Shown: piece after piece, positions 1 through 33,684 of the stretch | How positions within the stretch are numbered: position 1 is the stretch's first letter | Layout of the letters: the number at the start of each line of letters is the position of its first letter | Source of the DNA: an uncultured Clostridia bacterium | GTDB lineage: Bacteria; Bacillota; Clostridia; Christensenellales; Borkfalkiaceae | Length of the DNA: 33,684 bases | Assembly (NCBI GenBank): GCA_944372075.1 | Contig: CALVYJ010000003.1 | Coordinates: forward strand, 1-33,684 | Direction: 5' to 3' | Position numbers and translations under genes: made by a program | Notes under the pieces: model-generated | The model's database searches: none | Seen by the model: only the letters and a program-made list of their open reading frames with translations | Told to the model about the DNA's origin: nothing

Positions 1-2
1 TC

Positions 3-860
3 AAACTGAAAAATTATTCGCTTCATTCTCCGATTGTTGTGGTGCGTTCGGAGAACTATGCGTCGATTATCGAACATACGCATGATTTTATCGAGATTGT
101 CTACGTAAAATCGGGCGAGGCGTTGCATGTGATAAATGATCAAGTGTATCATATCGGCGTTGGGGATATAATGGTAATTCCGAAAGAGAACAGGCATTAT
201 ATCAAGCCGATCAACTCGCATAAGTCGTCGGAAAACGATTTCCGGATCATCAATATAATTTTTGAAGAGGGAATCGTCGAGTTTGACAAATCGAGTTTCA
301 GCGGAAAGCCGATCAACGTAGGGAACGACGGCAAAATTTTACATCTGATAGAGCAGATCTGCGAAGAGTACCGGGCGAAGGAAGACAACTATATTTATGC
401 GATGAAGATGTATTTATCGCTCATGCTGTTATTGCTTGAGCGGAAAGACAGATTGTTGCAAAAGGGGAAGAGTCTGATATCCGGAGTAGATTTTACGGAT
501 ATTTATATAGACAAAGTTGTCCAGTACGTTTCGGAGAATTACAAGCAGAATATTTTTATCGATGACATAGCCAATTATATAGGGTTATCGAAGGGATATT
601 TGCAGCGGCTGTTCAAAAAACGTGCGGGGCTTACCTTGGTCGATTATATAATACGGTATCGAATTCAAGAAAGTTGCAAGTTATTGTTGGAGACGAATTA
701 CAGTATTTATGAGATAGCCGGGCAGGTAGGTTTTTTTGATTTGAAGCATTTTTACAATAAATTTAAGGAACTGTTGAATCAAACCCCCAAGCAATATCGA
801 AAGCAAAATTGTGAAATCAATATAAAAAACGGAAGTCAAGGAGGGAACAATGGAATCTGA
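3..860 (+). CDS. AraC-family transcriptional regulator (5' end outside window)
   Basis: The reading frame is open from base 3 to a stop at 860. Coding character continues upstream of the first possible internal start (GTG at 39), so the true start is probably before the window. The N-terminal half looks like an AraC-type cupin sensor: HTHDFIEIVYVKSG, then a VGDIMVIP turn typical of the beta-barrel. The last ~100 residues carry the paired helix-turn-helix: IDDIANYIGLSKGYLQRLFKK, then YEIAGQVGFFDLKHFYNKFKE and TPKQYRKQ. It overlaps the next permease gene by 11 bases, so it is co-transcribed with a sugar ABC transporter and is probably its local activator. The ligand is not readable from sequence. 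Family assignment is firm; the sugar-responsive role is inferred from position. Confidence 0.93.
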   Translation, partial: KLKNYSLHSPIVVVRSENYASIIEHTHDFIEIVYVKSGEALHVINDQVYHIGVGDIMVIPKENRHYIKPINSHKSSENDFRIINIIFEEGIVEFDKSSFSGKPINVGNDGKILHLIEQICEEYRAKEDNYIYAMKMYLSLMLLLLERKDRLLQKGKSLISGVDFTDIYIDKVVQYVSENYKQNIFIDDIANYIGLSKGYLQRLFKKRAGLTLVDYIIRYRIQESCKLLLETNYSIYEIAGQVGFFDLKHFYNKFKELLNQTPKQYRKQNCEINIKNGSQGGNNGI

Positions 861-2343
861 AGAAATTGTACTGCATGACAAAAGGAAGAATGGCAGTTCC
901 ATCGGGCAGAAAATATTAGAATTCAGCAACATTTGGAGCAAGACGATCGTTGTGTTGTTTTTCTGCGTGCTTTCGATCGTCTTGCTGCTGTTTACCAGTT
1001 TTGTGACGTTTACCGAACCGAGGGCAAGTCTTTCGATCGGGTTTAACGGAATGGCTTTGCTGGGGATATTGTTTAGCGGACAATATGAACTGCATTATAG
1101 CAGCAGCACTTTGGATTTTGTGTTTACCGTGCCGCAATTTGTGCCAATCATTTTTTTGGTTTTGCTGCTTGCTGTCGTTTGCATTACGCTTTTGGTGTTA
1201 TGGTTTGGTATATTCAAACAGAAAGATATCAAACAATTCGGTTGGCCGCTCATAGCGATAGGATGTATATTTTTTGTAGTATTTATTTTATTTATCACGT
1301 CGAAGGGCTTGCGTGCCGTAGATCGTCAGGGGGATGAGTTACCGTTTTTTAACGTTTATGACACGTCGATGCTGTTGGTTTTGATGGCGCTTGTCTTTAT
1401 TGTTTTGGGCTTGTTCCAGTTGCTTTTGAAAGTAGAAACGATGCGTCGGGTCAAGAAATTCTGGTTTTCCTACTTATTGTTGGTTATTCCTACGGTAGCG
1501 ATGTTGTTGTTCAATTTTTATCCGATTTTTATGCAGTGCGTTATGTCGTTTAAGGATTATAAATTGGCGGACGGCATATGGGGAAGTCCGTGGGTAGGCA
1601 TGCAATGGTTTGACCAAATTTTTTCTGATTCTGCAATCTTGCAAGTCATTGGTAACAGCTTATATCTGGCGATATTGCGAATTTTAGCCGGAATGTTGCC
1701 TCCCTTGATCCTGGCGATTTTCTTGTACGATATGGCATTTCAGAAACTCAAGGGCCCGTTCCAGACGATTTTGTACATACCGCATTTCTTTAGCTGGGTT
1801 GTTATTTATGCGGTATTCTATGCATTTTTCTCAAACAGCGGCGCAATAAATCAAATTTTGCGTTTGATTGTCGGAGACAATGAGTATTATGTAGATTTTT
1901 TGACGAATCCGAAAAACATAGTGCCGATCATAATTATAAGCGGAATATGGAAAGAGGTCGGCTGGGGTACGATTTTGTATTTAGCGGCTCTTTCGGGCGT
2001 AGATCCTACGCTGTACGAAGCTGCGTCGTTAGACGGGGCAGGAGCGATGCGCAAGTTGTGGCACATTACGCTTCCCGGAATTTCGTCGGTAGTGGTGTTC
2101 TTGTTTATTCTTTCGATGGGCAGCGTGCTGAACAACGGTTTGGAACAGATTATGTTGTTTGCCAATACGGTAGTTCGCGATAAAGTATATACGATAGAAT
2201 TATGGGTGTATAATCAAGGTATTGGTAAGATGGAATACGGCATTTCATCCGCAGTAGGGTTCTTCCAATCCTTAATAGGGCTGATTCTTGTTTTGTTCTG
2301 TAACTGGTTATCTAGAAAAACCGTCGATCGTGGTTTATGGTAA
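850..2343 (+). CDS. Sugar ABC transporter permease, LplB-type, with long N-terminal membrane extension
   Basis: Inner-membrane subunit of a carbohydrate importer. The core starts near residue 205 (FWFSYLLLVIPTVAML) and carries the EAA loop EAASLDGAGAMRKLWHITLPG, which docks the ATPase, at about residues 395-415. It ends in the SRKTVDRGLW tail typical of LplB. LplB proteins are normally about 300 residues, but this one has 497. The extra ~200 N-terminal residues hold about four predicted membrane helices (roughly 33-55, 95-118, 130-150, 170-192). The start is the ATG at 850, preceded by GGAGGG, and it lies inside the end of the AraC gene. The second permease follows 19 bases downstream. Transporter identity is sure; the extension has no recognised function. 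Confidence 0.94.
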   Translation: MESEEIVLHDKRKNGSSIGQKILEFSNIWSKTIVVLFFCVLSIVLLLFTSFVTFTEPRASLSIGFNGMALLGILFSGQYELHYSSSTLDFVFTVPQFVPIIFLVLLLAVVCITLLVLWFGIFKQKDIKQFGWPLIAIGCIFFVVFILFITSKGLRAVDRQGDELPFFNVYDTSMLLVLMALVFIVLGLFQLLLKVETMRRVKKFWFSYLLLVIPTVAMLLFNFYPIFMQCVMSFKDYKLADGIWGSPWVGMQWFDQIFSDSAILQVIGNSLYLAILRILAGMLPPLILAIFLYDMAFQKLKGPFQTILYIPHFFSWVVIYAVFYAFFSNSGAINQILRLIVGDNEYYVDFLTNPKNIVPIIIISGIWKEVGWGTILYLAALSGVDPTLYEAASLDGAGAMRKLWHITLPGISSVVVFLFILSMGSVLNNGLEQIMLFANTVVRDKVYTIELWVYNQGIGKMEYGISSAVGFFQSLIGLILVLFCNWLSRKTVDRGLW

Positions 2344-2362
2344 GAGCGGGGAGGAAAAGAGA

Positions 2363-3265
2363 ATGAAACTAAGTAAAGGCGAAAAGACATATAAAATAAT
2401 TTGTTTTGTTGTAACGCTCATTATCACGATATCGTGTCTATACCCGCTGTTGTATTGTTTCTTTTTGTCCTTTGCGACGGCGAAAGAGATTGCTGATAAT
2501 GGAGGATACTTATTGTGGTTTCCTACAAAACCGACGCTGTTAGCGTATAGAAAGATTTTGAATTCGGATACGTTTGTGTTGGGTGCAATCGGTGTTTCGA
2601 TTGTGCGTACGTTGATTTCGACGGAACTTCATTTGACGGTATGTACATTGGCGGGATATGCTCTGTCTCGGCGCGGATTGCCCGGCAAAGCGATCTATAT
2701 GCGATTTATGTTGGTTACGATTCTATTTGGCGGCGGACTGATTCCATCCTATTTAGTTATGACGGAGCTTGGATTTTATAACAGTTTTTTAGTTTTGATT
2801 TTGCCCGGTATTTTTTCGGCATACAATGTTTTGATCTTTAAGCAATTCTTTGAAGGAATTCCTTTGGAGATGGAGGAGGCGGCGCAAGTCGACGGTGTAA
2901 ACGATATACAGCTGTTTAGTCGGATCATTCTTCCTATGTCAAAGCCGGTGTTGGCGGCAATCGGACTGTTCACGGTAGTAGGAAACTGGAACGATTGGTT
3001 TACGGCATTTTTGTATATCGATCAAGAGCATTCCAATTTGTGGCCGTTGCAGACGTATATCATGTTGATTTTCAACAACTTGAATATGTTGATTAATCCG
3101 GAATTGGCAGCGATGCTGGATTCCGTGACGACGACGGAGAGCGTGAACGATTTGTCTACGCGTATGGCATTGACGTTTGTCGCGATTTTGCCGATGCTGA
3201 TAATTTATCCTTTCTTTCAAAAATATTTCACGAAAGGTGTGTATTTGGGAGCGGTTAAAGGTTAA
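2363..3265 (+). CDS. Sugar ABC transporter permease, YtcP-type
   Basis: Second membrane subunit of the importer, 300 residues, the normal size for the YtcP/AraQ group. Six membrane segments are apparent and the EAA loop reads EEAAQVDGVNDIQLFSRIILP. The frame is open upstream to 2288 within the previous gene, but the ATG at 2363 follows GGGGAGG and gives the family's usual N-terminus (MKLSKGEKTYKII), so it is chosen. It lies 19 bases after the LplB-type gene and 61 bases before the binding protein. No ATP-binding subunit is encoded here. For this family (LplB/YtcP/LipO) a shared MsmX/UgpC-like ATPase encoded elsewhere is commonly used, and that is inferred here. Confidence 0.94.
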   Translation: MKLSKGEKTYKIICFVVTLIITISCLYPLLYCFFLSFATAKEIADNGGYLLWFPTKPTLLAYRKILNSDTFVLGAIGVSIVRTLISTELHLTVCTLAGYALSRRGLPGKAIYMRFMLVTILFGGGLIPSYLVMTELGFYNSFLVLILPGIFSAYNVLIFKQFFEGIPLEMEEAAQVDGVNDIQLFSRIILPMSKPVLAAIGLFTVVGNWNDWFTAFLYIDQEHSNLWPLQTYIMLIFNNLNMLINPELAAMLDSVTTTESVNDLSTRMALTFVAILPMLIIYPFFQKYFTKGVYLGAVKG

Positions 3266-3279
3266 ATAAGGGGAAATTT

Positions 3280-3296
3280 CCGCAGACAACTGGCGG
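3280..3296 (+). promoter_or_regulatory. Small stem-loop before the binding-protein gene
   Basis: CCGCAG and CTGGCGG can pair around an ACAA loop with one bulged G, in the 61-base gap between the permease and the lipoprotein gene. Such hairpins often protect the downstream mRNA, giving the binding protein higher expression than the permeases. The stem is short, so this is only a suggestion. Confidence 0.3.
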
Positions 3297-3326
3297 TAAA
3301 ATTATTAAAAAAAAGGAGAAGCTTTT

Positions 3327-5039
3327 ATGAAAAAGTTGTTGGTTGTGTTGTTGTCTTTGTGCATGCTATTGGCTGTCGGGTGCGCACCCAGTAATTTGGG
3401 TGGTAATGGCGGCGGTGGCGGCGGTGGCGGCGGTGGAGACGGAGAAGATGAAATCACTCCGATCACGATCATGTTGTCGGGCTGGGTAAATACGCCGATC
3501 GATAAAGATTTAGAGGATCCGTTTCGTGAGTATCTGAAGGAAAACTATAAGATCGATGTCACTTTGCAGTCTTATTCGGCAACGGATTTTGAACAGATGT
3601 TGACGACAGGGTTGGCTGGGTCGACCAAGCCGGATTTAATTGTTTTCGGATCGGTAGACCAATTCAACAAATATTACGATCAAGAGGTATTGATTGACGA
3701 TTTCGGAGCGTGGATTGATAAAGCGCCGGTGCTGAAAGAGACGATGGATGCCAATGATTTTATGAAGACGAAGGTCTATACGGAAGACGGTGCTCCGAAG
3801 GCGTTGTATGGCAATGCGGAGAAGCCTACCTGGAGTTTGCGTGTAAGAAAGGACTGGGTGGCGGATTATGCATCGGCAAAAGGTTTGGGAGAAGATTATA
3901 CGATTAAAACTCCCGACGAATTGTTGGATTTTGCTCGTTGGATCAAGGTAAATGAGACCAGCAGCAGCGGAGATCCGATTTATCCGTTTACGTCGGCAGG
4001 TTCCGGTAACTCGATCGGAACGACGCTAGAATGGACGCAGAACATGTTTGGCTGGACGATTAACGGATTGGGAAATAACCCTCGTATGGGCTTCTACATC
4101 ACGGAAGACGGAAAATCCGTATCCAACCCGATTATTGACGGTTCGTATGAAAAGTGGTTGGAGTTCTTGCGCACGTTGGTGCAAGAGAACTTGATTTATA
4201 ACGATTGGTTTACGCAGGATTGGGGCACGAAGGGCGGCCAGTTGTATGCGGGGCTTACGGCGTTCGATTGGTATCCGGGCAGCGCTTTGGTTTCGGAAAC
4301 GTACAGCATGAATAAAGAGGTCGAAGAAACCAACATGGGTGTCGATACGTTGGATTGGTGGGGATCTATGGCAGTTCCTTCCGATGGAAGCTATGGTTCC
4401 GGTGTTGTTCCTACCTCGGGCGATGTAGGTAAGATTTGGAGCGTCTCGTATGAAACGTCTTTGAGCTCTGTCAAGATGGAAAAGATCATGAAGCTTTTGA
4501 ACGATTTGATCGTTACATATGGCGATGATCCTACGATTCCGGAATATTATGAGAGATCTGCAACATACGATGCGCTGCGTTGGGGCGTAGGAACGATCGA
4601 AGGAACCACCTACGAACCGATTGAAGGGAGTTCTTCCGTTGCTTGCAATACCGATCCTACCGGGACGGGCGAAGATCTGCGTTCTGTCAACCCCGGAACA
4701 TGGGATTACGGTGCATTCTTCTCGACGCGTAGTGACGGCGTCATTCAGATTACCGCAAACGATGAAATTTCGATGGAGATGGCTGCTATCGGCGGAAGTT
4801 TGGATAACGATACCGGTCTGATGGAATTGTTGTTCTGCCCGGGAGCTTCGTTTGTGTACGATGCTACCAAGTGCAATGAAATGTTCGAAGCGTATGTAAC
4901 GTTTACGTATCAGTACATGTATGGCACGAACACGGAGACAATCGCGCAGTTCCAGCAGAGATGGAGAACCACTTTGGGTGGAGATGCCATGATTGAAGAA
5001 GCAACAAGACAGTATAAAGAGCTTGGCTATATGGATTAA
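3327..5039 (+). CDS. Extracellular solute-binding lipoprotein of the sugar ABC transporter (LipO-like)
   Basis: Captures an oligosaccharide outside the cell and delivers it to the two permeases. Residues 1-19 are a lipoprotein signal peptide (MKKLLVVLLSLCMLLAVGC) with the lipobox LAVG-C; Cys19 would be lipidated. A glycine-rich, then acidic, linker follows before the ITIMLSGWVNTP start of the binding domain. The total of 570 residues fits the large LipO/YtcQ-type binding proteins. The gene has a strong ribosome site (AAAAGGAG), and an inverted-repeat pair lies right after it. The substrate cannot be read, but the neighbouring rhamnosidase, GH2 and fucosidase remnant suggest a rhamnose- or fucose-containing glycan fragment. 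Confidence 0.93.
   Translation: MKKLLVVLLSLCMLLAVGCAPSNLGGNGGGGGGGGGGDGEDEITPITIMLSGWVNTPIDKDLEDPFREYLKENYKIDVTLQSYSATDFEQMLTTGLAGSTKPDLIVFGSVDQFNKYYDQEVLIDDFGAWIDKAPVLKETMDANDFMKTKVYTEDGAPKALYGNAEKPTWSLRVRKDWVADYASAKGLGEDYTIKTPDELLDFARWIKVNETSSSGDPIYPFTSAGSGNSIGTTLEWTQNMFGWTINGLGNNPRMGFYITEDGKSVSNPIIDGSYEKWLEFLRTLVQENLIYNDWFTQDWGTKGGQLYAGLTAFDWYPGSALVSETYSMNKEVEETNMGVDTLDWWGSMAVPSDGSYGSGVVPTSGDVGKIWSVSYETSLSSVKMEKIMKLLNDLIVTYGDDPTIPEYYERSATYDALRWGVGTIEGTTYEPIEGSSSVACNTDPTGTGEDLRSVNPGTWDYGAFFSTRSDGVIQITANDEISMEMAAIGGSLDNDTGLMELLFCPGASFVYDATKCNEMFEAYVTFTYQYMYGTNTETIAQFQQRWRTTLGGDAMIEEATRQYKELGYMD
3408..3434 (+). repeat. Three perfect 9-bp repeats coding for a poly-glycine linker
   Basis: GGCGGCGGT occurs three times head to tail (3408, 3417, 3426). 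It encodes nine of ten consecutive glycines just after the lipidated cysteine. Unit gain or loss would change linker length by three residues without shifting the frame. Confidence 0.9.
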
Positions 5040-5050
5040 TCGGCTTAACA

Positions 5051-5108
5051 GTTATTTACGTTTTGTTGTAAAATAACGGATGCGGAAAGCCGGCGCCAGC
5101 CGGCTTTC
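5051..5108 (+). terminator. Two stem-loops after the binding-protein gene
   Basis: The first hairpin pairs GTTATTTAC (5051-5059) with GTAAAATAAC (5068-5077) with one bulge. The second is a perfect 10-bp stem, GAAAGCCGGC (5085-5094) with GCCGGCTTTC (5099-5108), loop GCCA. No long T-run follows (TATTATGAT), so partial termination or mRNA 3'-end protection of the transporter transcript is more likely than a full stop. The rhamnosidase gene begins 30 bases later with no clear promoter of its own. Confidence 0.6.
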
Positions 5109-5138
5109 TATTATGATAGGTTCAAAGGAGAGTATTGT

Positions 5139-7130
5139 GTGAAAAAGGGAAAATGGATTTGGTATCCCGGAGATCTGGAGATATATTTAGCGAACAGAAT
5201 ACTGTTTTTACGCGATTATCGAGGCACGATTGAACCGCCTTTTTGGAAAATTGATTCTCCGTTTTGCAACGTGTTTTTCATCAAAGAAGTGGATTTGAAG
5301 AATCCTGAGCAAATTCGCGTATTGAGCGATGCGGAAATTTCGATCATAGCGGATTGTCAAAAAGGGGTTCTGGCCTGCGATGGTGATGGAAAGTATACTT
5401 TGCCGGCCGGCAAATATACGATAACGATCACGGCATATGCAAAGAACACGCCTGTACCGACGGTACGGGTAGACGGGGGCGTCGTATCCGATGAAAGCTG
5501 GTATGTGCAGTTGGATCGATACCGCGGCGAATCCAAGAACGTGGGCTGTTCAGACGGTTTTCAGTCTCCATACAAAACGATTTTTAAGTATAAGGATGTT
5601 CAGCCCGTTTGTCAGGAAAGGATAAACGGCGGGATCTTATACGATTTTGGCAAGGAATCATTCGGATATATCGTATTTCATGATATCGCAGTTCCCGGTA
5701 GCGCACAAGTATTTTACGGAGAAAGCCGAGAAGAAGCGCTCGCCACGGAAGATTGTGAAACGTATGACAAAGTTGTATTGAAAGCGAGACAGAAGCAGAA
5801 GATCGACCATTCGCGCGGACTTCGGTATGCGTACGTTAAGGGGGATGCGGAGTGGGCATCGGTATCTTTGTCGTTTGAATATTTACCTTTGCAAAAAAAG
5901 GGAGAGTTTGCGTGTTCTTCGGAGCTTGTCAATCAAATATATTCGATCGCCTATTACACGTTTCATCTATGCAGCCGCGAAACATTTTTGGACGGACTGA
6001 AGAGAGACCGTTGGTATTGGGGCGGCGACGCGTATCAATCGTTTTTATACAATTACTATACTTTTTTCGACAGGGATATTTGTGAAAGGACGCTTTGGGC
6101 ATTGCGAGGGAAAGATCCGGTTACGCTGCACATAAACCACATCATGGATTATACCTTTTACTGGTTCATATCTCTTTCCGAATACTTATTGTATATAGGC
6201 AACACGAATTTTTTGAAAAATATTTGGCCGCGCGCAATCACTCTGATGGATTATTGTTTATCTTTGCGCAATAAAGAGGGCTTTTTAGAGGGAAGGCGCA
6301 AAGAGGACTGGGTATTTTTGGATTGGGCGCCAATTGATAACACGGGCGTTGTGTGTGCGGAGCAGTTGCTCTTTGTGAAGGCCCTGCGTTCCATGGCGGA
6401 ATTGGCGGTGCAGTTTTCTGATTTTGAGCGTGCCGATTTCTACAAAAAAGAGGCGGATACGCTTTTGGAGAAGACGCTGTCGGTTTTTTATGACGCAGAA
6501 AAAGGGGTGTTTTGGCATAATCGCGTCGGCGGTGTGATCAATCGCGTTGTGACCCGCTATGCGAGTGTTTTTGCCGTTAACTACAAACTTTTGGATGAAA
6601 AAGAGTGCCTGCATACGGTTAAGAGCGTATTGGAGGATAAGGACATCTTGCCGATCGTTACGCCGTACGCAAAATTCTATGAAGTCGTGAGCCTGTGTGA
6701 GGCAGGAAAGTTGGATGAGGTCTGCAAAATATTGGACGACTATTGGGGCGGCATGATCCGTCTCGGTGCGACGTCGTTTTGGGAATTATACGATCCCGCA
6801 GCCGCCGATCACTTGTCCATGTACGACCGTCCGTACGGGAAGAGCCTTTGCCATGCTTGGGGGAGCAGTCCGCTGTATATATTGGGCAGGTACTTTTTGG
6901 GCGTAGTGCCGTTGAAGGCGGGCTATTCGTATTTTCGCGTTTCGCCGAAGCTGGGTTCTTTCGCATATATACGCGGAACGGTTCCTACGCCGACGGGTAC
7001 GATCTTTGTCTATCGGGATTCCTCCACAATAGAAGTTGAAAACCATACGCGCACGGATGGCGAGTTGGTGTTGGATGACGGCAGGAAGATTCCTCTGGGA
7101 GCGGGTAAAAAAGTAAAAATCACGTTGTAA
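5139..7130 (+). CDS. GH78-like alpha-L-rhamnosidase
   Basis: Probable glycosidase releasing terminal L-rhamnose from oligosaccharides. There is no signal peptide, so it acts in the cytoplasm on imported material. The start is a GTG at 5139 behind AAAGGAGAG, giving KKGKWIWYPGD, an N-terminus typical of short clostridial and paenibacillar GH78-like proteins. Residues ~1-240 form the beta-sandwich part. The (alpha/alpha)6 barrel follows, with the signature DGLKRDRWYWGGD at 285-297 and a late FWE motif with Glu549. Classical GH78 enzymes have a DxPxRxE version of the first motif; here Asp290 stands where the glutamate usually is, as in a known-looking subgroup. At 663 residues it is shorter than multi-domain GH78 enzymes (about 900 or more). 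Family is fairly sure; exact substrate is inferred. Confidence 0.82.
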   Translation: MKKGKWIWYPGDLEIYLANRILFLRDYRGTIEPPFWKIDSPFCNVFFIKEVDLKNPEQIRVLSDAEISIIADCQKGVLACDGDGKYTLPAGKYTITITAYAKNTPVPTVRVDGGVVSDESWYVQLDRYRGESKNVGCSDGFQSPYKTIFKYKDVQPVCQERINGGILYDFGKESFGYIVFHDIAVPGSAQVFYGESREEALATEDCETYDKVVLKARQKQKIDHSRGLRYAYVKGDAEWASVSLSFEYLPLQKKGEFACSSELVNQIYSIAYYTFHLCSRETFLDGLKRDRWYWGGDAYQSFLYNYYTFFDRDICERTLWALRGKDPVTLHINHIMDYTFYWFISLSEYLLYIGNTNFLKNIWPRAITLMDYCLSLRNKEGFLEGRRKEDWVFLDWAPIDNTGVVCAEQLLFVKALRSMAELAVQFSDFERADFYKKEADTLLEKTLSVFYDAEKGVFWHNRVGGVINRVVTRYASVFAVNYKLLDEKECLHTVKSVLEDKDILPIVTPYAKFYEVVSLCEAGKLDEVCKILDDYWGGMIRLGATSFWELYDPAAADHLSMYDRPYGKSLCHAWGSSPLYILGRYFLGVVPLKAGYSYFRVSPKLGSFAYIRGTVPTPTGTIFVYRDSSTIEVENHTRTDGELVLDDGRKIPLGAGKKVKITL

Positions 7131-7183
7131 ACGGCGAGAATGCGGCAGTACAAAATTATAGAGAAAGGAGTCATGGATCGAGT

Positions 7184-8233
7184 ATGGAAACGATACGGAT
7201 GGGAGTTGTCGGATTAGGCGGGATTGCACATATTGTTCACATTCCCGGGATTCAAGGCACGAAGGAAGGGACGCTGACGGCTGTATGTGATATTGACCGG
7301 GAAAAGTTGGAAAAAGCGTCGCAAGAGTATCAAATTGATAAAAAGTATTGCTTTACATCGTATACGGATATGATGGACAGCGGATGTATTGATGCCGTAT
7401 CGATCTGTACGCCGAACAATTTACATGTACCGGTGGCATTGGCAGCTATGGAAAGAAATATGGCCTTTGCCTGTGAAAAGCCGATTTCCGCGACGTTGAG
7501 CGACGCGGAACGTCTGTTGACGGCTTACGAGAAAAATCCGATACCGGCGATGGTTTGTTTTTCGTATCGGTATAAGGCGGCGGCTCGGTATGCGCGCGAC
7601 CTTGTGCAGAGTGGCGCATTGGGAAAAATCCGACACGTCTATGCGCAATATTTTCAGGCATGGGGTGAAAAAGCTCCGTTGATCTGGCGGTTTGTGAAAT
7701 CGATCACGGGTTCGGGCGCTTTGGGAGATCTTGGCTGCCACATATTGGATTTGGTGCGGTTCATTACCGGATTGGATTTCAAGTCTGTAACCGGACAACA
7801 CGGTAGATTTATCAACGAGCGTCCTTTGCCGGACGGGAAAGGCATGGGAATTTCGGACGTCGATGATTATGCGAACGTAATGGCTCTGTTGGACGGCGGA
7901 ATTCCCGCGACGTTCCAGATCACGCGGTTTGCATACGGAAGGGGAAACTACCAGCGCGTGGAAATCTACGGAGAGAAGGGTGCGATCGTCTATAATCTTG
8001 AGGATGAGGATACGTTGCAAATGTATCAGCAAGGTTGCAAACGGAAATCCGAGGCCTTTCAAGAAGTGAGCGTGCCGGAAAAATATAAGGCCGATCAGAT
8101 GCAGTCGTTTATGGATTTAATCCTCAACAAGTCGGACGGCTTGACGGCATCCGTCTATGACGGCGTCTATATCTCTCGGTTGATGGAAAAGATTTTGGAA
8201 TCGGGTGAATCGGGCAAAACGATCGCATTGTAA
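7184..8233 (+). CDS. Gfo/Idh/MocA-family NAD(P)-dependent sugar dehydrogenase
   Basis: A 349-residue oxidoreductase of the Gfo/Idh/MocA superfamily. The N-terminal Rossmann fold reads MGVVGLGGIAHIVHIPGIQ, with AVCDIDREKLEKA as the second strand. The catalytic-lysine motif EKP sits at residues 98-100, and GDLGCHILDLVRFITG matches the C-terminal substrate-binding domain with its conserved histidine. The start ATG at 7184 is 13 bases after GGAG. It lies 53 bases after the rhamnosidase and is followed by a terminator, so it closes the transporter/GH78 transcript. Family members oxidise or rearrange sugars or inositols; the substrate here is unknown, but a product of the imported glycan is likely. 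Confidence 0.88.
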   Translation: METIRMGVVGLGGIAHIVHIPGIQGTKEGTLTAVCDIDREKLEKASQEYQIDKKYCFTSYTDMMDSGCIDAVSICTPNNLHVPVALAAMERNMAFACEKPISATLSDAERLLTAYEKNPIPAMVCFSYRYKAAARYARDLVQSGALGKIRHVYAQYFQAWGEKAPLIWRFVKSITGSGALGDLGCHILDLVRFITGLDFKSVTGQHGRFINERPLPDGKGMGISDVDDYANVMALLDGGIPATFQITRFAYGRGNYQRVEIYGEKGAIVYNLEDEDTLQMYQQGCKRKSEAFQEVSVPEKYKADQMQSFMDLILNKSDGLTASVYDGVYISRLMEKILESGESGKTIAL

Positions 8234-8345
8234 GAAAAACGGTCGGAATGCGTTTTTGCGACGATTCTCCGGTATAGGCAGGGATATCCATAGCGCATGA
8301 ACGTTGCGGCTTCGAATGGAAATTGAAGAGCAAAACCGTTTTTGA
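8234..8345. other. Intergenic stretch with a 9-bp inverted repeat at its ends
   Basis: No gene was found here. AAAAACGGT (8235-8243) is complementary to ACCGTTTTT (8335-8343), which would close a loop of about 90 bases just before the terminator at 8346. The interior has only short local pairings. It may be an untranslated 3' end with structure; nothing more can be supported. Confidence 0.35.
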
Positions 8346-8385
8346 GGGCGGGGAATTTGATCGAAAGATGAAATCCCGCCCTTTG
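8346..8385 (+). terminator. Rho-independent terminator after the Gfo/Idh gene
   Basis: GGGCGGG (8346-8352) pairs with CCCGCCC (8375-8381). ATTT/AAAT extends the stem after a small bulge. TTTGTGTT follows. It separates the transporter/GH78 transcript from the GH2 transcript. Confidence 0.75.
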
Positions 8386-8464
8386 TGTTACAGTCGATCT
8401 TATCGCAATAAAAAACCGATACGGTTAAAAACAGAGGGTACGTATAATAAATTTTGAGAAAGCA

Positions 8465-8493
8465 TTGACATTCTGAACAAGAAATGGTATCAT
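8465..8493 (+). promoter_or_regulatory. Sigma-A promoter of the GH2 gene
   Basis: TTGACA (8465-8470), 17-bp spacer, TATCAT (8488-8493). The -35 box is perfect and the -10 box has one mismatch. The predicted start is near 8500, about 50 bases before the GH2 start codon. A small palindrome, GCGATCGC, lies just after the start and could be an operator, but this is weak. Confidence 0.82.
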
Positions 8494-8551
8494 ACCCAAG
8501 GCGAAAGCGATCGCAAATCGAGTCGGCCTATACGGGAAGGAGGGGGAAAGT

Positions 8552-10267
8552 ATGGAAGGTATTTTGCATCCGAATCCGCAATTTGCGCGAGCGGGAATTG
8601 TTCTGTTAAACGGCGAGTGGGAATTTGAAAAGGGGATCGATCGAAGGCGGCTTGCGGGTCGATTAGGCGGAAAAATACGAGTTCCGTTTTGCATTGAATC
8701 CACTCTTTCGGGGATCGGTAACAGGGAATTTTGTACGGAGTGTACCTATGCGAAGGAGTTTGTTCTTGAAAAAAAGCCGAACGGCGAGCGTTTATTTTTG
8801 CATTTCGGTGCGGTCGATTATGTTGCCGAGGTGTATTGCAACGGAGAGCATGTCCTTTCGCACGAAGGGGGATATACGCCCTTTGCGGCGGAGATAACGG
8901 ACGTTGTCCGGGAGGGCGGCAATTGGATCACGGTTTATGTGCGAGACGATACGCGCAAAAATATACCCAGCGGGAAACAGAGCAGCCGACCGGGTTCGTA
9001 CGGATGTTTTTATACGCGAGTGACGGGGATTTGGCAGAGCGTTTGGCTGGAGCGGACGCCGCGGGAATATATAAAGAGCGTGCGATTTAATCCCGACGCC
9101 CTGCGCGGAACGGTATCGGTTGCACTCGAAGTTGATGGCAAGGCGCATGCGGAAGCGGAAGTGACGATCGGTTATGACGGTCGGACGGTCGGATTTGCCG
9201 CCGTTTCTGCGGGAGAGCCGGCGAGCATTGCCTTACAGGAGCGGCATCTTTGGGAAGTCGGAAAGGGGAGATTATACGACGTAACGATCCGGTATGGTCA
9301 AGACGAAGTAAAGAGTTATTTCGGCCTGCGTTCGGTGGGATATGAAGGAAAAAAATTCCTTTTGAACGGAAAGAGCGTATTCCAGAGGCTGGTTCTCGAT
9401 CAGGGATATTATCCGCAAGGAATTTATACGGCGGCGGACGAGCGGGAGTTAAAGCGGGATATAGAATTGTCGATGGCGTTGGGTTTTAACGGCGCACGTC
9501 TGCATCAAAAGGTGTTTGACCCGTATTTTTTATATTTGTGTGACAGAGCGGGGTACATGGTATGGGGAGAATTTGCCAGCTGGGGGATTCAAAACGAGAC
9601 GCTGGAAGCGAAGGATACATTTCTTCGGCAATGGTCGGAGGTGATCGCGCGGGACGCAAATCATCCGTGCATCGTCACATGGTGTCCGATGAACGAGGCG
9701 TGGACGAATGAGGAAAGCGGGGCGGCGCGAGACATACGCCTGGTAGAGGCGGTCTATGCTCTGACCAAGCGATTGGACGGGACGAGGCCGTGCGTCGATG
9801 TGAGCGGCGGATATCACAGCTACGAGACGGATATCGTAGATTTTCATTGTTACGATCCGTATGACAAGCTCAAAGAGCGCATAGAAAAGATGGAGAGGGG
9901 AGAAATTGATTTTTTGAACGTCTATTTGGCGGGCGAGGGACCTGCCTATGCCGGAGAGCCGTTGAATTTAAGCGAATTCTCCTATCGTTCAAAGGAAGAG
10001 GCGGAGCCGCGGGAAGAGGGCGAGGCTTGGGGGTATGATTCCATCGGCGACGAAGAGTCTTTTCTCGGCAATTATGAAAGGACGGCGGAACTGTTGCTGA
10101 AGAGTCCGTCGTTATCGGGATTTTGCTACACGCAGTTGTACGACGTTGAGCAGGAACAGAACGGGCTGTATACGTATGCGCGGAAGGCTAAATTCAGCGA
10201 ACGCGGCATGGAGCGCATACGAAAGGCGAACGCAATGCGTGCGGCGATAGAAGAAGAGGAAAAATAG
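8552..10267 (+). CDS. Glycoside hydrolase family 2 enzyme (beta-galactosidase/beta-glucuronidase type)
   Basis: Retaining beta-glycosidase of 571 residues, without a signal peptide and thus cytoplasmic. The N-terminus HPNPQF...LNGEWEFE and the jelly-roll with PFCIESTLSGIG and FLHFGAVDYVAEVYCNG are typical of the GH2 sugar-binding domain. An immunoglobulin-like domain and a TIM barrel follow. The acid/base is Glu382 in the motif PMNEAW, and the candidate nucleophile is Glu475 in LSEFSY. The ATG at 8552 follows GGAGGGGG. It starts a second transcript of the glycan locus and is followed, 21 bases later, by the broken glycosidase genes. GH2 covers galactosidases, glucuronidases and mannosidases; sequence reading alone does not decide between them. 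Confidence 0.9.
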   Translation: MEGILHPNPQFARAGIVLLNGEWEFEKGIDRRRLAGRLGGKIRVPFCIESTLSGIGNREFCTECTYAKEFVLEKKPNGERLFLHFGAVDYVAEVYCNGEHVLSHEGGYTPFAAEITDVVREGGNWITVYVRDDTRKNIPSGKQSSRPGSYGCFYTRVTGIWQSVWLERTPREYIKSVRFNPDALRGTVSVALEVDGKAHAEAEVTIGYDGRTVGFAAVSAGEPASIALQERHLWEVGKGRLYDVTIRYGQDEVKSYFGLRSVGYEGKKFLLNGKSVFQRLVLDQGYYPQGIYTAADERELKRDIELSMALGFNGARLHQKVFDPYFLYLCDRAGYMVWGEFASWGIQNETLEAKDTFLRQWSEVIARDANHPCIVTWCPMNEAWTNEESGAARDIRLVEAVYALTKRLDGTRPCVDVSGGYHSYETDIVDFHCYDPYDKLKERIEKMERGEIDFLNVYLAGEGPAYAGEPLNLSEFSYRSKEEAEPREEGEAWGYDSIGDEESFLGNYERTAELLLKSPSLSGFCYTQLYDVEQEQNGLYTYARKAKFSERGMERIRKANAMRAAIEEEEK

Positions 10268-10288
10268 AGGGAGAGAGATGGGAGAGAG

Positions 10289-10963
10289 ATGGAAGAGCGG
10301 TTGCAAAAGTACAGGGTATTGCCTTTTTGGAGTTGGAACGATAAACTCAATCGAGAGGAATTGAGGCGGCAGATCGATTGTTTTGCGGCAGCCGGATGCG
10401 GCGGATTTTTTATTCATTCGCGCGTGGGGCTGGTTACGCCGTACTTATCGCGCGAGTGGATGGAGCTGGTGAAAGAGGCGTGCGTCTATGCAAGGGAAAA
10501 GGGGATGACGGCGTGGTTATACGACGAGGACATGTGGCCGAGCGGATATGCGGGCGGCAAAGTACCGGCAAAGGGCGAGCGATACCGTGACCGTTATATC
10601 TGCATGGCGGAGCGGAGCGCCGTTCGGGCGGGCGACGTGATCAAAGCCGAGTTTGCGCGCGAGGGGAAGGAATATGCGATCGTGTTGCGCGTTTCACCTG
10701 CGGGGAATTTGCGGTTTAACGGGCAAAGTTACATAGATACGCTGAATCCGGATGCGGTGCGCGAGTTTTTGGATTGTACGCTGGAAGAGTATGAACGATT
10801 GTTTGACGGTAAGTTGCGCGACTATGTCGGCGGTATTTTTACGGACGAGCCGTCGTATGTCATGCGCACGTTTACGCCGGATGCGGCCGTTCCGTATACG
10901 ATGCAAATGCCGGTTTCCCCGGCGCGCTTTTGGAAATGTTTATTTCCTGTCCGAAAGACGTGA
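10289..10963 (+). pseudogene. N-terminal fragment of a GH106-like glycosidase, fused to foreign sequence
   Basis: The first ~203 codons read like the start of the large GH106-like glycosyl hydrolases (usually about 900-1000 residues): PFWSWNDKLNREELRRQI, GCGGFFIHSRVGLVTPYLS, AWLYDEDMWPSGYAGG and the later FTDEPSYV with a conserved acidic pair. After about 10899 the similarity ends. The frame then reads unrelated residues and stops at 10963, while the other frame carries the tail of a GH95-like protein. The ATG at 10289 follows GGGAGAGAG and sits 21 bases after the GH2 gene. A ~225-residue product would lack most of the catalytic barrel, so it is treated as a pseudogene. The GH106 assignment is moderately sure; the truncation is clear. 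Confidence 0.75.
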
Positions 10964-11223
10964 TTTATCTGTTGCCCGCGCTGCCGAGTCGGTTTGCGAG
11001 CGGAAAGCTGGAAGGCGTAAGGACGTTTGGCGGATTCGTCGTGGAAAGGTTGGCGTTCCGCAACGGGAAGGTGGAGGAATGCCGTATCCGAAGCGAGGCG
11101 GGCGGAAGGTTGTCCGTTTCGGCAGGCGGGAAGCTCTGGCAAATTGAAACGCAGAAAAATCAGACGTATTGCGTCACGGAAAGCGGCCTTGTTCCTTGCG
11201 GCGAGCGTGAGTGCGTTCGGTAA
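10900..11223 (+). pseudogene. C-terminal remnant of a GH95-like alpha-L-fucosidase
   Basis: In the frame that includes 10930, the sequence from 10900 reads DANAGFPGALLEMFISCPKD then VIYLLPALPSRFASGKLEGV and RTFGGFVVE. This matches the end of GH95 fucosidases, where QIDGNFG...AEMLLQS is followed by LLPALP and a GxxxGxRxRGGFxVD segment in a beta-sandwich. Only about 107 of the usual 700-800 residues remain, there is no start of its own at the domain boundary, and the piece runs directly out of the GH106-like fragment. It ends at 11223, 66 bases before the esterase gene. The simplest reading is the 3' end of a neighbouring fucosidase gene left after a deletion. Confidence 0.75.
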
Positions 11224-11288
11224 GGCGCGTTGGACGAAGCGAACGGTCGGTTTTTCATAAAAAGAGCAAACGAGGAAGGGAAAGAGGA

Positions 11289-11909
11289 ATGGAAAGAGAA
11301 AAGATCATTGTATTTGCGGGAGATTCTACTACCGATTCGGATAAATTGAGTACGGTCGATCAGATCGGAACGGGATATGTGAAGGTTGTGCGCGACAGTC
11401 TGGTTGCATTTCGCCCCTGGGAAAATTATCGGGTTTGGAATGCGGGCGTCAACGGGCATACCTCGCGGGATCTGTTGCTGCGATGGGACAGAGACGTCTT
11501 GAGCGGACAGCCGGACTATGTGTTTTGCATGATCGGGATCAACGACGTTTGGCGACAATTTGACTACTTGGCGCCCTCGGTTGATCTGGTGTCGTTGAAA
11601 GAATACAAAAAGAACTTATCGGAAATTGCGCAAAAGAGCGCGGCGGTACAAAATTTTTATTTTATGACGCCCTTCTTTATGGAGCGCAATCGGCAAGACG
11701 AGATGCTCTGTTTGGCGCAGCGCTACGCGCAGGGGATGAAGGAGGTTGCAGACGAATACGGCAGAAAGGTTTTGAATCTGCAGGAAAAGTTCGACGACTA
11801 CATGAAGAGCCGCTCCGGACTGTCCATTTGCGGCGACCGCGTGCATCCGGGCTTTGTCGGCTCGCTGATCATAGCGCGCTGTATTCTGCAAGAAGCGTTT
11901 TCCCTTTGA
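11289..11909 (+). CDS. SGNH/GDSL-family hydrolase (probable carbohydrate esterase)
   Basis: 206-residue cytoplasmic hydrolase of the SGNH superfamily. The four blocks are visible: GDS with nucleophile Ser13, Gly53 in NAGVNG, Asn85 in GIND, and the Asp183/His186 pair in DRVHP. The frame is open back to 11211, but the ATG at 11289 follows GAAAGAGG and gives the normal family start (EREKIIVFAGDSTTD). The gene ends the glycan locus and is followed by a very strong terminator. In such loci SGNH proteins often remove acetyl groups from sugars. That role is inferred; thioesterase or other ester substrates remain possible. Confidence 0.88.
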   Translation: MEREKIIVFAGDSTTDSDKLSTVDQIGTGYVKVVRDSLVAFRPWENYRVWNAGVNGHTSRDLLLRWDRDVLSGQPDYVFCMIGINDVWRQFDYLAPSVDLVSLKEYKKNLSEIAQKSAAVQNFYFMTPFFMERNRQDEMLCLAQRYAQGMKEVADEYGRKVLNLQEKFDDYMKSRSGLSICGDRVHPGFVGSLIIARCILQEAFSL

Positions 11910-12018
11910 TCGGTCGGCAGAGCTTGCCGAAAATCGGTCATGAACGGGTTTTCAAACTGCAACGGGCTTTATAAACCATCTGTCAATTTTCAAAGTGACC
12001 CGTCATAGTGAATTTTTC

Positions 12019-12062
12019 AAAAATGTCGGGAACGCTCAAAACGAGCGTTCCCGACATTTTTT
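12019..12062 (+). terminator. Strong (bidirectional) terminator after the esterase gene
   Basis: A perfect stem of about 19 bp with a five-base loop (AAAAC). The GC-rich core GTCGGGAACGCTC is flanked by an A-run on the left and T6 on the right, so it can act in both directions. It ends the glycan operon. Confidence 0.92.
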
Positions 12063-12208
12063 ATTCAAAATCTATGCAAATCCATTCACAAACGATCGCT
12101 CGTTCCGGATAAGGAACGTTTATAGGTCAAGAAAAACGGCAAAACTTGAACCAAATTGCCGATTTCAAAAATTTCTAAAAATTTTTTTAATTTTTTTTGC
12201 GTAAATAC
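12063..12208. other. AT-rich intergenic spacer before hsp20
   Basis: No gene seen. Two small hairpins are possible: CGTTCC/GGAACG (12101-12118) and CGGCAA/TTGCCG (12137-12161). From 12165 to 12199 the DNA is almost only A and T with long T-runs, which would suit an UP element or a bend upstream of the hsp20 promoter. Confidence 0.5.
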
Positions 12209-12236
12209 TTGACAATGGCGTAGAAAGTGCTATAAT
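12209..12236 (+). promoter_or_regulatory. hsp20: Sigma-A promoter of hsp20
   Basis: TTGACA (12209-12214), 16-bp spacer, TATAAT (12231-12236). Both boxes are perfect. The -10 box is embedded in AAGTGCTATAAT, which includes one more copy of the GTGCTA half-site used by the operators downstream. The start of transcription is expected near 12243, inside the first operator. Confidence 0.92.
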
Positions 12237-12237
12237 A

Positions 12238-12310
12238 TTAGCAGACTTACAGGAAGAGTGCTAACACTTAAAACATAAAAGTGCTAGTACTTAAGAAAAG
12301 TAAGTGCTAA
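12238..12310 (+). promoter_or_regulatory. Triple overlapping CIRCE-like operators (HrcA targets)
   Basis: The CIRCE consensus is TTAGCACTC-N9-GAGTGCTAA. Copy 1: TTAGCAGAC (12238-12246), N9, GAGTGCTAA (12256-12264); two mismatches. Copy 2: CTAACACTT (12261-12269), N9, AAGTGCTAG (12279-12287). Copy 3: CTAGTACTT (12284-12292), N9, AAGTGCTAA (12302-12310). All three have the exact 9-9-9 layout, recur every 23 bp, and share four-base ends (CTAA, then CTAG). Copy 1 is a confident CIRCE just after the -10 box; copies 2 and 3 are weaker but keep spacing and symmetry. The hrcA gene is not in the window. Confidence 0.85.
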
Positions 12311-12338
12311 AATAAAAAATAAAAAGGAGATTACAGTT

Positions 12339-12773
12339 ATGAAACATGAACTTACGGGAAGGAACGCATATTCCGATTATGATTTTTTCAATGATGCGAT
12401 GCAGGGATTTTTCCCTTCGTTGTTTGGTGTACGTGAGCAGGGCGGTCAGAAGTTTATGCGTACGGACATCAAGGAAAACGACAAGGAATACGTCATGGAA
12501 GTGGAGATGCCCGGTGTGGACAAGAAAGACATCAACATTGACCTGAAGGAAGGGTATTTGACGATCTCCGTACAGAAGAAAGAGAATAACGACGAGGAAA
12601 AGAAAGAGCGTTACATTCACAGGGAGCGCAGTTTTTCCAGCAGCCGCAGCTATTATGTCGGGGATATCGAGAAGGAAGCGATCAAGGCGAAGTATGAAAA
12701 CGGCATGTTGATGGTTTATGTACCGAAGGAGACGCCGGTGCAGGAACAGGGGCATCGCATTGAAATCGAATAA
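12339..12773 (+). CDS. hsp20: Small heat-shock protein Hsp20 (alpha-crystallin family)
   Basis: 144-residue ATP-independent holdase that binds unfolding proteins in the cytoplasm. The alpha-crystallin domain covers about residues 43-140: MRTDIKENDKEYVMEVEMPG, then INIDLKEGYLTISV, FSSSRSYYVGDIEKEAIKAKYENGMLMVYVPK, and an IxI-type tail (RIEIE) used in oligomer contacts. The ATG at 12339 follows AAAAAGGAG. It is monocistronic, placed between the CIRCE array and a strong terminator. Control by HrcA is inferred from the operators. In many Firmicutes CIRCE is confined to groESL and dnaK operons, so its use here is notable. Confidence 0.96.
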   Translation: MKHELTGRNAYSDYDFFNDAMQGFFPSLFGVREQGGQKFMRTDIKENDKEYVMEVEMPGVDKKDINIDLKEGYLTISVQKKENNDEEKKERYIHRERSFSSSRSYYVGDIEKEAIKAKYENGMLMVYVPKETPVQEQGHRIEIE

Positions 12774-12840
12774 GCGTAGCGCAAAATCGAGTACGGCGAA
12801 TGGTCGTGCGGAGCGCCGAAGGACAAAAATTTAGCGGCTT

Positions 12841-12879
12841 AAAGAGCGGGGATGAGCAAATTGTTCATCCCCGCTCTTT
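12841..12879 (+). terminator. Terminator after hsp20
   Basis: A perfect 15-bp stem: AAAGAGCGGGGATGA (12841-12855) with TCATCCCCGCTCTTT (12865-12879) around a nine-base loop. The T-run is short (TTTG), but the stem begins with A3 and ends with T3. Confidence 0.85.
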
Positions 12880-13005
12880 GCGTTGACCGGAGGGGGATGA
12901 AAGCATACGGATAAGCGCTGATCGGGGAGGGCGGTCTGATAAAAGATTAACTTTTGCTTATACCTCGTATTCAAAAAGACGAAAATACGATTTGCGGCGG
13001 GAAAC

Positions 13006-13035
13006 TTGACGAAAAAGGAGGCATTCGACTATAAT
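13006..13035 (+). promoter_or_regulatory. Sigma-A promoter of the glutamate synthase genes
   Basis: TTGACG (13006-13011), 18-bp spacer, TATAAT (13030-13035). The predicted start near 13042 leaves a leader of only about 50 bases, with no terminator or paired hairpins in it. Attenuation therefore seems absent at this promoter, unlike the leader at 17083. Confidence 0.85.
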
Positions 13036-13091
13036 GAGGAAGATAGTTTTGGGAGCGTCAAAACGGCGCAGGATCCATGGGAGAGCCAGAC

Positions 13092-14192
13092 ATGTTGATG
13101 CGAGAAGGGCAATTCAGGAACCCGTCCGGGTGTGCGGTTACGGGGATCATTGATCGCAGCGGGAAACCGATGAGCGGGGAATGTATGATTCAATCGATCG
13201 CCGTCATGCACGATCGTTCCAACGGTTTGGGCGGCGGTTTTGCGGGGTATGGAATTTATCCGCATTATAAAGATTTTTACGCATTCCATTTATTTTTTGA
13301 CGGAAAGGGTGCGCGGGCGGAGACGGAAGCCTTTTTGGGGCGGCATTTTGAAATTGCGTATGCGTCGGAAATCCGTACGCGCAAGTTGCCGTCGATTACC
13401 GACGAACCGCTGATATATCGATATTTTGTAACGCCGTTGTCGCGCAAGCTGGCAGACAGTCATTTGGATGAGCGCGAGTATGTAGCCAGGTGTGCGAATC
13501 GGATCAACGTACAGATCGGCGGGGCGTATGTCTTTTCGTGCGGAAAGAACATGGGGATATTCAAGGGTGTGGGGTATCCGGAAGATATCGGCAGATATTA
13601 TTGTCTGGAGGAGTATTCCGGCTATGCCTGGACGTGTCACGGGCGGTATCCTACGAATACGCCGGGCTGGTGGGGCGGTGCGCATCCTTTCGGGTTACTG
13701 GATTTTTCGATCGTGCATAACGGAGAGATATCCTCGTACGATGCAAATCGCCGCTACATCGAGATGTTCGGATACAGATGCACGTTGCAGACGGATACGG
13801 AAGTGATCACGTATATCATCGACTATCTGGTGCGCAAGCGGGGTTTGACGTTAAAGGAGACGGCGCACGTGATCGCGGCGTCCTTTTGGAGCACGATTGC
13901 GGATAAGGACGAGGAGGCGAAGGAGCAGGAGACGCTGTTGCGGCGGATGTTCCCGTCGTTGCTGATAACGGGGCCGTTTTCGATCATATTGGGATATACG
14001 GGAGGACTGATGACGCTGGGCGACCGTTTGAAGCTGCGCTCGATGGTCTGTGCGGAGAAGGGAGACGTAGCGTATATGGCGAGCGAGGAGAGCGCGATCC
14101 GCGCGATCGAGCCGAACGTAGAAAAAGTGTATTCGCCGGCGGGAGGAGAACCTGTCCTCTTTGAGGTATACGACAAGGAGAGCGTGCGATGA
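13092..14192 (+). CDS. Glutamate synthase glutaminase subunit (class-II amidotransferase, GltB N-terminal domain)
   Basis: Hydrolyses glutamine and supplies ammonia to the FMN subunit of a split GOGAT. Class-II amidotransferases use an N-terminal cysteine exposed by removal of a short propeptide; here Cys14 in RNPSGCAVTGI is that residue (Cys19 if the ATG at 13077 is used). The later blocks RYPTNTPGWWGGAHPF and SIVHNGEISSYDANRRYIE, then TLQTDTEVI, match the glutamine pocket. The ATG at 13092 has the better ribosome site (GGGAGAG, 7 bases away) than 13077. The gene overlaps the FMN subunit by four bases (ATGA), so the two are translationally coupled. This layout of separate GOGAT domains is known from clostridia and archaea. 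Confidence 0.93.
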   Translation: MLMREGQFRNPSGCAVTGIIDRSGKPMSGECMIQSIAVMHDRSNGLGGGFAGYGIYPHYKDFYAFHLFFDGKGARAETEAFLGRHFEIAYASEIRTRKLPSITDEPLIYRYFVTPLSRKLADSHLDEREYVARCANRINVQIGGAYVFSCGKNMGIFKGVGYPEDIGRYYCLEEYSGYAWTCHGRYPTNTPGWWGGAHPFGLLDFSIVHNGEISSYDANRRYIEMFGYRCTLQTDTEVITYIIDYLVRKRGLTLKETAHVIAASFWSTIADKDEEAKEQETLLRRMFPSLLITGPFSIILGYTGGLMTLGDRLKLRSMVCAEKGDVAYMASEESAIRAIEPNVEKVYSPAGGEPVLFEVYDKESVR

Positions 14193-15697
14193 ACATTTAC
14201 ATACAACCGGAATACGAAGTCGTGCGGGACAGGGATCGTTGTATCGGCTGTCGCGTCTGCGAGCGGCAGTGCGCCAATTTGGTGCACTCGTACGATGCGG
14301 AGGCGGGGAAGATGCAGGCGGACAGCGCGCTCTGCGTAAATTGTCATCGCTGTGTGTGCGTGTGTCCGACGCACGCGTTGAAAATCGTCAAGTCGGACGA
14401 TACGTACAAAGTGAACGGAAACTGGGGCAATCAGACGATCAACGAAGTGTATCGGCAGGCGAACAGCGGCGGGGTACTGCTCTCATCGATGGGAAATCCC
14501 AAGGAATATCCGGTATTTTGGGATAAAATGCTGATCAACGCTTCGCAAGTGACCAACCCGCCCATCGATCCGTTGCGCGAGCCGATGGAAACGCGGCTTT
14601 GGCTGGGCAAGCGGACGTCGGTCATAGAGCGAGACGAGCGCGGAAAGCTCAAGAATAAACTGTCGCCGCAGTTAGAGCTGAAGGTTCCCATCCTGTTTTC
14701 GGCGATGAGTTACGGATCGATCAGTTACAATGCGCACGAATCGTTGGCGCGTGCGGCGCAGGAATTGGGAACGTTTTACAACACCGGCGAAGGCGGTCTG
14801 CACAAAGATTTTTACAAATACGGAAAAAACACGATCGTGCAGGTAGCGTCGGGCAGATTCGGCGTATATAAGGATTATCTGGATACGGCGGCGGCGATCG
14901 AGATCAAGATGGGGCAGGGCGCAAAGCCCGGGATCGGCGGACATTTGCCGGGAGAGAAGATCTCGGCGGACGTATCGGAAACGCGGATGATCCCGCAGGG
15001 CGTGGACGCGATTTCTCCGGCGCCGCATCACGACATTTACTCGATCGAAGATCTGCGGCAGTTGGTGTATTCGTTGAAAGAGGCGACCGACTATAAGAAG
15101 CCGGTGATCGTCAAGATCGCGGCGGTGCATAACTGTGCGGCGATCGCGAGCGGAATAGCCAGGAGCGGTGCGGATATACTGGCGATCGACGGATACCGAG
15201 GCGGCACGGGCGCGGCGCCCACGCGGATCCGCGACAATGTCGGCATTCCGATCGAGCTGGCGCTTGCGCAGGTCGATCAGCGGCTGCGCGAGGAAGGGAT
15301 CCGCGACGAGGTATCCATTCTGGCGGGCGGGTCGATCCGATCGAGCGCGGATGTGATCAAGGCGATCGCGCTGGGCGCGGACGCCTGTTACATCGGCACG
15401 GCGGCTCTGTTGGCGCTGGGATGTCATTTATGCCGTACGTGTCATACCGGCAAGTGCAACTGGGGCATAGCGACGCAGCGTCCGGATCTCGTCAAGCGGT
15501 TGAATCCGGATATCGGCTACAAGCGGCTGGTCAACCTGGTGACGGCGTGGAATCACGAGATCCAGGAGATGATGGGCGGCATGGGCATCAACTCGATCGA
15601 GGCGTTGCGCGGGAACCGACTCATGCTTCGCGGGATCGGGCTTACGGACACGGAACTTTCGGTGCTGGGCATAAAATACGCGGGAGAAAGTATGTAA
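14189..15697 (+). CDS. Glutamate synthase FMN/iron-sulfur subunit with N-terminal ferredoxin domain
   Basis: Central catalytic subunit of GOGAT: it converts 2-oxoglutarate plus ammonia to glutamate using electrons passed through FMN. Residues ~1-70 are a two-cluster ferredoxin (CIGCRVCERQC and CVNCHRCVCVCP). The FMN-binding TIM barrel follows, with GEGGLHKD, GQGAKPGIGGHLPGEK, SPAPHHDIYSIEDL and DGYRGGTGAAP. The 3Fe-4S cysteines are in CHLCRTCHTGKC near residues 412-423. The length of 502 fits the archaeal-type subunit. The gene overlaps the glutaminase gene by four bases. It is followed by purA, not by the remaining GOGAT partners, which resume at 17199. Confidence 0.95.
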   Translation: MNIYIQPEYEVVRDRDRCIGCRVCERQCANLVHSYDAEAGKMQADSALCVNCHRCVCVCPTHALKIVKSDDTYKVNGNWGNQTINEVYRQANSGGVLLSSMGNPKEYPVFWDKMLINASQVTNPPIDPLREPMETRLWLGKRTSVIERDERGKLKNKLSPQLELKVPILFSAMSYGSISYNAHESLARAAQELGTFYNTGEGGLHKDFYKYGKNTIVQVASGRFGVYKDYLDTAAAIEIKMGQGAKPGIGGHLPGEKISADVSETRMIPQGVDAISPAPHHDIYSIEDLRQLVYSLKEATDYKKPVIVKIAAVHNCAAIASGIARSGADILAIDGYRGGTGAAPTRIRDNVGIPIELALAQVDQRLREEGIRDEVSILAGGSIRSSADVIKAIALGADACYIGTAALLALGCHLCRTCHTGKCNWGIATQRPDLVKRLNPDIGYKRLVNLVTAWNHEIQEMMGGMGINSIEALRGNRLMLRGIGLTDTELSVLGIKYAGESM

Positions 15698-15724
15698 AAC
15701 TTGTGATTTTAGGCAAAATTCGCT

Positions 15725-15776
15725 TTGCACGGGCGAAAAAATGAGGTATAATATACAGCGTGGAGAATTTTTCTCC
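15725..15776 (+). promoter_or_regulatory. purA: Promoter of purA with a 5'-end mRNA hairpin
   Basis: TTGCAC (15725-15730), 16-bp spacer, TATAAT (15747-15752); the start is expected near 15759. The transcript would begin almost directly with a perfect hairpin, GGAGAA (15762-15767) with TTCTCC (15771-15776) around TTT. Hairpins at the very 5' end are known to protect mRNA from end-dependent decay. The -10 is perfect; the -35 has two mismatches. Confidence 0.75.
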
Positions 15777-15810
15777 GAAGCGGAAAATTATATCTTGTGA
15801 GGAAGTTTCT

Positions 15811-17082
15811 ATGTTAACATCTATTGTCGGTATCAATTGGGGCGATGAAGGAAAAGGGCGCATGGTCGATCTGCTTTCCAAAGATTTCGACATCGTATGC
15901 CGTTATCAAGGCGGCAACAATGCGGGGCATACCGTTATCAACGAGCGGGGCAAATTTATCCTCAATCTGCTTCCGTCCGGGATCCTTCGTGAAGGCGTGG
16001 TATGCGTGATGGGGCCCGGCATGGTGATCGATATCAAGCATTTGATCGGTGAAATGGCGCGTCTGCGCGAGGCCGGCATCGAAATTTCTCCTGCGAATTT
16101 GAAAATATCCGACCGTGCGGTGATCACGATGCCGTACAACGTGCAGCAGGACTGCCTGGAAGAAGAGCGTCTTGCGGACAAAAAATTCGGTTCGACCAAG
16201 CGCGGGATTGCGCCGGTCTATGCGGACAAATATTTGAAAAAGTCTTTCCGAATGGGCGAGTTGCTGAACATGGAGCTGCTGAAAAAGCGCATTCCCGACA
16301 TCGTCGAGTGGAAAAATCTTACGATCGAGAAGGCGTACGGCGCGGCGGCGGTCAAGACGGAAGAGATGGTGGAATATTTTGAAACATACGGCGCGCCCTT
16401 GCAGGCGTATATTACGGACGTCGGCATCTATCTGAACGAAGCGCACAAGGCGGGCAAGAAGATCATGTTCGAAGCGCAGTTGGGTGCGTTGCGCGACATT
16501 GATTTCGGCATTTACCCGTACACGTCCTCGTCGAACACGATCGCGGCGTACGCGCCGATCGGCGCGGGGGTGCCCAATCTGAAACTGGACAACGTAATCG
16601 GCATCATGAAGGCGTATTCTTCCTGCGTAGGCGAGGGGCCGTTCACTTGCGAGTATTTCGGCGAGAAGGCGGAAAAACTGCGTGCGGCGGGCGGCGAATA
16701 CGGCGCGGCGACGGGGCGGCCCAGGCGCGTCGGGCCGTTTGACGTAGTGGCGTCCAAGTACGGAATCCGCTGCCAGGGTGCGGACGAAATTGCGCTGACG
16801 AAGCTGGATATTTTGTCCGGACACGACGAACTGGAAATTTGCACGGGATATGAATTGAACGGGAAGGTGATCACGGAATTTCCGTTTACGGACGTATTGG
16901 ATCAGTGCAAGCCGGTATTTGAGAAGATCAAGGGCTGGAATTGCGATATTTCCAAGTGCCGGAAGAAGGAAGATCTGCCGCAGGAGGCATTGGACTATAT
17001 TCGGTATATCGAGCGCGCGTGCGAATGCAAAATACGGTACGTATCCGTCGGAGCGGAGCGTGACGCTTATATAGAAATGTGA
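15811..17082 (+). CDS. purA: Adenylosuccinate synthetase
   Basis: Joins IMP and aspartate with GTP to make adenylosuccinate, the first committed step to AMP. The N-terminus MLTSIVGINWGDEGKG holds the GTP loop and catalytic Asp12. GGNNAGHTV with the catalytic histidine, GSTKRGIAPVY, and the C-terminal ATGRPRRVGPFD (guanine and arginine loops) are all present. The frame is open back to 15760, but the ATG at 15811 follows GAGGAAG and yields the usual 423-residue protein. purA has its own promoter and sits between two parts of the GOGAT cluster in the same direction, so read-through could tie it to nitrogen control. Confidence 0.97.
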   Translation: MLTSIVGINWGDEGKGRMVDLLSKDFDIVCRYQGGNNAGHTVINERGKFILNLLPSGILREGVVCVMGPGMVIDIKHLIGEMARLREAGIEISPANLKISDRAVITMPYNVQQDCLEEERLADKKFGSTKRGIAPVYADKYLKKSFRMGELLNMELLKKRIPDIVEWKNLTIEKAYGAAAVKTEEMVEYFETYGAPLQAYITDVGIYLNEAHKAGKKIMFEAQLGALRDIDFGIYPYTSSSNTIAAYAPIGAGVPNLKLDNVIGIMKAYSSCVGEGPFTCEYFGEKAEKLRAAGGEYGAATGRPRRVGPFDVVASKYGIRCQGADEIALTKLDILSGHDELEICTGYELNGKVITEFPFTDVLDQCKPVFEKIKGWNCDISKCRKKEDLPQEALDYIRYIERACECKIRYVSVGAERDAYIEM

Positions 17083-17198
17083 CATCATGGCAACAAGACG
17101 AAAGGGTGCCGTGATGGCTTGCCGTACAAAAAATTCGGCGAAAGATCACGGAACCCTGACAGCCTCCGCTGCGGCGTTCCGCATGCGGAGGTTTTTTT
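17083..17198 (+). promoter_or_regulatory. Structured mRNA leader with exclusive hairpins before the ferredoxin gene
   Basis: The 116 bases between purA and the ferredoxin gene are almost wholly self-complementary. Hairpin A pairs CATCATGGCA (17083-17092) with TGCCGTGATG (17107-17116), 10 bp with one G-U. Hairpin B pairs AGGGTGCCGTGAT (17103-17115) with ATCACGGAACCCT (17145-17157), 12 of 13 bp, and encloses a smaller GCCG/CGGC stem. A and B share 17107-17115, so only one can form. A terminator hairpin follows at 17163. In addition AGCGGAG (17052-17058, end of purA) could pair with CTCCGCT (17164-17170) and block the terminator. The layout is that of an attenuator. No known riboswitch or T-box was recognised, and canonical ANTAR hexaloops (A at 1, G at 4) were not found. 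The ANTAR gene at 19743 is the candidate regulator by position only. Confidence 0.65.
17163..17198 (+). terminator. Attenuator terminator that also hides the ribosome site of the next gene
   Basis: CCTCCGC (17163-17169) pairs with GCGGAGG (17185-17191), and TGCGG (17170-17174) with CCGCA (17179-17183), loop CGTT, one bulged T. Seven T residues follow (17192-17198) and run straight into the ATG at 17199. The only Shine-Dalgarno sequence, GGAGG (17187-17191), is the 3' arm of this stem. When the hairpin forms, transcription should stop and any read-through mRNA would have a masked ribosome site. Confidence 0.88.
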
Positions 17199-17636
17199 AT
17201 GAAGCGCATCTATGTCAATGAAAAATGGTGTCTTGGGTGTCATCTGTGCGAATACGAATGTGCGTTTGCGAATTCCGGGCTTACGGACATGGTCAAGGCG
17301 CTCAAGGGAAAAGTTATCCATCCCAAAATTCGAGTGGAAGACGGAGAGGAGGTTCACTTTGCGGTAAATTGTCGGCATTGCAGCGATCCGATCTGCGTAC
17401 ATTCGTGCATAGCGGGCGCGTTGTCGCAGGGTGCGGACGGGGTAGTCGGCATCGACACGGACAAATGTGTCGGGTGTTTGACCTGCGTACTGGTATGTCC
17501 GTACGGGGCGATCATGCCGGCGGCGGACGGGCATGTCGCGCAAAAGTGCATGTTGTGTATCGACAACGTATGCGGCGAGCCGAACTGCGTCAAATACTGC
17601 TTAAACAACGCCATTGTCTACGAGGAGAGGGATTGA
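17199..17636 (+). CDS. Four-cluster 4Fe-4S ferredoxin-type electron-transfer subunit of GOGAT
   Basis: A 145-residue protein of the polyferredoxin type (CooF/HycB-like). It has four cysteine motifs: CLGCHLCEYEC (from residue 11), CRHCSDPICVHSC, CVGCLTCVLVCP and CMLCIDNVCGEPNCVKYC, enough for up to four 4Fe-4S clusters. It probably carries electrons between the FAD/NAD oxidoreductase encoded next (one base apart) and the FMN subunit at 14189. The start ATG directly follows the T-run of the attenuator and uses GGAGG in its stem. Clostridial GOGAT clusters with a ferredoxin, an FAD oxidoreductase and a separate GXGXG subunit are established, which supports the role. Confidence 0.93.
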   Translation: MKRIYVNEKWCLGCHLCEYECAFANSGLTDMVKALKGKVIHPKIRVEDGEEVHFAVNCRHCSDPICVHSCIAGALSQGADGVVGIDTDKCVGCLTCVLVCPYGAIMPAADGHVAQKCMLCIDNVCGEPNCVKYCLNNAIVYEERD

Positions 17637-17637
17637 T

Positions 17638-18885
17638 ATGAAATACGTGATTATCGGAAACGGAACGGCGGCGATCGCCGCGGCGGAGTCTATCCGTGCG
17701 CGCGACGGCCGAGGGGAGATCGTCATGATCGCGGATGAGCCGTATCATACCTATGGGAGGCCGCTGATCTCCTATTATCTGTTGGGAAAGACGGATGCCG
17801 AGCGCATGAAATACCGCGCGGATGATTTTTATTCCGAAAACGGGATCGAAACGCTGTTCGGTAAGAGGGCGGTCAAACTGGATCCCGAAAAAAAGGAGAT
17901 CGTACTTGCTGACGGCGAGCGAATCGGGTACGATCGTCTGCTCCTTGCGACGGGGAGCCGTCCCTTTGATCCGCCGATGGAGGGCATTGAACGAGTATCG
18001 CATCGCTTTCATTTTATGACGTTTGCGGATGCTCTGGCTTTGGAAAAGGAGCTTTCGCCCGAAAAGCGCGTGCTGATCGTTGGGGCTGGATTGATCGGTC
18101 TGAAGTGTCTGGAGGGGATCGCCGATCGGGTGGCGAGCGTTTCCGTGATAGACATGGCGGACAGGATCCTGCCCAGCGTACTCGACGCATACGGCGCAGG
18201 AATCGTGCAGAGGGAATTGGAGAAACGCGCGACTTTTTATCTGAAAGACAGCGTCGCAACGTTTGAAAAAGACAGGGCGTATCTCAAGAGCGGAAAGCAG
18301 GTCGCGTTTGACGTATTGGTCGTGGCGGTCGGCGTGCGGCCCAACGTCGAGCTTCTGAAGGAAGCGGGCGGCGCGGTTTCGAGGGGAATATTGACCGATG
18401 ACGGACAGCGCACGACGCTCCAAGACGTCTATGCGGCGGGCGACTGTACGGAAAGCTACGACGTCACGGCGGGATCGAATAAAATTCTGGCGCTGTTGCC
18501 GAACGCGCAATTCCAAGGCGCGTGCGCGGGAACGAACATGGCGGGCGGCGACGCGCATTTTACGAACGCGGTGCCGATGAATGCGATCGGGTTTTTCGGA
18601 TCGCATATTCTGACGGCTGGCTCGTACGTCGGGGAGACGTATGAAGAAAAATCCGAGCGGACGTATAAAAAACTTTTTTATGCCGACGGCAAGCTGAAGG
18701 GTTTTATTTTGGTCAACATGCCGGAGCGTGCGGGGATCTATACGTCGCTGCTCCGCAATGCGGTTCCGCTGACGGAGGTAGATTTTGAAGCGTTAAAAAG
18801 GGAGCCTGGGTTGATGGCGTTTTCCGCGAGCTACCGCGCCGAGAAGCTGGCGGGTGCAGCGGCGAGCGGCGCGAGAGAGGAATGA
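17638..18885 (+). CDS. FAD-dependent NAD(P)H oxidoreductase, GOGAT electron-input subunit
   Basis: A 415-residue pyridine nucleotide-disulfide-family protein (NADH-dependent rubredoxin/nitrite-reductase-like reductase fold). The N-terminal FAD motif is YVIIGNGTAAIAAAESIR; the second Rossmann motif for NAD(P) is RVLIVGAGLIGLKCLEG. The closing FAD motif is LQDVYAAGDCTE. No redox-active CxxxxC pair is seen, as is usual in this branch. The ATG at 17638 follows GAGGAGAGG and comes one base after the ferredoxin stop. The frame extends upstream to 17614 inside the ferredoxin gene, without a better site. It likely oxidises NAD(P)H and passes electrons to the ferredoxin; coupling to GOGAT is inferred from the operon. 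Confidence 0.93.
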   Translation: MKYVIIGNGTAAIAAAESIRARDGRGEIVMIADEPYHTYGRPLISYYLLGKTDAERMKYRADDFYSENGIETLFGKRAVKLDPEKKEIVLADGERIGYDRLLLATGSRPFDPPMEGIERVSHRFHFMTFADALALEKELSPEKRVLIVGAGLIGLKCLEGIADRVASVSVIDMADRILPSVLDAYGAGIVQRELEKRATFYLKDSVATFEKDRAYLKSGKQVAFDVLVVAVGVRPNVELLKEAGGAVSRGILTDDGQRTTLQDVYAAGDCTESYDVTAGSNKILALLPNAQFQGACAGTNMAGGDAHFTNAVPMNAIGFFGSHILTAGSYVGETYEEKSERTYKKLFYADGKLKGFILVNMPERAGIYTSLLRNAVPLTEVDFEALKREPGLMAFSASYRAEKLAGAAASGAREE

Positions 18886-18897
18886 GGAGGAACGAAG

Positions 18898-19620
18898 ATG
18901 CGGATCGATGCAAAGGGACTTCATTTTTCCGCGCTGGATAGGGCGGTGCGCGAGGCGCAAGAGCGGGAAATCATAATAGAAAACTGTATCGGGCAGCGGT
19001 ACATTGCCTGCGGTCTTGCCGACAAGAGCGTGACGATCGAAGGGACGCCCGGCAATGCCTTGGGCGCATATTTGAACGGGAGCGTTATTTCCGTGCGCGG
19101 CAATGTGCAGGAAGCTACGGGCGATACGATGAACGGCGGAGAGATCGTCGTGTACGGCAGTGCGGGCGACGCGACCGGATATGCCATGCGCGGCGGAAAG
19201 ATTTTCATACGCGAGGATGTCGGCTACCGATGCGGGATTCATATGAAGGCGTATCGGGAGAACAAGCCGTCGATCGTGATCGGCGGCAGGGCGGGCAGTT
19301 TTTTGGGCGAATACCAAGCGGGCGGAACGATCGTCGTACTGGGAGACAATTTACAGGGGAAGCCGTTGATCGGCAATTTCTGCGGGACGGGGATGCACGG
19401 CGGCGAGATGTATCTGCGCTGTGAGCGGATCCCGACGCGTCTGCCGGTGCAGGTCAAGGCGGAGCGATTGGTAAAACTTCCCGAAGGCGAAGCGGCACAG
19501 CTTGTGCGGGAGTGGTGTAAAAAATTCGGAAAGGACAGCGACGGCTATCTGCACAGCACGTATTACAAACTCACGCCCGACAGCGCCAATCCCTATAAAC
19601 AGATGTATACGGCAAATTGA
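18898..19620 (+). CDS. Glutamate synthase GXGXG-domain subunit (GltB C-terminal domain)
   Basis: A 240-residue right-handed beta-helix protein made of repeating GxxGxxxxGG turns: GNALGAYLNG, GDTMNGGEIVVYG, GDATGYAMRGGKIFI, GTIVVLGD and GTGMHGGEMYLR. This corresponds to the C-terminal domain of GltB, which packs between the amidotransferase and FMN domains and helps shape the ammonia tunnel. The ATG at 18898 follows GAGGAGG. It completes a five-gene GOGAT: glutaminase, FMN subunit, ferredoxin, oxidoreductase and GXGXG. A GC-rich hairpin separates it from the ANTAR gene. Confidence 0.94.
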   Translation: MRIDAKGLHFSALDRAVREAQEREIIIENCIGQRYIACGLADKSVTIEGTPGNALGAYLNGSVISVRGNVQEATGDTMNGGEIVVYGSAGDATGYAMRGGKIFIREDVGYRCGIHMKAYRENKPSIVIGGRAGSFLGEYQAGGTIVVLGDNLQGKPLIGNFCGTGMHGGEMYLRCERIPTRLPVQVKAERLVKLPEGEAAQLVREWCKKFGKDSDGYLHSTYYKLTPDSANPYKQMYTAN

Positions 19621-19645
19621 GCAATCGATTTTGCGAGGGTGCAGG

Positions 19646-19675
19646 CGCGCCGCCGCCTCGGCGGGCGGCGGCGCG
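19646..19675 (+). repeat. Perfect 12-bp GC-only hairpin between the GXGXG and ANTAR genes
   Basis: CGCGCCGCCGCC (19646-19657) pairs perfectly with GGCGGCGGCGCG (19664-19675) around the six-base loop TCGGCG. No T-run follows, so it is not a standard terminator. It may stabilise the upstream mRNA or reduce read-through to the regulator. Its hexaloop has G at position 4 but T, not A, at position 1, so it does not match the ANTAR target rule. Confidence 0.75.
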
Positions 19676-19742
19676 GTCGAAGGCCGACGGAAAAAGGGCC
19701 GACGGGCGAAACGAAAAAGAAAGCAGGACGGAGGTGCTGCGC

Positions 19743-20297
19743 ATGCGAAGGATTCTGGTTTGCAGCAACGTACAGGCTGCGGCAGAAAAGATCGCGCACG
19801 TCTTGATCGAGAACGGGTATGAAGTGCGGATCGAATGCGAACAGCGCGCCGCAAGCGAGGCTTGCGGCGGGTTTGACGCTGCGGTTTTTATCTTCTCGTC
19901 GCTGCGGGAATGGGAAGAAACGATCCGGTTTTTTTCTTTGGAAACGCCGTTGGGGCTGTTGGCTCTGGCGAAGGAAGGGGGCAAGGAAGAGGCGAGCATC
20001 TATGCCGAGCTGGGAATACCGGTATTGCCCTTTACCACACCGTGCAAGACGTTTTTATTCGGTTTGGAATTTGCGACGAAATCGGGGGAACGGCTGCGGG
20101 CGATGGGTTATGAAAACAGGAAGCTCAAGGATACGATCAGCGATTTGAAGCTGGTCGATCGCGCAAAATGCGCCTTGATCCAATATTTGAACATGACGGA
20201 AGCGGATGCGCATCGGTTTATTGAAAAGCAAGCGATGAACAAACGTCTGTCCAAGCGAGAGATCGCCTTGCAGATCTTGAATGCTTATGAAAGTTGA
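19743..20297 (+). CDS. ANTAR-domain antiterminator with a degenerate receiver (NasT-like)
   Basis: A 184-residue RNA-binding regulator. The C-terminal ~60 residues form the ANTAR three-helix domain (LKDTISDLKLVDRAKCALIQ, then YLNMTEADAHRFIEKQAMNK, RLSKREIALQIL). ANTAR proteins bind paired hairpins in leaders and prevent termination. The N-terminal ~110 residues are receiver-like, but the key residues are missing: the acidic pair after strand 1 is CSN, the strand-3 end reads FIFSS with no aspartate, and the strand-5 lysine position reads FTTP. Control by phosphorylation is therefore unlikely; a bound metabolite or partner protein is possible. The ATG at 19743 follows GGAGG; the open frame upstream to 19617 has no good start. 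It is the last gene of the GOGAT set and lies 15 bases before dapF. Confidence 0.9.
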   Translation: MRRILVCSNVQAAAEKIAHVLIENGYEVRIECEQRAASEACGGFDAAVFIFSSLREWEETIRFFSLETPLGLLALAKEGGKEEASIYAELGIPVLPFTTPCKTFLFGLEFATKSGERLRAMGYENRKLKDTISDLKLVDRAKCALIQYLNMTEADAHRFIEKQAMNKRLSKREIALQILNAYES

Positions 20298-20312
20298 GGA
20301 ACGGTCAGCGAT

Positions 20313-21143
20313 ATGAAGAGAAAATTTACAAAGATGCACGGCGCGGGAAACGATTATATCTATTTTGATTGCCGAACGGAACAGCTTTCGGATCCTGCGC
20401 ATGCGGCGATCGTCCTATCCGATCGCCATACGGGAATCGGCGGAGACGGGATCGTGATGATCTGTGCGAGCGATACGGCCGATGCAAAGATGCGCATGTT
20501 CAATGCCGACGGGAGCGAGGGGAAGATGTGCGGCAATGCGATCCGCTGTGTCGGGAAGTATTTATACGACAACAAGATCGTAGAAAAGACCGATTTGACG
20601 ATCGAAACGATGAGCGGGATAAAGCGTTTGAAGCTGTATGAAAAGGCGGGGCAGGTGGAGCGCGTGCGCGTCGACATGGGCGCGGCGTCGTTTGCGCCCG
20701 AGGATTTGCCCGTACTGCTGGAAGGCGAGGTGATCGATCGCAAGGTACACGTTGCGGGCGGAGAGCATTCCATCACCTGCGTGTCGATGGGAAATCCGCA
20801 CTGCGTGGTGTTTGAAGATCCGGATGCGGTCGATGTGGAGGAACTGGGCAGGAAATTTGAAACCGATCGGCTTTTTCCGGAGCGAGTGAATACGGAATTT
20901 GTCAAAAAGACGGGAGAAAACGCCCTGCGCATGCGCGTATGGGAACGAGGCAGCGGCGAGACGATGGCATGCGGAACGGGCGCCTGTGCGGCGGCGGCAG
21001 CGGCTTGCGCGTGCGGACTGTGTACGGCGGGGCAGGACATAACGGTGGAACTTTTGGGCGGAATATTGGTGATCAACGTGGGAGAGCACGTGTTTATGAC
21101 GGGGGAAGCGGTTACGGTGTTTACGGGAGAGGTTGAGATATGA
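20313..21143 (+). CDS. dapF: Diaminopimelate epimerase
   Basis: Converts LL- to meso-diaminopimelate for lysine and cell-wall cross-links, using two cysteines and no cofactor. Both catalytic cysteines are present: Cys73 in the motif KMCGNAIRC and Cys220 in MACGTGACA. The N-terminal [12 protein letters not shown] and GGDGIVMI motifs are standard. The length, 276, is normal. The ATG at 20313 follows GAGGAA, 15 bases after the ANTAR stop, and the end overlaps pyrG by four bases. Together with dapL at 22781 it forms the DapL branch of lysine synthesis, skipping succinylated or acetylated intermediates. Confidence 0.97.
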
Positions 21144-22750
21144 AATACATATTTGTGACGGGCGGAGTCGTTTCAGGACTCGGGAAAGGGATCACGGCGG
21201 CGAGTTTAGGTAGATTGTTGAAGTCGCGCGGCTATAAGGTTGCGTCGCAGAAGCTGGATCCGTACATCAACATCGATCCGGGCACGATGAGTCCTTATCA
21301 GCACGGCGAGGTATTTGTCACGGACGACGGGGCGGAAACGGATCTGGATTTGGGGCATTACGAGCGGTTTATCGACGAAAATTTGAACAAATATTCCAAT
21401 CTCACGACGGGAAAGGTATATTGGAACGTACTGAACAAAGAGCGGAACGGGGAATATTTAGGGCAAACGGTGCAGGTGATCCCGCATATAACGGGGGAGA
21501 TCAAATCGTTTATTTACAATGTCGGCAGGCAGAGCAAGGCAGATATCGTCATTACGGAGATCGGCGGGACGATCGGAGACATCGAAAGCCAGCCCTTTAT
21601 CGAGGCGATTCGGCAGGTATCGATGGAGGCGGGCAGAGAAAACTGCTGTTTCCTTCACGTGACACTCGTGCCGTACATATCCGGCTCCTGCGAGTTTAAG
21701 TCCAAGCCTACCCAGCATTCGGTGAGGGAGTTGCAGGGAATGGGGATCGCGCCGGACATCATCGTGGCGCGCGTCGATGCGCCGTTGCCGGAGGACATCA
21801 AGAAAAAAATTGCGATGTTTTGCAACGTTGGGGAAGATTGCGTCATAGAAAACAGGACGTTGCCGCTGTTATACCAAGCGCCGGTCATGTTGGAGCGGGA
21901 GAACTTATCGAGCATCGTATGCCGAAAACTCGGTTTGCCGCAGAACGAGATCGACCTTACCGAATGGCGCAGGATGCTCACGCGCGCCGAGAATGCGGAA
22001 GACACGGTGCGCATCGCGCTGTGCGGGAAGTATGTGCAGCTGCACGATGCCTATCTTTCGGTAGCGGAGGCGCTGGCGCATGGCGGATTCGAGAACCTGG
22101 CAAAGGTGGAGATCGAGTGGGTGGACAGCGAAGTCTTAAACGAAGAAAACACGGCAAGGATTTTGGACGGCGTAGACGGCGTATTGGTGCCGGGCGGCTT
22201 TGGCGGACGGGGCATCGAGGGCAAGATCTGCGCCGCGCGGTATGCGCGCGAGAGCAATATTCCGTTTTTGGGGATTTGTCTCGGGATGCAGATTGCGGTC
22301 ATTGAATTTGCGCGGCACGTATTGGGATATGCGGATGCCAATTCGTCTGAATTTGATGCGGAGGGCAAGCATTCCGTCATCGACATCATGCCCGACCAAA
22401 TGGGCGTAAAGAAGGGCGGCACGATGCGTTTGGGCGCCTATCCTTGCAAGATAGCTGCGGGTACGAAAATGCGCGCGGCGTACGGCAAAGAGGAAATTTC
22501 CGAGCGGCACCGCCATCGCTTTGAATTTAACAACGAATACCGTTCGGCGTTCGAAGCGGCGGGCATGCGGATTTGCGGAACCTCCCCGAACGGCAATCTG
22601 GTCGAGGCGGTGGAGATTTCGGAAAACGACTTTTATATCGGCGTTCAGTTTCATCCGGAATTCAAATCCCGCCCCAACGCGGCGCATCCGCTGTTTCGCG
22701 AATTTATAGCGGCGGCGCTGCGATTTAACAAAAAAACGAGCAACGTATAG
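21140..22750 (+). CDS. pyrG: CTP synthase (glutamine-hydrolysing)
   Basis: Aminates UTP to CTP with ATP and glutamine-derived ammonia. The synthetase half begins [20 protein letters not shown] (P-loop), followed by the [15 protein letters not shown] block. The class-I amidotransferase half has the nucleophile in [11 protein letters not shown] and the His/Glu pair in [12 protein letters not shown]. The length of 536 is usual. Its ATG overlaps the dapF stop (ATGA), so translation is coupled. Its company with dapF and dapL in a block of glutamine- and glutamate-using enzymes is not the common rpoE-pyrG or pyrG-fba layout. Confidence 0.98.
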
Positions 22751-22780
22751 TTGTTTTTGGAAAAAAGAGAGAGGGACAGA

Positions 22781-23962
22781 ATGAAATTAAACGGCAATTA
22801 CAGCAAGCTGGAGGAGAGTTATTTGTTTTCGACGATAGCGCGCAAAGTGAGCGCGTTTACGGCTGCGCATCCGAACGCGAACGTTTTGCGCATGGGGATC
22901 GGAGACGTTACGTTACCGCTTGCGCCCGCGGTAATCGAGGCGATGCACAGGGCGGTGGAGGAGCAGGCGCATCGCGAGACCTTTCACGGCTACGGTCCCG
23001 AGCAGGGGTATGATTTTCTGCGGGAGAGTATCCGCGGCTATTATGCGCGGCGCGGCGTTGCGCTGGACATAAACGAGATTTTCGTATCGGACGGAGCGAA
23101 GAGCGATCTGGGAAATATTCTGGATATTTTCGATACGGACAATACGGTCATAATTCCCGATCCCGTCTATCCCGTCTATGTGGATACGAACGTCATGGCG
23201 GGAAGGAAGATTGTTTTTCTGGATGCGAATGCGGGCAATGCCTTTTTGCCCATGCCGAACGGGCAGAAAGCGGACATCATTTACATATGTTCGCCGAACA
23301 ATCCTACGGGTGCGGCGTATACGGTAGAGCAGTTGCGCGAATGGGTGGCGTACGCCCGAAAGCAGGGAGCGGTCATTTTGTACGATGCGGCGTACGAATG
23401 CTTTGTGGCGGAGCCGGGCAGAGCGCGCAGCATCTATGAAGTGGAGGGCGCCGAAGAATGTGCGATCGAGTTCTGTTCGTTTTCCAAGACGGCCGGGTTT
23501 ACGGGTACGCGTTGCGGCTATACGATCGTGCCCGACGCTTTGCGGTTTGGCGGCGTTTCCTGTAACAAGCTGTGGTTGCGGCGTCAAACGACCAAGTTCA
23601 ACGGCGTGCCGTACGTCGTGCAGCGCGGAGCGGAGGCGGTGTTTACCGAACGGGGCGAGGAGCAGATCCGCGAAAATTTAGCCGTTTACAGGCGGAACGC
23701 GAAGCGGCTCAGCGATTGCATGGACGAGCTCGGCGTGTTTTATACGGGCGGCAAGAATTCGCCGTATATTTGGTTCCAATGCCCCGGTTTTGAGGACAGT
23801 TGGAAATTTTTTGATTATTTGCTGGAACAGGCAAACGTGGTGGGAACGCCCGGTTGCGGATTCGGGAAAAACGGACAGGGTTTTTTCCGTTTGACGTCGT
23901 TTGCAAGCGAAGAAACGACCGCCGATGCGGTGGAGCGCATCGAAACGTTGTTGAAAAGATAG
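22781..23962 (+). CDS. dapL: LL-diaminopimelate aminotransferase
   Basis: PLP enzyme that turns tetrahydrodipicolinate directly into LL-DAP with glutamate as amino donor. The start motif (LNGNYSKLEESYLFSTIARK) and RMGIGDVTLPLAPAVIEAMH are characteristic of DapL rather than of general aminotransferases. The cofactor sites are visible: CSPNNPTGAAY, YDAAYECF, and the Schiff-base lysine in SFSKTAGFTGTRCGY. The frame is open to 22751, but the ATG at 22781 after GAGAGGGA gives the standard 393-residue protein. It ends the operon; two strong hairpins follow. Confidence 0.96.
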   Translation: MKLNGNYSKLEESYLFSTIARKVSAFTAAHPNANVLRMGIGDVTLPLAPAVIEAMHRAVEEQAHRETFHGYGPEQGYDFLRESIRGYYARRGVALDINEIFVSDGAKSDLGNILDIFDTDNTVIIPDPVYPVYVDTNVMAGRKIVFLDANAGNAFLPMPNGQKADIIYICSPNNPTGAAYTVEQLREWVAYARKQGAVILYDAAYECFVAEPGRARSIYEVEGAEECAIEFCSFSKTAGFTGTRCGYTIVPDALRFGGVSCNKLWLRRQTTKFNGVPYVVQRGAEAVFTERGEEQIRENLAVYRRNAKRLSDCMDELGVFYTGGKNSPYIWFQCPGFEDSWKFFDYLLEQANVVGTPGCGFGKNGQGFFRLTSFASEETTADAVERIETLLKR

Positions 23963-23977
23963 ATTTGTCGGAACAGA

Positions 23978-24049
23978 GCGAGCGGCGGCGCAGAATGCGC
24001 CGCCGCTCGCCGCAAAGAGTGCGGCCGCGAACAATTTTGTTCGCGGCCG
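23978..24049. terminator. Twin long hairpins between convergent dapL and ABC permease genes
   Basis: Hairpin 1 is a perfect 15-bp stem, GCGAGCGGCGGCGCA (23978-23992) with its complement at 23996-24010, loop GAA. Hairpin 2 is a perfect 12-bp stem, CGGCCGCGAACA (24022-24033) with TGTTCGCGGCCG (24038-24049), loop ATTT, followed on + by TTAATCCGTTTT. Being symmetric and between convergent genes, they probably stop transcription from both sides. Confidence 0.8.
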
Positions 24050-24061
24050 TTAATCCGTTTT

Positions 24062-24097
24062 GAACCGGTAATGAATGAGCAATGAACCGGCAATGAA
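24062..24097. repeat. Short imperfect direct repeat after dapL
   Basis: GAACCGGTAATGA is repeated as GAACCGGCAATGA 23 bases later, with shorter ATGA units between them. It lies in the non-coding gap before the end of the ABC permease gene. No function is evident. Confidence 0.6.
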
Positions 24098-24130
24098 ACG
24101 AAATTGAACGTGTTTTGAATCTGATTTTCG

Positions 24131-25186
24131 TCAAGACAGCATAGGCAGAAAGACGTTTTGCAGGAGAAATAGACATAGGATGCTTGCGGCGAAGGTAAGG
24201 AGCAGACAGAGCCAATCGCTTTTTTTGAGGAGGAACGAGCGGCGGTAGACGAAATACGCGATGAGTGCGCAGACGAAGATTAACAGCACTTGCACGAGGG
24301 AGATCCCGATGGAATCGAAGAAGAGGAAAACGGGAGAGGATGCGTCGGCAATGCTGAAAAACAGGTACCAGGGGATCAAGATTTTGTAACCGAACCAAGA
24401 ATCGGAGATTTGCCCCGCGTTTTCCGCTTTGTGTTTGTCGGCGGTGTAGAACAATCCGAAATACGCCGCAGCGCTCATCGCCGCGCAGATACTGCAGGAG
24501 AGGATCAGATTGTCCGAAACGTGCGCTGTGGCTCCGAGGATCAACGTGTCAAAGAGCGTGAAGATCTGAATGGGCGCACCGATCGGCAAATAATTCAGAC
24601 TGTTGCGCGCGAGAGCGGGCAGATAGCGGTGGAAGTTATTGTAAAGAAAGAGATAGGGCATGAAAGGCGCCACATTCAGAGCGATCATAAAGAGGACGCC
24701 GTCGAATACGGTGTTGGCGCGGGTGAAGCAGAAAGAATTGATCCCGAACAGGCAGAGAGCGGCGGGCAGGGAAGCGAAGTAAAGGGGAACGTACCATACG
24801 AGATCGAATAGATTTTCACTGCAAGCGATGATGGTGAATCCTAAAAAGTAAGATACGGTATAGGGGATCAGGATCAAAACGAATCCGCAGAGAAAGCGCA
24901 CGAACAGCAGATTTTTCCTTCGGATGGGGAGCGCATACCAAAGATCGGTGCTGCGCTTGTTCATGCGATAGGAAAACTGCAGTGCGGGCGTTACGACGCA
25001 GAGGATACAGAGGATGATCGCGGGAATATAGGTCAAGGTGTTTACTGCGTGTTCCGGTGAGTAAAAATTCGAGCCTATGTAATCGGTGGTAAGCGCAACA
25101 GCCGCATACAGAGCGGTTGCGATCGCCGTAAAGAGGCACAGGGGCAGGGCGATGCGCTTGAGCTCAAATAAGATAGATTTTTTCAT
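24131..25186 (-). CDS. ABC transporter permease (YtrC/ABC-2-like membrane subunit)
   Basis: A 351-residue integral membrane protein starting MKKSILFELKRIALPLCLFT. About eight to nine hydrophobic segments are spread through it, and a large outside loop follows the first helix. The piece YRMNKRSTDLWYALPIRRKNLLFVR between helices 2 and 3 is the cytoplasmic coupling region seen in ABC-2-type exporters of the GntR-ABC (Ytr-like) systems. It overlaps the ATPase gene by four bases (25183-25186). In Bacillus the YtrA-regulated system is linked to cell-wall antibiotic stress, so an export or envelope-stress role is plausible but unproven. Confidence 0.85.
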   Translation of the reverse strand: MKKSILFELKRIALPLCLFTAIATALYAAVALTTDYIGSNFYSPEHAVNTLTYIPAIILCILCVVTPALQFSYRMNKRSTDLWYALPIRRKNLLFVRFLCGFVLILIPYTVSYFLGFTIIACSENLFDLVWYVPLYFASLPAALCLFGINSFCFTRANTVFDGVLFMIALNVAPFMPYLFLYNNFHRYLPALARNSLNYLPIGAPIQIFTLFDTLILGATAHVSDNLILSCSICAAMSAAAYFGLFYTADKHKAENAGQISDSWFGYKILIPWYLFFSIADASSPVFLFFDSIGISLVQVLLIFVCALIAYFVYRRSFLLKKSDWLCLLLTFAASILCLFLLQNVFLPMLS

Positions 25187-26061
25187 CTGTTTTCTCTCCC
25201 TTTTTCCGTTTCAATGAGGAAGTATTCCTCGAAATCGACGGGTATTTCTTCGCAAAACAGCGGTTGCAGCTTTTCAATTTTTTCGCGCAGGCTGTCGGCG
25301 TTTCCGCGCACGATAAACTGTGCAACGCGACCCGTACACTCAAATTTGATGCAATCAAAGGGAAAGTCCGCGCGCGTCACTTCTTTGTTGAATGCCGCCT
25401 GGTATTTATGGATCGCTTCGAGGTGACCCAACAGGTCTCCGCTTTGCAAGACGCTTCCCTGTTCGATCAGTGCAAAGTCCGTACAGATATCCGAAAGCTC
25501 GCGCAGCGAATGCGAGGCGATCACCGTAGTACAGCCGTTGTCTTCGCTCAGATCGATCAGAGCGCGCTTGAATAAAAGGCGCGCGTTCGGGTCTAACCCG
25601 TCGAACGCTTCGTCCAACAGCAAGTATTTCGGGCGAGACGCCAGGGCGAGCGATACAAACATCTGTCGCTTCATTCCCTTGGAAAAATTATGGATCGGCG
25701 CGGCTGCGTTCAGCGAAAAGGCGTCGCACCATTTGTGAAAGAGCTCTGAATCGAATGGATAATAGGTCTTATACAGTTCCGCCAGCTGCTTTCCCGTGGT
25801 GTTTCCTCCATAGTACGGCTCGTCCGGCAGAAAAAACAGTTGTTTTTTTATCCCTTCGTTTTCGAATATCGGTTGCCCGTCGTAAAATATTTCGCCGGAA
25901 TCGGCTTTCAGCACTCCCGCCAGCAGTCGCAGAATTGTCGACTTGCCCGCGCCGTTCACGCCCACCATTCCGTAAACGCGCCCGCTCGGGATGGTGAGAT
26001 CGAACGATCGGATCACCTTTTGTTTTCCGTAGGATTTTTCAAGATTTCTGATTTCAATCAT
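25183..26061 (-). CDS. ABC transporter ATP-binding protein (YtrB-like)
   Basis: Drives the permease at 24131. Walker A is GVNGAGKST, the signature is FSKGMKRQM, Walker B is YLLLDEAFDGLDP, and the switch histidine is in IASHSLRELSD. The C-terminal ~80 residues are an extra domain as in other ABC-2 ATPases. The frame is open to 26103, but the ATG at 26061 follows GGACGGAG and starts with the usual MIEIRNLEKSYGKQKV. That gives 292 residues and an eight-base overlap with the GntR gene, so regulator, ATPase and permease form one coupled operon. Confidence 0.95.
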   Translation of the reverse strand: MIEIRNLEKSYGKQKVIRSFDLTIPSGRVYGMVGVNGAGKSTILRLLAGVLKADSGEIFYDGQPIFENEGIKKQLFFLPDEPYYGGNTTGKQLAELYKTYYPFDSELFHKWCDAFSLNAAAPIHNFSKGMKRQMFVSLALASRPKYLLLDEAFDGLDPNARLLFKRALIDLSEDNGCTTVIASHSLRELSDICTDFALIEQGSVLQSGDLLGHLEAIHKYQAAFNKEVTRADFPFDCIKFECTGRVAQFIVRGNADSLREKIEKLQPLFCEEIPVDFEEYFLIETEKGRENR

Positions 26062-26413
26062 CGTTTTCTCCGTCCTTAAAGATTTCTTTTGCCATCGCAA
26101 CAATTTGTTCCAACGTCAGTCCCGCACTCTTCATGGCGCGCAGTTGCCGCTTTGCCTCTTCCGTCACACGGTCTTCGCCATGTACGTTGTGTACAAAAAC
26201 GCCCTTTTTCGGGATCGTCCATACGAGTCCGCGCCGTTCCAGTTCGGAAAAAGCCCGCTCTACCGTATTGGGATTGATGCCTAAATTAGCCGCCAAACTT
26301 CGGCAGGACGGCAACTTTTCTCCCTCTCGAAGCGCTCCGTATCGTATCAGCTTTTCGTATTCGTCAACGATCTCTTCGCAAATACTCTTTTTGCCGCGTA
26401 ACCGTATTTCCAT
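26054..26413 (-). CDS. GntR-family regulator, YtrA subfamily
   Basis: A 119-residue repressor. The winged helix-turn-helix is at residues ~10-75: IVDEYEKLIRYGALREGEKL then LPSCRSLAANLGINPNTVER and RRGLVWTIPKKGVFV. The short C-terminal tail (two helices, TEEAKRQLRAMKSAGLTLEQ) is the YtrA-type dimerisation arm, with no ligand-binding domain. It is the first gene of the ABC operon, and its stop overlaps the ATPase start. The two 13-bp repeats right after its promoter are the likely autorepression sites. Confidence 0.94.
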   Translation of the reverse strand: MEIRLRGKKSICEEIVDEYEKLIRYGALREGEKLPSCRSLAANLGINPNTVERAFSELERRGLVWTIPKKGVFVHNVHGEDRVTEEAKRQLRAMKSAGLTLEQIVAMAKEIFKDGENDD

Positions 26414-26437
26414 GCGTTTACACTCTCCCTTTTCATT

Positions 26438-26468
26438 TCTGTATTAACTGACCTATCTGTATTAACTG
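26438..26468 (-). promoter_or_regulatory. Two perfect 13-bp operator repeats of the GntR/ABC operon
   Basis: TCTGTATTAACTG occurs at 26438-26450 and again at 26456-26468 (+ strand), 18 bp apart, between the -10 box and the gntR start. On the transcript side they read CAGTTAATACAGA. Their place at about +1 to +30 fits a repressor site; binding by the gntR product is inferred. Confidence 0.8.
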
Positions 26469-26473
26469 TACTC

Positions 26474-26502
26474 ATTATAGCGCGTCGAATAAGAAAAGTC
26501 AA
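26474..26502 (-). promoter_or_regulatory. Sigma-A promoter of the GntR/ABC operon
   Basis: On the minus strand: TTGACT (26502-26497), 17-bp spacer, TATAAT (26479-26474). Transcription should start near 26467, giving a leader of about 55 bases with the operator repeats inside and the ribosome site GGGAGAG before ATG 26413. Confidence 0.9.
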
Positions 26503-26847
26503 TGGTTTTGCAAAAAATAAAATAATTATTTGAAGCGTTAAAATATGCAAAGAGCCGCGCGCCTTTCAAGCCGAGTGCGGGAAGGAATTTTCGGATTTGC
26601 AAATAAGGCACAAAAGGGGAGGAGGCCTTTGGGGAAGATGCCGCACGTGGAAAGCCGCGCGCCGAGAAGAACAGCGCCGAAAGGCGCTGTCGCTGTTTTT
26701 GATGTAGGAGTTTTTCCGTTTCGACGTTTCGTCGCTTTTTGTTTTGCGGTTTTGCCGTTTGGTTTCGTCGCCGCTGATCAATATAGAAGCTCCGCCGTTT
26801 CGGCGCTTTTGTTGCTTTGTGGTTTGTGCTATTGTTTGGAAAGATTG
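26503..26847. other. Gene-free, low-complexity stretch between gntR and radA
   Basis: No convincing gene. An 8-bp hairpin with a GAAA tetraloop, ACAGCGCC/GGCGCTGT (26671-26690), is followed by CGCTGTTTTT and looks like a + strand terminator with no obvious gene before it. From 26700 to 26830 the + strand is rich in GTTTCG, GTTTTG and TTGCGG units, a slightly repetitive pattern. Open frames crossing it lack ribosome sites and have biased composition. Confidence 0.55.
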
Positions 26848-26897
26848 CGCTTTTGCGGCGAAGCAAAAGCGGCCGATGCACGAGCGTGCATCGGCCG
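26848..26897 (-). terminator. Two stacked hairpins downstream of radA
   Basis: CGCTTTTGC/GCAAAAGCG (26848-26871, loop GGCGAA) abuts CGGCCGATGCAC/GTGCATCGGCCG (26870-26897, loop GAGC). In the direction of radA transcription the second stem is met first and is followed by CTTTTGC. They lie about 80 bases beyond the radA stop and probably end the rqcP-ispDF-radA transcript. Confidence 0.7.
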
Positions 26898-26973
26898 TAG
26901 AAAGATCATGAATAAATGAAGGAGGAGCAAAAGCGATCGTATAGATCCTATATACGAGGGAAAGGCGCGAAAG

Positions 26974-28353
26974 TCAGGAGGAATTGGCAGGAAACAATTT
27001 CTGAACGAGCTGGTAGGCGTATTGGACGGGGACGAGTTGAATTTTATCTTCAAACTTTTTGACGCTCTTAAAATTTTTCGCGGGAAAGAGTACGCGTTTG
27101 AAACCCATTTTGATACATTCGTTTACGCGTTTTTCGGCGAAGGTAACGCCGCGCACTTCGCCGGTCAGACCGACCTCGCCGAACACGGCGGTAAATTTAT
27201 CGATCGGCTGATTTCGGAAGCCGCTGGCGAGGGCGGCGCAAATTGCGAGGTCGACGGAAGGCTCATTCAGGCGAATGCCGCCCATGGCATTCAAGTAGAC
27301 GTCCTGGTTGAAGAAGGGGATGCCGCATCGTTTTTCCAAAACGGCGATCAAAAGGGCGAGTTTATTGTAGTCGATGCCGAGGGGCATGCGTCGAGGCAAG
27401 CCGTAGGCGGTTTTGGCGATCAAGGTCTGGATTTCGACCATCATGCAGCGATTTCCCGTTTCGGAAGGCGTAACGCAGCTGCCGGCGGCTTCGCCGCGGC
27501 TTTCGGAAAGGAAGCTACCGGAATAATCGGAAACGCCGTAGATGCCTTCGCCCGTCATTTCGAAAACGCCCACTTCTTGAACGGAGCCGAACCGATTTTT
27601 GTAGGCGCGCAAGATCTTAAAATTTTCTTCGCGTTCGCCCTCGAAATACAGCACGGTATCCATGATATGTTCCAAGACTTTCGGACCGGCGAGGGCGCCT
27701 TCTTTGGTGACGTGTCCGACGATAAAGAAGGTGATATTGCGGCTTTTTGCGATGCGCTGCAATTTACCGGCGCATTCGCGCACTTGGGCGACGGAACCTG
27801 CCGCGGAGGAAAGCTCGCTCGTATAGACGGCTTGGATGGAGTCGATGACGACGAATTTCTCATCGGTGATCGCATCGGCGATGTCTTCCAGGCAAATTTC
27901 GTTGAGCAAGAGCAAGTTTGCGGAATCCAATTTCAAGCGCGTGCAGCGCATTTTGACCTGGGAACAGCTTTCCTCGGCGGAGACGTACAAAACCTTCTGC
28001 GTCTTGGAAAGGAATGCGGAAACCTCGGTCAGCAGGGTACTTTTCCCGATGCCGGGATCGCCGCCGATCAAAATGAGGGAGCCAGGCACGATGCCGCCGC
28101 CCAAAACGGTATCCAATTCGGCAATGCCGGAAGATACGCGTTCAAATTTTTCCTCGCGGATCTGCGAGAGGGGAACGGGCGTGTTGGATATTGCCGAACG
28201 TTCGCGCTTGGCCGCCTTAGTGGCGGGAGCGGTCGTTTCGGATATTTCTTCGATCAACGTTCCGAATTTTCCGCAGGAAGGGCATCTTCCCAACCATTGC
28301 GGGCTCTGCGCACCGCATTCGGAACATACATAAACAGATTTCGATTTGGGCAA
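26974..28353 (-). CDS. radA: DNA repair protein RadA
   Basis: Branch-migration ATPase aiding RecA recombination. The N-terminal zinc finger has Cys10, Cys13, Cys24 and Cys27 (CSECGAQSPQWLGRCPSCG). The RecA-like core has Walker A GGDPGIGKSTL and the RadA-specific KNRFG motif (KNRFGSVQEVGVFEM); the C-terminal Lon-like domain ends the protein. The frame is open to 28476, but that part overlaps the upstream gene. A TTG at 28353, seven bases after AAAGGAGG, gives PKSKSVYVCSECG and 459 residues, the normal length. The start codon lies two bases after the stop of the small upstream gene, so coupling is likely. Confidence 0.96.
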   Translation of the reverse strand: MPKSKSVYVCSECGAQSPQWLGRCPSCGKFGTLIEEISETTAPATKAAKRERSAISNTPVPLSQIREEKFERVSSGIAELDTVLGGGIVPGSLILIGGDPGIGKSTLLTEVSAFLSKTQKVLYVSAEESCSQVKMRCTRLKLDSANLLLLNEICLEDIADAITDEKFVVIDSIQAVYTSELSSAAGSVAQVRECAGKLQRIAKSRNITFFIVGHVTKEGALAGPKVLEHIMDTVLYFEGEREENFKILRAYKNRFGSVQEVGVFEMTGEGIYGVSDYSGSFLSESRGEAAGSCVTPSETGNRCMMVEIQTLIAKTAYGLPRRMPLGIDYNKLALLIAVLEKRCGIPFFNQDVYLNAMGGIRLNEPSVDLAICAALASGFRNQPIDKFTAVFGEVGLTGEVRGVTFAEKRVNECIKMGFKRVLFPAKNFKSVKKFEDKIQLVPVQYAYQLVQKLFPANSS

Positions 28354-28355
28354 GG

Positions 28356-28640
28356 TCAGTCCTCCTTTTCGGGAAATTCTGTCATGCCTTCGAGCAGGTA
28401 AGATATGTCGGCAAGAAGTTCGCTTTCCGACCCGTAAAAGCTCAAAGGATTTTCCGTTCCCGTCCAATAAAAACATTGTTCGTATTCGTCAAAAGCCAAG
28501 GATTGAACGGCATAGGAAAAAGTGCCGTCCTTTTTGCGGCGATAGACAAAAATGCGTTTGGTTTTCTGTGCGTCGCAATACAGGCGCACGATGTCGGCTT
28601 CGTCGTCGCCGTACCACGAAAACAAATCGGGTCGGTTCAT
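28356..28640 (-). CDS. Small protein of unknown function between ispDF and radA
   Basis: A 94-residue acidic, aromatic-rich protein starting MNRPDLFSWYGDDEADIVRL. No family was recognised. It has no signal peptide, membrane segment or metal motif. Alternating hydrophobic stretches (KRIFVYRRKKDGTFSYAVQS, then DEYEQCFYWTG) suggest a small mixed alpha/beta or beta-sheet fold. The ATG at 28640 lacks a clear ribosome site but comes seven bases after the ispDF stop, so re-initiation is likely. Its last codons contain the radA ribosome site. The tight fit in the operon argues that it is a real gene. Confidence 0.72.
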   Translation of the reverse strand: MNRPDLFSWYGDDEADIVRLYCDAQKTKRIFVYRRKKDGTFSYAVQSLAFDEYEQCFYWTGTENPLSFYGSESELLADISYLLEGMTEFPEKED

Positions 28641-28647
28641 AGTCGCA

Positions 28648-29778
28648 TCAACCGAGCGGACGCAACAAGACGCTCGCCGTAACGCAGATGCCTTCGCCGC
28701 GGCCGATGGCTCCCAGACCTTCGCTCGTACCTGCCGAGATCCCGACGTTTTGTTCAAAAATATGCAATACGTTGGCGACATTTTGCTTCATTTCGGGAAT
28801 AAAGGGCGCAAGTTTCGGTTTTTGAGCGACGATCGCCGCGGAGACGTTTCCGACGGCAAATCCTTCCTGTCGAATGCGTTGGCTCACATTGGCGAGCAGA
28901 GCGAGGCTGTCTGCATCTTTATACTGCGGGTCGGAGTCGGGGAAATAATGGCCGATGTCAAGAAGTCCCGCCGCCGAAAGCAGGGCGTCCATGACGGCGT
29001 GGCACAGCACGTCTCCGTCGCTGTGTGCGATGAGTCCGCGATCGGAGGGGATGCGCACGCCGCCGAGCGTGATGAAAGTTGCTTCTGTACCGAAGGCATG
29101 GGTATCGACGCCGATACCCGTTCGCATATCCGGCATGCTGAAATCCTCCCGAAAGGTAAGTTTTTTATTCTGCGCCTCGCCGTAAAACAGATGCGGCGGG
29201 GCGACGTATTTGGCATAGACTCCCGAATCGTCGGTAAAGCGATCGTCCTTGCCGATCTTGCGATAGGCGGAGAGCAATTCCGCATACGCAAAGCCCTGCG
29301 GCGTCTGTACGAGGAAGGTGCTTTCGCGCTCGAGCGTGCCGCAGACGATGTCGCACTGCGCGGACACGAGCGTATCCGTGCAGGGCAGAGCGCATACGGC
29401 GCTGCCGAACGAGCGGACGGTCTTGATGCAGTTCTCGATGATCTGTTGCGAGACAAACGGGCGGGCTGCGTCGTGAATGAGAACGTAGTCGGGCGCGTCT
29501 TGGGCGAGCGATTCCAGCGCGTTGCGCACCGATTGCGTGCGCGTGTCGCCGCCCTCTGCGATGCGGACGTTCGCAAAGGCGGAAGCGATGCGGCTGATCT
29601 CGTCGCGGTCGGCTTTGTTGGTGCAAACGACGATCCCGTCGATGAGCGAATTCTGCGAAAAGGCGGACAGGCTTCGCGCCAGGACGGGCACGCCGTCGAT
29701 CGGCTGCAGGATTTTATTTCGTTCGAATCCGGCGCGGCTGCCGCATCCCGCCGCCGGCAGGATGGCAAAGATCTTCAT
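28648..29778 (-). CDS. ispDF: Fused IspD-IspF: MEP cytidylyltransferase and MECDP synthase
   Basis: Two steps of the non-mevalonate isoprenoid pathway in one 376-residue chain. Residues ~1-218 are IspD: ILPAAGCGSRAG with the NKIL loop for CTP, GGDTRTQSVRNAL, HDAARPFVS and TPQGF. Residues ~220-376 are IspF: GIGVDTHAFG with the metal-binding DxH, IAHSDGDVLCHAVMDALLSA with the third metal histidine, FPDSDP and GTSEGLGAIGRGEGI. IspE, the step in between, is not encoded here. The start overlaps the S4 gene by four bases. IspDF fusions are known in several bacterial groups and may help channel or scaffold the pathway. Confidence 0.96.
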   Translation of the reverse strand: MKIFAILPAAGCGSRAGFERNKILQPIDGVPVLARSLSAFSQNSLIDGIVVCTNKADRDEISRIASAFANVRIAEGGDTRTQSVRNALESLAQDAPDYVLIHDAARPFVSQQIIENCIKTVRSFGSAVCALPCTDTLVSAQCDIVCGTLERESTFLVQTPQGFAYAELLSAYRKIGKDDRFTDDSGVYAKYVAPPHLFYGEAQNKKLTFREDFSMPDMRTGIGVDTHAFGTEATFITLGGVRIPSDRGLIAHSDGDVLCHAVMDALLSAAGLLDIGHYFPDSDPQYKDADSLALLANVSQRIRQEGFAVGNVSAAIVAQKPKLAPFIPEMKQNVANVLHIFEQNVGISAGTSEGLGAIGRGEGICVTASVLLRPLG

Positions 29779-30032
29779 GATTGTTCGCCGTCCGAGAGGA
29801 TTTCGTACAGGGAAGCCGCCTCTTCCTTTTTTACCGTTTCTTTAAGTTGCAGTACGCGGAATTTCAATGTACCGGCTGAAAATTTCAGCTCGACGACGTC
29901 GCCGACTTTCAGCGCGTAAGCGGGTTTTACGTCTTTGCCGTTTACGCTGACTTTTCCTGCCTTACAGGCTTCTCCGGCAACGGTTCGGCGTTTCAAGATG
30001 CGGGAAACTTTCAAAAATTTATCCATTCTCAT
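29775..30032 (-). CDS. rqcP: S4-domain RNA-binding protein, RqcP-like
   Basis: 85 residues, nearly all one S4 fold: MRMDKFLKVSRILKRRTVAG, then GKVSVNGKDVKPAYALKVGD and VVELKFSAGTLKFRV. The tail ETVKKEEAASLYEIL is characteristic of RqcP (formerly YabO), which helps RqcH add alanine tails on stalled 50S subunits. The ATG at 30032 follows AAAAAGGAG. It is the first gene of the minus-strand operon and stands back-to-back with rpoB. No clear promoter was found for it. Confidence 0.88.
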   Translation of the reverse strand: MRMDKFLKVSRILKRRTVAGEACKAGKVSVNGKDVKPAYALKVGDVVELKFSAGTLKFRVLQLKETVKKEEAASLYEILSDGEQS

Positions 30033-30092
30033 GGCAAGATCTCCTTTTTTTGCACGCGGCGGCCGTGTAACGAACGCAAAACTATGTGCGCG

Positions 30093-30117
30093 TTTTTCGG
30101 CGAGTTTTGCCGAAAAA
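30093..30117. terminator. Symmetric hairpin between the divergent rqcP and rpoB transcripts
   Basis: TTTTTCGGC (30093-30101) pairs with GCCGAAAAA (30109-30117) around GAGTTTT. It has A/T ends on both sides like a small bidirectional terminator, but sits between divergent genes. It might insulate the two promoters or lie in the rqcP 5' leader. Confidence 0.5.
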
Positions 30118-30169
30118 TTAAAAATTTTATCGGAAACGGAAAAAAATTAAAGCGCGCGGCAAAAAGCGT

Positions 30170-30198
30170 TTGACAAATTTTTTCAGATTTTATATAAT
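30170..30198 (+). promoter_or_regulatory. rpoB: Sigma-A promoter of rpoB
   Basis: TTGACA (30170-30175), 17-bp spacer, TATAAT (30193-30198): consensus in both boxes. Transcription should start near 30205, giving a leader of about 280 bases. The early leader can fold CTTTTTGCCCT (30230-30240) with AGGGAAAGAAG (30246-30256), one mismatch. Confidence 0.92.
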
Positions 30199-30397
30199 GT
30201 TAAACTGTATCATTATGGAGTATAATGTGCTTTTTGCCCTTTTTGAGGGAAAGAAGGAAGCAAAAGCGGAGCGAAAACGCGTCCAAAAGCATACGGCATT
30301 TATAATAATGTTAAGCGGGGCGGTTTCGCGAGGATGTTTTTGTCTGCTCAAAGCATTATACCGCAAAATTCCAAAGTTGTAAAGAGGCGGAGGATAA

Positions 30398-30433
30398 ATG
30401 AGCGAAAAAATTTTTTTCGCGTCTGCCGGATAG
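30398..30433 (+). CDS. Possible 11-residue leader peptide upstream of rpoB
   Basis: ATG at 30398 follows a near-ideal ribosome site (GGCGGAGG, 4 bases away) and encodes MSEKIFFASAG, then TAG. Codons 2-8 sit in a palindrome, GCGAAAAAA (30402-30410) with TTTTTTCGC (30412-30420). A ribosome on this frame would melt that structure. The rpoB start is 53 bases after the stop. Similar short frames can arise by chance, but one with such a ribosome site in a long rpoB leader deserves notice. There is no homology evidence. Confidence 0.4.
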   Translation: MSEKIFFASAG

Positions 30434-30486
30434 CCGCGGTGATTTTCGCGTACCATGGAACGAAAATTTTTAGGAGCGTGTGATTG

Positions 30487-33684
<3,198 letters not shown>

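Follow-up and report, generated by a model that had tools for sequence, protein, structure and literature searches.

A conserved candidate attenuator combining transcriptional and translational control between purA and a ferredoxin-like gene in Candidatus Borkfalkia

In the present study, the spacer between purA and a ferredoxin-like gene has been recognised as a compact dual device, in which a terminator, a shield for the Shine-Dalgarno (SD) sequence and the spacer between SD and start codon are packed within 29 + 7 nt, and which is new to Rfam and supported by covariation. Judged by comparative sequence evidence, the element is a real, conserved and genus-restricted attenuator with a combined transcriptional and translational output. 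On balance, we consider it probable that this attenuator works through a chain of alternative pairings, with a ribosome at the purA stop codon as the most likely trigger. The idea that a full-length enzyme gene serves as the leader open reading frame (ORF), such that translation of purA to its stop would turn off the electron-input genes through termination together with SD hiding, is put forward tentatively, and we rate it as somewhat doubtful. Termination, its efficiency, the ribosome as sensor and the physiological signal are each things that we infer.

The window, i.e. the whole stretch of 33,684 nt that was analysed (all coordinates refer to its plus strand), belongs to a genome of the genus Candidatus Borkfalkia and carries, in this order, a GATase-domain gene, gltB (Glu_synthase), purA, the ferredoxin-like gene, an FAD oxidoreductase gene, a GXGXG gene, an ANTAR gene, dapF and pyrG; an earlier, sequence-only reading of this DNA, which had likewise put the genes for the glutaminase and the FMN domain ahead of purA, was right on this point. 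The proposed leader ORF, purA, encodes adenylosuccinate synthetase (15805-17082; Pfam PF00709, 3.7e-160). The first controlled gene would be that of the ferredoxin-like 4Fe-4S protein (17199-17636; Pfam Fer4_11, 3.4e-14), followed by the FAD/NAD(P) oxidoreductase gene (17638-18885; Pfam PF07992, 1.2e-55), which would be controlled by readthrough, and the gene for the GXGXG domain protein, with a GOGAT gamma-like domain (18898-19620; Pfam PF01493, 5.2e-32). The oxidoreductase gene has an SD-like sequence of its own, and thus control of the whole cassette would need a transcriptional effect. The ANTAR-domain protein (19743-20297; Pfam PF03861, 6.4e-14), a rival candidate regulator, is the sole ANTAR match in the genome, and its N-terminal region is receiver-like. 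Promoter-like sites were observed just 5' of the GATase gene (13006-13035) and of purA (15724-15752), suggesting that purA and the attenuated genes may use a promoter separate from that of gltB. A perfect consensus sigma-70-type promoter (TTGACA-16-TATAAT with TG) was also noted at 12209-12236, ahead of an Hsp20-like gene at 12339.

The spacer itself covers 116 nt (17083-17198), from the purA stop codon TGA (17080-17082) to the ferredoxin ATG at 17199, and its 3' part is occupied by the terminator-like hairpin (17163-17191; CCTCCGC-TGCGG-CGTT-CCGCA-T-GCGGAGG), which would also sequester the SD. All coordinates of the sequence-only reading are correct, and its central observations, that GGAGG (17187-17191) lies within the 3' arm of the terminator and that the seven Ts (17192-17198) end at the ATG and double as the SD-ATG spacer, were borne out. 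GGAGG is the only visible SD, no second one having been seen ahead of the ferredoxin ATG. The most stable fold of 17079-17201 has a free energy of -53 kcal/mol (z -4.95), and none of 200 dinucleotide shuffles was as stable. A simple terminator scan reported the hairpin at the spacer, such matches being no commoner in the region than in shuffles. The hairpin followed by T7 provides the intrinsic terminator expected of a transcription attenuator; among the relatives, the T-run is clean in 7/10 and imperfect in 3/10 (G008, G015 and G027), and the SD is placed in the 3' arm, with its occlusion kept, in 10/10 leaders. Putative SD occlusion is thus a more conserved effect than the clean T-run, and control in G015, G027 and G008 may be mainly translational. 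The earlier proposal that one fold could block both transcription and translation is consistent with this design, a T-run terminator with the SD in its 3' arm, although a clean T-run does not extend to every relative.

Upstream of the terminator, several segments can exchange partners. Segment 1 (CATCATGGCA, 17083-17092) pairs with part of segment 2 (the GGGTGCCGTGATG region, 17103-17116; pairing 1:2, 17083-17092 with 17107-17116), segment 2 can pair instead with segment 3 (ATCACGGAACCCT, 17145-17157; pairing 2:3, 17103-17115 with 17145-17157), and segment 3, together with its linker, can alternatively engage the terminator's apical half (pairing 3:4), forming an antiterminator hairpin (17149-17181) whose CTCC loop holds the anti-SD. 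Two mutually exclusive hairpins had been proposed for this leader, and both (1:2 and 2:3) exist, but the third alternative, 3:4, a real antiterminator, found well formed in each of the ten ferredoxin leaders, had been overlooked. Between segments 2 and 3, an inner hairpin folds (17119-17141), with a loop that is not conserved in G015, G038 and G016. Hardly any variation is seen among the leaders in the cores TCACGG, CCGTGA and ATCACGG, as expected if one segment has to fit two partners, and the core of segment 3 is invariant in the ten ferredoxin leaders. Both the length and the sequence of the loops and of the inner hairpin differ between leaders, and the conserved positions lie nearly all in the alternating arms. 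The core of segment 1 begins 0-4 nt past the purA stop in 12/12 sequences, within the stretch that a ribosome standing at that stop would cover. No conserved short ORF that could encode a leader peptide with sensor codons was found in the leader; a candidate peptide from the ATG at 17087, whose frame is open at 17087-17221 and overlaps the start of the ferredoxin gene in a different frame, was rejected, as it is not conserved in the relatives.

For comparison with relatives, 40 genomes of the genus were searched with the ferredoxin and the upstream regions were read. Ten leaders of one kind were obtained (the window, G006, G008, G015, G018, G020, G027, G028, G036 and G037), all with purA directly upstream, and a covariance model was built from them and used for searching. 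One further clear match, scoring 45 bits, was observed right behind purA in G038, where the attenuator is followed by dapF and pyrG (L040, L158), dapF lying ~50 nt on with an SD of its own. The element is carried by 10/10 genomes in which purA adjoins the ferredoxin gene, and elsewhere in the genus clearly only by G038; in the rest of the genus, plain terminators or nothing are found downstream of purA, save for the doubtful case of G016, in which the segments are partly present but the mask test described below and the antiterminator score (z 0.1) fail. A family-wide search of 301 genomes gave no other convincing match, and weak matches elsewhere in the genus and family proved on inspection to be plain terminators without the upstream arms. 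No such leader precedes the ferredoxin genes that directly follow gltB, and in sister genera with the order gltB-purA-ferredoxin the element is absent from the spacers (~10 to 190 nt). Five such loci in sister genera, one of which is named Candidatus Coproplasma (L096, L097, L099, L115 and L133), have this gene order without the RNA, which suggests that the order predates the attenuator or arose separately. In the tree of purA, the element-bearing genomes fall into several groups with moderate support, one partial purA being included, and no order of gain or loss is claimed. The element thus characterises a single genus and the junction that follows purA, and its association with ferredoxin as the next gene is strong. 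Its earlier description as a ferredoxin leader fits the ten junctions, but the element is tied equally to the 3' end of purA, as it precedes dapF in G038 and is missing from the gltB-adjacent ferredoxin genes.

The genus also has a palindromic repeat (AAATCACGGAAA[A/T]TTC ... GAA[A/T]TTTCGTGAA), which is dispersed in up to 16 copies per genome. It occurs downstream of purA (L154, L146), upstream of ferredoxin (L024/L028) and many times in G007, G019 and G031; in G019 it lies right behind the purA stop. The G008 bin contains two ferredoxin-oxidoreductase-GXGXG-ANTAR clusters (L061, L083), one with the attenuator leader and the other with the repeat; in this second cluster, as in G007, the repeat folds into a different hairpin immediately 5' of the ferredoxin SD. 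The idea that the attenuator derived from this repeat, which also starts with AAATCACGGAA and adjoins purA in G004 and G019, was considered; however, the two share only ~8-9 nt, ATCACGGAA shows no enrichment in the window when one mismatch is allowed, and the window genome has one copy, so that such an origin is kept as a tentative idea.

The switch architecture is well supported. The segments were anchored by hand on their cores, and the variable flanks were tested, because the cores do not vary. When own segments were compared with segments swapped between leaders, own partners paired better for 1:2 (z -3.9, P 1e-4), 2:3 (z -3.7, P <1e-4), 3:4 (z -3.3, P 4e-4) and the full antiterminator halves (z -3.7, P 0.00005), the P values being indicative only, as the sequences are related. 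No excess was obtained for the unpredicted pairings 1:4, 2:4 and 1:3 used as controls, and the result persisted with one sequence per divergent group. Pair counting ranked the pairings alike, with covariation scores of 0.299 vs 0.120 for 1:2 (0/500 shuffles), 0.119 vs 0.054 for 2:3 (2/500) and 0.201 vs 0.107 for 3:4 (2/500), whereas 179/500 shuffles did as well for the control 1:4. Support is strongest for 1:2 and weakest for 3:4, as a slid partner gave similar scores for 3:4 and the terminators of the family often share an AT-rich apex (GCGG[AT]4CCGC), so that some of the 3:4 complementarity comes cheap. Compensatory changes in homologous leaders, the check that the sequence-only reading had itself named, are thus present for the alternative pairings, and the mutually exclusive antiterminator expected of a transcription attenuator is accompanied by covariation.

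With polymerase at the last T of the T-run, the RNA that has left its exit channel reaches to about nt 102-106. With segment 4 just emerged (~nt 102-106 of 122 from the stop codon), 1:2 + 3:4 is favoured in the window (-39.9 vs -35.6 kcal/mol), and in transcripts ending at segment 4 it is more stable than 2:3 in 11/12 sequences. A terminating ribosome was mimicked in equilibrium folds by blocking the stop codon together with the 12 nt that follow it; this mask took the antiterminator of the window leader from 0.97 to 0.00 and pairing 2:3 from 0.00 to 1.00, whereas masking the 1-2 loop had no effect. The shift from 1:2 to 2:3 was seen in most relatives, incomplete in G015 and G027 and absent in G016. 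The position of segment 1 and the mask folds therefore provide the end of a translated ORF at which a ribosome could mask one arm, as in attenuators of the trp/his kind. At 80-100 nt, the equilibrium fold of the window RNA is 2:3 even without a ribosome, and the ON state would thus depend on kinetics.

Herein, we propose the following sequence of events. In the ON state, segments 1 and 2 would pair, segment 3 would be left free and the 3:4 antiterminator would form, holding the anti-SD in its loop and exposing GGAGG, so that polymerase reads on and ferredoxin is translated. In the OFF state, segments 2 and 3 would pair, the terminator would form and transcription would halt at the T-run, and any read-through RNA would still have its SD hidden. 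Segment 1 would lie under the footprint of a ribosome terminating at the purA stop; a ribosome reaching this stop in time would cover it, leading to 2:3, the terminator and the OFF state, whereas late or stopped translation of purA, e.g. upon amino-acid shortage, would allow 1:2 to form and the electron-input genes of glutamate synthase to be made. It is the parity of the segments that would make a timely ribosome mean OFF and a late or absent one ON.

Several other explanations have to be weighed against this proposal. The ANTAR protein encoded in the same gene run might bind the leader and stabilise the antiterminator under nitrogen shortage. Its gene is the only one of its kind in the genome, antitermination by ANTAR proteins has been predicted for glutamate synthase genes in other organisms, and target RNAs have been reported upstream of such genes, e.g. 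in Desulfotomaculum reducens (PMC3369931). However, ANTAR targets are defined by two hexaloop hairpins with A at position 1 and G at position 4, the second overlapping the terminator (PMC3369931), and this double hexaloop was not found at the three leaders checked (the ferredoxin leader, upstream of the first gene and upstream of purA); one weak 3-bp candidate with wobble pairs (17111-17122) occurs at chance density and is not kept in divergent leaders. Moreover, ANTAR is present in 31/40 genus genomes and the attenuator RNA clearly in 11, and their distributions do not match: in G016 an RNA-like element is present but a search for ANTAR gave nothing, and in G038 they lie on different contigs. 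We therefore regard ANTAR control as unlikely. Recognition of the invariant TCACGG arms by another RNA-binding protein, as by PyrR in pyr operon attenuators, might explain why the arms are more invariant than pairing requires, and intercistronic attenuators controlled by PyrR are similarly laid out (PMC7430163); the same invariance follows, however, if segments 2 and 3 are each constrained by two partners (1 and 3 for segment 2, 2 and 4 for segment 3). PyrR elements gave no match in the Rfam scan, and this explanation seems quite unlikely.

A passive terminator, i.e. an ordinary end of the purA transcript with constant readthrough, no switching and a 3' arm used as SD by chance, would agree with the plain terminators between purA and dapF in many relatives and with how short and common terminators are here, but it leaves unexplained the three upstream segments, the partner-specific covariation and the presence of the element in all ten purA-ferredoxin genomes, and is judged improbable. 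A metabolite riboswitch in the 5' domain, responding to glutamine, 2-oxoglutarate or a purine, could be suspected from the conserved arms, the controllable terminator and the metabolic operon. The earlier failure to name a matching riboswitch class agrees with our scan, in which neither the window nor ten related loci matched Rfam 15 at the gathering threshold, a lax search giving only rdlD (17.5 bits vs a cut-off of 50). Outside the switching arms there is no conserved aptamer core, as the loops and inner hairpin differ in length and sequence; nothing resembling a ligand-binding core was seen, and the suggestion of a new riboswitch-like RNA is accordingly disfavoured as very improbable, an attenuator working by folding only being preferred.

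The attenuator with a ribosome at the purA stop as trigger also meets evidence that counts against it. In G038, the RNA is retained and no ferredoxin gene follows it. In B. subtilis, RNA polymerase outruns the ribosomes, and a short distance from stop codon to terminator has served as an indicator of this (PMC7858274); here, the spacing has a median of ~45 nt over 41 sites, and the distances are mixed. If runaway transcription as in B. subtilis also occurs in this clade, ribosomes would arrive too late. The attenuator thus bears on transcription-translation coupling in these Clostridia, since runaway transcription of this type would forbid the ribosome step. If that step is true, a complete metabolic gene would double as the sensor of an attenuator, an uncultured gut clade would have the synthesis of a purine enzyme linked to the supply of electrons for ammonia assimilation, and the electron-input genes of glutamate synthase would rise when translation is slow.

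The attenuators of enteric trp and his operons are ribosome-mediated and combine mutually exclusive segments with a short leader peptide. As in those systems, the parity of the segment chain here sets terminator or antiterminator, and control by the position of a ribosome is proposed; unlike in them, a complete enzyme gene, purA, would take the place of the short leader peptide, sensor codons in a run were not identified, the SD is hidden by the terminator as well, and a mask on segment 1 leads to OFF, as segment 3 is followed by a terminator that belongs to the chain. ANTAR antitermination leaders (PMC3369931) are likewise associated with nitrogen genes, and an ANTAR gene lies in the same run here, but their dual hexaloop was not found in this leader. 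The pyr attenuators of B. subtilis, controlled by PyrR (PMC7430163), are similarly located between operon genes and consist of an anti-antiterminator, an antiterminator and a terminator, whereas the window leader has no PyrR motif or Rfam match and possesses a fourth upstream arm by the stop codon and an SD inside the terminator. In the vmlR leader of B. subtilis (PMC9226507), the choice between anti-antiterminator and antiterminator likewise depends on where a ribosome stands on an upstream ORF, with both transcriptional and translational control; vmlR uses a tripeptide ORF and separate hairpins for terminator and SD, whereas here one hairpin would serve both and the ORF would be purA. An attenuator of trp/his logic with purA as leader ORF, in which the ribosome would presumably be the sensor, is the simplest reading.
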